Below are positions 1 through 64,000 of a stretch of 64,000 bases of DNA, in pieces (position 1 is the stretch's first letter; each line of letters starts with the position of its first letter). The stretch is from Blochmannia endosymbiont of Camponotus (Colobopsis) obliquus (lineage in GTDB: Bacteria; Pseudomonadota; Gammaproteobacteria; Enterobacterales; Enterobacteriaceae), in NCBI RefSeq assembly GCF_000973545.1, contig NZ_CP010049.1:124001-188000 (forward strand). Direction: 5' to 3'. Under the pieces are notes generated by a model that worked only from the letters and a program-made list of their open reading frames with translations, was not told the origin of the DNA and made no database searches. A program made the translations under genes and the position numbers.

Positions 1-1
1 T

Positions 2-451
2 GTAGCATCTAATGCTGTTTTATTAGGTTTTAATGTTCGTGCTGATTCTTCCGCGCGACGTATTATTAATATAGAAAAAATAGATGTTCGTTATTATTCT
101 GTCATATATGATTTAATTAATGAAGTAAAGAAAACTTTAAATGGTTTGTTTGTTCCTGAGTGTAGATTAGAAATAATTGGTTTAGCTGAAGTACGTAATG
201 TTTTTCGTTCTCCTAAATATGGAGTTGTTGCTGGTTGTATAGTTACTGAAGGGATAGTAAAACGTCATAGTAAAATACGCATCTTACGTAATAATATAGT
301 TATATATGAAGGTGAATTAGAGTCTTTACGTCGTTTTAAAGATGATGTTAATGAAGTAAGAAATGGTGTAGAATGTGGGATAGGTATAAAAAATTTTTTA
401 GATATCTGTTCCAGTGATATGATTGAAGTTTTTGAAATTATTAAAGATTAA
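2..451 (+). CDS. infB: Translation initiation factor IF-2, C-terminal fragment
   Basis: The frame is open from the window edge, so only about the last 149 residues are present and the 5' end lies outside. The fragment contains [20 protein letters not shown] and later [10 protein letters not shown] and VAGCIVTEG, typical of IF-2 domains 3-4 (the C-terminal beta barrel that binds fMet-tRNA). The GTPase domain is outside the window. IF-2 brings initiator tRNA to the 30S subunit and promotes subunit joining. The next genes, rbfA, truB and rpsO, follow in the same order and direction as in the E. coli nusA-infB operon, which supports the call. An internal TTG at 146 is not a real start because the homologous reading frame continues upstream of it. 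Confidence 0.95.
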
Positions 452-554
452 TTAGTATTTTTTAATTTGTAAAATATGTAGTGTATGTATAAGAGTGTAA
501 TTGTGTTTGTTTTATACCGATAATTTTAGGTATTTTTGGCGGGGATTTTTTATA

Positions 555-944
555 ATGGGTGCAAATAATTATCATAGGATACGTCGTTTTGCTCACGAGA
601 TAAAAAAACATATTGCTGTTATTTTACAACGTGATGTTAATGATTATCGTGTAGGTGTGGTAACTGTTTCAGGAGTAGATGTATCTAGGGATTTGGTATA
701 CGCTAAAGTTTTTGTTACTTTTCTTGATAAGAGTAAAGATATAGATATAAAACATGGAATTTGTGTTTTACAGATTGCTTCTGGGTTTATTCGTCATGCA
801 TTAAGTAAAGTTATGTGTTTACGAATTGTCCCTAATCTTATTTTTGTTTATGATACTTCATTAGTGGAAGGGATACGTATGAGTAATTTAATTACTCAAG
901 TAACGAGGAGAGATATAGAATTGCAAAACAAAAATCATGGCTAA
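555..944 (+). CDS. rbfA: 30S ribosome-binding factor A
   Basis: This encodes a protein of about 129 residues with one KH-like fold. It is needed for late 16S rRNA 5'-end maturation and for growth in the cold. The N-terminus (YHRIRRFAHEIKKHIAVILQ) aligns with the RbfA family start (xxRxxRVAQExQKEIAxILQ). Other family blocks are VTVSGVDVSRDLVYAKVFVT and a C-terminal RIVPNLIFVYD. The frame is open further upstream, but ATG 555 was chosen because the family N-terminus begins there and a purine-rich GGGGA (541-545) precedes it. The last eight bases overlap the start of truB, which suggests translational coupling within the infB operon. Confidence 0.93.
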   Translation: MGANNYHRIRRFAHEIKKHIAVILQRDVNDYRVGVVTVSGVDVSRDLVYAKVFVTFLDKSKDIDIKHGICVLQIASGFIRHALSKVMCLRIVPNLIFVYDTSLVEGIRMSNLITQVTRRDIELQNKNHG

Positions 945-1908
945 GAAGTGCTTTGTGTTAAATGATATCAAACATCGCGTCGTTGACGGTATTTTACTTT
1001 TAGATAAATCTAGTGGTGAAACTTCTAATGCTGCGCTTGGTAAGATAAAAAAGTTGTTTCGTGCCAACAAGGTTGGCCATACTGGTTCCCTGGATCCTTT
1101 AGCAACGGGTATGCTTCCGATTTGTTTTGGAGAAGCAACTAAGTTTTCTCAATATTTAATAAATGCCGATAAACGTTATTATGTGATTGCTAAGTTTGGT
1201 AAACGCACTGATACTTTTGATTCTGAAGGGCGTGTAGTTTCTATTCGTCCTGTTAATTTTACTGAAAATCAATTATATAAAGCTATTGATTTTTTTAAAG
1301 GACAGCATTTGCAAGTCCCGCCTATGTTTTCTGCTGTAAAATATCAAGGTTGTCCTTTGTATAGGTATGCTCGTAAAGGTATTAAGATACCTCGTACTTC
1401 ACGTTTGATAAATATTTATAATATTGACGTCCTGCTCTGTAATAAAAAGAATATTTCTTTAGAGATTCATTGTTCAAAAGGTACTTACATTCGTACTATT
1501 ATAGATGATCTTGGAGAATACCTTGGTTGTGGTGCATATGTTGTTGCATTACGTCGTCTTACAGTAGCTAATTTTTCTACTTCATCGATGATATCTTTTG
1601 CAAAATTACACAATCTTGTTGACAATGATACATTGAAGATTTCGTGTTGTAGTAGTAGATTTAACCGTTTAGATAAATTATTATTACCAATTGATAGTGC
1701 CTTATTAGATATGCCTGTACTTAATGTATCATTATCTGTTGCTAATGTTATTCGTTATGGACAAACAGTGGAGATTGTAACTGATTTAAATAATTGTTTA
1801 GTGCGTATAATGGAAAATAGCGGGCAACGATTTATTGGGGTTGGTGAAATTCTTAATAAAAAACAATTAGTGCCTCGTAGATTAGTTTCATCGTCTATCA
1901 TTTTATAG
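937..1908 (+). CDS. truB: tRNA pseudouridine(55) synthase
   Basis: TruB makes pseudouridine 55 in the T-loop of nearly all tRNAs. The protein has 323 residues (E. coli 314). The catalytic motif [14 protein letters not shown] is present with the nucleophilic aspartate at residue 53. [12 protein letters not shown], the RTDTFD block and [17 protein letters not shown] are also conserved. The C-terminal PUA-like part ends near FIGVGEI and PRRLV as in E. coli. The gene starts inside the end of rbfA (8-nt overlap) and is followed by rpsO. An extra roughly 10-residue N-terminal segment rich in basic and hydrophobic residues precedes the DGILLLDK block. Confidence 0.96.
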
Positions 1909-1960
1909 TATAAATTTAAGTAATAATATTATTTACTTTAAACAAGTTAAGGATGTTATA

Positions 1961-2230
1961 ATGCCTCTAAATATTGAAGATAAGTTGAAAATTATTTGTA
2001 AATTTGGATCTAATGTTAAAGATAGCGGTTCTACTAGTGTTCAAATTGCGCTCCTAAGTGCTCGCATTAATTATTTACAACATCATTTTTTACTTCATAA
2101 AAAAGATTATCACAGTCGTCGAGGTTTGTTACGAATGGTTTCGCGACGTCGTAAATTATTAAATTATTTAAAAAATAAAAATATTTCGAGTTACATGGGG
2201 TTAATAGACCATCTTGGTATTCGTCGCTAG
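1961..2230 (+). CDS. rpsO: 30S ribosomal protein S15
   Basis: S15 is a primary 16S rRNA binder that nucleates the central domain of the 30S subunit. The 89-residue length is identical to the E. coli protein. Family blocks are visible: [41 protein letters not shown] and the end LIDHLGIRR. An AAGGA Shine-Dalgarno at 1948-1952 precedes ATG 1961. In E. coli S15 represses its own mRNA through a leader pseudoknot; the 52-nt gap here is too AT-rich for me to identify that structure. pnp follows, as in E. coli. Confidence 0.97.
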
Positions 2231-2299
2231 TTTGTTATAAATAGTTAATTTTGAGTATTTTTGTGTTTTATTTTTTTTGATTTATTAAAATGAATTTTG

Positions 2300-2355
2300 A
2301 TGTATATTTTAATAGTTATTTTTTGTTAATTGGTGTATTTTAGTTTAATATACAT
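2300..2355 (+). repeat. Inverted repeat in the rpsO-pnp spacer (possible pnp leader stem)
   Basis: ATGTATATT at 2300-2308 and AATATACAT at 2347-2355 are perfect reverse complements separated by 38 nt. The structure ends about 70 nt before the pnp start. In E. coli the pnp leader folds into a long stem cut by RNase III, which starts PNPase autoregulation, so position and strand fit. In DNA this AT-rich a 9-bp match can arise by chance, so it is only a candidate. Confidence 0.25.
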
Positions 2356-2423
2356 TATTGGTTTATATTGATAGCTTTAAATAATGAATAGATAGTTAAA
2401 TTTTTATATATGGGTATATAAAT

Positions 2424-4511
2424 TTGTTAAATTCATTTGTTCGTAAATTTTCATATGGAGAGCATACTGTAGTTTTGGAAAGTGGTTTAATTGCTCGTCA
2501 ATCCAATGCTGCAGTTATGGCTAGTATGGGTGATACCACGGTGCTTGTTACAGTGGTAGGTGTTCCTGATATTAAGACAGAGCAGGATTTTTTTCCTCTT
2601 TTTGTAAGTTATCAGGAACGTACCTATGCAGCTGGTCGTTTTCCTGGAGGCTTCTTTCGTCGCGAAGGTCGTCCTAATGAAACGGAAATATTGACATCTC
2701 GTTTAATAGATAGGCCGATTCGTCCATTGTTTCCAGAGGGTTTTTTACATGAAGTTCAAGTTATTGCTACAGTGATATCAGTAAATCCTCAAATCAATCC
2801 GGATATTGTAGCAATTATAGGTGTGTCAGCAGCATTAAGTATATCTGATATTCCATTCAATGGTCCTATAGGTGTTGCTCGTGTTGGATATATAAAGGGT
2901 CAATATATACTTAATCCAACTATGGATCAATTAATTGATAGTCGTTTAGATTTAGTTATTGCTGGTACTGAAAGTGCAATTTTAATGGTAGAATCCGAAG
3001 CGGATGTGTTGAGTGAAAGTGAGATGTTAAATGCTGTTATTTTTGGGCATGAGCAACAACAAATAGTTATTAAAAATATAAAAGAATTTGCAAATGAAAT
3101 TGGTCAGTCTAAATGGGCGTTGCGTTCTTTAGAAACTAGTGTTATTTTACAAGATCATATAATAGATTTAGCAAAATCGCGTTTTTGTGATGCATATCGT
3201 CTTTTTGACAAGAGTATACGTTGTGCTAGAATTGATTATATTAAAAATGACATAATAAGTCTTTTGTCAGATAATAATAATGCAAAAATGGATGTTAATT
3301 TAATTAAGAATGTATTAAACGGTTTAGAAAAGCAAATTGTGCGCCATCGTATTTTACAAGGAGAATTACGTATAGATGGGCGATCAAAGGATGCGGTTCG
3401 TAATTTAGATATACGTACTGGTATTTTACCTAGAACGCATGGTTCTGCATTATTTACCAGAGGTGATACTCAAGCACTGGTAACTGCTACTCTTGGTACT
3501 GAACGTAATGCGCAAAATATTGATGAATTAATTGGTGAACGTACTGATAGGTTTTTGTTACATTATAATTTTCCTCCTTATTGTGTTGGTGAAGTTGGTT
3601 TAGTAGGTTCTCCAAAGAGAAGAGAAATAGGACATGGTCGTTTAGCAAAACGTGGTATACTAGCAGTCATGCCAAAAATACATGAGTTTCCATATACAGT
3701 GCGCGTTGTATCAGAAATTACTGAATCAAATGGTTCGTCTTCTATGGCTTCTATTTGTGGTGCGTCTCTTGCATTAATGGATGCAGGTGTTCCTATTAAA
3801 TCTGCAGTTTCTGGAATTGCAATGGGATTAGTAAAAGAAGGTAGTAATTTTGTAGTGTTATCTGATATTGTAGGTTATGAAGATTATATAGGTGATATGG
3901 ATTTTAAAGTAGCAGGTAGTCGTCAAGGTATTACAGCATTGCAAATGGATATTAAAATTGAAGGTGTTACTCGTGAAATTATTTATGAAGCGTTAAGGCA
4001 AGCAAAATGTGGTAGATTATCTATATTAGATACTATGGAAAAAGTTATACGAGCTCCTCGTTGTGATATTTCTGAATTTGCGCCACGTATTCATACTATA
4101 AAAATCAATCCAGGAAAAATTAAGGATTTAATTGGTAAAGGGGGGTCTGTAATTCGTGCTTTAACAGAAGCAACCGGTACAAATATTGAGATAGAAGATA
4201 GTGGTATTATAAAAGTATCATCTGTAGATAAAGAAAAATCATGTAATGCTATTCGTCGTATTAGGGAAATAACTGCTGAAATTGAGGTAGGTTGCGTGTA
4301 TACTGGTACAGTTACTCATATTGTTGATTTTGGAGCCTTTGTTGCTATTTGTGGTGGTAAAGAGGGTTTGGTGCACATTTCTCATATTGCTAAAAAGAGA
4401 GTGAGTAAAGTTGCTGATTATTTAAAGATAGGACAAAAGGTATCTGTTAAAGTAATAGAAATAGATCGTTTAGGACGCATTCGTTTAAGTATTAGGGATA
4501 TTCGTGTTTGA
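2424..4511 (+). CDS. pnp: Polyribonucleotide nucleotidyltransferase (PNPase)
   Basis: PNPase is the trimeric 3'-5' phosphorolytic exoribonuclease of the degradosome. The protein has 695 residues (E. coli 711). Order: RNase PH domain 1 (about 1-220, with [22 protein letters not shown]), a helical linker, RNase PH domain 2 (about 310-540, with [17 protein letters not shown] and the catalytic-site [18 protein letters not shown]), KH domain (about 553-610, GKGG at 571-574) and S1 domain (about 620-690, [20 protein letters not shown]). The start is TTG 2424: it gives [16 protein letters not shown], aligning end to end with E. coli MLNPIVRKFQYGQHTV, and no in-frame ATG lies nearby. E. coli pnp is also reported to use UUG. 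Only a weak GGGT precedes it. Confidence 0.97.
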
Positions 4512-5318
4512 GTATAATATTATAATATAATCAGTTTTTATGTTATTAATTGTTTTATTATTTTTCATTTTTATCGGATAATTAAAATGATTTATATATG
4601 TATATGTAATGGGTATTTTTAGTGTAAATAACTTAACTTAACGATATTTGTTATTTAAATATTGATTTATTGTTGAGGTATTGTTGTAATAAAATTACAA
4701 TACATTTAAATGGTAATATTCAATTGAATGTAAGAATGTGGTTATTTGATAATAAAGAGTTTTATTTTAGTATATTTTTAAATTTGTTAGTATATGTTTA
4801 TTTATTTTTGATGTCTTTTGTTCTATTTATAGTAAAGTACATACAATAATTAATAATTGTTATGGATAGTTTGTGTTTATTTATTATTTTGTTTTTTTAT
4901 TATTATAATTTAAAATTTAGACAACTTTAAGTTTGTAGTTAAATGTAAGTTATATTGTAGTTTAGATATTTTATTTTTTTGTACTAGGTAATAAGATTAT
5001 ATAAAGTCTTTATAGTTATATCATTAAATAAATTGGCTGATAGTCATGATTAATTAAGATTTTTTAGCATAAAGTGATCTTTGAAAAGTAATAATAAATT
5101 TTATTTTCTAAAATAATAAAGGTCAATATATATATAATTCGGCATTTTAATATGTCAAGATAATAACAGAAAAATATATGAGTGTATTTATTTAATTTAG
5201 ATTAGTAAAAAAATAAATAATAATTTTGTTGTTTCGTATTTTATTATAATCAGTTTTTGTATTTTTGTGTTTTTCTTATCCTAAAATTATTAGGGTAAGG
5301 ATGATGGAGTAGATATAA
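4512..5318. other. 807-nt gene-free spacer, pnp to deaD
   Basis: No open frame or RNA gene is recognisable. E. coli has nlpI here, so this may be its eroded site, but I find no remaining similarity. A short hairpin (TTGTAAT-AAA-ATTACAA, 4684-4700) lies about 170 nt after pnp. The last 40 nt before deaD hold purine-rich ribosome-binding sequence (TAAGGATGATGGAG). Confidence 0.6.
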
Positions 5319-7025
5319 ATGTTAAGTAAAAATAATTCTTTTGTTGATTTAGGTTTAAAACATCATGCTATCCTTAATGCTTTAAAAGATTTTGGTTACA
5401 AAATCCCATCTCCAATTCAGTTAAGATGTATTCCTTATTTGTTAGCTGGTCGTGATGTGTTAGGTATGGCACAAACAGGAAGTGGTAAAACTGCGGCTTT
5501 TGTTTTGCCTTTGTTACATAACGTTAATCCTAAATTAATGGTAACGCAAGTATTGATTTTAGCCCCTACTCGCGAGTTAGCTATTCAAGTTAGCACAGTA
5601 TGTTCTGAATTTTCTAAATATATAGATGGTATTCATATAGTTCCGTTGTATGGCGGACAACGTTATGATATTCAATTTCGTGCTTTAAGCAAAGGAGCTC
5701 ATATTGTAGTGGGAACTCCAGGTAGGTTGTTAGATCATTTGAATAGGGGCACATTGAATTTATTTAAATTGAGAAGTTTAGTGTTAGATGAAGCTGATGA
5801 GATGTTACGTATGGGGTTTATTGACGATGTGGAAAATATTTTATCCAAAGTGCCTATTAAACGTCAGACAGCTTTGTTTTCTGCTACTTTACCGATAGTA
5901 ATTAAACGTGTAATTAATCGTTTTATGAATAATCCTCAAGAAGTTTTTATTCATTCTGGAATTAGTGTGTGTTCAGATGTTAGACAATATTATTGCCCGA
6001 TTTATGGTACTCGTAAAAGTGAAGCATTAATGCGTTTTTTAGAAACAGAAAATTTTGATGCCGTTATTGTTTTTGTACGTACTAAAAGTTCTACTGTTGA
6101 GGTGAATGAAATATTAGAACATAATGGTTACAATAGTGCTGCATTAAATGGTGATATGAATCAGATTTTGCGTCAACAGACATTAAATAGATTTAAAAAT
6201 GGTAAATTAGATATTCTTATTGCTACAGATATAGCAGCACGGGGATTAGATGTGGGTCGTATTAGTTTGGTAATTAATTATGATATTCCTTTAGATGTTG
6301 AATCTTATGTGCATCGTATTGGACGTACTGGACGTGCTGGACGTATTGGTAATTCGTTGTTATTCGTGGGAAATTATGAATTTAAATTATTACGTAATAT
6401 TGAACGAGGAATACATTATTCTATCCCGGAAGTACAACTTCCGTCTTCTGATACATTAAATGTTCGTAGATTAGAAAAATTTTCTGCACAGGTACAGATG
6501 CAATTACAATCTGATGATTTAAATATTTATCTTAAATTATTATCAAAGATAAAATTAAAAACTAATTTAGATATAGAAGATCTTGCAGCTGTATTTTTAA
6601 AAATGGTACAAGGTAGTAAACGATTGATAGTATCTTCAGATTTAATAAAGAAGAATGTTGCATTACCTCGTAAAGTTAAAGCTAACATTATTGATGGTAA
6701 TGGTAATGGTATACGATATAATAAAAAGATATTATCTGTTACATGTATAAAAAAAAATATGAATAAAAAAATGAGCCTTTATCGTATCGAATTGGGTCGT
6801 GATCATGGTATTAAAATGCAACATATTCTTGGAGCAATACATGGTGAATTAAACATTAATGTTTATATAGGAACAATTAAATTATTTTCTTCTTATTCTA
6901 CTATTGAATTATCTAGAAAAATACCTGACAAAATTTTGTCTGATTTTAATCGTATACGTATTTTAAATAAGCCTATAAATATTCGATTCTTAGGTAATGT
7001 TTTGTCGCGTCGCAATATAACGTAA
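5319..7025 (+). CDS. deaD: DEAD-box ATP-dependent RNA helicase (cold-shock CsdA type)
   Basis: This RNA helicase is involved in 50S assembly and mRNA decay, especially at low temperature. The helicase core carries motif I AQTGSGKT (about residue 51), PTRELA, GTPGR, DEAD (157-160), SAT and [11 protein letters not shown] (from 332). After the core comes a DbpA-like RNA-binding domain (about 485-555: [20 protein letters not shown]). The protein has 568 residues against 629 in E. coli; the basic, low-complexity C-terminal tail is missing. The start has a TGGAG ribosome-binding site about 10 nt upstream. An in-frame A9 tract lies at 6749-6757. The order after pnp matches E. coli apart from the missing nlpI. 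Confidence 0.95.
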
Positions 7026-7092
7026 ATTATTATTATAGATTATAATTAATTAGTGATTAAATGTTGTAATGGATGATTTTTTAGGATGTTTA

Positions 7093-7494
7093 ATGATAAA
7101 GAAAAATGATTGGATATTACAGCGACTAGGTATTATTCAATGGAAGCTTAAACAGCATATAATTTGTGAAGATGAATGTTCGTTAATATTACCGTCTTAC
7201 ATTATTTTATTATTAATAGCAGATCCATTACCATCATTAGATCATACATTATTACATGATGTGATACGTAGTTTACAGTTGACTTTAGAGCAGTTCTGTG
7301 TTTTATTACCAAGACAGGCAAAATTGATATCTGACAGAGTCAGATATCACAGTTGGTGGATAGGTATCAAGCCTTTTCGTGATTTTGATGGAGCTGTATT
7401 TGTCACTCCTCCGTTGTCTGTAGTTTGTCAAAGTTCTATTATAAAACAAGATTTATGGCAGCAGATACTTAGTTCTAATTTTTCGAAAACTTGA
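7093..7494 (+). CDS. holD: DNA polymerase III psi subunit
   Basis: The 133-residue product resembles HolD (E. coli 137): KNDWILQRLGIIQWKLKQ matches E. coli RRDWQLQQLGITQWSLRR. PSLDHTLLHDVIRSL and a terminal LWQQIL also align with E. coli blocks. Psi links the clamp loader to chi and through it to SSB on the lagging strand. I chose ATG 7093 because it begins exactly where E. coli HolD begins and AGGA (7083-7086) lies six bases upstream; the frame also allows ATG 7069. Similarity is concentrated in the N-terminal third, normal for this fast-evolving subunit. In E. coli holD is at 99.3 min, far from deaD, so a rearrangement junction lies between 7025 and 7093. Confidence 0.85.
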   Translation: MIKKNDWILQRLGIIQWKLKQHIICEDECSLILPSYIILLLIADPLPSLDHTLLHDVIRSLQLTLEQFCVLLPRQAKLISDRVRYHSWWIGIKPFRDFDGAVFVTPPLSVVCQSSIIKQDLWQQILSSNFSKT

Positions 7495-8457
7495 AAATAG
7501 GATTTATTTATAAATTTAAAATTTTATTATTTTTTAATTATTATATAGTAAATATTATTAATGCATTTTATTATATTATAAAATATTATAGATATTATTT
7601 TGTTGTTGTATATAATGAAAGCTTGGTTGTATTTTAATTATTTGAGTTATTAGTTTATAAATATTGATAATATTTAATTAATTTATATTTATGATGTGGT
7701 TTATATAGACTTTTTATTTTAATAAGTATGTTAAAATATTTATTTCATTAAATCATATGCATTGTGGTATGTTTGTTGTTTATTTAAATATTTAAATATT
7801 ATTATTAATTATTTAATAATGTTAATTTATATTATAAAATTTTATTTATTTTATAATTATTAAAATATAACTTGTTGATTTCATGATTTTCAAACATAAT
7901 ATTATTTTTATTATTTATATATTTTGAATGTTTTATATTTTGTTTGTTTTTGTTAATAATTTTTTATTTAAAAATTTCAAGTATATTTATTATTTATTTT
8001 AATTATTATGTATTATTAATTATATTAAGAATAATAATTGACAATTAGACATATAACAATAATATATATAATAGTGGTAATATTTAAATTATTGTATTTT
8101 TATGCAAAATTATTTAAAATGCTTTTTAACTGTATTTATTAATATTTATTAAAGAATTTTAGATTATTTAACTTGTGTTTATTATTTTTATTTTTATTTA
8201 TGTAATTTAATTTTTGATTATTACATTTGCATTGTAATTGTGATAATGGTTAATATTTTATATTATAGTTTTATGATGTATATTATGATGTTTTATGATT
8301 TTAATTATTACATATATCAATATATCTAATAATTAATTATTATGTAATTATATTTTTTGTATTTATTTAAAATATAAATGTTTAATTGTAATGACTATAA
8401 ACAGCGGCATGATTTCTGTATCATGATTACATTATTTGTATTATTTGATTAATATTT

Positions 8458-8488
8458 TTGCTATTGCTAAAGTTATTTTTTTTATAAT
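8458..8488 (+). promoter_or_regulatory. Candidate thrA promoter
   Basis: TTGCTA (8458-8463) and a perfect TATAAT (8483-8488) are separated by 19 nt, slightly longer than the preferred 17. It is the best sigma-70-like pair in the 140 nt before thrA. In sequence this AT-rich the -10 match alone carries little weight. Confidence 0.3.
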
Positions 8489-8516
8489 GAATATGATCAA
8501 TATATGGCCATCTTAT

Positions 8517-8570
8517 AGGGAATCCCCTCGTATTTTTATCTTAATTATATGTGAAATGTACGGGTTTTTT
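8517..8570 (+). promoter_or_regulatory. Possible attenuator-like structure before thrA
   Basis: A local GC-richer patch can fold two ways. AGGG (8517-8520) can pair with CCCT (8525-8528). Alternatively CC-T-CGTA within 8525-8532 can pair, with one bulge, with TACGGG (8559-8564), which is followed directly by six T (8565-8570), like an intrinsic terminator. The two pairings exclude each other. A 30-codon open frame (8487-8579) runs through it but contains no Thr codon, so a classical thrL mechanism is not supported. Confidence 0.25.
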
Positions 8571-8594
8571 CGACTTTAAATTTAGGAGATACAA

Positions 8595-11054
8595 ATGAGA
8601 GTCTTAAAATTTGGTGGCACTTCAGTTGCTAATGCTGAATGTTTTATTCGTGTTGCTAATGTTTTAGAAAATTATATTAAACAAGGACAGATTGCTGTTG
8701 TTTTGTCAGCGCCAGCAACAATTACTAATCATTTAGTGGCGATAGTCAATAAGACATTAAATAGTATGGATATTATGCATGATTTCCATAATATAGAAAA
8801 ATTTTTTGTAGATCTTTCAAATGCTTTAGTGTATTTTCAGCCAACGTTTGATTATTTGACATTAAGCGATATACTTCGTCAAGAGTTCACTAATCTTAAA
8901 CAATTATTATATGGTATTTCGTTATTAAAATATTGTCCTGATAGCATTAATGCTGTTATTATTTGTTTAGGTGAAAAATTATCAATTTTTTTAATGAAAG
9001 AATTATTGGTTGCACGTGGTTTTGGTGTAACTGTTATTGATCCTGTAACAAAATTATTAGCTCACGGCAGTTATTTATCCTCTATGGTGGATATTAAAGA
9101 ATCTACTAAACGTATTCAAGAAGTAGTCATACCTAGTGATAATATTGTTTTAATGGCTGGTTTTACTGCAGGTAATGAACGCGGTGAATTAGTAGTATTG
9201 GGTAGAAATGGATCTGATTATTCTGCTGCAGTGTTAGCAGCTTGTTTACGTGCCACTTGCTGCGAAATTTGGACAGATGTTGATGGAGTGTTTACTTGTG
9301 ATCCACATCAAGTACCCGATGCTCAATTATTGCATTCGTTATCTTATCAGGAAGCAATGGAGCTTTCGTATTTTGGAGCTCAAGTGCTTCATCCTCGTAC
9401 TATATTACCTATTGCTCAATTTAAAATACCTTGTCTGATAAAAAATATTACTAATACTCAAGCTCCTGGTACTCTTATTGGTCCTGTTAATAACAGTCAA
9501 AATAGTTATGTAAAAGGAATAACTTATTTAAATAATATGACTATGATTAATGTTTCTGGACCTGGAATGAAGGGTATGATTGGCATGGCAGCTAGAGTAT
9601 TTGCAGCGATGTCTCGTGCTGGATGTTCAGTAGTATTAATTACTCAATCTTCTTCAGAATACAGTATTAGTTTTTGTGTTCCTAATAAAGATTTATCTAT
9701 TGCGCGTGAAGTGTTAGATGAAGAGTTTTATCTAGAATTGAAAGATGGTTTATTGGAACCTGTGGATGTTACAACTCAATTGTCTATTATTTCAATAGTA
9801 GGTGATGGCATGCACTCCTATTTTGATTTACCTATTAAATTTTTTGGTGCTTTATCTCGTGCTAATATTAATATTATTGCAATTGCTCAGGGTTCATCAG
9901 AACGTTCAATTTCAGTTGTTGTACATGATAGCAATACTGCTACTGGAGTACGAGTTGTTCATCAGGCATTATTTAATCATAGTTATCAAATAATAGAAGT
10001 ATTCATTATTGGCATAGGTGGTGTTGGTTGTGCTTTAATCGAACAAATTCGTCGTCAATGTGATTGGTTAAAAGATAAGCATATTGACTTGCGTATATGT
10101 GGTATTGCTAATTCTCGTTTTATGTTAATTAATATGTATGGTATAGATTTAAGTAAGTGGCAAGGGTCTTTAATATATGAGGAATGTGAAGTTACTAATT
10201 TAGAAAAATTAATTCATCTTTCTAAAAAACATCATTTATTTAATCCAGTAATAATAGATTGTACCAGTGATTTGGGAATAGCAGAACGATATGTAGATTT
10301 TTTATTGCACGGATTTCATGTAGTTACTCCTAATAAAAAGGCTAACACCTCTTCTATGGATTATTATCGTAAAATTCGTAATGCAGTTATAGTATCTAAG
10401 CGTAAATTCCTTTATGATACTAATGTTGGTGCTGGTTTGCCAGTTATAGAAAATTTACAAAATTTATTAAATGCTGGAGATGAATTAGTGTATTTTTCCG
10501 GGGTACTTTCTGGATCTTTGTCATATATTTTTGGAAAATTGGATGAAGGTATGTCATTTTCAGCCGCAACCATTGCTGCAAAGCAACATGGTTATACAGA
10601 ATTTGATCCTCGTGAGGATTTAGCAGGCATGGATGTAGCTCGGAAGTTACTTATTCTTGCTCGTGAAGTGGGTTATCAATTAGAATTAGAAGATATATCT
10701 GTGACATCGGTTCTTCCTGTGGGTTTTGATATTAGCGGCAGTGTGAGTAGTTTTCTTAATAGATTGCCATCTATTGATCGTGATTTTTCTGTTAAAGTTG
10801 CGTTAGCTCATGATAGGGATTGTGTTTTACGTTATGTAGGTAGTATTAATAAAAAAGTTTGCCAAGCAAAAATTGAAATGATAGATAGCAATAATCCTCT
10901 TTTTAATATTAAAGATGGTGAGAATGCATTGGCATTTTTTACTCATTATTATCATCCATTACCATTAGTATTGCGTGGTTATGGTGCTGGTAATAATGTT
11001 ACAGCTGCAGGAGTATTTGCTGATCTTTTACGTACATTAGTGTTATTTAATTAA
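8595..11054 (+). CDS. thrA: Bifunctional aspartokinase I / homoserine dehydrogenase I
   Basis: It catalyses the first and third steps from aspartate to threonine, and its kinase activity also feeds lysine/DAP. The protein has 819 residues (E. coli 820). The N-terminal kinase starts with [15 protein letters not shown], with [17 protein letters not shown] and [12 protein letters not shown] following. Paired ACT regulatory domains lie at about 315-460. The homoserine dehydrogenase begins at the dinucleotide fold [14 protein letters not shown] (about 470) and includes TPNKKANT and the [13 protein letters not shown] block. The ribosome-binding site TAGGAG lies just before ATG. thrB follows after 14 nt. 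Confidence 0.98.
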
Positions 11055-11068
11055 TTTAGAGTTTAATT

Positions 11069-12001
11069 ATGGTAAAAGTATATGCTCCAATTTCAATTGC
11101 CAATATTAATGTAGGTTTTGATGTTCTTGGAGTTGCCATATCTCCAATAGATGGTTCTATGCTTGGCGATATAGTAACCATAGAAAATTCAAATAAATTT
11201 AGTTTATATATTACGGGTAACTTTATTGACAATTTGCCAAAAAGAATAGAAGATAACCTTGTTTATCAATGTTGGCAGAGATTCTGTATTGCAATAAATA
11301 AAAAGTGTCCGGTTACTATGCAGTTAGTAAAAAATGTTCCTGTTTGTTCTGGGTTAGGTTCTAGTGCTTGTTCTGTAGTGGCAGCATTATTAGCAATGAA
11401 TGTTTACTGTAATTATCCATTAGATAATGATCAATTGTTGATATTAATGGGTGAAATGGAAGGTTTAATTTCTGGTGAAATTCATTTTGATAATGTTGCT
11501 CCTTGTTTTCTTGGTGGCATGCAACTTATTATTAAAGAAAATGATATTATTAGCCAGAAATTACCTGTATTTGAAAATTGGTTATGGGTGATCGCTTATC
11601 CAGGAAGTGCAGTTGCTACTGCACAAGCTAGAAACATTTTACCAATTAAATATTTTAGAGATGATTGTATTACTCATAGTAGACATTTAGCTGGTTTTAT
11701 ACATGCTTGTCATACTCAGCAAGCTAATTTAGCAGCTGGATTGATGAAAGATATAATTGCAGAACCATACAGAATTCAATTATTACCAGGATTTATCGAT
11801 GCTTATCAATATATAATTGATTTAGGTGCGTTAACGTGTGGCATATCTGGTTCAGGGCCAACTCTATTTAGTGTTTTTGATACTTATGATACTGCATTGT
11901 ATGCAGCTAATTGGTTGGCTGATTGTTATTTACCACGCAATAAGGGCTTTGTTTATATTTGTCAGCTTAATAATCGCGGTGCATATGTAATAATGGAATA
12001 A
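11069..12001 (+). CDS. thrB: Homoserine kinase
   Basis: ThrB phosphorylates homoserine, the fourth step of threonine synthesis. It is a GHMP-family kinase of 310 residues, the E. coli length. The N-terminal block ([18 protein letters not shown]) and the phosphate-binding loop [12 protein letters not shown] (GLGSSA at about 95-100) are clear. A C-terminal [12 protein letters not shown] loop completes the GHMP signature. A GAG-containing site precedes ATG 11069. The stop is immediately followed by thrC, so the operon is tightly coupled. Confidence 0.97.
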
Positions 12002-12004
12002 TTG

Positions 12005-13303
12005 ATGAAATTTTATAATATTAAAAATATTAATGAGCAAGTTAATTTTGTTCAGGCTATTCAACAAGGATTAGGTTCGGATCAGGGGTTATTTTTTCCT
12101 ATAGATTTACCTAGATTTACTACTTGTGAAATTGATAGTTTATTGAATATGGATTTTATTAATCGCAGTTTGCATATTATGTCAGTATATATAGGTCATG
12201 AAGTTTCGGAAAATAAAGTATTAAAATGTATAAATTCTGCTTTTACGTTTCCTGTTATAGTATTGTTAATTAAAGATAATATAGCGGTATTAGAATTATT
12301 TCATGGTCCAACATTAGCTTTTAAAGATTTTGGTGGTCGTTTTATGGCTCATTTTCTTAATGAAATTAATCAGGGGGAATTAATGACCATTTTAACGGCT
12401 ACTTCTGGTGATACTGGTGCTGCAATAGCACATGCTTTTTATGGTTTTGATAATGTTAATGTAATAATTTTGTATCCTAATGGTAAAATTAGTTCTGCAC
12501 AAGAAAGATTGTTTTGTACTTTAGGTGGTAATGTTTATACTTTAGCAGTAGACGGAGATTTTGATGCATGTCAGTTGTTAGTAAAGCAGGCATTTGATAA
12601 TACATATTTAAGAAAAAAATTAGGATTGAATTCTGCCAATTCGATAAATATTGGTAGATTATTACCACAAATTTGTTATTATTTTGAAGCGTTTGCTCAA
12701 TTGTTCAAACAACAAATAAATCAAAGAATAGTAATTTCCGTACCTAGTGGAAATTTTGGTAATTTGACAGCAGGTTTATTGGCAAAATCACTTGGTTTAC
12801 CTGTAAAGCGTTTTATTGTTGCCACCAATATTAATAATACAGTTCCACGTTATCTTAGTAGTGGATATTGGTTTCCTCAACCAGCAATTACAACTTTATC
12901 TAATGCTATGGATGTAAGTTATCCTAATAATTGGGCACGAATAGAAGAATTATTTCGTCGTAAAAGATGGCAACTATCTACATTATCTTATGGTAGTGTA
13001 GATGACGACCGCACTATTAAAACACTGCAGGTAATGGCTGATTTGGGTTATATTTCTGAGCCTCATGCAGCTGTTTCTTATTGTTTGTTAAGTGATCAAT
13101 TACATCATGATGAATTTGGCATCTTTCTTGGTACTGCACATCCTGCTAAATTTAAACATGAGATTGAGAGTATTTTTAATCACAATTTTTCTTTGTTATC
13201 ACCTGCATCTTTATTATGTTTTAATAAATTACCTTTATTATCGCGTAAAATTTCAGTTGATTTTAATGAGTTACGTAATTTTATGTTATCTTTGATGAAT
13301 TAG
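12005..13303 (+). CDS. thrC: Threonine synthase
   Basis: ThrC is the PLP-dependent last step of threonine synthesis, converting phosphohomoserine to threonine. The protein has 432 residues (E. coli 428). The N-terminus MKFYNIKNINEQVNFVQAI matches E. coli MKLYNLKDHNEQVSFAQAV, which fixes the start at ATG 12005 rather than the TTG three bases earlier. The PLP lysine sits in LAFKDFGGRFM at residue 107, the same position as in E. coli. TATSGDTGAAIAHAF and SVPSGNFGNLTAGLLA are the phosphate-binding blocks. Only three bases separate it from the thrB stop. Confidence 0.97.
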   Translation: MKFYNIKNINEQVNFVQAIQQGLGSDQGLFFPIDLPRFTTCEIDSLLNMDFINRSLHIMSVYIGHEVSENKVLKCINSAFTFPVIVLLIKDNIAVLELFHGPTLAFKDFGGRFMAHFLNEINQGELMTILTATSGDTGAAIAHAFYGFDNVNVIILYPNGKISSAQERLFCTLGGNVYTLAVDGDFDACQLLVKQAFDNTYLRKKLGLNSANSINIGRLLPQICYYFEAFAQLFKQQINQRIVISVPSGNFGNLTAGLLAKSLGLPVKRFIVATNINNTVPRYLSSGYWFPQPAITTLSNAMDVSYPNNWARIEELFRRKRWQLSTLSYGSVDDDRTIKTLQVMADLGYISEPHAAVSYCLLSDQLHHDEFGIFLGTAHPAKFKHEIESIFNHNFSLLSPASLLCFNKLPLLSRKISVDFNELRNFMLSLMN

Positions 13304-13782
13304 ATTATGTTATGTTATAATAATGAATGGTTGATGTGATCATATTGTCATTATGAATGTATATACTATAGCATAGTTTTTTTTTATTATTTTATTAGCC
13401 ATTGGGTTAATTATGTAATATTTTATATCCATGCATTATAAATTTTAATATTTATTTTACTATCTTATAATATGCAGGTTAGGTGATGTTTTGTGTATTA
13501 TATTGTGTTATTTAACATATCGTTTTATTTATATTTAGATAGTTGTCATGATTAATGATTAAAATATGAATTTAAAAATTAACATGAATTAATATGTTAT
13601 AACTTTGCGTTTTGTTTCAGGTGAACTAATTATTTATTGTTGCATGTAGTATAACTTTGATATTTTTGTTATATATCGTTGTTTTTTAAAACAAATTATA
13701 TGGTTAAACTTGAAAAATTATGTTTTGCCCGCATATCAATTTCATAAAATCATGTAATTAATTTTTCAGTGGAGATGTTTAG
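13304..13782. other. 479-nt spacer, thrC to dnaK
   Basis: No gene is recognisable. The E. coli genes between the thr operon and dnaK are gone. The 3' part carries the dnaK promoter region and leader, with a GGAG ribosome-binding site about 10 nt before ATG 13783. Confidence 0.6.
13709..13736 (+). promoter_or_regulatory. Sigma-32 (heat-shock)-type promoter of dnaK-dnaJ
   Basis: CTTGAAA (13709-13715) matches the sigma-32 -35 consensus CTTGAA. CCGCATAT (13729-13736) matches the -10 consensus CCCCATNT at all but one fixed base. The spacer after CTTGAA is 14 nt, within the usual range. The GC-containing -10 stands out from its AT-rich surroundings. The predicted start near 13743 leaves a leader of about 40 nt before dnaK. 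Confidence 0.7.
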
Positions 13783-15693
13783 ATGGGGAAGATAATTGGT
13801 ATTGACTTAGGTACAACCAATTCTTGTATTGCGATTATTGAGGGTGGTAAACCTCGTGTATTAGAAAACAGTGAAGGTGATCGTACTACTCCCTCTGTTA
13901 TTGCTTATACCCAGGATGGTGAAATTTTAGTTGGTCAGCCAGCGAAACGTCAGTCTGTTACAAATCCGCAAAATACTTTGTTTGCTATTAAACGTTTGAT
14001 TGGTCGTCGTTTTCAAGATAAGGAAGTGCAACGTGATGTTGGTATTATGCCGTATAAAATTATTGCAGCTGATAATGGAGATGCTTGGTTAAATATAAAA
14101 GGACAAAAAATTGCGCCGCCTCAAGTTTCAGCTGAAATTTTAAAGAAAATGAAAAAAACTGCAGAAGATTACTTTGGTGAAGAAATCAGTGAAGCAGTTA
14201 TTACAGTGCCAGCTTATTTTAATGATACTCAACGTCAAGCGACTAAAGATGCAGGTCGTATTGCGGGTTTGGAAGTCAAGCGTATTATTAATGAACCTAC
14301 TGCTGCTGCGTTAGCTTATGGTTTAGATAAGGAAACAGGTAATCGTACCATTGCTGTGTATGATTTAGGTGGTGGTACTTTTGATATTTCTATCATTGAA
14401 ATTGATGATGTTGATGGCGAAAAAACTTTTGAAGTACTAGCTACTAATGGTGATACTCATTTAGGAGGAGAAGATTTTGATAGTCGTTTGATTAATTATT
14501 TAGTAGATGAATTTCGAAAAAGTCAAGGAATTGATTTGCATAATGATCCATTAGCAATGCAGCGTTTAAAGGAAGCAGCAGAAAAAGCTAAAATTGAATT
14601 ATCTTCTTCGCATCAAACGGATATTAATTTACCTTATATTACAGCAGATGCTAGTGGTCCTAAACATATGAATTTAAGAGTTACTCGTGCTAAATTAGAG
14701 TCTTTAGTAGAGGAATTAGTTAATCGTACTGTAGATCCATTAAGAGTAGCTTTAAAAGATACTGGTTTGTCCGTTTCTAATATTAATGATGTAATTTTAG
14801 TAGGTGGACAAACTAGGATGCCGTTGGTACAGAAAAAAGTTTCTGAATTTTTTGGTAAAGATCCGCGTAAAGATGTTAATCCTGATGAAGCTGTTGCTAT
14901 TGGTGCTGCGGTGCAGGGTGGTGTGTTGTCTGGTGATGTTAAAGATGTTTTATTGTTGGATGTCACTCCCTTGTCTTTAGGTATTGAGACTATGGGTGGT
15001 GTTATGACTTCATTAATTGCCAAAAATACTACTATTCCTACTAAGCATAGTCAGATTTTTTCTACCGCAGAAGATAATCAGTCTGCTGTTACTATTCATG
15101 TGTTGCAGGGTGAACGTAAACGTGCTAGTGATAATAAATCTTTGGGCCAGTTCAATTTAGATGGTATTGCTCCAGCTATGCGTGGTATTCCTCAGATAGA
15201 AGTTACTTTTGATATTGATGCTGATGGTATTTTACATGTATCTGCGAAAGACAAAAATAGTGGAAGAGAACAAAAGATTACTATTAAAGCTTCTTCTGGA
15301 CTAAATGAAGAAGAAATTAAAAAGATGGTGCAAGAAGCAGAAGCTAATGTTGAGTCTGATCGTAAGTTTGAAGAATTAGTGCAAGTTCGTAATCAAGCTG
15401 ATCATTTGTTGCATAGTACACGTAAGCAATTAGGAGAAGTAGGCAATCAATTGCCATCAGATGATAAAGTAGCTATTGAAAATGCATTAAAAGCTTTGGA
15501 TCTTGTTATAAGAAATGAAAATAAGAGTGAAATTGAAGTTAAAATACAGGATTTGATAAAAGTTTCTAGTAAATTGTTAGAAGTTGTCCAACAAAAAGAT
15601 AAGGATAAAGCCGCATCCACTACAAATAGCGGATCAGATGCTACTGGTGATGTAGTCGATGCTGAATTCGAAGAAGTTAAAAATAAAAAATAG
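13783..15693 (+). CDS. dnaK: Chaperone protein DnaK (Hsp70)
   Basis: DnaK is the ATP-driven Hsp70 chaperone of the cytosol; such chaperones are typically highly expressed in endosymbionts. The protein has 636 residues (E. coli 638). The nucleotide-binding domain (about 1-385) shows [27 protein letters not shown] and VGGQTRMP. Then comes the conserved linker [19 protein letters not shown] and the substrate-binding domain. The C-terminal tail ends [11 protein letters not shown], almost identical to E. coli [13 protein letters not shown] content and codon use are less eroded than in the neighbours, consistent with strong selection. It is preceded by a sigma-32-type promoter and followed by dnaJ. 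Confidence 0.99.
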
Positions 15694-15784
15694 TGGTTTT
15701 ACTTTATATTTTGTATTATTTGTATAGATAATAATGAATTATAAATGATTTATGGTGATATGAGTTTGTGGTATTTTTGTTTGT

Positions 15785-15804
15785 GGTCCTTGTTTGCAAG
15801 GACC
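15785..15804 (+). terminator. Strong hairpin between dnaK and dnaJ
   Basis: GGTCCTTG (15785-15792), loop TTTG and CAAGGACC (15797-15804) form a perfect 8-bp stem with five G-C pairs, unusual for this genome. The downstream sequence is AGTTATTTTTG, only a weak U tract. It could be a partial terminator or an RNA-stability element that makes dnaJ less abundant than dnaK. Confidence 0.55.
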
Positions 15805-15841
15805 AGTTATTTTTGTTTTAGAGAAAAGTTAGGAAAAATTG

Positions 15842-16963
15842 ATGGCAAAGTCGGATTATTATGAGATTTTAGGTGTTTCTAAGGATGCGGATGAGCGTGA
15901 TATAAAAAGATCTTATAAAAGATTAGCAATTAAGTTTCATCCAGATCGTAATCCGGGTAATGCTGAAGCTGAAGCAAAATTTAAAGAAATTAAGGAAGCA
16001 TATGAAGTATTAACTGATCCGCAAAAACGTGCTGCATATGATCGTTACGGCCATTCTGCTTTTGATCAGTCTGCTGGAATGAGTGGTGCTGGTAATACGG
16101 ATTTTAGTGATATTTTTGGTGATGTATTTGGTGACATTTTTGGCGGAAATCGACGTCAAAGATCTGGAAGAGGTGCCGATTTACGTTATAGTATAGAGTT
16201 GACTTTAGAAGAGGCCGTTCGCGGTGTTGTTAAGGAAATTCGTATACCTGCATTAGTGGAATGTAATATTTGTTATGGTAATGGTGCTAAACCTGGAACA
16301 TCAATAGTGACTTGTATAACGTGTCGTGGACAGGGTCAAATACAGATGCGACAAGGTTTTTTTTCAGTTCAACAATCTTGCCCTACTTGTCAAGGTCAAG
16401 GTAAAATTATTAAGGAGGTATGTAATAAATGTCGAGGTCATGGTCGTATTGAAAGATTAAAGACTCTTTCTGTAAGAATCCCTGCAGGTGTAGATACGGG
16501 TGATAGGGTTCGTTTGTCTGGTGAAGGTGAGTTAGGTGATAATGGTTCTCACTCTGGTGATTTATATGTAGAAGTTCAAGTACGCAAACATCCTATTTTT
16601 GATCGAGAAGATAAAAATCTTTATTGTGAAGTGCCTATTAATTTTGCTATGGCAGCATTAGGTGGAGAAATAGAAGTACCTACTTTAGATGGGCGCGTGA
16701 AATTAAAAGTTCCTGCAGAAACTCAGACTGGTAAGTTGTTCCGTATGAGGGGTAAAGGAGTAAAATCAGTGCGTAGTGGAGGTCGTGGAGATTTGTTATG
16801 TAGAGTAGTAGTAGAAACGCCAGTAAGATTGAATGATAAGCAAAAGCATCTCTTACAGGAATTAGCAGATAGTTTTGGAGGAAATTATAGTAACCAGAAC
16901 AGTCCTCGTTCGAAGAATTTTTTTGAGGGTGTAAAGAAATTTTTTGATGACTTAACGCGCTAA
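15842..16963 (+). CDS. dnaJ: Chaperone protein DnaJ (Hsp40)
   Basis: DnaJ stimulates DnaK ATPase and delivers substrates. The protein has 373 residues (E. coli 376). The J domain (1-70) has HPD at residues 33-35. A Gly/Phe-rich segment (about 75-110) follows. The zinc domain has four CxxCxGxG-type repeats ([32 protein letters not shown]), then the C-terminal beta domains. ATG 15842 gives the family start [12 protein letters not shown]; the TTG just before it is less likely. An AGGA site lies about 10 nt upstream. Confidence 0.98.
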
Positions 16964-17007
16964 TTTTAGATTTTAGTTGTTTTGTAATTAATAATTAATT
17001 GTAGTTG

Positions 17008-17271
17008 TTATTGCATATTTTTGATGCGTAAGTGTATTTTTGATTTATGTCTAGCGGCTTTATTTTTATGTATTAATCCCTTAGTAGCAAAGCGGTCTAG
17101 AATTGATTGAACTCGGATAAATTTTTTTTGTGCTGTTATTTTGTCTCCATTTGTTATAATTGTTTGTATTTTTTTTATAAAAGTACGTATCATGGAACGT
17201 CGGCTAGTATTACGTTGACGTTTCTTTTCAGATTGAATAGCCTTTTTTTTAGCTGATTTAGTGTTCGGCAA
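17008..17271 (-). CDS. rpsT: 30S ribosomal protein S20
   Basis: S20 is a small basic 16S rRNA-binding protein of 87 residues, the E. coli length. [31 protein letters not shown] and [14 protein letters not shown] match the family. The start codon is TTG (complement of 17269-17271). E. coli rpsT is known for its UUG start, which is part of S20 autoregulation, so conservation here is notable. It is convergent with dnaJ and divergent from ribF, the E. coli arrangement. Confidence 0.96.
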
Positions 17272-17576
17272 AGGTTTGATCCCTATATTGAATGCAATTA
17301 TTATTTTTGACGTTTATCCATTCTACATTCTGTCAATTAAATATAAATTAATCAATAAAAAATTTGATTTTTTTATTTAAAACTCCATTTTTTGTGATTT
17401 TTTTTGTTATATTATAATAATATTTATTATATTTTTTATTTCAAATATCTTGAATTTTAAAAATTATAAAATATATACTACAATTTTATTGAATTTTTTA
17501 ATAACCAAATTGTAGTTTGTATTTTTTTTAAAAATATAAATTAAATTTGTAATGTCATTATTTTTTTGAGTGTTTT
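17272..17576. other. 305-nt divergent spacer between rpsT and ribF
   Basis: It must hold the promoters of rpsT (leftward) and ribF-ileS-lspA (rightward). The sequence is nearly all A/T runs; I cannot pick reliable promoter boxes and see no RNA gene. Confidence 0.5.
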
Positions 17577-18497
17577 ATGGAGTTTATTCGTGGCGTATAT
17601 AATTTAAAGGCACGTCATCGTAGTTGTGTTCTGACGATTGGTAATTTTGATGGATTTCATCGTGGACATCAAGCTTTAATTGAACAATTAAAGCTTGAAG
17701 GACGTAATCGCAATTTACCATGTATGGTAATGATTTTTGAACCTTATCCTAAAGAATTTTTAACGGGCAAGAAGGTGCGTTTAACCACTTTACGTGATAA
17801 ATTAAAATATCTTGCTGATGTAAAAGTTGATATAGTTTTATGTGTTCTTTTTGATAAAAAATTTGCTATATTAGGAGCATATACTTTTATTACTCAATTA
17901 TTAGTTAAAGAATTAAATGTTCGTTTTATTTGTGTAGGTAATGATTTTCGATTTGGTAGTAATCGAAAAGGAGATTATTTATTGTTACGACAAACAGGTA
18001 AAGATATTGGTTTTGACGTCATGAGTATTATTACTTATACTGAAAAAGGACAACGCATTAGTAGTAGCGCTATACGTGTTGCATTAATGCAAGATAGACT
18101 TACTGATGCTGAAATGTTACTAGGACATGATTATCGTATATCTGGTCGTGTTACTCATGGTAATGCATTAGGAAGAGTGATTGGTTTTCCTACAGCTAAT
18201 ATATTGTTGAAAGGTTATCAGTTTCCTATTCATGGTGTATATTTAGTAGAAATTTATGGAGTAGTATCTGGTCCATTACCTGGATTAGCGAATATAGGTG
18301 TACGTCCAACGATATGTGGATTACATCAAAGATTGGAAATATATTTATTGGATATAGTTATTGACTTATATGGTATGTATATTACTGTAGTGATACGTAA
18401 GAAAATGCGTAATGAACAGCATTTTTGTTCGCTTGAGGAATTACAATGTCAAATTAAACATGATATTTTATGTGCTCGTAGTTATTTTAAATTATAA
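17577..18497 (+). CDS. ribF: Bifunctional riboflavin kinase / FAD synthetase
   Basis: RibF converts riboflavin to FMN and FMN to FAD. The protein has 306 residues (E. coli 313). The N-terminal nucleotidyltransferase domain has TIGNFDGFHRGHQALI, VGNDFRFGSNRKGD and ISSSAIRVAL. The C-terminal kinase domain begins near YRISGRVTHGNALGRVIGFPTANI, carrying the PTAN motif, and includes GLANIGVRPTI. The first residues (MEFIRGVYNL) align with E. coli MKLIRGIHNL. ileS follows after 47 nt, as in E. coli. Confidence 0.97.
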   Translation: MEFIRGVYNLKARHRSCVLTIGNFDGFHRGHQALIEQLKLEGRNRNLPCMVMIFEPYPKEFLTGKKVRLTTLRDKLKYLADVKVDIVLCVLFDKKFAILGAYTFITQLLVKELNVRFICVGNDFRFGSNRKGDYLLLRQTGKDIGFDVMSIITYTEKGQRISSSAIRVALMQDRLTDAEMLLGHDYRISGRVTHGNALGRVIGFPTANILLKGYQFPIHGVYLVEIYGVVSGPLPGLANIGVRPTICGLHQRLEIYLLDIVIDLYGMYITVVIRKKMRNEQHFCSLEELQCQIKHDILCARSYFKL

Positions 18498-18544
18498 AAA
18501 ATTTTTGTTATAGATTTATTTTAATACAGAGGATTTATAATTAG

Positions 18545-21370
18545 ATGATTGATTACAAATATACTTTGAATTTGCCACATACAAAATTTCCTATGCGTGC
18601 TAATTTAATTTCTAGCGAACTAGAAATGTTGGATAATTGGTATGAAGATGATCTTTATAAGTTAATTCGTTTTTCTAAGAAGGGAAAGGAAATTTTTTTT
18701 CTTCATGATGGACCTCCTTATGTTAACGGAAACGTTCATATCGGTCATGCAGTAAATAAAATTCTTAAGGATATTATTATTAAGTTTAAAGGATTAATGG
18801 GGTTTGATGCACCTTATATTCCAGGATGGGATTGTCATGGCTTACCCGTAGAATTGAAAGTGGAGCAATTAACGAGAAGTAGCAGCAAGTGTAGTGATAA
18901 GGTAAATTGTGCAGAGTTTCGTTTAATGTGTCGTAATTATGCTAGTAAACAAGTAATGAAACAAAAAAAAGATTTTATACGGTTGGGAGTATTAGGAAAT
19001 TGGCAAAATTCTTATTTAACAATGAATTTTGTTACTGAAGCGAATATTATACGTGTATTGAGTAAAGTCATTAATAATGGCCATATTTATAAAGGTATAA
19101 AACCAGTGCATTGGTGTATTAATTGTTGTTCTGTATTGGCAGAAGCAGAAGTGGAGTATTGTGATTATATTTCTCCTTCCATTTATGTTATGTTTATAGC
19201 AAAAGATATTTATGAAGTTTTAGCTAAATTCGGTATAAAACGTTCTAATATGTTGGTTGTATTAGTTGTATGGACTACGACTCCTTGGAGTTTGCCTGAT
19301 AATCGTGCTCTTACTGTACATCCTAATTTTGATTATCAATTAGTAGAAATTAATAAACAAGGATTTATTATTTCTTCTTTTGCGGTAGAAAAAATTATGA
19401 AGGATATGAATTTTTCTCATTGGAAGATATTAGGAACTATTAAAGGTAGTGAATTAGAATATATTAAATTTTGTCATCCTTTTATGAATTTTGATGTTCC
19501 TGTTACTTTAGGTGAACATGTATCATGGAATGTTGGTACCGGTATAATACATACTGCACCTGCACATGGTATTGATGATTATGTTATTGCCCAACGTTAT
19601 CAATTAGAAGTATTTGATTCTATTACGGCTGATGGTTATTATTTAGCCAATACTTTTCCTGAATTGGATGGAATTCAATGTTTTGAGGCAAATGATGTAA
19701 TAATTGATCTATTAAATAAAAAAGGTAATTTGTTATATGTAAAAACTATAGAACATAGCTATCCACATTGTTGGCGCCATGCTTCTCCTTTGATTTTTCG
19801 TACTACTCCTCAATGGTTTATTAGTTTGGATAAAAATAATTTACGTACATTAATGCTTGCAGAAATAGAAAAAGTACAATGGATGCCTGCAAGAGAAAAG
19901 TTACGTATGCAATCAATGGTTATTAATAGACCTGATTGGTGCATATCTCGTCAGCGTATATGGGGAGTACCAATTCCAGTTTTTGTGCATAAGAATACTC
20001 ATGATTTACATCCACGTACCGTTGAAGTCATGGAACATATTGCTAGCTTAGTTGAACGACAAGGTGTGCAAGTATGGTGGGATGTAAATCCTGTAGATTT
20101 AATAGGAGATGATGTTTTAAATTATAATAAAGTTACTGATGTATTGGATGTTTGGTTTGATTCTGGTTCGAGTAATTTTTCAGCGTTATCTACACAATTT
20201 GAACATTTAGGTGAAGTTAGTGATTTGTATTTTGAGGGAGTAGATCAGTGTCGAGGTTGGTTTATGGCGGCATTGATGCTTTCTGTTGCAATAACAAAGA
20301 AAGCACCTTACAAACAAGTTTTAACTCATGGTTTTGTAGTAGATTATAAAGGGCATAAAATGTCTAAATCTATAGGTAATGTTATCAATCCTCAAGTAAT
20401 AGTAAATAAATTAGGTGCTGATGTCTTGCGTTTGTGGGTAGCGTCTACTAATTATACTAATGATATAACGATTTCTAATGAAATATTAAAACGTTCCATA
20501 GATATATACCGTAGAATTCGTAATACTGCTCGTTTCTTGTTGAGTAATATCAGTGATTTTGATCCTAGTATACATGCTGTAAGACCAGAATGTATGATTC
20601 TATTGGATAGATGGGCAGTTGGTCAAGCCTATTCTTTGCAAAAAAATATTATCAGTGCTTATAATAAGTACAATTTTCATTGTGTGATAAAGCTTATCAT
20701 GCATTTTTGTTCTATAGACATGGGATCTTTTTATTTGGATGTGATTAAGGATCGTCAATACACTAATCAGGCAAACAGTATAGCACGTCGCAGTTGCCAA
20801 ACTGCGCTATATCATATCATTGAAGCAATGGTACGCTGGATTTCTCCAATTCTTTCATTTACTTCAAGTGAAATTTGGAAATATCTTCCTGGTGAGAGAG
20901 CTAAATACGTTTTTACTGAAGAATGGTATAGTAATTTATTTGATATAGATTCCGCTCAATTAATGAATAATGATTATTGGGATATTTTGCTTCAAGTTCG
21001 TAATGAAGTAAATAGAGTAATTGCTCAAGCTTGTTCTGAGGGATTGATAAAGTCGTCTTTGGAAGCTAGTGTTGTATTATATGCAGAACCTTGTTTAGCA
21101 AAAAAATTACGGGCTTTAGGTCATGAACTTGATTTTTTATTACTTACATCCGCTGCAACAGTAGATGATTATGTAAATCATTATAAATTAAAAAAGATAT
21201 ATGAAAGTTTTGATGGATTAAAAATTTTTTTAGAAAAAGCTCGTGGAACAAAATGTTTTCGTTGTTGGCATTATGCATTAGATGTGGGTGAATGTAGTAA
21301 CTATCCTCATCTTTGTAATCGTTGCATTAGTAATATGTTTGGAACCGGAGAATGTCGTAAATTTGTTTAA
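18545..21370 (+). CDS. ileS: Isoleucyl-tRNA synthetase
   Basis: IleS charges tRNA-Ile. The protein has 941 residues (E. coli 938). The class I signatures are HIGH at 65-68 and KMSKS at 605-609. The CP1 editing domain (about 180-400) contains VVWTTTPWSLPDNRAL and GTGIIHTAPAHGIDDY. The anticodon-binding region and a C-terminal zinc motif (CFRCWH...CNRC) are intact. ATG 18545 gives MIDYKYTLNLPHTKFPMR, aligned with E. coli MSDYKSTLNLPETGFPMR. The stop overlaps the lspA start (TAATG). Confidence 0.98.
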   Translation: MIDYKYTLNLPHTKFPMRANLISSELEMLDNWYEDDLYKLIRFSKKGKEIFFLHDGPPYVNGNVHIGHAVNKILKDIIIKFKGLMGFDAPYIPGWDCHGLPVELKVEQLTRSSSKCSDKVNCAEFRLMCRNYASKQVMKQKKDFIRLGVLGNWQNSYLTMNFVTEANIIRVLSKVINNGHIYKGIKPVHWCINCCSVLAEAEVEYCDYISPSIYVMFIAKDIYEVLAKFGIKRSNMLVVLVVWTTTPWSLPDNRALTVHPNFDYQLVEINKQGFIISSFAVEKIMKDMNFSHWKILGTIKGSELEYIKFCHPFMNFDVPVTLGEHVSWNVGTGIIHTAPAHGIDDYVIAQRYQLEVFDSITADGYYLANTFPELDGIQCFEANDVIIDLLNKKGNLLYVKTIEHSYPHCWRHASPLIFRTTPQWFISLDKNNLRTLMLAEIEKVQWMPAREKLRMQSMVINRPDWCISRQRIWGVPIPVFVHKNTHDLHPRTVEVMEHIASLVERQGVQVWWDVNPVDLIGDDVLNYNKVTDVLDVWFDSGSSNFSALSTQFEHLGEVSDLYFEGVDQCRGWFMAALMLSVAITKKAPYKQVLTHGFVVDYKGHKMSKSIGNVINPQVIVNKLGADVLRLWVASTNYTNDITISNEILKRSIDIYRRIRNTARFLLSNISDFDPSIHAVRPECMILLDRWAVGQAYSLQKNIISAYNKYNFHCVIKLIMHFCSIDMGSFYLDVIKDRQYTNQANSIARRSCQTALYHIIEAMVRWISPILSFTSSEIWKYLPGERAKYVFTEEWYSNLFDIDSAQLMNNDYWDILLQVRNEVNRVIAQACSEGLIKSSLEASVVLYAEPCLAKKLRALGHELDFLLLTSAATVDDYVNHYKLKKIYESFDGLKIFLEKARGTKCFRCWHYALDVGECSNYPHLCNRCISNMFGTGECRKFV

Positions 21371-21852
21371 TGAAAATATTAAAATACACAGGATTGCGTT
21401 GGTTATGGTTGTCATTACTAATTGTAATCGTAGATTTATTTAGTAAAGAATGGGTTGCGCAACATTTTTATTTTGGTGAAATGCAGTCGTTAATACCATG
21501 TGTTAATTGTTTATATACTTATAATTTTGGTATAATTTTTGGTATATTAAATCATTCAACAATCCAATACCGATGGTGTTTTGTTTTAATATCTATATGT
21601 ATCATTATTGTATTATTAAGAATGATGTATCGTTTAGATCATTCTGTTATTATTGTCAATATGTCTTATGCTATGATTATTGGTGGAGGATTAGGTAATT
21701 TATTTGATCGGATATTTCGTGGTGCAGTAGTAGATTTTATTGATTTTTATATAGATAAGTGGCATTATCCGACTTTTAATATTGCTGATATTGCAATTGT
21801 TTGTGGTGTTTTTTTAATTATTTGTAATGATTTTTTATATTACAGACGATAA
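21370..21852 (+). CDS. lspA: Lipoprotein signal peptidase (signal peptidase II)
   Basis: LspA is an inner-membrane aspartyl protease that cleaves prolipoproteins. The protein has 160 residues (E. coli 164) and four hydrophobic segments. The catalytic aspartates fall in VVDFIDF (D122) and FNIAD (D140), and the GGGLGNLFDR block is present. The family NxGAAF box is changed to NFGIIF, a mild substitution. Its start overlaps the ileS stop by one base. Its retention implies at least some lipoproteins are still matured. Confidence 0.96.
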   Translation: MKILKYTGLRWLWLSLLIVIVDLFSKEWVAQHFYFGEMQSLIPCVNCLYTYNFGIIFGILNHSTIQYRWCFVLISICIIIVLLRMMYRLDHSVIIVNMSYAMIIGGGLGNLFDRIFRGAVVDFIDFYIDKWHYPTFNIADIAIVCGVFLIICNDFLYYRR

Positions 21853-22041
21853 TATTTAATACATTGTTATGGTCGTAGTTAAATAGCAATAATTATTTAG
21901 TTTTATATGTGATAAAATTTACATAAGAAACAGAAGTAATTTCAAAAAAAATATTATTATTAATATTTATATAATTAGATTTTTTGTTTTTATTTGTGGT
22001 GTTTAGATAAATAAAATCATTACAAATAGGAGTGATGAGTT

Positions 22042-22983
22042 ATTAAAGTTTTGTTGGCAAATCCACGAGGTTTTTGTGCTGGTGTAGATCGTGCTATTAA
22101 CATTGTTAATCAGGCATTAATTCTTCACGGTCCTCCTGTTTATGTAAAACATGAATTGGTACATAATAATTATGTAATATCTAGTTTACGTAAAAAAGGT
22201 GTGATATTTATTGAACATATTAAATCGGTGCCAGAAGGTTCGGTATTGATTTTTTCAGCACATGGTGTGTCGCAAGATGTAAAATTTGAAGCTAATCAAC
22301 GTAATTTAATAATTTTTGATGCTACTTGTCCTTTAGTAAACAAGGTGCATATGGAAGTTATCCATGCCAGCAATATTGGTATGGAAGTAATTTTAATTGG
22401 ACATTCTGGTCATCCAGAAGTAGAAGGTACTATTGGGCAATATAGTAATAGAACAGGAGGTATTTATTTGATCGAATCCATAGATGATGTTTGGTCATTA
22501 GAAGTAAATAATGCACACAATTTATATTATACTACTCAAACTACTTTATCTGTAGGTAATACACTGAAAATTATTCATGCTTTACGTTGTCGATTTCCTT
22601 TTATTAAAGGTCCTAAAAAAAGTGATATTTGTTATGCTACAGTTAATCGTCAAAAAGCAGTGTATAATTTGGCTATAAAGTCAGATATTATTTTTGTTGT
22701 TGGATCGCATAATTCTTCTAATTCTAATAGATTAGCAGAATTAGTAAAACACATGGGTAAATTAGTATATTTAATTGATAATGCTAATGATATTCAAGAA
22801 TCTTGGATTATTAATGTATTTATTGTTGGTATTACTGCCGGTGCATCAGCTCCAGATATTTTAGTTAGTCAGGTTATAAATAAGTTAAAAATGTTTAATA
22901 TAGAAGAAATTATAGTTGAAGAAATGGATGGTTATAAAGAAAACGTGTTTTTTAGAATGCCTAAAAAGTTAAATTTTAGTTAA
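22042..22983 (+). CDS. ispH: 4-hydroxy-3-methylbut-2-enyl diphosphate reductase, probable ATT start
   Basis: IspH is the last enzyme of the MEP isoprenoid pathway and carries an Fe-S cluster. Cluster cysteines are in NPRGFC (C12), FDATCPLV and [10 protein letters not shown]; the catalytic block HEVVHN appears as HELVHN. No ATG or GTG opens the frame. ATT 22042 gives [12 protein letters not shown], aligning exactly with E. coli [12 protein letters not shown] and placing the first cysteine at residue 12 as in E. coli. AGGAGT (22028-22033) sits eight bases upstream, ideal for ATT. The alternative TTG 22051 would lose three conserved residues and lie 17 nt from that site. With the ATT start the protein has 313 residues (E. 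coli 316). Confidence 0.95.
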
Positions 22984-23394
22984 AATTTGTTTAGCAGAAA
23001 TATTTATTATTTGCTTGTTTGGTAATAAATTTCTTTGTTTAGTACAATATATTATTATTGTGTTTAATTTTTTTATTTTTTTAAATAATATAATATGTTA
23101 TCTTTATAAATAATGTCATGGTGTTGAAAATATTAAGTTAGATAGGTGTTTTTTTATACTTACTATAAAAGTAGTACTTATACATTATTTGTTGTAGAGT
23201 TGTTATATAGTTAGTTTTCTAATACATCAGTGGAAGAGCTATTTTTTTGTTGTGTATTTTTTAGTTGTTATTAAAAGTGTTTTTTAAAATTATAAAGTTT
23301 GTGAATTGGATTTATTAATAATGTATTAAAGTGAATTAGATTAAATATCTTAAAAGATTATTTAATACTAAATTAAATCAATTATAAAAATGTT
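22984..23394. other. 411-nt spacer, ispH to dapB
   Basis: AT-rich with no recognisable gene or RNA. E. coli has rihC here. No convincing promoter or terminator can be chosen by eye. Confidence 0.5.
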
Positions 23395-24228
23395 ATGAAA
23401 AAAATAAATAATGGTAAAGTTCGTGTTTGTGTTGCAGGAATAAATGGTCGTATGGGACATGAGTTAATAAAAGTATTATGTAATAATATTGATGGTATTA
23501 ATTTAACTGCTGGATTAGATAATATTAATTCTACATTATGTGGTGTAGATATCGGTGAATTAGTTGGTTTAAAAAAATTAGAAGTAATAGTTCATGATAA
23601 TTTAATAAATATTAAAGATGATTTTGATATTTTAATTGATTTCACTAGACCAGAAGCAACATTAAAACATTTAGCATTTTGTCTTGATTATCATAAAAAT
23701 ATGGTGATAGGTACTACTGGTTTTACAAATTTACAAAAGTTAATTATTAATAAAGCAGCGCAACAAATAGGTATTGTGTTATCTTCTAATTTCAGTATTG
23801 GAATTAACGTAATGTTGATTGCATTACAAACAATAGTAAAAATTATGGGTAAATCTGTTGATATTGATATTATTGACATTCATCATCGTAGAAAACTTGA
23901 TTCGCCTTCTGGCACAGCTTTAACTATAAAAGAATGTATTATTAATTCATTAGGAGGCGATGACTTTCAACCTTTAATATATAATTGCATGCAGCAAGGT
24001 GATATTCGAGCATCTAATAGTATTGGAATGAGTGCTATAAGGACTGGTGACGTTATTGGAGAACATATTGTAATGTTTTCTGGTAAAGGTGAACGTTTAG
24101 AAATTACTCATAAGGCTTCTAATCGTATGATATATGCTATTGGAGCAGCTCGTGCTGCATTGTGGTTAAATAAAAATAAGATTGGTTTATTTAATATGTT
24201 GGATGTGTTGGGATTGACATCATTATAA
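23395..24228 (+). CDS. dapB: 4-hydroxy-tetrahydrodipicolinate reductase
   Basis: DapB reduces the dihydrodipicolinate intermediate toward meso-DAP and lysine. The protein has 277 residues (E. coli 273). The nucleotide-binding loop is VAGINGRMGHELIK near the N-terminus. DFTRPEATLKHL and GTTGFT follow. The catalytic block is HHRRKLDSPSGTA, with His 163/164 and Lys 167. Its product serves both peptidoglycan (used by murE in this window) and lysine supply. It is followed by carAB, as in E. coli. Confidence 0.97.
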   Translation: MKKINNGKVRVCVAGINGRMGHELIKVLCNNIDGINLTAGLDNINSTLCGVDIGELVGLKKLEVIVHDNLINIKDDFDILIDFTRPEATLKHLAFCLDYHKNMVIGTTGFTNLQKLIINKAAQQIGIVLSSNFSIGINVMLIALQTIVKIMGKSVDIDIIDIHHRRKLDSPSGTALTIKECIINSLGGDDFQPLIYNCMQQGDIRASNSIGMSAIRTGDVIGEHIVMFSGKGERLEITHKASNRMIYAIGAARAALWLNKNKIGLFNMLDVLGLTSL

Positions 24229-24463
24229 TGTTTTATTTATTAAAAAAGAGTAAATTATTTAGTTGTGTTATTTAATTGTATTTTGTTTGTTTTATATAAT
24301 TGTAGATCGAATTATTTAGTGTATATGTTATGTTTTTTGTTAGTTTTAGTTACTAAAAAATTAAATATAATAAATAATAGTTAAATAATAAGTATATAGT
24401 TATTAGTATTGAGAAATATGAAGACGCCACATAATATATTATTCGATAGATAGGGAGATGTGT

Positions 24464-25618
24464 TTGATAAAATCAGCATTATTAGTTTTGGAGGATGGAA
24501 CTACATTTTATGGTCGGTCTATAGGGGTAAATGGAACGTCAGTAGGAGAAGTTGTTTTTAATACTTCAATAACTGGTTATCAAGAAATTCTTACCGATCC
24601 TTCATATTCACAGCAAATAGTGGTGCTTACTTATCCTCATATTGGTAATGTTGGTATTAATGAAGTAGATAGTGAATCTTCATGTATTCAGGTACAAGGA
24701 CTTGTTGTGCGTGATTTATCATTAATAACCAGTAATTTTCGTCATACTTTATCATTATCAGATTATTTGATTCAGCAACATATCGTTGCTATTGCTGATA
24801 TTGATACTAGAAAATTGACAAGATTATTACGAAGTAAAGGAATTCAGAATGGTTGCATTATTGCTGATGATAATCAGCCGAGTGCATTGTTAGCATTAAA
24901 TAAAGTACGTGCATTTTCAGGTTTATGCGGTATTGATTTGGTAAAACAGGTCAGTACTACTAAACAATATATTTGGAATGAAGGTAGTTGGAGTATTAAA
25001 CATGGATTAACAAAATCATTATGTAGAGATTATGTCTATAATGTTATAGCCTATGATTTTGGTATTAAACGTAATATAATGCGTATGTTAGTTGATCGTG
25101 GTTGTCGTGTGACAGTAGTACCAGCACAAACTTCAGCTGAACAAGTGTTAAAGATGCTACCTGATGGTATTTTTTTAGCTAATGGTCCTGGTGATCCATC
25201 TCCGTGTAATTATGCAATTAATTCTATTAAGGTGTTTTTGAAATTTGGTATTCCTTTATTTGGAATTTGTTTAGGGTATCAATTATTAGCATTAGCAAAT
25301 GGAGCTAGAATAATGAAGATGAAGTTTGGACATCATGGTAGTAATCATCCTGTTAAAGATTTAATTACTGATAAAGTTATGATTACAACTCAAAATCATT
25401 GTTTTGCTGTAGATTCGAATACGTTGCCTGCTACATTGCAAGCAACTCATATTTCTTTGTTTGATGGTACATTACAAGGTATTAGATGTGTCGATAAACC
25501 AGCTTTTGGTTTTCAAGGTCATCCGGAAGCTTGCCCAGGACCTCATGATTCATCATCGCTTTTTGATTACTTTGTTGAATTAATTTCTGTGTATCATTCT
25601 CATAGAATCAACAGTTAG
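24464..25618 (+). CDS. carA: Carbamoyl-phosphate synthase small (glutaminase) subunit
   Basis: CarA hydrolyses glutamine and passes ammonia to CarB. The protein has 384 residues (E. coli 382). The nucleophile C269 lies in [12 protein letters not shown] at the same residue number as in E. coli, and the [10 protein letters not shown] segment carries the His-Glu pair. I chose TTG 24464 ([13 protein letters not shown]), which equals the E. coli N-terminus; GGGAG (24453-24457) lies six bases upstream. The in-frame ATG 24458 directly abuts that site, too close for initiation. E. coli carA is also known to start at UUG. carB follows after 12 nt. Confidence 0.97.
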
Positions 25619-25630
25619 GAATAAAACAAT

Positions 25631-28600
25631 ATGCCTAAACGTACCGATATAAAAAATATTTTAATACTTGGTGCTGGACCGATTGTGATAGGGCAGGCTT
25701 GTGAATTTGATTATTCTGGTGTGCAAGCATGCAAAGCTTTACGTGAAGAAAAATATCGTATTATAGTAGTTAATTCTAATCCGGCTACCATTATGACAGA
25801 TCCTGATATGGCTGATGTTACGTATATTGAACCTGTTCAATGGGAGATAGTAGCTAAAATTATTGAAAAAGAACGACCTGATGCTATATTACCGACTATG
25901 GGAGGTCAGACTGCGCTGAATTGTATTTTAGATTTGGAGCGAGAAAATATATTAAAGAAGTTTCATGTAGAAATTATTGGTGTAACTTTTCGTGCTATTA
26001 TTCAAGCTGAAAATCGTTTGTTATTTTATAATATTATGAAAGAAATAGGTTTAGACACTGCTTGTTCTTTTGTTGCACATAATTTTGAAGAAGCTATGAT
26101 GGTTGTAAAAAATATTGGTTTTCCTTGTATTATACGTCCTTCATATACTATGGGTGGGGCTGGAGGGGGTATTGCAGATGATTATGAGGTTTTTAAAGAA
26201 ATTTGTAATAATGGATTTTGTTTATCTCCTATTAATGAAATTGTGATAGATGAATCACTTATCGGTTGGAAAGAATATGAGATGGAAGTAATAAGAGATA
26301 AGAAGGACAATTGTATTGTTGTATGTTCTATTGAAAATTTTGATCCTATGGGAATTCATACTGGTGATTCTATTACTGTCTCTCCAGCGCAAACTTTAAC
26401 AGATAAAGAATATCAATTTATGCGTAATGCATCTATTTCAGTTTTGCGTGAAGTAGGTATTGAGGGTGGTGGTGCTAATGTACAATTTTCAGTAAATCCA
26501 AAGAATGGGCGGTTAGTTATTATTGAAATGAATCCGCGTTTATCTCGTTCATCTGCGTTAGCATCCAAAGCAACTGGTTTTCCTATTGCAAAAATAGCTA
26601 CTAAATTAGCAGTGGGTTATACGCTTGATGAGCTTATGAATGATATTACTGGTGGTTATATTCCAGCTTCTTTTGAGCCTTCTTTTGATTATGTAGTTAC
26701 TAAAATTCCACGGTTTAATTTTGAGAAATTTGCTAATCAAAATAATCGGTTAACTACACAAATGAAGTCTATTGGTGAGGTCATGGCAATTGGACGTACT
26801 CAACAAGAATCCTTACAAAAAGCATTACGTGGTTTAGAAATCGGAGTTACTGGTTTTGATCCTATAATAGATTTAAATATCTATAATGCATCTCATATTA
26901 TTCAGTATGAGTTAAAAAATGCTGGTAGTAATCGTATTTGGTATATAGCAGATGCTTTTCGTATTGGAATGTCAGTGGACGAAGTATGTTATTTAACTAA
27001 TATTGATCCTTGGTTTTTAGCGCAAATTAAAGAATTGATTTGTTTAGAGGAATATGTAATATCTAAAGGTATATCTTGTTTGAATATTGATTATTTACGT
27101 TTTTTAAAACGTAAAGGTTTTTCTGATGCTAGATTATCTAGTTTAGTAAGTGTTACAGAAGGTACAATACGTGCATTACGTGAGGAGTATAATGTATATC
27201 CAGTATATAAAAAAGTTGATACTTGTGCCGCGGAATTTGGAACTAATACTTCTTATATGTATTCTACTTATGATAGTGAATGTGAATCTGATTATAAACA
27301 GGATGATAAGGAAATAATGATTTTGGGCGGCGGTCCAAATCGTATTGGTCAGGGTATTGAGTTTGATTATTGTTGTGTTCATGCGGCATTGGCCTTGCGT
27401 CAAGATGGTTATAAAATAATTATGGTTAATTGTAACCCAGAAACTGTTTCTACTGATTACGATATATCTGATTATTTGTTTTTTGAACCAATTACTCTTG
27501 AAGATATATTGGAAATTGTACGACTTAAAAAGCCGATAGGAGTAATTATTCAGTATGGTGGACAAACACCTCTTAAATTAGCTAAGGCTATGGCTCTTAT
27601 GGGTATTCCTATCATTGGAACTGACCCTGCTTCAATTGATCAAGCGGAAGATAGAAGAAAATTTCAAAAAATGATAAAGTTTTTAAATTTAAAACAACCT
27701 GATAATGCAACTGTTGTTTCATTAGATTTAGCTATAAAAAAAGCGTCAGTGATTGGTTATCCCTTAGTTGTACGTCCATCTTATGTTTTAGGTGGGAGGG
27801 CAATGGAGGTTGTGCATAATGAAAGTGAATTACGTTATTATTTTAATAATGCTGTGACTGCATCTGATGATGCACCAGTATTGTTAGATAGATTCTTAAA
27901 TGATGCAATAGAGGTAGATGTTGATGCTATTTGTGATGGGGAAAATGTACTAATAGGTGGCATTATGGAACATGTTGAACAAGCTGGGATACATTCGGGG
28001 GATTCAGCATGTTCTTTACCTCCGTATACTTTGAGTAAGGAGGTGCAAGATGTATTGCGTTATCAAGTAAAAAAAATAGCTTTTGCATTTAAAATACGAG
28101 GTTTAATGAATGTTCAATTTGCAATTAAAGGTGATGATGTATATCTTCTTGAGGTCAATCCAAGAGCATCTCGTACAGTACCATTTGTTTCTAAAGCTAC
28201 TGGTTTAGAGTTAGCGAAAATTGCTGCTCGTGTTATGGTAGGTATATCTTTGTCTGAACAGAATTTTGTTAATGAGGTTATTCCATCTTATTTTTCGGTT
28301 AAAGAAGCAGTATTACCATTCAATAAATTTTCAGGTATTGATCCGGTACTTGGTCCAGAAATGAGATCGACTGGTGAGGTTATGGGTATGGGTTATACTT
28401 TTGCTGAAGCATTTTCGAAAGCGATTTTTGGTACATCTTTTAAAATAAAGAAAAATGGTCGAGTATTATTATCATTTTGTAAAGAAGATAAAGATCGTAT
28501 AATGGTTTTAGTAATGAAATTGCTTCAACATGGGTTTAAACTAGATGTAACTAAAAGTACTGCTTTATTATTAAATGAGATTGGGATTAGTTCTTTTGTG

Positions 28601-28870
28601 GTGAATTATGTACATCAAAATGTCGAGTCTATTCAAAGTAAGATTAAAAATGGTGATTATAGTTATATTATTGATACTATTACAACTAAAAACACTCAAT
28701 CAGTTCAGGATGATACATTGATTCGACTGGACGCTTTGCAATACCAGGTACACTATAATACAACATTAAATGGTAGTTTTGCAACAACTATTTCTCTTAA
28801 TGCTGATGCGAAAGATCATGTAATATCGGTGCAAGATATTCATGCTAGAAATTTTGATAAATTTAAATAG
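25631..28870 (+). CDS. carB: Carbamoyl-phosphate synthase large subunit
   Basis: CarB makes carbamoyl phosphate for arginine and pyrimidine synthesis. The protein has 1079 residues (E. coli 1073). Two homologous ATP-grasp halves are seen: the first starts [22 protein letters not shown], the second [20 protein letters not shown] (about residue 560). The ATP-site blocks [14 protein letters not shown] and [14 protein letters not shown] and the NPR segments of both halves are intact. The C-terminal allosteric MGS-like domain is retained (YTYIINT region as [19 protein letters not shown]). It forms an operon with carA. Confidence 0.98.
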
Positions 28871-28976
28871 TTAATATGTCTTCATAAGTAAATTTATTTG
28901 TGAATTTTGTATCTTGGTAATTATATAATATAAATTATTTTTTTATGTTTTATTAGTTGTTTTGTTGATTTTAAAT

Positions 28977-29519
28977 ATGTTGATAAGTTTAATAGCGTCG
29001 TTAACAATTAATCATGTCATTGGTAGACATAATTGTATTCCGTGGAGTTGCAAATTAGATATGGAATGGTTTAAGTTGCATACATTAAATAAACCGGTTA
29101 TTATGGGACGCAAAACTTTTGAATCTATCGGTGGTAAAGGACTAGTAGGTAGATTGAATATTGTGTTAAGTAATTGTGCTCGTGAAGTAAAAAATAAATA
29201 TAAATATAGAGATGTGATTTTTGTTAGGACACCACAAGAGGCTTTTTTGTTTCTTAAAAGTGATATAGTAGTAAATAGTAATGAGGTTATGGTAATAGGT
29301 GGTGGAAAAATTTACAGCATTTTTATGCCATATGCTAGTCGTCTTTACTTAACTTATTTAAATATTGAAGTTTCAGGAGATGTTTTTTTTCCTTTTTTTA
29401 ATTTGTTGGAATGGAAATTAATATTTTTAAAATTTTATTATAATTATTATTTAATTGATTATATTTTGTGTTTTAAAATTTTCGAACGTTTTGACATTAA
29501 TATAAATAAGTTAAGTTGA
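28977..29519 (+). CDS. folA: Dihydrofolate reductase
   Basis: FolA reduces dihydrofolate to tetrahydrofolate. The protein has 180 residues, about 20 more than E. coli (159), through small insertions in the middle and a short C-terminal tail. MLISLIASLTINHVIG matches E. coli MISLIAALAVDRVIG and sets the start at ATG 28977. The catalytic acid is D28 in CKLDMEWFK. LNKPVIMGRKTFESIG and EVMVIGGGKIYSIFMP are the cofactor-binding blocks. No clear ribosome-binding site is visible. It faces rsmA tail to tail. Confidence 0.95.
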   Translation: MLISLIASLTINHVIGRHNCIPWSCKLDMEWFKLHTLNKPVIMGRKTFESIGGKGLVGRLNIVLSNCAREVKNKYKYRDVIFVRTPQEAFLFLKSDIVVNSNEVMVIGGGKIYSIFMPYASRLYLTYLNIEVSGDVFFPFFNLLEWKLIFLKFYYNYYLIDYILCFKIFERFDININKLS

Positions 29520-29842
29520 ATAAGATTTTTTATTAGGATAGAGGATATATAGAATTGTAGTTGTTTATGTTATTTGTGATAGTAAGATGTTTTGATAAAA
29601 TTTAGTTTGTAATTTTGATGTTGAATATTTTTTATTTTGTTGAATAATTATCAATATTTATTTTTTTGTATTAATTATAAATTATATCATAGAACTATAT
29701 TAAAAATTTTGTTGATTATATTTTAATATGTTGTATTAAAAAATTGTTGTACATATATATATTTATATAATACAATTCAACGTTTGTTGCATGTTGTCTA
29801 TTTTATTTAGTAAGATATATAATGTGTGTTTTTATATTTTAA
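29520..29842. other. 323-nt convergent spacer, folA and rsmA
   Basis: It holds the 3' ends of two convergent units. Only an imperfect A/T hairpin around 29735-29770 is seen and no convincing terminator. The E. coli apaG and apaH genes, which lie between folA and rsmA there, have left no recognisable trace. Confidence 0.5.
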
Positions 29843-30634
29843 TTATAATGCATTTGATAATTGACAGTATTGTTTTATATTTAAATTTTCTGCTCGTAAT
29901 TCAGGATTGATATTTTGTTTTTCTATTTGTTTGACGCTTAGTAAAAATTTTAAACTATTTTTAATCATTTTTCTTCTTTGACTAAATGCTGTTTTTACAA
30001 TAATCGACAATTTATTTACGTTGTTCGCTGTATAAGGCTTTTTGGTATGTGGAATTAATTTTATTAAAGTAGAGTGTACTTTTGGAGCAGGTGTGAAAGA
30101 ATGAGATGGTATTTCTAATAAACGAAAAATTTTACAAAAATACTGAACCATAACGCTTAGTCTACCGTACTTTTTATTATTTGGATTTGCTATTAATCTG
30201 TTTACTATTTCTCTTTGTAATACAAAATGCATATCTTGAATTAGATTAATGTAGTTAAATAAATGAAATATAATTGGTGTAGATATGTTATAAGGTAAAT
30301 TTCCAAAAATACGTATTGGTTTTTTTATGTTTAGATTTTGTAAATCAATTGATAGTATATTGTGTTGTAAAATTTTTATCTTTTTTTGATTAGAAAAATT
30401 TTTTGTAAGTTTTTGTACTAAAGTTTTGTCTATCTCTATTGCTATTATGTGATTTCCATATTGTGATATTGGTATAGTTATAGCTCCGAGTCCCGGACCG
30501 ATTTCAATTATTGATTCATGTTTTTTAGGAGAGATAAAGTGAATTATGGAATTAATTATGTTTATATTATGTAAGAAATGTTGCCCAAATTTTTTACATA
30601 TTTTATGATTTTGATAGAAAAAATGATTTTTCAT
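29843..30634 (-). CDS. rsmA: 16S rRNA dimethyladenosine transferase (KsgA)
   Basis: RsmA dimethylates A1518 and A1519 of 16S rRNA late in 30S assembly. The protein has 263 residues (E. coli 273). KKFGQHFLHN, the SAM-binding EIGPGLGAIT, IRIFGNLPYNIST (the NLPY catalytic motif), KYGRLSVMVQYF and FTPAPKVHS are conserved. It ends near RAENLNIKQYCQLSNAL, so the last 10 or so E. coli residues are missing. The protein is rich in Ile, Asn and Lys, reflecting its lagging-strand location. It lies 25 nt downstream of the pdxA pseudogene stop. Confidence 0.96.
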   Translation of the reverse strand: MKNHFFYQNHKICKKFGQHFLHNINIINSIIHFISPKKHESIIEIGPGLGAITIPISQYGNHIIAIEIDKTLVQKLTKNFSNQKKIKILQHNILSIDLQNLNIKKPIRIFGNLPYNISTPIIFHLFNYINLIQDMHFVLQREIVNRLIANPNNKKYGRLSVMVQYFCKIFRLLEIPSHSFTPAPKVHSTLIKLIPHTKKPYTANNVNKLSIIVKTAFSQRRKMIKNSLKFLLSVKQIEKQNINPELRAENLNIKQYCQLSNAL

Positions 30635-30659
30635 GAATTACCTTTTATTATATTAGTAG

Positions 30660-31642
30660 CTAGTTTAATAGCCATATTTTCATGCTTTTAGTTTGAACTA
30701 TACCTGAAAACCAGCTTAGTTTTATAGCAATATCGTGATCAACAGATGTTTGAATAAATGGAAGACCAAGTGTAATATTTACTGAACTACAAAAATAGTT
30801 GTATTTTAGTATTGGAAGTCCTTGGTTATGATACATTATTAATATAGATATAGCATCAGCATTTTTTAGATATTTTGTATGAAAAATTGTGTCAGCGGAT
30901 AATGGGCCTATAAGATTGTGTCCTTGAGAACGTAATAGGTTTAAAGATAGTATTATAATTTCTATTTCTTTTGTTCCTATATAACCATTTTCTTCAGCGT
31001 GAGAATTTAAACCACAAACATAAATAGTAGGGTGTGGAATATTAAAGTATTTCTTTAAATTTTTTATTAAAATAAGTATGGTGTCGTTAATGAGTTGTTT
31101 AGTAATTTTTTTGGTACTTCAAGTATTGGTATATGAGTCATGGCTATAGCAATGCGTAATTTTTTATTAAGAAACATCATGATTACTTTTTTATTTCCAC
31201 TGTTTTTTGCTAAAAATTCTGTACGTCCTTTAAATGGTATATCGGTATCATTAATAATGACTGTGTGCATAGAACCAGTTATCATTGCTGAAAATTCATC
31301 TTTTAAACAATCTTTGCAAGCGCGATTGAGTGTTTTTAATATAATAAAAAATATTTGCTATTTGCAGGATTTAGTATGCCGTTTGTTACTGTGCTTTGGG
31401 TATTTATATGTAGTATATTGTGATTTTTTAGCATGATAGAGATTAGGTGAGACTTTTTTTTGATAGGGGTGTAATTTTCTTGGTAATCTTAATTGTTTCG
31501 TACAGTCTTTTATGAGATTTTTGTCACTACATACAACTAGTTTAACTGGCTAAGTTTTTTGTGTTAATATAATGACGACATCGGGACCGATTCCCGCAAG
31601 TTTTCCAAGGGAAATTATAATACGTTTTTTATTTTTATGCAT
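30660..31642 (-). pseudogene. pdxA: Disrupted 4-hydroxythreonine-4-phosphate dehydrogenase
   Basis: A nearly full-length (983 bp; E. coli 990) but broken pdxA lies between surA and rsmA, its E. coli position. Reading leftward, ATG at 31642 gives 30 residues including LAGIGPDVV, then TAG (31552-31550) where E. coli has Trp in REWPVELVVC; the frame continues PVKLVVCSD. More stops and poor similarity follow to about 31360. Then DEFSAMITGSMH...IPFKGRTEFL...AMTHIPI is readable. At an A7 tract (T7 on plus, 31106-31112) the frame shifts and the rest is open: VCGLNSHAEE, ADTIFHTKYL, MYHNQGLPILKY, VNITLGLPFIQTSVDH. All three metal-ligand histidines are still spelled, suggesting recent loss. Confidence 0.93.
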
Positions 31643-32966
31643 TGTTGTTATTTATGTTGTTTTTTAAAACTTTAATATAAGCATGAGAGCGTAGTTCTTG
31701 GAACCAATTTTGCATTTCTTTAATAAATTTATTGTAATATAGAAGGTTATGAGCATAATTTTTTTGTATAGATGTAATGTTCATCACTTGATGAATATCA
31801 AGTATTTTAATTAAATGCCAACCATAATGGGTATGTATGGGTTCACTAATTTCGTCTTGTTTTAAAGACATTAATGCAATTCTAATTTCTGGATCAAAAT
31901 CTTCTATATTGTTTGTATTTATTTCTTCGTTTTGTTTTTCTAAGTTGTAATATTTTGAAATTTGTTTAATAGCGATGTTAAAATCAATCTCTTTGTTTTT
32001 TATCTTTTGAGCAATATTTTTTAATAATATATATGTTTGTTGGTCGTTTTTGACTAATGAATTTTTTAAAAAAATTTGTTTTGTGTAGATTTCTGTTCCG
32101 AAAAATTTTTGATTGTCAATGTATACATTGTTAATTTTTAAAATGTAAAAACCATTGTCAAAGTTTATGGGGCCAATAGTATTGCCTTGATTAATTTCTA
32201 TTATTTTTTTTGCTATGGTAGTTGGTAAATTTTTTAGTTTTCCTTTGATTGTATTGTTTGTTATTAAGATTTTATTATTAGTATTGTTATGTTTAATATT
32301 TTTTTCATTATAATTTGTGATAATATCTGTGATATTTGCTCCTTTGTTGATTGTGTTCACTAAATTCGTGGCTATTATTTTAGCTTTGTTTTTGTATTTT
32401 TGGTCAATATTTTTAGGCAACATGATTTCTATATAATTTAATTTAAATATAGCATTGTTTTGAACATATGTAGCTATTTTTTTTGTTAATTTATTTATTT
32501 CATCCGGAAATATGTAAATACGTTGCTGTATTTCATGGTTACGTATTTCTGAAATAATTATTTCTTTACGTATTTGTGATTTATAAGTATTATAATTTAT
32601 GTGATTTTTAGATAAGTATCGATAAAGTTGTTCAGTGGTTAAGTGATGTTGTATTGCAATATCATCGATAATTTTGTTAAGATAAGAATCGTCTATTGTA
32701 ATATTTAAGTTATGTGCCATTTGTATTATTAATTCATTCATGATTAGTTGATCAATAAGATTTGTATATGGCGTTTGTTTTGTTTGCAATTTTTGATCAA
32801 AAGCAAAATTGTTATATTTCATTAATTTTAGTGCACGAGTGATATCGCTTGTTAAAATAATGTTGTCATTAACTATGGCGATTATTTCATCACTTATCAT
32901 TGATGCTGTAATGTTGTTATGAATAAGTAATGTGAAAATTAAAATAAAAAATTTTTTGTTCATCAT
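31635..32966 (-). CDS. surA: Periplasmic chaperone and peptidyl-prolyl isomerase SurA
   Basis: SurA escorts outer-membrane proteins, including LptD, across the periplasm. The protein has 443 residues (E. coli 428). A signal peptide (KKFFILIFTLLIHNNITA) is followed by the N-terminal chaperone domain (DEIIAIVNDNIILTSDI; YNTYKSQIRKEIIISEIRN). Two parvulin domains follow (about 180-285 and 290-395); the second keeps the SEPIHTHYGWHLIKILD motif. The first ATG and a second ATG three bases later are both possible. Asn, Ile, Lys and Thr are heavily enriched. The 3' end overlaps the old pdxA start by eight bases. Confidence 0.95.
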   Translation of the reverse strand: MMNKKFFILIFTLLIHNNITASMISDEIIAIVNDNIILTSDITRALKLMKYNNFAFDQKLQTKQTPYTNLIDQLIMNELIIQMAHNLNITIDDSYLNKIIDDIAIQHHLTTEQLYRYLSKNHINYNTYKSQIRKEIIISEIRNHEIQQRIYIFPDEINKLTKKIATYVQNNAIFKLNYIEIMLPKNIDQKYKNKAKIIATNLVNTINKGANITDIITNYNEKNIKHNNTNNKILITNNTIKGKLKNLPTTIAKKIIEINQGNTIGPINFDNGFYILKINNVYIDNQKFFGTEIYTKQIFLKNSLVKNDQQTYILLKNIAQKIKNKEIDFNIAIKQISKYYNLEKQNEEINTNNIEDFDPEIRIALMSLKQDEISEPIHTHYGWHLIKILDIHQVMNITSIQKNYAHNLLYYNKFIKEMQNWFQELRSHAYIKVLKNNINNNNA

Positions 32967-33009
32967 TTAAATTTTATTTATGTATTTAATGTAGATTGTT
33001 TTGGATTAT

Positions 33010-35346
33010 TTATATCGTATTCTTATTGTTATTTTTTGCATTATGTAGTGTAAAATTGAATGAAATTTTATTATCGTATGTATTATTTTTTATAGTGTTA
33101 TTTTTATTGATATAAGTATTAATTTTCCTTTCATAGTTTATATCTGCTGTCCAGCAGTGCGTTGTATATTTTATACTTGTCAAGTAAGTAACTGGATGGT
33201 TTTGTCTTATCGCATAAATATATTTACTATTTAAAGATAAATTTCTTTTTAATGGCCATGTTCCTATAATTTTTATTTGATTGTTATTTTGTTGATGTGT
33301 AGGTATTTTATTGTTTAATAGTATTTTTTTAAGGTATTGCATATTAGTATAGTTCCAGATTAATTGAAGTATGTGATTGTTATTTTTTTTATATTCTAAA
33401 ATGCTTTCATTTGCTGTTATATAATTAAAATTAGAGTTATATTGAATATTGTGTATTATATTGTATTTATTATTAATGTACCAATGGCTATTGATAATCC
33501 ATATCATGCTGCCAGTTTTTCCATATTTGTCTAAAAAGTTATTGGCATCTCCTGTGCGAGATTTAGAAAAACAATATATTTGTCCTCCAGAAGTTTTTAG
33601 TATTTCTTTTTCTTTATTTTTATTATAAATATGCATAGTTATTGTGTTAGTTAATTGATTAGCAGATGGAATGCGGTCTGGTCCGTTGTAACATGAGTCT
33701 CTAAATAATTCGATACAATCTATTGGAGACATTATAGAAGAATCATATATACCGATATGTTTTTGGTTATAATATGGTATATATAAATATTGGATATGTG
33801 GTTCCAGTATTTGATAGTAGTGGTGTTTGTTTTTATTATTTTTTATTAGTTTTGTTTTACCTTCAATTTTAAATTGAGGTATAACGCGAGTTATAGTGGG
33901 TTTTAGTTTGTTAGTATTTTGTTTATTAGTATTATAATGGTCTATTTTGCTTTGTTGATAGTGTGTTATTTGTAGTTTATATTCTGTATTTATGCGACCG
34001 AAACAATTATTAATAGGTATTTTTATGAGCGGTTCTATATGTAATCTAATAGTTTCGGGGTATATATGATTTGTATTTACGAAATGTGTTATTTGGTTTG
34101 ATATTTGTATTTTAGTTAATCGATAATCAAATTGGCAAATGTTTATGTCTAGTTGTGGTAATGCTTGATAAATATTGTTATTACTATTTTTGTTATGTAT
34201 ATCAAATTTTTTTATTGATAGTGCAGCATGTAAGTTATGATTATCATAGTTTATCCATAATTTTTGAGTGTTGTAATTATTGTTAGTATTCATGTATTTA
34301 TTAGATATGTGCATATGATAATTACTAGTTTTAGTATAGTCGCTATTGAAGTGGCATTGATTATTAATTATTCCCCTGCATTTCCAATATAAATGCCAAT
34401 AATTTATTGCATGTGTGAAGATTTTTTGATGTTGTTTATAGTAAAAATTATTCTTGTGTAGTATATTAAATTTTATTACATTTGTTCCGAAAGGACCATC
34501 ATAGTTCAGTTTAGTATATAGTTGCATGCCTTGTTTGTTGTCATAATTTGGTGAAATTGTGACATTAGAATAAGCATTGATGTTTAGGATATAGGGTAAA
34601 TTAAATCCAAAACCACATTGGTTACTGTATTGAATTTTAGGCGATAAAAATCTTGATTTATTTTTGTTATTTATAGAAAAAGTTAAGTATGGGATGAATA
34701 AGACAGGTATATTTCCTATATTGAAATACGCGTGCCAAATATCTATTATTTCTTTTTTATCATCATAAATTAATTCTGATCCTTGTATGCTCCAGTGTTT
34801 TTTTTTTGGTATACAAAAGCTAAAATTTCCTTTTTTTAATATGATATAACGGTGATTATTTCTTTGCATGATAAAATGTGCATTACCATAGCCTTGTTGT
34901 TTTAAAAATTGGTATGTTCCGTGGTAAATGTCAAGATTTTTATTATTGATATTTGATATGACTTGATTTCCTTGTAATGCAATTTTACCATTGTTATAAT
35001 GTACGTTGCCATTTGCAGTTAGTAAATTTATTTTTTTATCTTTTGATTGTTTGTATATATTAATTTCATTGGCACTAAGTATAATATCGCTTTGTTTTAT
35101 TGTAACATTGCCAGTAAATTTTATTTTGTTGTTATTATATAATTCTACTTTATCAGATTTAATACACATTAAAATTTGTTTAAAGTTTTGTGTATTTTGT
35201 GTATTTGATATCTTATTTTTATTTTTTGTTTTTTGTAATGTTGTATTTAATGAGTTGGCTAATACGCATTGATTACATAGTATTATGCAAATTAAATTTA
35301 TTAGTAGTTGTAAAGCGCAGTATTTTATAAAATTATGTTTATACAT
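33010..35346 (-). CDS. lptD: LPS-assembly outer-membrane protein LptD
   Basis: LptD with LptE inserts lipopolysaccharide into the outer leaflet. The protein has 778 residues (E. coli 784). A signal peptide ends near ANSLNTT (about 30). An OstA/LptA-like periplasmic domain spans about 60-180 (VTIKQSDIILSANEINIYKQ), then a large beta barrel. TTHCWTADINYERKIN matches the E. coli C-terminal SSCCYAIRVGYERKLN, but the first Cys of the pair is His (H730) and only C731 remains; C61 and C178 are candidates for the N-terminal partners. An A10 tract (34798-34807 as T on plus) stays in frame. Asn-rich composition follows the strand bias. No LptE gene is in the window. Confidence 0.95.
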   Translation of the reverse strand: MYKHNFIKYCALQLLINLICIILCNQCVLANSLNTTLQKTKNKNKISNTQNTQNFKQILMCIKSDKVELYNNNKIKFTGNVTIKQSDIILSANEINIYKQSKDKKINLLTANGNVHYNNGKIALQGNQVISNINNKNLDIYHGTYQFLKQQGYGNAHFIMQRNNHRYIILKKGNFSFCIPKKKHWSIQGSELIYDDKKEIIDIWHAYFNIGNIPVLFIPYLTFSINNKNKSRFLSPKIQYSNQCGFGFNLPYILNINAYSNVTISPNYDNKQGMQLYTKLNYDGPFGTNVIKFNILHKNNFYYKQHQKIFTHAINYWHLYWKCRGIINNQCHFNSDYTKTSNYHMHISNKYMNTNNNYNTQKLWINYDNHNLHAALSIKKFDIHNKNSNNNIYQALPQLDINICQFDYRLTKIQISNQITHFVNTNHIYPETIRLHIEPLIKIPINNCFGRINTEYKLQITHYQQSKIDHYNTNKQNTNKLKPTITRVIPQFKIEGKTKLIKNNKNKHHYYQILEPHIQYLYIPYYNQKHIGIYDSSIMSPIDCIELFRDSCYNGPDRIPSANQLTNTITMHIYNKNKEKEILKTSGGQIYCFSKSRTGDANNFLDKYGKTGSMIWIINSHWYINNKYNIIHNIQYNSNFNYITANESILEYKKNNNHILQLIWNYTNMQYLKKILLNNKIPTHQQNNNQIKIIGTWPLKRNLSLNSKYIYAIRQNHPVTYLTSIKYTTHCWTADINYERKINTYINKNNTIKNNTYDNKISFNFTLHNAKNNNKNTI

Positions 35347-35721
35347 GTTATGTTAATCATTTATTTTTTTGCGAGTATGAATTAATGCGTATAATGTATA
35401 TTAGTTATAGTACGTTTTGCATCGTTTAGACTGTAATATATTGCGTGTTTTTGTAAATTTATCTTCATATTTTTTTGATTTTTGTCAAATTGGATATTAA
35501 TAATAAATGGTATTAATAGTGCAAGTACATATGTTATTGCCTTTTTATAATTAATTGTTTTTAGTTTTTAAAATATGACAATATAAGTTATTGTTATGAT
35601 GTGATATTACAAAGATAGTATTTTCATTATTTATTTTCTATCAGGGATATGTATTTGATTGATTTTTTATGATTTTATTGTTTATGCATTTTATTTTCAT
35701 TATTAATGATAAAACAGTATG

Positions 35722-35741
35722 ATTTCCTTTAATAAGGAAAT
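35722..35741. repeat. Perfect 8-bp hairpin upstream of the leu operon
   Basis: ATTTCCTT (35722-35729), loop TAAT and AAGGAAAT (35734-35741) are perfectly complementary with four G/C bases in the arms, stronger than nearby chance repeats. There is no long T tract after it, so termination is not clear. It could be a terminator relic or an operator. Confidence 0.4.
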
Positions 35742-35876
35742 TTGTAGCGTGTGGCATTGAATGAGTGAAATTTGAAAAAATTATGAATGTTTGATATATC
35801 GTAGGTTTTTTGATAATCGTAACAATCAGGTTAACAATTTTTTCATATATTTTCCTATATTTTTTACGTTAACATA

Positions 35877-35906
35877 TTGACAAAATTTGTCTAGTGATGC
35901 ATACAT
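35877..35906 (+). promoter_or_regulatory. Candidate leu operon promoter
   Basis: A perfect TTGACA (35877-35882) is followed, 17-18 nt later, by CATACA/ATACAT, a weak -10. A start near 35912 would put the possible leader peptide's ribosome-binding site about 30 nt into the transcript. The -10 is poor, so confidence is modest. Confidence 0.3.
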
Positions 35907-35956
35907 GAATTTCTTTAGTTACAGCTTTAAATATAGTTAATTGAGGAAGGTAGTAT

Positions 35957-36028
35957 ATGAAGGTACTACATATATTAAGATGTTTTTTATTTGTAGATAT
36001 ATGTATTATCAATAACAAAATTAGATAG
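35957..36028 (+). CDS. Possible leu operon leader peptide (23 codons)
   Basis: A short frame starts with ATG 35957 and reads MKVLHILRCFLFVDICIINN to TAG 36028. It has one of the best ribosome-binding sites in the window, GAGGAAGG (35943-35950) with a 6-nt gap. Leucine codons occur at 4, 7 and 11, fewer and less clustered than the four consecutive ones in E. coli leuL. The ATG sits in the loop of a perfect 6-bp hairpin (GTAGTA 35950-35955 with TACTAC 35964-35969). I see no terminator hairpin between it and leuA. Position between a possible promoter and leuA, 90 nt upstream, is what a leader would need, but the sequence does not resemble leuL. Confidence 0.3.
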   Translation: MKVLHILRCFLFVDICIINNKIR

Positions 36029-36118
36029 TTTATTATATTGATTTATCTTTGTTATTTTATTTTTTATTAAAAATTTTAAAAAGGTTGGCATTTTAATTTA
36101 TTGTACAAATAACCAGTC

Positions 36119-37666
36119 ATGAATCGACAAATTATTATTTTTGATACCACTTTGCGTGATGGCGAACAAGCATTATCAATCACTTTAAATACAAAAAAAA
36201 AATTAAGAATAGCTTTAGCTTTAGAAAAATTAGGAGTAGATGTTATTGAACTTGGTTTTCCCATTTCCTCTCCAGAAGAATTTAGATCTGTGCAGACTAT
36301 AGCTAAACAAATAAAAAATTGTTGGGTTTGTGCTATTGCACGTTGTATAGATAAAGATATAGATGTTGCTGCAGAAGCATTGCAAGTAGCAAAAAATTTT
36401 CGTATTCATGTTTTTTTGGCAACTTCTACTCTACATATTAAATCTAAATTAAAAAAAAATTTTTCTCAAATTATGGAAATGGCCATTCATTCAGTAAAAT
36501 ATGCGAGAAAATATACTGATGATGTGGAGTTTTCTTGTGAAGATGCAGGTCGTACTTCTATTGATAATTTATGTCGTATTGTAGAAGCCACAATTAATGC
36601 TGGAGCTCGTACCATTAATATTCCAGATACAGTAGGATATACTACTCCTCATCAATTTAGTGAAATTATTACTTCATTGTATGAACGTGTACCTAGTATT
36701 GATAAGGCTATTATTTCAGTACATTGTCATGATGATTTAGGTATGGCAGTTGGCAATTCTATTGCTGCAATACAAGCTGGAGCTCGTCAAGTAGAAGGTA
36801 CTTTAAATGGTATCGGTGAACGTGCAGGAAATACTGCATTGGAGGAAGTAATAATGGCGATTAAAATTAGGCAAGATTTGCTTGGAGTTTATACTAATAT
36901 TCGTCATAAAGAAATTTACCATACTAGTAAGGTAGTAAGTCAATTATGTAATGTGCCTATCTCGCCTAATAAGGCAATAGTTGGGTCAAATGCTTTTTCA
37001 CATTCTTCTGGAATTCATCAAGATGGTATATTAAAAAACCGTCAAAATTATGAAATTATTGTTCCGGAAAGTATTGGTCGCCCAGAAGTTAAATTACATC
37101 TTACATCTAGATCTGGAAGGGCTGCATTGAAGCATTATATGCAACTAATGGGTTATTTAGATGATGATTATGATCTGGACATATTATATAAGATGTTTCT
37201 TAAGTTGGCTGATAAGAAGGGCCAAGTATTTGATTATGATCTTGAATTGCTAATTTTTGTTAGTACTTACGGAGAAATACCAAAGTATTTTTGTTTAAAA
37301 AAATTTAATGTTCAATACAGTTCTATTGGTATTATTACTGCGGCACTTGAGTTAATTTGTGGAAATGCAATTTGCGCTGATGCTGCAGTTGGTGTTACGT
37401 CGATACACGCAATTTATAAAGTATTAACTCGAATTACTAATATTAACACTATTTTAAACAAATATGAATTTTTTATCAAATATCATGATAGTAAAATTTT
37501 TGTAAAAACAAATATTATCATGGAGTTTGAGGGTCGTCATTTTTATGGTACCTCTTCTGCTGAGGAAGTTATAGAATCTTGTGTAAAAGCTATGATAAAT
37601 ATTTTTAATGATATTTGGCGTGCTTGTCAAATTAAGGTTAAATTATGTAAATTACATAAAATGTAA
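36119..37666 (+). CDS. leuA: 2-isopropylmalate synthase
   Basis: LeuA condenses acetyl-CoA with 2-ketoisovalerate, the committed step to leucine. The protein has 515 residues (E. coli 523). The catalytic barrel begins [15 protein letters not shown], with metal ligands in that block and in [33 protein letters not shown] and [14 protein letters not shown] follow. The C-terminal allosteric domain (about 390-505) is retained though diverged. Homopolymers A10 (36193-36202) and A9 (36451-36459) lie in frame. The operon is leuABCD, on the plus strand, opposite to its orientation relative to neighbours in E. coli. Confidence 0.98.
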
Positions 37667-37712
37667 TTAGTTACTATTTTATTTATGTTTTTATTTAATA
37701 TATTAAAAATGA

Positions 37713-38807
<1,095 letters not shown>

Positions 38808-38829
38808 AATTTTGAGTTGTATATATAAA

Positions 38830-40227
38830 ATGCAAAAATCTTTATATCAAAAATTATATGATGCACATGTAGTGCATGAGTTTGAAGATAAAACGTCATT
38901 GTTGTATATTGATCGTCATTTAATTCATGAAGTTACTTCGCCTCAAGCTTTTGATGGTTTACGAGCACAAGGTCGTGTTGTTAGACAACCCACCAAAACA
39001 TTTGCTACTATGGATCATAATGTTTCAACTTTAACTAATGATATTACTGCGTCCGGTGATACAGCAAAAATCCAATTACAGCAATTAATTAAAAATTGTA
39101 AGGAATTTGGTATTAGATTATATGATATTACTCATCCATATCAAGGAATAGTGCATGTTATCGGTCCTGAGCAAGGAATTACATTACCTGGCATGACCGT
39201 TGTTTGTGGAGACTCTCATACTTCTACACATGGGGCATTTGGAGCATTATCGTTTGGGATAGGTACCTCAGAAATAGAACATGTGTTAGTTACTCAAACT
39301 CTTAAACAAACTCGAGCTAAAATAATGAAGATAGAGATTTTGGGTAAGGTGATGCCATGGATAACAGCTAAGGATATTATATTATCGGTTATTGGTAAAA
39401 CGGGAGTACATGGAGGATCTGGTTATGTAGTAGAATTTTGCGGCGAAGTTGTTAAAAATCTTAGTATGGAAGGACGTATGACTTTGTGTAATATGGCGAT
39501 TGAAATGGGTGCCAAGGCTGGTTTAATAGCTCCAGATGATGTTACTTATAATTATTTATGTAATCGTACATTTGCACCGAAAGATGATCTTTGGCAACAA
39601 GCAATGTTATATTGGAATACATTGAAGACGGATTTTGGTACTTATTTTGATAAAGAATTTACTTTAGATGTATCAAATATAGCTCCTCAGGTTACTTGGG
39701 GTACTAATCCAAGCCATGTAATTGCAATAGATCAATTAATTCCATCTTTGGAATCATTTCAAGATTCTGTGGAACGTAATTCTGCTATTCAAGCACTATC
39801 TTATATGGATTTAAAACCATATACCTCTTTAATAAATGTATCAATTGATAAAGTTTTTATCGGTTCTTGTACTAATTCACGTATTGAGGATTTACGTGCA
39901 GCTGCTTCTGTAGTCTGTGGTCATCGGGTAGCTCGTGGTGTAAATGCAATTGTGGTGCCTGGTTCTCGTCCAGTAAAAAAACAAGCAGAACAAGAAGGTT
40001 TAGATCAAATATTTATAGATGCAGGATTTGAATGGCGTTTGCCTGGTTGTTCAATGTGTCTGGCGATGAATAATGATCGTCTTAGTTTTGGAGAACGGTG
40101 TGCTTCTACCAGTAATCGTAATTTTGAAGGTAGACAAGGTTATGGGGGTCGTACTCATTTAGTAAGTCCTGTAATGGCGGCAGCGGCAGCAATTGCTGGC
40201 TGTTTTATTGATGTACGTGAAATGTGA
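38830..40227 (+). CDS. leuC: 3-isopropylmalate dehydratase large subunit
   Basis: LeuC carries the 4Fe-4S cluster of isopropylmalate isomerase. The protein has 465 residues (E. coli 466). The start at ATG 38830 gives [15 protein letters not shown], matching E. coli MAKTLYEKLFDAHVV; six upstream codons in frame are not homologous. Cluster cysteines lie in [13 protein letters not shown] and [25 protein letters not shown] and [20 protein letters not shown] are conserved. It works as a heterodimer with leuD, 13 nt downstream. Confidence 0.97.
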
Positions 40228-40240
40228 TGTGATATTAATA

Positions 40241-40846
40241 ATGATTAATTTTATTCAACATAAAGGTATTGCAGTGCCTTTAGATATTGCTAATATAGAC
40301 ACTGATGCTATTATTTCGAAACAATTTTTACAAAAAATTACTCGTGATAATTTTGGGCAATATTTATTTAGTAATTGGCGGTTTCTTGATCCATTGTGTA
40401 AACAATTAAATTATAATTTTGTTTTAAATAATCCAAATTATCAAAATGCTAGTATTTTGGTAACAAGAGAAAATTTTGGTTGTGGTTCTTCTCGTGAGCA
40501 CGCAGTGTGGGCTTTAATTGATTATGGTTTTCGAGTAATACTTGCCCCTAGTTTTGCCGATATTTTTTATACTAATAGTATTAATAATCGATTATTACTT
40601 ATTAGTTTATCTGAGTTGGAGATAGATAAGTTATTTAAAAAAATATATTCTCAGCAAAAAAATACTTTTTTAACTATTGATTTACAGGAACAAAAAATTT
40701 ATGTTGAAGAGGAAGTGTATTTGTTTAATATAGATGATTTTTATCGCGATTGCATGATATATAATCTTGACCATATCGGGTGGACATTAACTTATAAATC
40801 TGATATTAAAGAATATGAACAAAATCAGTTGGCTTTTTTGGAATAA
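40241..40846 (+). CDS. leuD: 3-isopropylmalate dehydratase small subunit
   Basis: LeuD is the swivelling small subunit of isopropylmalate isomerase, 201 residues like E. coli. ATG 40241 gives MINFIQHKGIAVPLDIANID, aligned with E. coli [21 protein letters not shown]; the frame is open further upstream inside leuC but without homology. DTDAIISKQFLQKITR, ENFGCGSSREHAVWAL and APSFADIFYTNSINNRLL are family blocks. It ends the leu operon; a 148-nt AT-rich gap separates it from rsmH. Confidence 0.97.
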   Translation: MINFIQHKGIAVPLDIANIDTDAIISKQFLQKITRDNFGQYLFSNWRFLDPLCKQLNYNFVLNNPNYQNASILVTRENFGCGSSREHAVWALIDYGFRVILAPSFADIFYTNSINNRLLLISLSELEIDKLFKKIYSQQKNTFLTIDLQEQKIYVEEEVYLFNIDDFYRDCMIYNLDHIGWTLTYKSDIKEYEQNQLAFLE

Positions 40847-40994
40847 TTATTTTTTTTATTTTTTTATATTTGCGTATATTACAAATTTTTATTAGTGTAT
40901 TAAATTTGTTAGTTAAGATGATTCATGATTAGTGTGGATTGTGAATTTTTATGTGTAAATTGTATTTTAAATTTTATATGATTTTTTTATCATT

Positions 40995-41948
40995 ATGAAT
41001 AATTTGTGTGAACATATTGCTGTTTTGTCAAAAGAAGTGATAAGAGAATTGAATATTCAAAAATCTGGCTTATATTGTGATGCGACTTTTGGTGGAGGGG
41101 GGCATGCTAAAGAAATTTTGTCTAGATTGAATAAATTTGGTCGATTGTTAGTCATTGATTGTGATTTGGAAGCTATAAAAATTGCTCGAAATCTTGCGTT
41201 ACAAGATAACAGATTATTAGTTATGCATGGTTTTTTTTCTAAAATTGTAACATTTGCATCACAGTTAAATCTTTTAGGTCGTGTTAATGGTATATTACTA
41301 GATCTTGGTGTTTCTTCTTTACAAATAGAAAATTCACAACGAGGCTTTTCATTTATGCGTAATGAACCGTTAGATATGCGTATGAATAATACTTGTGGTC
41401 AATCTGCTTCTGAGTGGTTGGCAAAGGCTTCTGTGCAAGAAATTACATGGGTGTTAAGGACATTAGGTGAAGAAAAATTTGCTCTAAGAATTGCTAAAAA
41501 TATAGTACAGCAAAGACAATGGAAATCTATAGATACTACTCAAGAATTAGTATCATTGGTTTTAGATGTTGTGCCGCGTTTTTTTGATAGACACAAACAT
41601 CCTTTGACTAAGACTTTTCGAGCAATTAGGATGCATGTTAATCGAGAATTGGAAGAAATCATTCAGGTATTAGAGGGTTCGTTAATGGTTTTATCTTCGG
41701 GTGGAAAATTATTAGTCATTAGTTTTCATTCCGGGGAAGATAGAATAGTAAAAAATTTTATGCGTAAATATAGTTTGCGTCGTAGTTTGATTGTAAATAA
41801 TTTTCCATTAATTAAAGTGCAAGATGCTATGTGTTGTTTTAGTCAATATAAACTTTGTAATGTTAGTAGGATATTTCCTTCGCATCAGGAAAAAAAAAAT
41901 AACCCACGAGCACGTAGTGCAGTGATGCGTATTGCTGAAAAATTGTAA
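40995..41948 (+). CDS. rsmH: 16S rRNA m4C1402 methyltransferase
   Basis: RsmH (MraW) methylates N4 of C1402 in the ribosomal decoding centre. The protein has 317 residues (E. coli 313). CDATFGGGGHAKEIL is the SAM-binding loop. NGILLDLGVSSLQIENSQRGFSFM, PLDMRMN and the RAIRMHVNRELEEI block are conserved; SFHSGEDRIVKNFM differs from the usual SFHSLEDR by one residue. An A10 tract (41890-41899) stays in frame in QEKKNNPRARSA. It heads the division cluster; mraZ, which precedes it in E. coli, is absent. Confidence 0.97.
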   Translation: MNNLCEHIAVLSKEVIRELNIQKSGLYCDATFGGGGHAKEILSRLNKFGRLLVIDCDLEAIKIARNLALQDNRLLVMHGFFSKIVTFASQLNLLGRVNGILLDLGVSSLQIENSQRGFSFMRNEPLDMRMNNTCGQSASEWLAKASVQEITWVLRTLGEEKFALRIAKNIVQQRQWKSIDTTQELVSLVLDVVPRFFDRHKHPLTKTFRAIRMHVNRELEEIIQVLEGSLMVLSSGGKLLVISFHSGEDRIVKNFMRKYSLRRSLIVNNFPLIKVQDAMCCFSQYKLCNVSRIFPSHQEKKNNPRARSAVMRIAEKL

Positions 41949-41954
41949 TACACA

Positions 41955-42272
41955 ATGTTATATGAACGATATGATTTAGTTAAAATTATTAAGAGTGATT
42001 TATTTTTTTATGGAAAATATTCATTAATTTTATTAGTTTTAATAGAAATAGTTTCGTTGTTAATTGTATTAACAACTTATCAAACTAAACAGTTAATAAT
42101 GGATCAAGAACAGATAATGTTAGAAAAAGAAGCATTAGATATAGAGTATCGACATTTGATTATTGAAGAAAACGTTTTAGGTAATAATAATAGGGTTGAA
42201 CATATCGCGCTGAACGATTTGCAGATGCAGTATATTAATCCGGCATCAGAAAATATTTGCATTATGCCGTAA
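41955..42272 (+). CDS. ftsL: Cell division protein FtsL
   Basis: FtsL is a bitopic inner-membrane divisome protein that pairs with FtsB and FtsQ. The protein has 105 residues (E. coli 121; the cytoplasmic tail is shorter). A single membrane segment (about 21-40, YSLILLVLIEIVSLLIVLTT) is followed by a coiled-coil stretch. EALDIEYRHLIIEENVLGN, RVEHIALNDLQMQYINP and ENI align directly with E. coli. It lies six bases after rsmH and before ftsI, as in the E. coli cluster. Confidence 0.95.
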   Translation: MLYERYDLVKIIKSDLFFYGKYSLILLVLIEIVSLLIVLTTYQTKQLIMDQEQIMLEKEALDIEYRHLIIEENVLGNNNRVEHIALNDLQMQYINPASENICIMP

Positions 42273-42315
42273 TATAATAAGTTGTTTTGTTAAAAAAATA
42301 AGTTAATTTTTAGTG

Positions 42316-44013
42316 ATGAAAGGGAAGATGTTTAGATATGTAAAAAAAAATATAGTTCGTCGTATGTTTTTTATATATGTTTTTATTTTTTTTTCAATGT
42401 GTATTTTGGTATTAAGAACAGCTTATTTACAATTAATTATTCCTAATGAATTAGTACGAGAAGGTGATTTACGTTCCTTGCGTATGCAAAGAATTTCTAT
42501 GACTCGCGGCATGGTAGTCGATCGTGAAGGACGTCCATTAGCAGTAAGCGTTCCAGTTTATGCAATTTGGGCTGATCCTAAAGAGATTGGCCGACATAAT
42601 ATTGTTATTAACAATGATGAGCGTTGGAAGGCTTTATCCGAAGTATTATCTTTATCTTTAGATCAATTGTTGATTCGTATTCATTCGAATATAAAAGGAC
42701 GTTTTGTTTATTTAGCTCGTCAAGTGGATCCATCTATTAGTGAATATATACTTAAGCTTCGATTACCTGGCATTTATTTACGTCAAGAATCTAGGCGTTA
42801 CTATCCTTCTGGATGTGTTTCAGCTCATATAGTTGGTATAACTGATATAGATGGTCGAGGTATTGAGGGTATTGAAAAAAGTTTTGATGCTTATCTTACA
42901 GGATATCCTGGTGCAAGAATCATCCGTAAAGATCGTTTTGGTAGGGTTATTGAAAATGTTTTGTCTATAGATAGTCAGGATTCGCGGAATATAGTGCTAA
43001 GCATAGATGAACGCTTACAGACCTTGGTTTATCGTGAGTTAAATAATGCAGTGATTAATAATAAAGCGCAATCTGGTTCTGCAATTTTAGTAGATATCAA
43101 TACCGGTGAAATATTAGCAATGGTTAATATTCCGTCTTATAATCCTAATAGTTTATCTACTGCTGCATTATCTTCAATGCGTAATAGTGCAATTACTGAT
43201 CTTTTTGAACCTGGATCTACTATAAAACCAATAGTTATAATATCTGCTTTAGAACATGGTGTGATAAATGAAAATAGTATAATAAATACAGAACCTTATG
43301 TAATCAATGGGCATATGATTAAAGATGTGGTGCATTATAATAAATTAACCGTAGCAGAGGTATTACAAAAATCAAGTAATGTTGGGGTATCTAGGATAGC
43401 CTTGTCAATGCCATCAAATGTATTGATGAATGCTTATTCAAAGTTTGGTATCGGTAAATCTACTAATTTAGGTTTAGTTGGAGAGAGTAATGGTATATAT
43501 CCAAGTGATCAACGATGGTCCAGTGTCGAGCGAGCTATTTTTTCTTATGGGTATGGATTTATGGTTACGCCATTACAATTAGTTAGAGTATATGCAACTA
43601 TTGGTAGTATGGGTGTTTTTCGTCCACTTTCTATTTTAAAAGTGGACGAACCTGTTATTGGTGAGCGATTATTTCCCTCGTCTATAGTGCGCAGTGTTAT
43701 ATATATGATGGAAAATATAGCATTGCCTGGTGGTACTGGTGCTAAAGCTGCCGTTAAAGGATATCGTATTGCTATTAAAACAGGTACTGCTAAAAAAGTT
43801 GGTTATAATGGTAAGTATATTAATAAGTATATTGCATATACCGCTGGTGTTGCTCCAGCCAGTCATCCACGATTTGCTTTAGTAGTAATTGTTAATGAAC
43901 CGCATAATAATAAATATTATGGAGGGTTAGTATCAGCGCCAGTGTTTAGTGCTATTATGAGTAGTGTTTTACGTATGATGAATGTTGAACCGGATGGTCT
44001 TAGTATATATTAA
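42316..44013 (+). CDS. ftsI: Septal peptidoglycan transpeptidase FtsI (PBP3)
   Basis: FtsI cross-links septal peptidoglycan with FtsW. The protein has 565 residues (E. coli 588; the basic N- and C-terminal ends are shortened). One N-terminal membrane segment (about 17-38) precedes the dimerisation domain (GDLRSLRMQRISMTRGMVVDR). The transpeptidase domain has the active-site serine S301 in EPGSTIKP, then KSSNVG and KTGTAKKVG. I chose ATG 42316; a GTG directly before it is possible. A9 at 42342-42350 is in frame. Expression is probably coupled to rsmH-ftsL. Confidence 0.97.
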   Translation: MKGKMFRYVKKNIVRRMFFIYVFIFFSMCILVLRTAYLQLIIPNELVREGDLRSLRMQRISMTRGMVVDREGRPLAVSVPVYAIWADPKEIGRHNIVINNDERWKALSEVLSLSLDQLLIRIHSNIKGRFVYLARQVDPSISEYILKLRLPGIYLRQESRRYYPSGCVSAHIVGITDIDGRGIEGIEKSFDAYLTGYPGARIIRKDRFGRVIENVLSIDSQDSRNIVLSIDERLQTLVYRELNNAVINNKAQSGSAILVDINTGEILAMVNIPSYNPNSLSTAALSSMRNSAITDLFEPGSTIKPIVIISALEHGVINENSIINTEPYVINGHMIKDVVHYNKLTVAEVLQKSSNVGVSRIALSMPSNVLMNAYSKFGIGKSTNLGLVGESNGIYPSDQRWSSVERAIFSYGYGFMVTPLQLVRVYATIGSMGVFRPLSILKVDEPVIGERLFPSSIVRSVIYMMENIALPGGTGAKAAVKGYRIAIKTGTAKKVGYNGKYINKYIAYTAGVAPASHPRFALVVIVNEPHNNKYYGGLVSAPVFSAIMSSVLRMMNVEPDGLSIY

Positions 44014-44045
44014 ACATAATATAAATTTTATAAAAGGGTGGAAAA

Positions 44046-45533
44046 ATGAATAACTGTAGTTTGCAGTATTTATTAGCTCCTTGGATTATGGATATACCAA
44101 ATTCTTTTTTTAAAGATATGGTAACAGATAGTCGTGATGTATCTTGTAACGATTTGTTTGTGGCTTTAGAAGGCCATCGGACAAATGGATATTTTTATAT
44201 TTCTGATGCACTTGCTCAGGGAGCAAGTGCTATAATTGCACAATGTAACAATCGGTTTTTTGATAAAGGTATTTTTAATTATAGAGGTATTCCTATTGTT
44301 TATATAAATCAATTACAACAATATTTATCTGCAATAGCGGGGCGTTTTTTTAATCATCCATCTAAATTTTTTCGTTTAGTTGGAGTTACAGGTACTAATG
44401 GTAAAACTACTATTACTCACTTATTATCTAATTGGGTTTTTTTATTAAATGAAATAAGTGCTGTTATGGGGACAATAGGTAATGGGATAATTGGGAATAT
44501 TTGTCCTTCTAAAAATACAACTTGTTCAGCAATTGAGATTCAAAAGATGTTAGCACAATTTAGAAAGCAAGGGGTCACTTTTGTTGCAATTGAAGTTTCT
44601 TCACATGGATTAGCAGAGGATCGTGTTAAAGATTTATGTTTTGACGCTGCAGTGTTTACTAATTTAACTCAAGATCATTTAGATTATCATGGTAATATGT
44701 TCAATTATGAATTAGTAAAATGGCAATTGTTTAGTGTGTTAAAAGCTAAAGAATTTGTTATTAATTGCGATGATACAGTAGGTAGAAAATGGTTATTAAA
44801 GTTACCTCATGCTGTAGCGGTATCAATATTAGGTAATTTTCCTTGTGATCATTGGTCGGGTAGGTGGTTACGTGTTATTAAAGCGCATTATTATTCGGAT
44901 CATACTAAAATTATTTTTGATTCCAGTTGGGGGCATGGGCTGATTAATACTCAATTGGTAGGAACATTTAATGTTAGTAATTTGTTGTTAGCAATGGCTA
45001 CGTTATTAGTATTAAAGTATCCTTTATCTTTATTATTAAGTACGGTAGTAAAATTACAAAATGTTTGTGGTCGCATGGAAGTTTTTCGTGTTATTAATTA
45101 TCCAATAATAATAGTGGATTATGCTCATAATCCTGGTGCTTTAAAACAATCTTTGTTAACTTCAAGATTATATTCTCGTGGCAAATTGTGTTGTGTTTTT
45201 GGTTGTGGTGGTGATAGAGATAAGGCAAAACGTTCGTTGATGGGAGTTATTGCGGAACGTTATGCTGATAATATTATAATTACTAATGATAATCCTCGTA
45301 ATGAAAATCCGCAGGATATCATAGATGATATTAAGAAAACAATATTGGACAAAACAAATGTTAAAGTAATAACTTCTCGTAGTGAAGCAATAGATGTTGC
45401 TATTCGTCAATGTTCGCCGGATGATTTGGTGTTAATATCTGGCAAGGGTCATGAAGATTATCAATTGGTTGGAAATAAACGACTAAATTATTCTGATTTA
45501 ATTACTGTAAAAAAGATTTTAGGTATGGTGTAA
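44046..45533 (+). CDS. murE: UDP-MurNAc-tripeptide synthetase (meso-DAP-adding)
   Basis: MurE adds meso-diaminopimelate to UDP-MurNAc-L-Ala-D-Glu. The protein has 495 residues, the E. coli length. The ATP loop is VGVTGTNGKTTITH. EVSSHGLAEDRVKDL and LTQDHLDYHGNM follow. DNPRNENPQ is the DNPR motif that selects meso-DAP, linking it to dapB in this window. A good ribosome-binding site (AAGGGTGG) precedes ATG 44046. murF begins directly after the stop. Confidence 0.98.
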   Translation: MNNCSLQYLLAPWIMDIPNSFFKDMVTDSRDVSCNDLFVALEGHRTNGYFYISDALAQGASAIIAQCNNRFFDKGIFNYRGIPIVYINQLQQYLSAIAGRFFNHPSKFFRLVGVTGTNGKTTITHLLSNWVFLLNEISAVMGTIGNGIIGNICPSKNTTCSAIEIQKMLAQFRKQGVTFVAIEVSSHGLAEDRVKDLCFDAAVFTNLTQDHLDYHGNMFNYELVKWQLFSVLKAKEFVINCDDTVGRKWLLKLPHAVAVSILGNFPCDHWSGRWLRVIKAHYYSDHTKIIFDSSWGHGLINTQLVGTFNVSNLLLAMATLLVLKYPLSLLLSTVVKLQNVCGRMEVFRVINYPIIIVDYAHNPGALKQSLLTSRLYSRGKLCCVFGCGGDRDKAKRSLMGVIAERYADNIIITNDNPRNENPQDIIDDIKKTILDKTNVKVITSRSEAIDVAIRQCSPDDLVLISGKGHEDYQLVGNKRLNYSDLITVKKILGMV

Positions 45534-46910
45534 ATGATTCCATTTTCTTTATCAAGCGTTGCCTCTTTTTTGCATGCTAAATTAATAAATACAGATCAAA
45601 TGATTAATACAATAAGTATTGATTCGCGTATTATTGGTGATAAATGTTTATTTGTAGCATTAAAAGGTTCTCGTTTTGATTCACATGATTTTGTAATTCA
45701 AGCAATTAATAAAGGTGCTAAAGCATTGTTAGTTAATTATTATTTGCCATTAAATATTTCTCAATTAGTAGTTTCTAACACTCGTGATGCTTTAGGTCAA
45801 TTAGGATTTTGGGTACGGCATCAAGTAACAACACGGGTTATAGCTATTACCGGTTCAATTGGTAAAACTTCTGTTAAGGAAATGACATATGCTATTTTAT
45901 GCAATAATGGTAAAACAATTGCGACATATGGTAATTTTAATAATGATATTGGAGTATCCTTAACATTATTACGTTTAAGTAATCAAGATGATTTTGCAGT
46001 AATTGAGTTAGGTACTAGTTCTTTTGGGGAAATTGCTAAAACAGTTAAGTTAGTTCGACCTGAAATTGCGTTAATTAATAATATATCTTATGCACATTTA
46101 TCTGCATTTCGTTCTTTGTTAGGGGTAGCACAAGCTAAAGGAGAGATTTTAAGTGGCTTGCCTACCGGTTATGGTAGATGTATTATCAATGCTGATAGTC
46201 ATAATTGGTTGTTATGGCGTGATTTATTACATTATAAATTAGTATGGCGTTTTTCATTAAGAGCTATGTATAAGGTTGATTTTTTTGCTACTAATATTGT
46301 TTGTAATAATAATGGAGTACGTTTTACTTTTCATACTCCTCAAGGTAAATGTAATATATCATTGCCGTTATTGGGTTATCATAATGTTGCGAATGCTTTA
46401 GCTGCTGGTGCATTAGCAATGTCGGTAGGTATATCTTTATTAGATATAAGCATTGCTTTTAAGTCAGTAAAATTGTTGCCAGGTAGGTTATATCCAATTG
46501 TTTTATCGCCTTACAAGGTATTATTAGATGATAGTTATAATTCCAATATTGGCTCTATGATGGCTGCTATTCAAGTATTAAAGGTAATGCCTGGATATCG
46601 TGTAATGGTGGTCAGTGATATGATGGAATTAGGTACTAACAGAGAGGGGATGATGTACCATAGTTATATTGGTAAAATTATAGCTATGAGTAATATAGAT
46701 GTAGTTTTAAGTATTGGTTATCTCAGTTTTTTTCTTAGTAAGGCAAGTGGTTGTGGTAAACATTTTTATGATCGAAAATTACTTGTTATTTATCTTATGC
46801 GTTTATTAATGAATTATGAAGTTATTACTGTATTAGTTAAAGGGTCTCGAGTTTTTGCAATGGACAATATCGTCAAGGAGTTACAGGAGACATGGCTGTG
46901 TTATTATTAA
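45534..46910 (+). CDS. murF: UDP-MurNAc-pentapeptide synthetase (D-Ala-D-Ala-adding)
   Basis: MurF adds D-Ala-D-Ala to complete the pentapeptide precursor. The protein has 458 residues (E. coli 452). The ATP loop is ITGSIGKTSVKEM; GNFNNDIGVSLTLLRL, YGRCIINADSHNW and DDSYNSNIGSMMAAI are family blocks. It starts with no gap after murE and overlaps mraY by 19 nt. The supplier of its substrate, a D-Ala-D-Ala ligase (ddl), is not next to ftsQ as in E. coli. Confidence 0.97.
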   Translation: MIPFSLSSVASFLHAKLINTDQMINTISIDSRIIGDKCLFVALKGSRFDSHDFVIQAINKGAKALLVNYYLPLNISQLVVSNTRDALGQLGFWVRHQVTTRVIAITGSIGKTSVKEMTYAILCNNGKTIATYGNFNNDIGVSLTLLRLSNQDDFAVIELGTSSFGEIAKTVKLVRPEIALINNISYAHLSAFRSLLGVAQAKGEILSGLPTGYGRCIINADSHNWLLWRDLLHYKLVWRFSLRAMYKVDFFATNIVCNNNGVRFTFHTPQGKCNISLPLLGYHNVANALAAGALAMSVGISLLDISIAFKSVKLLPGRLYPIVLSPYKVLLDDSYNSNIGSMMAAIQVLKVMPGYRVMVVSDMMELGTNREGMMYHSYIGKIIAMSNIDVVLSIGYLSFFLSKASGCGKHFYDRKLLVIYLMRLLMNYEVITVLVKGSRVFAMDNIVKELQETWLCYY

Positions 46911-47971
46911 TCATTGAAAATTTGTTAAATTTTCATGATGAACAGCATAGTTTAATATTTCGTATTATTGCTAGTTTTTTTATATCTTTGGTTATTTCTT
47001 TTTTATTAGTACCGAGATTAATAGTTTGGTTTCGTAAAATAGAGATTACTCAAATAATACGCGAAAATGGACCGGCATCTCATTTTATTAAACGCGGTAC
47101 ACCAACTATGGGTGGCATTATAATCGTTATTTCGATTACATTGTCTATATTATTATGTTGTTGTTTAAAAAATGTTTATGTTTGGTATGTTTTATTTGTA
47201 TTGTTTAGTTACGGTCTTATGGGTTTTATTGATGATTACCGTAAGTTTTTAAAAAAGGATACTTTAGGTCTTAGTGTATTTTGGAAATATTTCGGGCAAT
47301 CGTTAATCGCATTAGTGGTAATAATTACAATGTTTGTGTTAAATCATAATGTAATAGATACTCGGTTGATAATACCTTTTTTTAAAGAATTGATGCCTAA
47401 ATTAGGGATTGAATATATATTATTAGCTTATTTTGTTATTGTTGGTGCTAGTAATGCAGTGAATTTAGCAGATGGTTTGGATGGATTAGTTATAATTCCA
47501 ATTGTATTTATTTCTATTGGTATGGCACTAGCAGCTTTTTTCTCTGGTGATATTAATTGTGCTAGTTATTTACATGTTCTTTATGTGCAATATGCTACAG
47601 AATTAGTAGTTATTTGTGCGGCAATAATTGGTGCATGTCTTGGATTTTTATGGTTTAATGCTTACCCTGCGCAGATATTTATGGGAGATACAGGTTCTTT
47701 AGCTCTTGGTGGAGTGCTTGGTTTGGTATCTGTTATATTACGACAGGAGTTATTGTTGTTAATTATGGCTGGTGTATTTGTTATGGAAACAATATCTGTA
47801 ATTTTACAAGTTGTTTATTTTAAATTATGGAATAAACGCATTTTTTTGATGGCTCCTATTCATCATCATTTTGAATTAAAGGGTTTACCAGAATCTCGTA
47901 TTGTTATACGTTTTTGGATTATTTCTTTTTTGTTATTTTTATTGGGTTTAATAAGTTTAAAAGTACGGTGA
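46892..47971 (+). CDS. mraY: Phospho-MurNAc-pentapeptide translocase (lipid I synthase)
   Basis: MraY moves phospho-MurNAc-pentapeptide to undecaprenyl phosphate in the inner membrane. The protein has 359 residues (E. coli 360) and about ten hydrophobic segments. Catalytic blocks are GFIDDYRKFLKKD, SNAVNLADGLDGL, FLWFNAYPAQIFMGDTGSLALGG and MAPIHHHFELKG. The end FWIISFLLFLLGLISLKVR mirrors E. coli. A CAGGAGA site precedes ATG 46892 inside murF. Confidence 0.98.
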   Translation: MAVLLLIIENLLNFHDEQHSLIFRIIASFFISLVISFLLVPRLIVWFRKIEITQIIRENGPASHFIKRGTPTMGGIIIVISITLSILLCCCLKNVYVWYVLFVLFSYGLMGFIDDYRKFLKKDTLGLSVFWKYFGQSLIALVVIITMFVLNHNVIDTRLIIPFFKELMPKLGIEYILLAYFVIVGASNAVNLADGLDGLVIIPIVFISIGMALAAFFSGDINCASYLHVLYVQYATELVVICAAIIGACLGFLWFNAYPAQIFMGDTGSLALGGVLGLVSVILRQELLLLIMAGVFVMETISVILQVVYFKLWNKRIFLMAPIHHHFELKGLPESRIVIRFWIISFLLFLLGLISLKVR

Positions 47972-47992
47972 TTTTTCTGTTTGTAAATAAAT

Positions 47993-49306
47993 ATGAATTA
48001 TCAAGATAAAGAAATCGTTGTAATTGGGTTAGGAATTACTGGATTATCCTGTGTGATGTTTTTTCTTAGACAAGGTGTTATTCCTCGTGTCATGGATACC
48101 AGAAAAAATCCACCAACTTTAGCTAAGTTACCAAGTCACATAAAGTATTGTTTAGAAGAATTAAATGAAAAATGGGTGCTAGCTGCTACTTTAATTGTAG
48201 TAAGCCCGGGTGTTTCATTATATCATCCTGTATTGGTTACAGCAGCACATTTAGGAATAGAAATTATTGGAGATATTGAACTATTTGTACGTGAAGTCAC
48301 TAAACCAATAGTTGCGATTACTGGTACTAACGGTAAAAGTACTGTTACTAGATTAGTAGGTGAAATGGCTTTTGCTGCTGGTTTACGGGTGGGTATTGGT
48401 GGTAATATTGGAAGGCCAGCGCTTACATTATTAAATGATGATTATCAATTGTATATATTAGAGTTATCAAGTTTTCAATTAGAGACTACTTTTAGTTTAA
48501 AGGCTGCTGTAGCAATAATTTTAAATATTAGTAATGAACATGTCAATCGTTATCCTTTTGGGTTACAGCAATATCGTGATGTTAAATTAAAAATTTATGA
48601 ACAAGCATCATCATGTGTTGTTAATGCTTTGGATGTATTGACTTTTCCTAGAAATGATTGTGAAGAGCGTTGTATTTATTTTGGTAATGAGCCAAGTGGA
48701 CATTATATAAAATTTTGGAAGGGACAAGCTTTTTTGATGTTACATAACGAGATATTATTTAATTGTAAAGATCTTAGGATTATTGGTTATCATAATTATA
48801 CTAATGTATTAGCAGCATTAGTATTAGCAGATGTTTTATCTATATCACGCACAGTGTGTTTATCTGTATTACAAGGATTTATTGGTTTAGCTCATCGTTT
48901 TGAATTAATACATAATAAAAATGGGGTACAATGGATAAATGATTCAAAATCTACAAATATAGCTAGCACTCAGGTTGCCCTTAGGAGTTTAGTATTAGAT
49001 GGTATAATACATTTGTTATTAGGTGGTGATGCTAAATCAGCAGATTTCAGTTCCTTGAAGTCCTGGGTTCAAAGAGATAATATTAGTTTATATTGTTTTG
49101 GTAAAGATGGTAAATATTTATCTATGTTACGTTCAAATAATGTCATCCTCACTGATACTATGGAACAAGCAGTAAGAATAGTTGGTAGTAACGTGCGGAC
49201 AGGAGATGTGGTGTTGCTGTCTCCTGCCTGTTCTAGTTTAGACCAATTTAAAAATTTTGAATTGCGCGGTAAAATATTTACAAATTTGGCAAAGGAGGTT
49301 GGTTGA
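47993..49306 (+). CDS. murD: UDP-MurNAc-L-alanine:D-glutamate ligase
   Basis: MurD adds D-glutamate to UDP-MurNAc-L-Ala. The protein has 437 residues (E. coli 438). VVIGLGITGLSCVMFF is the N-terminal nucleotide fold; AITGTNGKSTVTRLVGEMA the ATP loop; LELSSFQLETT, NDSKSTNIASTQVAL, HLLLGGDAKSADF and LLSPACSSLDQFKNFELRG follow. Its stop overlaps an ATG (TGATG, 49304-49308) with a perfect AAGGAGG ahead, which I interpret as the true ftsW start signal. Confidence 0.97.
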   Translation: MNYQDKEIVVIGLGITGLSCVMFFLRQGVIPRVMDTRKNPPTLAKLPSHIKYCLEELNEKWVLAATLIVVSPGVSLYHPVLVTAAHLGIEIIGDIELFVREVTKPIVAITGTNGKSTVTRLVGEMAFAAGLRVGIGGNIGRPALTLLNDDYQLYILELSSFQLETTFSLKAAVAIILNISNEHVNRYPFGLQQYRDVKLKIYEQASSCVVNALDVLTFPRNDCEERCIYFGNEPSGHYIKFWKGQAFLMLHNEILFNCKDLRIIGYHNYTNVLAALVLADVLSISRTVCLSVLQGFIGLAHRFELIHNKNGVQWINDSKSTNIASTQVALRSLVLDGIIHLLLGGDAKSADFSSLKSWVQRDNISLYCFGKDGKYLSMLRSNNVILTDTMEQAVRIVGSNVRTGDVVLLSPACSSLDQFKNFELRGKIFTNLAKEVG

Positions 49307-49349
49307 TGTATTTTTTAAAAAAAAAATCAAAATTATTAAAGATTGGGTG

Positions 49350-50468
49350 ATGTTACAACAGCCAACTATCATATTATACGATCGTGTTATTTTATGGTTA
49401 ACTATAGGACTAATTTCTATAGGTTTAGTTATGGTTGCATCTACTTCAATGTTAATTGGATCAAGATTATTTGGTGATTCTTTTTATTTTGTTAAACGTA
49501 ATATATTGTATATCGGGTTTTCGTTTGTAATATCTTTATTTATATTAAAAATTCCTATATCAGTTTGGTATCGTTATAATTTTATTTTATTAATTGTTTC
49601 TTTCTTTATGTTGTTGTTGGTATTGTTAGTAGGACATTCAGTGAATGGTTCGTTAAGATGGTTATCTTTCGGATCATTATGTATTCAACCAGCTGAATTG
49701 GCTAAGTTGTCATTATTTTGTTATTTATCTAGTTATTTAGCACGTAAAATTGATGGCAATTTTTATCAATCTTGGATTTTTTACAAGCCGATAGTTATCA
49801 TGTTAATAATGTTTTTTTTAGTATTGTTGCAACCTGATCTCGGTACTGCAACTATTATGTTTGTTACGACTTTGTCTGTTTTGTTTATTGCTGGTATTGC
49901 ATTGAAGTATTTTTTTTTATTTTTTTTTATAACTATATTAATAATAATTAGTTTAATTATTATTGAACCTTATCGTATACAACGTATACTTGCCTTTTGG
50001 AATCCATGGAGTGATCCATTTGGGAGTGGTTATCAGCTAACTCAATCATTAATAGCTTTTGGAAGAGGTGAATTATGGGGTCAAGGGTTAGGTAATTCGA
50101 TACAAAAAATGGAGTATCTTCCAGAAGTTCATACTGATTTTATATTTGCAATTCTTGGAGAAGAGTTAGGATATTGTGGTGTATTTTTAATTTTATTAAT
50201 GATATTTGCAATTATTTTTCGAGCTTTATCTATTTCTAATCAGGCATTCAGAATAGGTCGGTATTTTTCTGGATTTTTGTCTTGTTCTATTGGAGTTTGG
50301 TTAAATATTCAAACGGTGATAAATATAGGAGTTACAATTGGTATATTACCTACTAAGGGATTGACATTACCATTTATCAGTTATGGTGGTTCTAGTTTTA
50401 TAGTTATGTTTATTGTTATTATGTTGTTATTGAGAATAGATTTTGAATTGCGTATATCTAGGATATAG
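49350..50468 (+). CDS. ftsW: Septal peptidoglycan polymerase FtsW (start region frameshifted at A10)
   Basis: FtsW is the SEDS-family glycosyltransferase that polymerises septal glycan with FtsI. From ATG 49350 it has 372 residues (E. coli 414) with ten membrane segments. IQPAELAKLSLFCYLSSY, FWNPWSDPFGSGYQLTQS, GELWGQGLGNSIQKMEYLPE and GLTLPFISYGGSS are the family signature. The E. coli-like N-terminal IKDWVM lies upstream in the same frame. The best start signal, ATG 49306 with AAGGAGG seven bases ahead, is one frame off, separated by A10 (49317-49326). One extra A in the mRNA would join them. Without slippage, translation would begin weakly at GTG 49347 or ATG 49350. Confidence 0.95.
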   Translation: MLQQPTIILYDRVILWLTIGLISIGLVMVASTSMLIGSRLFGDSFYFVKRNILYIGFSFVISLFILKIPISVWYRYNFILLIVSFFMLLLVLLVGHSVNGSLRWLSFGSLCIQPAELAKLSLFCYLSSYLARKIDGNFYQSWIFYKPIVIMLIMFFLVLLQPDLGTATIMFVTTLSVLFIAGIALKYFFLFFFITILIIISLIIIEPYRIQRILAFWNPWSDPFGSGYQLTQSLIAFGRGELWGQGLGNSIQKMEYLPEVHTDFIFAILGEELGYCGVFLILLMIFAIIFRALSISNQAFRIGRYFSGFLSCSIGVWLNIQTVINIGVTIGILPTKGLTLPFISYGGSSFIVMFIVIMLLLRIDFELRISRI

Positions 50469-50494
50469 TTATCTGTTAAGGGGTGTGAATAAAA

Positions 50495-51556
50495 GTGAAT
50501 AAGATACGGAAGATTATGATAATGTCTGGAGGTACAGGTGGTCATGTATTTTCTGGATTAGTGATAGCTCGTTATTTAATAGATTATTATGGTTGGCAGG
50601 TAAAATGGTTAGGTAGTTTTGATGGCATAGAAGCTACATTAGTGCCTCAAAATGGTATTGATATTAAGTATATTAAAGTTAGAGGGATAATTGGTAAAAA
50701 ATTAATAGCAAAATTGATAACTTTATTGGGTGTGTTGAAAGCTATAAAAAGATCACGTAAAATTATGAAAATTTGGAAACCTGATATAGTATTAGGTATG
50801 GGAGGGTATGTTTCTGGACCTAGTTGTTTAGCAGCTTGGATCATTGGTATACCTATTGTTATACATGAACAAAATGTTATAGCCGGTTTTACTAATCGTA
50901 TTTTAAGTAGAATTGCAACTAAAGTATTGCAGGCCTTTCCTTATTCTTTACCTAATGCCGAGGTAGTTGGTAATCCTATACGTCATGAAATACTATCATT
51001 ACCTGATCCGATTAAACGATTAAGATGTCGTCATGGTCCCATAAGAGTATTAGTTTTTGGAGGTAGTCAAGGATCTCATATTTTAAATAAAATTATACCA
51101 GAAGTAATGATTAAAATGTTTGATAAGTTTATTGTATTACATCAGGTCGGTAGTAAATCATTGAAAAAAGTGCGTGATATATATTCATTTGGAAGTATTG
51201 ATAATTATGAGGTGGTATCTTTTATTGATGATATGGCTAGTGCGTATGCATGGGCGGATATAGTAATAAGTCGTTCTGGTGCATTAACTGTTAGTGAAAT
51301 TGCTGCTGTTGGTTTGGCAGCTGTTTTTGTGCCTTTTATGCATTCAGATAATCATCAATATTGGAATGCTATGTTTTTACAGAAAATAGGTGCAGCAAAA
51401 ATTATTAAAGAATCGGAATGTACAATTGAACAAATAAGTGAAATATTTATTACATTAAATGATAGAAAGGTTTTATTAAACATGGCGCAATGTGCTAAAA
51501 AATTGTGTGTTACTGATGCAGTGAAACGTATTGCACAGGTTTTAATATCAATATAA
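50495..51556 (+). CDS. murG: UDP-GlcNAc:lipid I GlcNAc transferase (lipid II synthase)
   Basis: MurG adds GlcNAc to lipid I on the inner face of the membrane. The protein has 353 residues (E. coli 355). GTG 50495 gives NKIRKIMIMSGGTGGHVF, the right length before the donor loop. MGGYVSGPSCLAAW, HEQNVIAGFTNRIL, VFGGSQGSHILN, SRSGALTVSEIAAVGLAAVFVP and DNHQYWNAM are conserved. An AAGGGG lies about 11 nt upstream. It sits between ftsW and murC as in E. coli. Confidence 0.97.
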   Translation: MNKIRKIMIMSGGTGGHVFSGLVIARYLIDYYGWQVKWLGSFDGIEATLVPQNGIDIKYIKVRGIIGKKLIAKLITLLGVLKAIKRSRKIMKIWKPDIVLGMGGYVSGPSCLAAWIIGIPIVIHEQNVIAGFTNRILSRIATKVLQAFPYSLPNAEVVGNPIRHEILSLPDPIKRLRCRHGPIRVLVFGGSQGSHILNKIIPEVMIKMFDKFIVLHQVGSKSLKKVRDIYSFGSIDNYEVVSFIDDMASAYAWADIVISRSGALTVSEIAAVGLAAVFVPFMHSDNHQYWNAMFLQKIGAAKIIKESECTIEQISEIFITLNDRKVLLNMAQCAKKLCVTDAVKRIAQVLISI

Positions 51557-51629
51557 TTAACTAATATATTTTTATAAAAAGATATGATTTTAATTTTTTT
51601 TGAGTTTGATTTGTAGATGTAGGATAACA

Positions 51630-53075
51630 GTGAACATACATCAATTATCAAAATCACGTATTTTTTCAGGTATGCATCTAGTGAAAAAGATACATTTTGT
51701 TGGTATTGGTGGTATCAGTATGGGAGGTATCGCAGAAGTATTAGTTGATGAAGGATATCAAATTAGTGGTTCTGATTTAGTATCTAATGCAATGACTCAA
51801 CGATTAATTACTTTGGGGGTACAAATTTTTTCTAATCATCATTCTGATAATATACAGAAGGTCAATTTAGTTGTCATATCTAGTGCCATTTCGCAAGACA
51901 ATCCAGAGGTAATTGCTGCTAAAAAGTCTTGCATTCCTGTTATACAACGTGCAGTAATGTTGGCTGAAATAATGCGATGTCGTTATGGTATTGCCGTCGC
52001 TGGTACTCATGGTAAAACGACTACTACGGCAATGCTTATTAGTATTTATATTGCAGCTGGTTTAGATCCTACTTTTATTAATGGTGGTGTAATTAAGTCA
52101 ATTGGTGTAAGTGCTCGATTGGGATATAGTCGTTATTTAATAGTAGAAGCAGACGAGAGTGATGCTTCTTTTTTACATTTACAACCTATGATAGATATTG
52201 TTACTAATATTGAAGCTGATCATATGGATACTTATCAAGGTAATTTCGAAAGTTTAAAACAAGCATTTATTAATTTTCTGAATAATTTACCACTGTTTGG
52301 TTGCGCTGTAATGTGTATTGATGATCCTGTTATAAAAGGATTAATACCTACAATAAATTGTCAAATTATTACATATGGATTTGATCCTGCGTCAGATTTG
52401 TGTATTTCTGATTACAAACAACAAGAAGGAGTGGGAAGTTTTTTATTAAAAAAACAAAATGGATCGTCATTAAGAGTAGTTTTAAATGTTCCTGGACGTC
52501 ATAATGCATTAAATGCTACAGCCGCAATTGCGGTTGCTGTTAAAGCAGGTATAAGTGATCAAGTTATTTTAAAAGCTATGTTTAAGTATGAAGGTACATG
52601 TCGTCGTTTTGAATATTTAGGTGATTATGATTTAAAAAGTATTAATGGAAAGGAAGGTATAGTAACATTATTAGATGATTATGGGCATCATCCAACTGAA
52701 TTAGATGTTACTATTAAAGCTGTACGTGATGGATGGTTGAATAGACGTTTAATAATGGTGTTTGAACCGCATCGTTTTACCAGAATAAAGTATTTATATG
52801 ATGATTTTGTTAAAGTATTATCCAATGTGGATTTTTTATTAATTTTAAACATATATTCCGCCGGTGAACAACCAATATCAGGTATTGATAGTGTTTCTTT
52901 ATGTTGTAGTATCCGTCGATATGGTAAAATAAATCCCATTGTGGTTTTAGATGTTGAAGAATTACCATTTATTTTATCTGTTATTTTGCGGGATAATGAT
53001 TTGATTTTAATGCAGGGTGCTGGCACTGTAGGTGAGATTGCAAATAAATTAGCTTATAGTAAACTACAATTTTAG
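51630..53075 (+). CDS. murC: UDP-N-acetylmuramate:L-alanine ligase
   Basis: MurC begins pentapeptide assembly by adding L-alanine. The protein has 481 residues (E. coli 491). GTG 51630 gives [12 protein letters not shown], matching E. coli MNTQQLAKLRSI, with AGGA (51621-51624) ahead; the frame is open ten codons further but not homologous. [56 protein letters not shown] as [10 protein letters not shown] and [16 protein letters not shown] are family blocks. ddlB, which follows in E. coli, is missing: only 82 bases separate it from ftsQ. Confidence 0.97.
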
Positions 53076-53157
53076 TAATATCATTAGTTATTTTTATTAT
53101 TATAAAAATTAAAATTATAATAAATAAAGGCTCTTTTTTATCATAACAGAGATAAAA

Positions 53158-53976
53158 GTGTTCAAGCTATTTATAGATTTTTGGAATTGTAAATTAAACA
53201 AAGTTTGCGTGCGATGTTTTATAAAAAATAAAACATATTTTTTTGGTTTATTTTTTTTTATAGTTGTATTGGTTATTATTATTTATAGTATATTTAAAAC
53301 AGTTGTATGGATGCAACATACTCATTATTTAAAGTTATCTAAATTGTTAATTACCGGAAAATTATGTTATACGACTAATGATGATATTTATCATGCTATG
53401 TGTAATGTTCATTTAAATAAAAGTTTGATGGAACAAGATATACGTGTTATTTGTCAACAAATTAGTCAATTATCCTGGATAAAGGGAATTAGTGTGCGTA
53501 AACAATGGCCTAATGTATTAAAGATTTATATTATAGAATATGAACCGATATGTTATTGGAACGATGTTCAAATGCTTGATAAAGATGGTGTGATTTTTCA
53601 GGTTCCAATTGATCGGATTAATGATAAATATTGTTTGCCCATATTATATGGACCTGAGGGCAGCGCCTTAGATGTACTAACTGGTTATCGTGTGCTTTAT
53701 GATGTAATAAAATCTACTGGTTTTACATTGCGATCTGTAAAGATGAATCATCGTTATTCATGGCAAATAATATTAAAAGAAAATATTAAATTAGAATTAG
53801 GTAGAAAAAATAAAGTGGAAAGATTACAACGATTTATTAAAGCGTATCCCTTTTTTATTAAAAACATTCAAAATGATGGTAGATGCATCAATTATATAGA
53901 TTTACGGTATGATTATGGTTTTGCCGTAAGTTGGATGACGTGTAGTAATTATTCTGATTGTGAGAATATTGAATAA
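53158..53976 (+). CDS. ftsQ: Cell division protein FtsQ
   Basis: FtsQ is a bitopic divisome protein that recruits FtsL/FtsB. The protein has 272 residues (E. coli 276). A membrane segment at about 30-50 precedes the POTRA domain (LLITGKLCYTTNDDIYHAM) and the beta domain (LSWIKGISVRKQWPNVLKIYIIEYEPICYWND; INYIDLRYDYGFAVSW). The start is GTG 53158; AGAG lies nearby. The sequence is diverged but blocks and position before ftsA leave little doubt. Confidence 0.94.
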   Translation: MFKLFIDFWNCKLNKVCVRCFIKNKTYFFGLFFFIVVLVIIIYSIFKTVVWMQHTHYLKLSKLLITGKLCYTTNDDIYHAMCNVHLNKSLMEQDIRVICQQISQLSWIKGISVRKQWPNVLKIYIIEYEPICYWNDVQMLDKDGVIFQVPIDRINDKYCLPILYGPEGSALDVLTGYRVLYDVIKSTGFTLRSVKMNHRYSWQIILKENIKLELGRKNKVERLQRFIKAYPFFIKNIQNDGRCINYIDLRYDYGFAVSWMTCSNYSDCENIE

Positions 53977-54013
53977 ATATTTTAGTCTATAACAATTAAT
54001 AGGTCCATCATAC

Positions 54014-55276
54014 ATGGTCAGGGTAGCAGATAAGAGATTAGTTGTTGGTTTAGAGATTGGTACAGCTAAAGTTGTTGTATTAATTGGTGAGATATTGCCT
54101 GATGGTATAGTAAATATTATTGGTTTCGGCAGCTGCCCGTCCCGTGGTGTAGATAAAGCTGGAGTAAATGATTTAGCATCAGTAGTTAAGTGTATTCAGC
54201 AAGCTGTTAATGATGCTGAATTAATGGCTGATTGCCAGATAACATCTGTATATCTTGCTTTATCAGGCAAGCATATTGCTTGTCAAAATGAAATAGGAAT
54301 AGTGCCTATTTCAAATGAAGAAGTTACTCAAGAGGATATAGAAAATGTAGTACATACAGCTAAATCGGTACGTGTATGTGATGAGCATCGTATTTTGCAT
54401 GTTATTCCTCAAGAGTATGCTATTGATTGTCAGGAAGGTATTAAAAATCCTCTTGGTTTATCTGGTATAAGAATGCAGGCAAAAGTTCATTTAATTACGT
54501 GTCATAATGACATGGCAAAAAATATTGTTAAAGCTGTTGAACGATGTGGATTAGAAGTTGATCAATTAATTTTTGCTGGGTTAGCTACTGGTTATGCAGT
54601 TTTAACTGATGATGAACGTGAGTTAGGCGTTTGTGTTATAGATATTGGTGGGGGTACCATGGATATAGCAATTTATACTGATGGAGCATTACGTCATATT
54701 AAAGTTATTCCTTATGCCGGTAAAGTTGTTACTAGTGATATAGCATATGCTTTTGGTACTCCCTTTCATGAAGCTGAAATTATTAAAATTAAGTATGGTT
54801 GCGCTTTATATTCTATAGTTGGTAAAGAGGAAAATATTGAAGTGCCAAGCGTGGGTGGGCGGCCACCGCGTAATTTACATCGTCAAATTTTAGCTGAAGT
54901 TATCGAACCTCGATGTACTGAGTTGTTAAATTTAGTTAATAATGAAATTTTACAATTGCAAAAACAACTTCATCAACAAGGAATTAAGCATCATTTAGCA
55001 GCAGGCGTTGTTTTAACTGGTGGTAGTGCTCAAATTGATGGATTAGTGATTTGTGCGCAAAAAGTTTTCAATACTCAGGTGCGCATTGGATCTCCATTAA
55101 ACATTTCTGGTTTGATAGATTATGTACAAGAACCTTATTATTCTACCGTAGTTGGTTTATTGCATTATGGCAAAGTTTCTCATTTAAATAATCATTTAGA
55201 AAATAATAAGCAAACTTTATTTGGTTTGTGGTTGAAGCGTATCAATAATTGGTTAAGAAAATTATTTTTTATATGA
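54014..55276 (+). CDS. ftsA: Cell division protein FtsA
   Basis: FtsA is the actin-like membrane tether of FtsZ. The protein has 420 residues, exactly the E. coli length. LVVGLEIGTAKVVVLIGE, ELMADCQITSVYLALSGKHI, VCVIDIGGGTMDIAIYTDGA and VVLTGGSAQIDG are the ATPase blocks. The C-terminal amphipathic membrane helix is retained (GLWLKRINNWLRKLFF). It is among the most conserved genes in the window. ftsZ follows after 70 nt. Confidence 0.98.
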   Translation: MVRVADKRLVVGLEIGTAKVVVLIGEILPDGIVNIIGFGSCPSRGVDKAGVNDLASVVKCIQQAVNDAELMADCQITSVYLALSGKHIACQNEIGIVPISNEEVTQEDIENVVHTAKSVRVCDEHRILHVIPQEYAIDCQEGIKNPLGLSGIRMQAKVHLITCHNDMAKNIVKAVERCGLEVDQLIFAGLATGYAVLTDDERELGVCVIDIGGGTMDIAIYTDGALRHIKVIPYAGKVVTSDIAYAFGTPFHEAEIIKIKYGCALYSIVGKEENIEVPSVGGRPPRNLHRQILAEVIEPRCTELLNLVNNEILQLQKQLHQQGIKHHLAAGVVLTGGSAQIDGLVICAQKVFNTQVRIGSPLNISGLIDYVQEPYYSTVVGLLHYGKVSHLNNHLENNKQTLFGLWLKRINNWLRKLFFI

Positions 55277-55346
55277 AGTGTTAAAAAACAAGAAAGTGAT
55301 TGATGATTTGATTTATAAATAATTAGAAAGATAATGGAGATATACT

Positions 55347-56510
55347 ATGTTTGAACCCATGGAATTAACTAGTGATGCGGTAATTAAAGTAGTTGGAATA
55401 GGTGGTGGTGGAGGTAATGCAGTAGAACATATGGTACGTGAACATATTGAAGGTGTAGATTTTTTTGCAGTTAATACTGATGCTCAAGCATTAAGAAAGA
55501 TGTCTGTAGGACAAACAATCCAAATTGGTAGTAATATTACTAAAGGATTAGGGGCAGGTGCTAATCCAGAAATAGGGCGTAATGCTGCTGAGGAAGATAG
55601 AGATGTATTACGGGTTGCATTAGATAAGGCAGATATGATTTTTATTGCAGCTGGAATGGGTGGTGGTACTGGTACGGGTGCCGCTCCAGTAGTTGCAGAA
55701 ATGGCTAAAGATATTGGTGTTTTAACTGTAGCTGTAGTTACTAAACCTTTTAGTTTTGAAGGAAAGAAACGTATGACATTTGCTGAACAGGGTATTGCTA
55801 AACTTGCTAAATATGTTGATTCTTTAATTATTATTCCTAATGATAAATTATTAAAAGTGCTAGGTAGAGGTGTATCTTTATTGGATGCTTTTGCTGCGGC
55901 TAATGATGTATTAAAAGGTGCGGTTCAAGGTATTGCTGAATTAATAACTTGCCCTGGATTAATGAATGTTGATTTTGCTGATGTGCGCACTGTTATGTCT
56001 GAAATGGGTTATGCTATGATGGGGTCAGGAGTGGCTTGTGGTGATGATCGTGCTGAAGAGGCAGCCGAAATTGCTATTTCCAGCCCCTTATTAGAAGATA
56101 TAGACTTGTCTGGAGCTCGTGGTGTATTAGTAAATATTACTTCTGGTTTTGATTTACGATTAGATGAATTTGAAACTGTAGGTAATACTATACGTTCTTT
56201 TGCTTCTGATAGTGCTACTGTAGTAATTGGAACTTCTTTAGATCCAGATATTAATAATGAGTTACGTGTAACTGTAGTAGCAACTGGTATTGGCATGGAT
56301 AAGCGATCGGAAATTACGTTAGTTACTAATAAATCGGATATACAAGATGATGCTAATCATCGTTGTTATCAAAATGCATCTCCTAAAGTATCCAATTTTT
56401 TACAAGAACAAGGAAAAACAGTATCAGCACAAGTGAATAACAAAGAGAATTTACATATTAATAAGGAGGAGGTAGATTATTTGGATATACCAACTTTTTT
56501 ACGAAAGTAG
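55347..56510 (+). CDS. ftsZ: Cell division protein FtsZ
   Basis: FtsZ is the tubulin-like GTPase that forms the division ring. The protein has 387 residues (E. coli 383). VVGIGGGGGNAVEHM, the tubulin signature GGGTGTGAAPV (about 105-115) and FADVRTVMSEMGYAMMGSG are present. The linker (about 320-370) is diverged but the C-terminal peptide DYLDIPTFLRK, which binds FtsA and ZipA, is intact. A TGGAG site precedes ATG 55347. The 115-nt gap to lpxC holds short hairpins (56531-56562, 56577-56597) that could be a weak terminator. Confidence 0.98.
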   Translation: MFEPMELTSDAVIKVVGIGGGGGNAVEHMVREHIEGVDFFAVNTDAQALRKMSVGQTIQIGSNITKGLGAGANPEIGRNAAEEDRDVLRVALDKADMIFIAAGMGGGTGTGAAPVVAEMAKDIGVLTVAVVTKPFSFEGKKRMTFAEQGIAKLAKYVDSLIIIPNDKLLKVLGRGVSLLDAFAAANDVLKGAVQGIAELITCPGLMNVDFADVRTVMSEMGYAMMGSGVACGDDRAEEAAEIAISSPLLEDIDLSGARGVLVNITSGFDLRLDEFETVGNTIRSFASDSATVVIGTSLDPDINNELRVTVVATGIGMDKRSEITLVTNKSDIQDDANHRCYQNASPKVSNFLQEQGKTVSAQVNNKENLHINKEEVDYLDIPTFLRK

Positions 56511-56625
56511 AATTTTTATATACTTTTATTTTAAATAACGATTATTATATTATCTTATTTAAGATTTATATTGTTTATAGAAATGTTTATTTTCTATGTA
56601 ATAAATTTGAATATATATTAGTTTC

Positions 56626-57531
56626 ATGGTGAAACAAAGAACATTAAAACGTATTGTACAAATGACTGGTATAGGTTTACATTCTGGACGACCAGTGACG
56701 TTAACTTTGCGTCCTGCAAAAGCAAATACAGGAATTATTTATCGTCGTGTAGATTTAAATCCACCTGTCGATTTTCAAATGAATGTTGATGCTGTGCGTG
56801 ATACTACTTTATGTACTTGTTTGGTTAATGAATTAGGTGTACGTATTTCTACCGTGGAACATTTAAATGCAGCTCAAGCTGCATTAGGAATAGATAATAT
56901 TATTATAGAGGTTGATGCTCCTGAAATTCCTATTATGGATGGTAGTGCTAGTCCGTTTGTTTATTTGTTATTAGATGCTGGTATTGAAGAATTAAGTAGT
57001 GCTAAAAAATTTTTACGTCTTAAACAAGAAATCCGTGTTGAGGATGGTGATAAATGGGCATTATTGTCGCCATTTCATGGATTTAAATTAGATTTTACTA
57101 TTTCTTATCAACATCCTGTAATTTGTACTGATTTTCAACGTTATTTTTTTAATTTTTCTTCTGAGTCTTTTGTGAAACAAATTAGTCGTGCACGTACGTT
57201 TGGGTTTGTACGTGATTTGGAATCATTACGGTCTCGTGGTCTTATATTGGGCGGTAGTTTTGATTGTGCTATTGTGGTGAATGATAATGGTATTATAAAT
57301 GCAAATGGATTACGTTTTAGCAATGAATTTGTTAGACATAAAATGCTTGATGCTATTGGTGATTTGTTTATTTGTGGTTATAATTTAATAGGTTCTTTCA
57401 GCGCTTTTAAATCCGGTCATACTTTAAATAACAGATTACTTCAAACGTTACTACAAACTAAGGAAGCATGGGAAATGGTCACTTTTGATAATGAGCCTGA
57501 ATTGTCATTAATGTTTAAATATTCATATTGA
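56626..57531 (+). CDS. lpxC: UDP-3-O-acyl-GlcNAc deacetylase
   Basis: LpxC is the committed step of lipid A synthesis. The protein has 301 residues (E. coli 305). [20 protein letters not shown] matches E. coli from the first residue. Zinc ligands are H79 in [11 protein letters not shown] and the His/Asp of [37 protein letters not shown] and [11 protein letters not shown] are conserved. Its presence, with lptD, indicates that LPS is still made. In E. coli LpxC is degraded by FtsH through a C-terminal tail; here the end (MFKYSY) differs and is shorter. Confidence 0.97.
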
Positions 57532-58426
57532 TTATTTTGTGAGTTTTTGTATTTTATTAATAGTTTGACATATTATCTATATGTTTTATGTGTAAAAAAG
57601 ATTTAGTTTTTTATTTTAGTTTATATTGTATACATCATATATATAATTTTATTTTAATTATTTTATGTTTTTATTTGTTTTATATTTTTGCATAAGCGTA
57701 TTATATGCGTTTGGTTAATACGTATGTATTTGTATTAATAAATGTGTTTTTTAATTAATGTTATTTTATATATTTTAAATTTTATAAACTTTGTTGAGAA
57801 ACGTTGTGTAGAATGTTTTTGTTAACGCATAATATTGTAATTATTTTGAAAAAAAATTTTAATTAAATAATATTAATGTTATGTTATTTAATATTTATAA
57901 ACACTGGTATTTATTTATCTTGAAATATATTAATTTAATTAAATTATATTACAATATATAAATATTTTACATATTTAGAGTTTAAAGATTTTATTTTTTA
58001 TTTTTTGCAACTTATTATTATGGAAAGATATAAAAATATATAGAGTTATTGGTTTTTGATTTTTGTTTTAAACAAAATAGTCTATATTAATTTATATTTA
58101 TTGAAATTTATTAATTTTAGTTGATTTATACATAAGTGTCATAAGATTAGAAAATTATAGATATTTCGTGAGATGTTGTTATTGTTGATTTAAAAATTAT
58201 TTTTGATTTCAAATATTTGATATTTGAAATTTCGATTTTTTAAGTTAAGATGGACGTGTATTATATTTTGTTAAGTTTTGTGATAGATAGCGTGCAATTG
58301 TTTTTATTTTTTGTAAAATTATATTTATTTGTGATGTGTTATGATTTGGATGATTATGGGCAATTGATATTCAAGATATGCATAAGTTTTTATTAAGATA
58401 ATAATTAATTGAGATAAAATTTTACT
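57532..58426. other. 895-nt gene-free spacer, lpxC to secA
   Basis: E. coli has secM here, the arrest peptide that controls secA. I find no frame with the SecM arrest motif and no other gene. One inverted repeat is listed separately. Confidence 0.6.
58206..58230. repeat. 10-bp inverted repeat upstream of secA
   Basis: ATTTCAAATA (58206-58215), TTTGA, TATTTGAAAT (58221-58230) is perfectly paired and followed by TTCGATTTTTT. It might be a terminator after lpxC or an operator, but matches of this size are expected by chance in such AT-rich DNA. Confidence 0.3.
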
Positions 58427-61039
58427 ATGTTAAAAAAATTTTTTGCTAAATTTTTTTTAAATCATAATGACCGTGTGTTACGACACATGAGAAAAATAGT
58501 TGAGATTATTAATGCAATAGAACCAGATATGGAAAAATTAAATGATAAACAATTAGCTGCTAAAACTAGTGAATTTCGTACGTCAATATTGCATGGTATA
58601 AATATTAGTAAAATTTTACCTCAAGCATTTGCTGTTGTTCGTGAAGCTAGTAAGCGTGTTTTTGGTATGCGTCATTTTGATGTTCAATTGTTGGGTGGTA
58701 TGGTGTTAAATAATCGTTGTGTAGCGGAAATGCGTACAGGAGAAGGTAAAACTCTTACTGCTACATTGCCAGCGTATTTGAATGCTTTACATGGTAAGGG
58801 AGTGCATATAGTAACGGTAAATAATTATTTAGCTCAGCGTGATGCGGAAAATAATCGACCCTTGTTTGAATTTTTGGGTTTAACGGTTGGTGTTAATTTA
58901 CCAGGTCAGTCGTTTTCTGATAAGCGTTCTGCATATGCTGCAGATATTACTTATGGCACAAATAATGAATACGGATTTGATTATTTGCGAGATAATATGG
59001 TTTTTGATCCTAAAGATCGGGTACAACGTTCATTATATTATGCATTGATAGATGAGGTGGATTCTATTTTGATAGATGAAGCTAGAACTCCTCTTATTAT
59101 TTCTGGACCAGCAGAAAATAGTTCGGAGTTGTATTATTCAATAAATAAATTGATTCCTTATTTAGTACGTCAAGATAAGGAAGATTCAGATAGCTTTCAG
59201 GGAACAGGTCATTTTACAGTAGATGAAAAATTTCGTCAAGTAACTCTTACTGAACGAGGTTTAATATTAATTGAAAATTTAATGGTTAAGGCCGGTATTA
59301 TGAAGTTTGGAGAGTCATTATATTCATCTTCTAATATTATTTTAATGCATCATGTTAATGCTGCTTTACGTGCTCATGTATTGTTTTCACGTGAAATAGA
59401 TTATATAATTAAGAAAGGTGAAGTCATCATTGTTGATGAACATACGGGACGTGCTATGTCTGGTCGTCGTTGGTCAGATGGATTACATCAAGCGATAGAA
59501 GCAAAAGAAAATTTAGCTGTTCAAAATGAAAATCAAACATTAGCTTCAATTACTTTTCAAAATTATTTTCGTTTATATGAAAAATTAGCTGGTATGACTG
59601 GTACCGCTTATACTGAAGCCTTTGAGTTTCAAGACATTTATAAGATGGATACTATTGTCATTCCTACAAATCGTCCAATGATTCGTAAAGATTTACCAGA
59701 TTTAGTATATATGACAGAAATTGAAAAAATTAATGCTATTGTTGAAGATGTTAAATCTTGTGTTAAACGCGGACAACCAGTTTTAGTTGGAACTATTTCT
59801 ATTGAAAAATCTGAGATGGTTTCTTGTTCTTTAAAGAAAGCTGGAATTTTACATAAGGTTTTAAATGCTAAATTCCATGCTATGGAGGCAGAAATTATAT
59901 CCCAAGCTGGTAAACCTGGAGCAGTTACTATAGCCACTAATATGGCTGGTCGTGGTACAGATATTGTTTTAGGAGGTAATTGGCGTGCTGAAATGTCTTC
60001 TTTAAAATATGCTAGTGAACAAGATTTTTTCCGTATTAAATCTGCTTGGCAAAAGTATCATGATTCAGTGTTATCTGCTGGTGGTTTACATATTATAGGA
60101 ACTGAGCGACATGAATCTCGTCGTATAGATAATCAACTAAGAGGTCGTGCTGGTAGACAAGGAGATATTGGATCTTCACGGTTTTATTTATCTATGGAAG
60201 ATTCTTTAATGAGAATTTTTGCATCTGAACGAATGGTTAATGTGATGCGAAAATTAGGTGTGAAGTTTGGAGAAGCTATTGAACATTCTTGGATTACTAA
60301 AACTATTTTTCATGCTCAACGAAAAGTAGAAAATCGTAATTTTGATATTCGTAAACAATTATTGGAATATGATGATGTTGCAAATGATCAGCGTCGTGTT
60401 ATTTATATGCAACGTAATAAATTATTAGATATGAAAGATATTAGTGTAATAATTAATAAAATTCGTGATGATGTTTTTACTAAATTATTTACAGTTTATA
60501 TACCGTCTCCATTTTTGGAAAAGAAATGGGATGTTTGTGGTCTAGAAAAATGTTTAAAGGATGATTTTGATTTTCATATTTTTATTATGGAATGGTTAGA
60601 TAAAGAACCTAATTTATATGATCAAGCAGAAGTATTGTATGGACGCATATTGATGAAATTTAAAGATCATGTTTTACTAAAAGAGAGAGAAATTGGTCGT
60701 GATGTAATGTGTAATATTGAAAAAGGAATTATGTTGCAAGTTTTTGATATTTTATGGAAAGAACATCTTTCTGCTATGGATTATTTACGTCAAGGAATTC
60801 ATTTACGTGGATATGCACAAAAAGATCCTAAACAGGAATATAAAAAAGAATCTTTTGAAATGTTTGCGAATATGTTAGAAACATTAAAATATGATGTAAT
60901 CAGTAAACTGAGTAAAATTCAATTAAGTGTTTTTAATACTAAAGATATAATGGATTATCAAAAATATAAAATTAGTAGAAATGACATTTGCCCTTGTGGT
61001 TCCAGTAAAAAATTTAAACAATGTCATGGTAGGTTATAA
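58427..61039 (+). CDS. secA: Protein translocase ATPase SecA
   Basis: SecA is the motor that drives preproteins through SecYEG. The protein has 870 residues (E. coli 901). Walker A is [17 protein letters not shown] (Lys 108, as in E. coli); the DEAD-like motif lies in [60 protein letters not shown] and the helical scaffold follow. The C-terminal zinc tail [14 protein letters not shown], which binds SecB and lipids, is kept, but the linker before it is shorter. There is no secM in front and no mutT behind. Confidence 0.98.
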
Positions 61040-61748
61040 TTATATTTTTTGATCTGTTTAATATAATGTTATATTTAATATGTTGTAAGTGTTAATTTTT
61101 ATTTGTGATATTTTTTCGTTTTATATTAATTTGTTTGTTAATTTATAAATATTATAATGTTTATTTATATATAATTTTTTAAAAAAATGTATTTGGATGT
61201 GTAATTTTTAATTTTGAGTTTTTTATAGTTATAAAAAGTTTTTAATTAATAGTAATTGTAGTAATTATTTAATATGTTGTATTTATTAATTATTGTTTGA
61301 AATATTTTATTAGTTTAAATAATATTAATATTAAATAATTTTATTTTGATTGTTTGTTTATATATAGATAATGATATTCTAAATATAGAACATTGTTGCT
61401 TATAATTGATTTATATAACATTTATTGTTTCAGCAATATTATTGGTCAGTGTTGTATTGATGTTATTTTGAGATTTTTTTTAGTGTATTGTTTATTTTTT
61501 GTAGATATATAGTTTTGCATTATAACATGTGGATTTTATTTGCTAAATTTTTATTTATACGAATATTGATATACGATATGGTGAATAATTGTGTGTATTA
61601 TTTTTAATAACTGGAAATTATGATTTTGAAATAGTGATGAATTAGTTGATTGAAATTTTTGTTTTTTTAAATATATATTATAAGAAATTATTAATGTATA
61701 TTTTTATTTTTGTTGAAGATATTTTGTGAAATTAATTATATTTATATA

Positions 61749-61770
61749 TATATCATATATATATGATATA
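61749..61770. repeat. 22-bp perfect A/T palindrome
   Basis: TATATCATATATATATGATATA equals its own reverse complement. It lies within a longer TA-rich stretch about 710 nt after secA. TA repeats form palindromes easily, so function is doubtful. Confidence 0.5.
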
Positions 61771-63191
61771 GAATATTTAATGTTATGTATTAACAGATAA
61801 TTTAAGTATTTTTTTTGGTTGTATAATTTTTTAGTAATAATATTAGTTTTTAGTATGGTAATTATTAGGTTTATTCAAATCTAACTATTGTGTTATGTAT
61901 TAAGGTTTTATTGATTTAGTGGTTATATATTTTATGATTTTCATATTTAACAATTTTTTATTATAGATTATGTGATAAAAATAAATATTGTGTATTATTT
62001 ATTTTTGATAGATATAAATATTAATTCTTTAATTTTTATTGAATATTTTTATTTAATAATATTTTATTTTCAAATTTTATGAGTAAATATGATACAATAC
62101 TACTAAATTAGTATTATTTTAATAAATTTTATTATTTATCATTGATAAATATTTAAAATGATGTTTTATGATTTTATGTTCATATTTTATCAAAATTGTG
62201 TTCAGAGATATTTATATATATCTAGTTTATTTTGTTTATCAAAATGTAAACATGTTTATGTTAAAATGTACTTAGTTAAATGATTAATGATAATAATAAA
62301 TATAATTAATTTTTTATTAAAATAGCATATTTTAGATTAATTAGAAATGTTACCCAGTATTGTGCTATTTTATTTTAATTGGTTAAATTATTTTTTTTTG
62401 AGATGTAAATTATTATATATATTGTTAATATAAATTTAGTGTTTTATTTTTTTATTATTTTAATATTTTATATTTTTATCGCTAAAAATTGTATATAATA
62501 ATTTATTATATATTATGTATTGTTTTTAATGAATTATTGAGTAATAATATGGTTGAGTTAAAAATTAATTACTTACATTACAATAATCATCTATGTAGTT
62601 TTGTATAATAATTATGATGTTATGATTTTGTTAGTTAAATATGATCTATAATTATAGATAATTTTTAATATTTAAATAATGTAATTTTATATCTAATAAA
62701 AAATAATGTTATTTTATTTTGTTGTTTAAATTAATAAAATATAAAATTTATTTTTTGTTGTTTATAATGTTTACGTAAAATAGTTTATATTTATTTATTA
62801 TAATATTTTATATCAATTATGTATATATTATGTATGTAATAATATTATAATGATTTGTTTGTTTTAAAGTTATTTTTTTAAAATTTATGTTCATCATTTT
62901 ATTGTTTATTTATTTTTTTATTTAATATTATGTTTATGAATTGTAGTGAGAAAAGTAATATTTTATAATTTAGATTAAAATTGAATTATTTAATTTTGTC
63001 ATTTTAAATAATTGTTTTATATAAATAAGTAATTATTTATTAATTTATTATATGTTTAATTTATTATAATCAATAATTTTATATTGTATTAATTATATTA
63101 TATTACATTGTAATAAATGTTTTACAATATAAATAATAATAATAAATTTTTTTATAGATTATATGTGTTATTGTTGAAATTTTATTTTTAG

Positions 63192-63233
63192 ATATATTTA
63201 TAAGTATTTTATGTAAAATACTTATAAATATAT
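63192..63233. repeat. Perfect 20-bp inverted repeat with 2-nt spacer
   Basis: The left arm ATATATTTATAAGTATTTTA (63192-63211) is the exact reverse complement of the right arm (63214-63233), separated by TG. No mismatch is present over 40 bases. It is the longest perfect inverted repeat I found and far exceeds what this composition should give by chance at such a short spacing. It could act as a bidirectional terminator for a gene beyond the window, a cruciform, or a protein site. Confidence 0.75.
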
Positions 63234-64000
63234 GATAACATATGTATTTTATTATGTACTTAATTTTATTATTAATTTAAATAATATAATGATTTTATTT
63301 TTTTGTGTGAAATAATTATTTTTTGACGTTTAATATCAGTGTTTTATATATAATTTTTGTATTGTTTTATAAGAAATATATCTGATTAATTATAAATTAT
63401 ATACGTTAGATTAATTATATGTTTTATTTGTTTTATTTTTATTATTGTATTAATTTAAATATATTTTAGTGTTGTATTTAATAATAATTATTATATGTTA
63501 ATAACATGGTCGATTTGTAAGTTGTTATTATTGTTTTGTATTTATTTTTGAATTAATAGTTTTCTTTTTAATAAAATAAGTAATAATTTTTGTTTTGTAA
63601 CTATTATTTATGATATATATATAATTTATCAACATTAATGATTTTATGTAATTTTAAAATGTATAACAATTTATACATGCAATAGATATAGTATCTGATA
63701 ATTATAAGAAAAAAATTATATGTATTGTGTAATTTTTTGAACATTTTTGTTTTAAATTTAATTACTCTCTAATATATCTATTTTAAATTAGGGGTATATT
63801 ATATAATGTTTTAATGTGTATATGTATTTTTGATTAGTGTTTGTTAATAGTAAATTTATATATTTTATTAAATTATGATGATTGGTTGTACATTATTTTT
63901 GATTTTTTATTGGTATGATATTGAAAATAATTAATTAAAATAATGATGTATAAAGTTTAAATTTACTAGAATATTAGTTTTATTTGTTGTTTTGCTGTAT

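Follow-up and report, generated by a model that had tools for sequence, protein, structure and literature searches.

The murD-ftsW junction of the Blochmannia endosymbiont of the ant Colobopsis obliquus (hereafter B. obliquus) raises the question of how FtsW is made when the best start signal in front of its gene opens into the wrong frame. We analyzed this junction within a window of 64,000 nt, bases 124,001-188,000 of the single-contig, 773,940-bp genome (CP010049). According to the available part of the genome report, this symbiont diverges earliest among six Blochmannia and its genome has a GC content of 27.4% (PMC4389277). Scans for tRNA genes and for Rfam matches at gathering score returned none across the 64-kb window.

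An out-of-frame start at the murD-ftsW junction

On the forward strand, the murD ORF (47993-49306), named from its position and from matching murD ends in relatives, terminates at TGA 49304-49306, which overlaps ATG 49306-49308 as TGATG. An AAGGAGG Shine-Dalgarno sequence (49292-49298) serves this ATG at a spacing of 7 nt. The frame that it opens differs from that of ftsW and gives a leader ORF of 14 codons (MYFLKKKSKLLKIG*, 49306-49350), which ends at TGA 49348-49350. The frame break lies at an A10 tract (49317-49326), exactly ten bases long with T on both sides. The first-pass annotation had described this break, and re-reading the sequence returned its positions for the Shine-Dalgarno, ATG, tract and stop to the base. 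It was equally right that one added A joins the start to ftsW, giving MYFLKKKIKIIKDWVMLQQP... / MYFLKKKIKIIKDWVMLQQPTIILYDR with no stop. It did not report a second TGATG at 49348-49352, where the leader stop lies over the ftsW ATG 49350-49352 with GTG 49347 immediately upstream, nor an in-frame TTG (49299-49301) directly against the Shine-Dalgarno.

The ftsW frame remains open upstream of ATG 49350, its first in-frame ATG, from which a short form of 372 aa (49350-50468) is encoded. This protein belongs to the FtsW family of SEDS glycosyltransferases, with a PF01098 score of 369 bits against a cut-off of 26.4 (4.9e-111) and murD adjoining, and the body of the gene has no internal stop, the gene being otherwise intact. 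The stop is TAG 50466-50468, and the match to the FtsW of the C. nipponica symbiont continues past it to about 50483, which makes the C-terminus slightly shortened. Within the body, a T9-A-T9 stretch (49910-49928) is in frame. Further downstream, a gap of only 82 bases (53075-53158) separates what we presume from gene order to be murC and ftsQ; ddlB was not seen in this gap, and in E. coli it sits between these two genes.

In the other Blochmannia, the ATG overlapping the murD stop is in frame with ftsW in 10 of 13 genomes (14 genomes of the genus were read, B. obliquus included), as it is at all 13 enteric loci (L004-L015, L018); among the more distant loci, L032 is without an overlapping ATG at the murD stop. 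Because of this conservation in 10 Blochmannia and 13/13 enteric loci, ATG 49306 is best read as the ancestral ftsW start, whose frame was lost in B. obliquus. Two other species, B. floridanus (705,557 bp) and B. vafer (722,585 bp), share with B. obliquus an in-frame ATG that lies solely further downstream. Their murD-overlapping ATG is out of frame too, and their sole in-frame ATG, giving MLYDR and MILLYDR, is closer to TM1 than ATG 49350. B. turneri (749,321 bp) has a TTG as its only in-frame start. Seven of the ten Blochmannia with an in-frame ATG at the murD stop have a tail containing an A9 tract, and all seven are in frame (7/7), so that a long A tract alone does not imply a break. Exact A10 runs are common in the 773,940-base B. 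obliquus genome, with 43 on the two strands (24 + 19). Judged from the comparison of starts, it is the position of the break that goes beyond chance, since the broken ATG is a position-conserved start.

A probable second start beneath the wrong-frame stop

Trp-Val-Met lies ahead of TM1 at 27 of the 37 enterobacterial loci counted here (L004-L015, L018, L117-L138, L142 and L144) and is coded by GTGATG at 21 of them, and it occurs in none of the other 13 Blochmannia. B. obliquus carries it in the 15-mer AAAGATTGGGTGATG (49338-49352; Lys-Asp-Trp-Val-Met), which also holds the second TGATG and a weak Shine-Dalgarno-like AAAG. The same 15-mer is identical in Pantoea (L133) and has been retained in B. 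obliquus although the genome is only 27.4% GC. In the alignment, ATG 49350 falls on the Met of the enterobacterial "GWVM". This is residue 31 in an odd 495-aa FtsW record (P0043) whose N-terminus resembles that of E. coli. In the closest relative found, the C. nipponica symbiont (66% identity), the FtsW record begins at the Met aligned to ATG 49350, with the N-termini reading MLNKSVNVLYDR in that symbiont and MLQQPTIILYDR in B. obliquus from 49350. That start is a PGAP call, as far as the available part of its source indicates (PMC8086219), and is known from the protein record alone, the upstream frame lying outside it. Among 38 relatives searched with the C. nipponica protein at E <= 1e-150, only G000 matched.

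The Pfam match begins 13 codons past ATG 49350, at 49389, and lies entirely within the short form, and the alignment to the two solved FtsW sequences starts at query residue 17. On these alignments, a protein begun at ATG 49350 is predicted to keep the whole SEDS domain. We consider it probable, at roughly 60%, that the gene yields mainly a 372-aa FtsW arising by stop-start re-initiation, with a longer form contributed by slippage or -1 frameshifting. The wrong frame in which ATG 49306 is now observed would go back to a change of a single base in the A tract. Ribosomes starting at ATG 49306 would read 14 codons, terminate at TGA 49348-49350 and restart at the overlapping ATG 49350, and the short FtsW would lose only the poorly conserved N-terminal tail. 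The longer form, MYFLKKKIKIIKDWVM..., may come as a bonus from the fraction of mRNA with an extra A or from ribosomes slipping by -1, and FtsW would be produced with or without slippage.

Stop-start overlaps of the TGATG type give translational coupling, and it is from the overlap at 49348-49352 that we infer coupling at ATG 49350. Against a restart, the Shine-Dalgarno-like support at this ATG is weak (AAAG, spacing 8). In the predicted RNA fold, the stretch 49295-49310, which covers ATG 49306 and some of the Shine-Dalgarno, is paired to bases just downstream. This fold is no stronger than those of shuffled sequences (z -0.76, 49/200 as good) and, if real, would weaken both routes. The Lys-Asp-Trp-Val retained in the ftsW frame upstream of ATG 49350 could be a sign of continuing long-form synthesis, or simply of a recent break.

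Recurrent frame breaks in Buchnera and other symbionts

We read the murD-ftsW junctions in symbiont genomes of the family. One genus (g98) is Buchnera, as a plasmid stretch of G424 matches 36 records, all from Buchnera, and protein names concur. From 36 Buchnera genomes, one gave no match (G110) and one was set aside for a broken ftsW (G435), so that 34 were counted. Fourteen of these have no in-frame ATG, GTG or TTG before TM1. One extra A joins the murD-overlapping ATG to ftsW in 11 of the 14; the remaining three (G457, G454 and G443) are in the other phase and are not restored. G434, which has an in-frame GTG and TTG, is not among the 14. In a second genus (g69), two of 11 genomes (G425 and G214) are without an in-frame start and both are restored by one A, as is symbiont G020 (599,419 bp), where an A12 tract accompanies the lack of an in-frame start. 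In total, 17 symbiont genomes have no in-frame ATG, GTG or TTG for ftsW, and a single extra A restores 14 of them. The murD stop was not found at two of the other 35 loci classified (G186 and G120). G424 is the Aphis helianthi symbiont (plasmid 100%), and the putative hosts of others are A. craccivora (G459), A. aurantii (G448), A. glycines (G454) and Hyadaphis tataricae (G369). The murD ends of two Buchnera (G434 and G456; L109 and L110) look shifted relative to other species, and three ftsW matches contain internal stops: 13 in L082 (G090), one in L053 (G153) and two in L199 (G435).

In a rapid phylogeny of FtsW bodies (SH-aLRT only), 14 Buchnera species form one clade with a support of 99. 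Only G450 among them is in frame; of the 13 out-of-frame members, ten have the +1 phase and three the other phase. The Shine-Dalgarno and TAATG are kept in 13 of the 14 species, with A tracts of 8 to 11 leading into the wrong frame; these 13 lack an in-frame ATG, GTG or TTG, and in six of them a stop follows straight after the tract (MFLKKK*). Over both genera, in/out changes number at least six if G434 counts as out of frame, which is doubtful. Each lineage appears to have broken first in the +1 phase. G426, which has an in-frame ATG, is an exception in the other phase, as are B. floridanus and B. vafer, where the sequence is eroded and has no tract. The +1 phase is no proof of selection for slippage, because the contraction of in-frame tracts yields the +1 phase too.

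Runs of 10 or more A occur in 21 of the 34 Buchnera leaders, which together span about 2,056 nt, and the control bodies hold 3 such runs in 34 ftsW, 11 in 34 murD and 10 in 34 murG, counts that are non-independent through shared descent. An ORF-length test, the only one applied, flagged no short ORF among the 102 Buchnera ftsW, murD and murG bodies. In g69, it flagged four of 11 loci, with murG ORFs of 290-294 codons (G360, G214, G294 and G426) and a murD ORF of 217 codons (G294), and the contrast between leader and body is therefore limited to Buchnera. These short g69 ORFs (L055, L057, L059 and L088; murD in L059) may be further breaks or artefacts of the length test. A free lysine-rich tail explains the A tracts, not how translation begins.

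The Buchnera with no in-frame start must rely on either poly(A) rescue or non-AUG initiation. Some of their FtsW database entries start at ATA or ATT (L044, L104 and L089), and others begin at a Met inside the protein and omit TM1. An ATT start was considered as a general answer for Buchnera and rejected, as ATT is found in some species only and others have ATA or begin elsewhere. On the sequence comparison, we favour the murD-overlapping ATG, with slippage or frameshifting, over non-AUG initiation in Buchnera, because the ATA and ATT positions vary between species while the Shine-Dalgarno, ATG and tract are constant. The slippage idea thus gains more weight for Buchnera than for B. obliquus, because 14/34 are without an in-frame ATG, GTG or TTG. 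We can only tentatively propose, and with somewhat less than even odds, that poly(A) frameshifts have arisen repeatedly at the ftsW start in insect symbionts. The septal peptidoglycan polymerase of the Buchnera clade would have depended on slippage or -1 frameshifting since the clade ancestor, perhaps selected as a throttle, and the B. obliquus break would be independent and equipped with a back-up restart. No report of an ftsW frameshift in Buchnera was found in the literature searched, and a study of 14 Buchnera genomes from Aphis mentions neither ftsW nor a frameshift (PMC11813355).

Alternative routes to FtsW in B. obliquus

It is possible, if rather unlikely, that the main source of functional FtsW is RNA polymerase slippage, with one A added on A10 in transcripts read from ATG 49306. 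This ATG is the best start signal, the added A opens the ftsW frame, and rescue may work at this same site in the Buchnera, g69 and G020 genomes without any in-frame start. That poly(A) slippage is already published for Buchnera and Blochmannia, as the first-pass annotation had stated, is borne out by the available parts of two studies (PMC5009743, PMC3017870). In one, corrected transcripts make up 12-50% for cell-wall genes of Buchnera and for a histidine gene from an ant symbiont (PMC5009743); in the other, full-length transcripts through slippage amount to about 30% (PMC3017870). In the accessible part of a further study, 151 of 157 Buchnera transcription insertions fall in homopolymers, A/T runs dominate, the insertions are mostly of a single base, and single-base insertions grow exponentially with run length (PMC5574713). 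Because of these corrected transcripts and homopolymer insertions, slippage in endosymbiont poly(A) tracts is credible. However, the same part of that study reports that no frame-restoring transcription error was detected (PMC5574713).

The B. obliquus gene has a break at a homopolymer of about nine or more bases (A10) and is otherwise intact, as in slippage-rescued genes, but it also has normal starts in frame (ATG 49350, GTG 49347 and TTG 49299). Unlike the Buchnera, g69 and G020 genomes above, it possesses a conserved in-frame ATG, and the N-terminal tail that slippage would restore is missing from two other Blochmannia. The broken start itself is thus confirmed, and its interpretation by slippage is partly supported: the break, its site and the +1 phase hold, whereas the need for slippage is not supported, as ATG 49350 lies in a stop-start overlap, gives a full Pfam match and aligns with the first Met of the C. 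nipponica record. For B. obliquus, we judge slippage less likely than a restart at 49350.

It is improbable that ATG 49306 is linked to ftsW through a -1 ribosomal shift at the A tract. The heptamers T TTA AAA (49314-49320) and A AAA AAA (49317-49323) belong to a type that slips, both stand in the zero frame within 49314-49323, and the shift needed is -1. In dnaX, the stimulatory Shine-Dalgarno lies about 10 nt from the heptamer. Here it lies 15-18 nt away, a distance too great for stimulation of the dnaX kind, and the predicted RNA structure is ordinary (z -0.76).

We give slightly less credence still to translation from the in-frame TTG 49299, where the protein database entry for this contig begins (389 aa, MVDVFFKKK...). 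A TTG is the sole in-frame start in 8 of the 34 Buchnera, in one of which it overlaps the murD stop. However, TTG 49299 has a spacing of 0 from AAGGAGG, which makes it an unlikely start, whereas the same Shine-Dalgarno serves the ATG at a spacing of 7, and none of the other 13 Blochmannia has a conserved start at this position. Because the 389-aa entry starts at this TTG, it hides the frame break.

Finally, although homopolymers are generally prone to error, an assembly error with a true tract of A11, which the first-pass annotation had named as one case that would overturn its reading, is very unlikely, given the 558x Illumina coverage, a VarScan check following indel realignment in which no position differs from the read majority (PMC4389277), and the 17 other symbiont genomes with out-of-frame starts at the same place. 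The genome report counts four frameshifted genes in B. obliquus, and 'ftsW' is absent from its main text (PMC4389277).

Discussion

From an evolutionary perspective, a gene may outlive the loss of its start frame when a second start underlies the wrong-frame stop, and such an arrangement offers a simple way for frameshifts close to the start to be tolerated. According to the available part of one source, Buchnera is without RodA (PMC5814848); if so, FtsW would be its only SEDS protein. The homologous starts form a natural set (in frame, off by one, off by two, TTG, and non-AUG as annotated), which allows a direct test of a protein's dependence on polymerase slippage. Database entries mask such breaks through TTG, ATA or ATT starts.

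Several known systems resemble the B. obliquus junction in part. E. coli reportedly makes two forms of FtsW, one of them shorter, and ATG 49350 corresponds to Met31 of the E. coli-like N-terminus; however, the E. coli starts share one frame, whereas the long form of B. obliquus requires a frame correction. A shorter in-frame ftsW product is also found in Caulobacter, described in the accessible part of its report as a 35-amino-acid isoform from an internal transcript (PMC4117421), whereas the B. obliquus form would drop only the N-terminal tail. With respect to TGATG coupling, B. obliquus has two such stop-start overlaps in a span of 50 bases and, in contrast to the usual case, its middle ORF is a 14-codon relic and no gene. 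A further parallel is offered by the frameshifted genes of Blochmannia and Buchnera that are reportedly rescued by polymerase slippage at poly(A) tracts (Tamas 2008, Wernegreen 2010), which likewise combine an AT-rich endosymbiont, a single indel in an A tract and an otherwise intact gene. The B. obliquus ftsW differs from them in that its break falls within the first codons, a second start overlaps the wrong-frame stop, and a TTG start in the database entry conceals the break.
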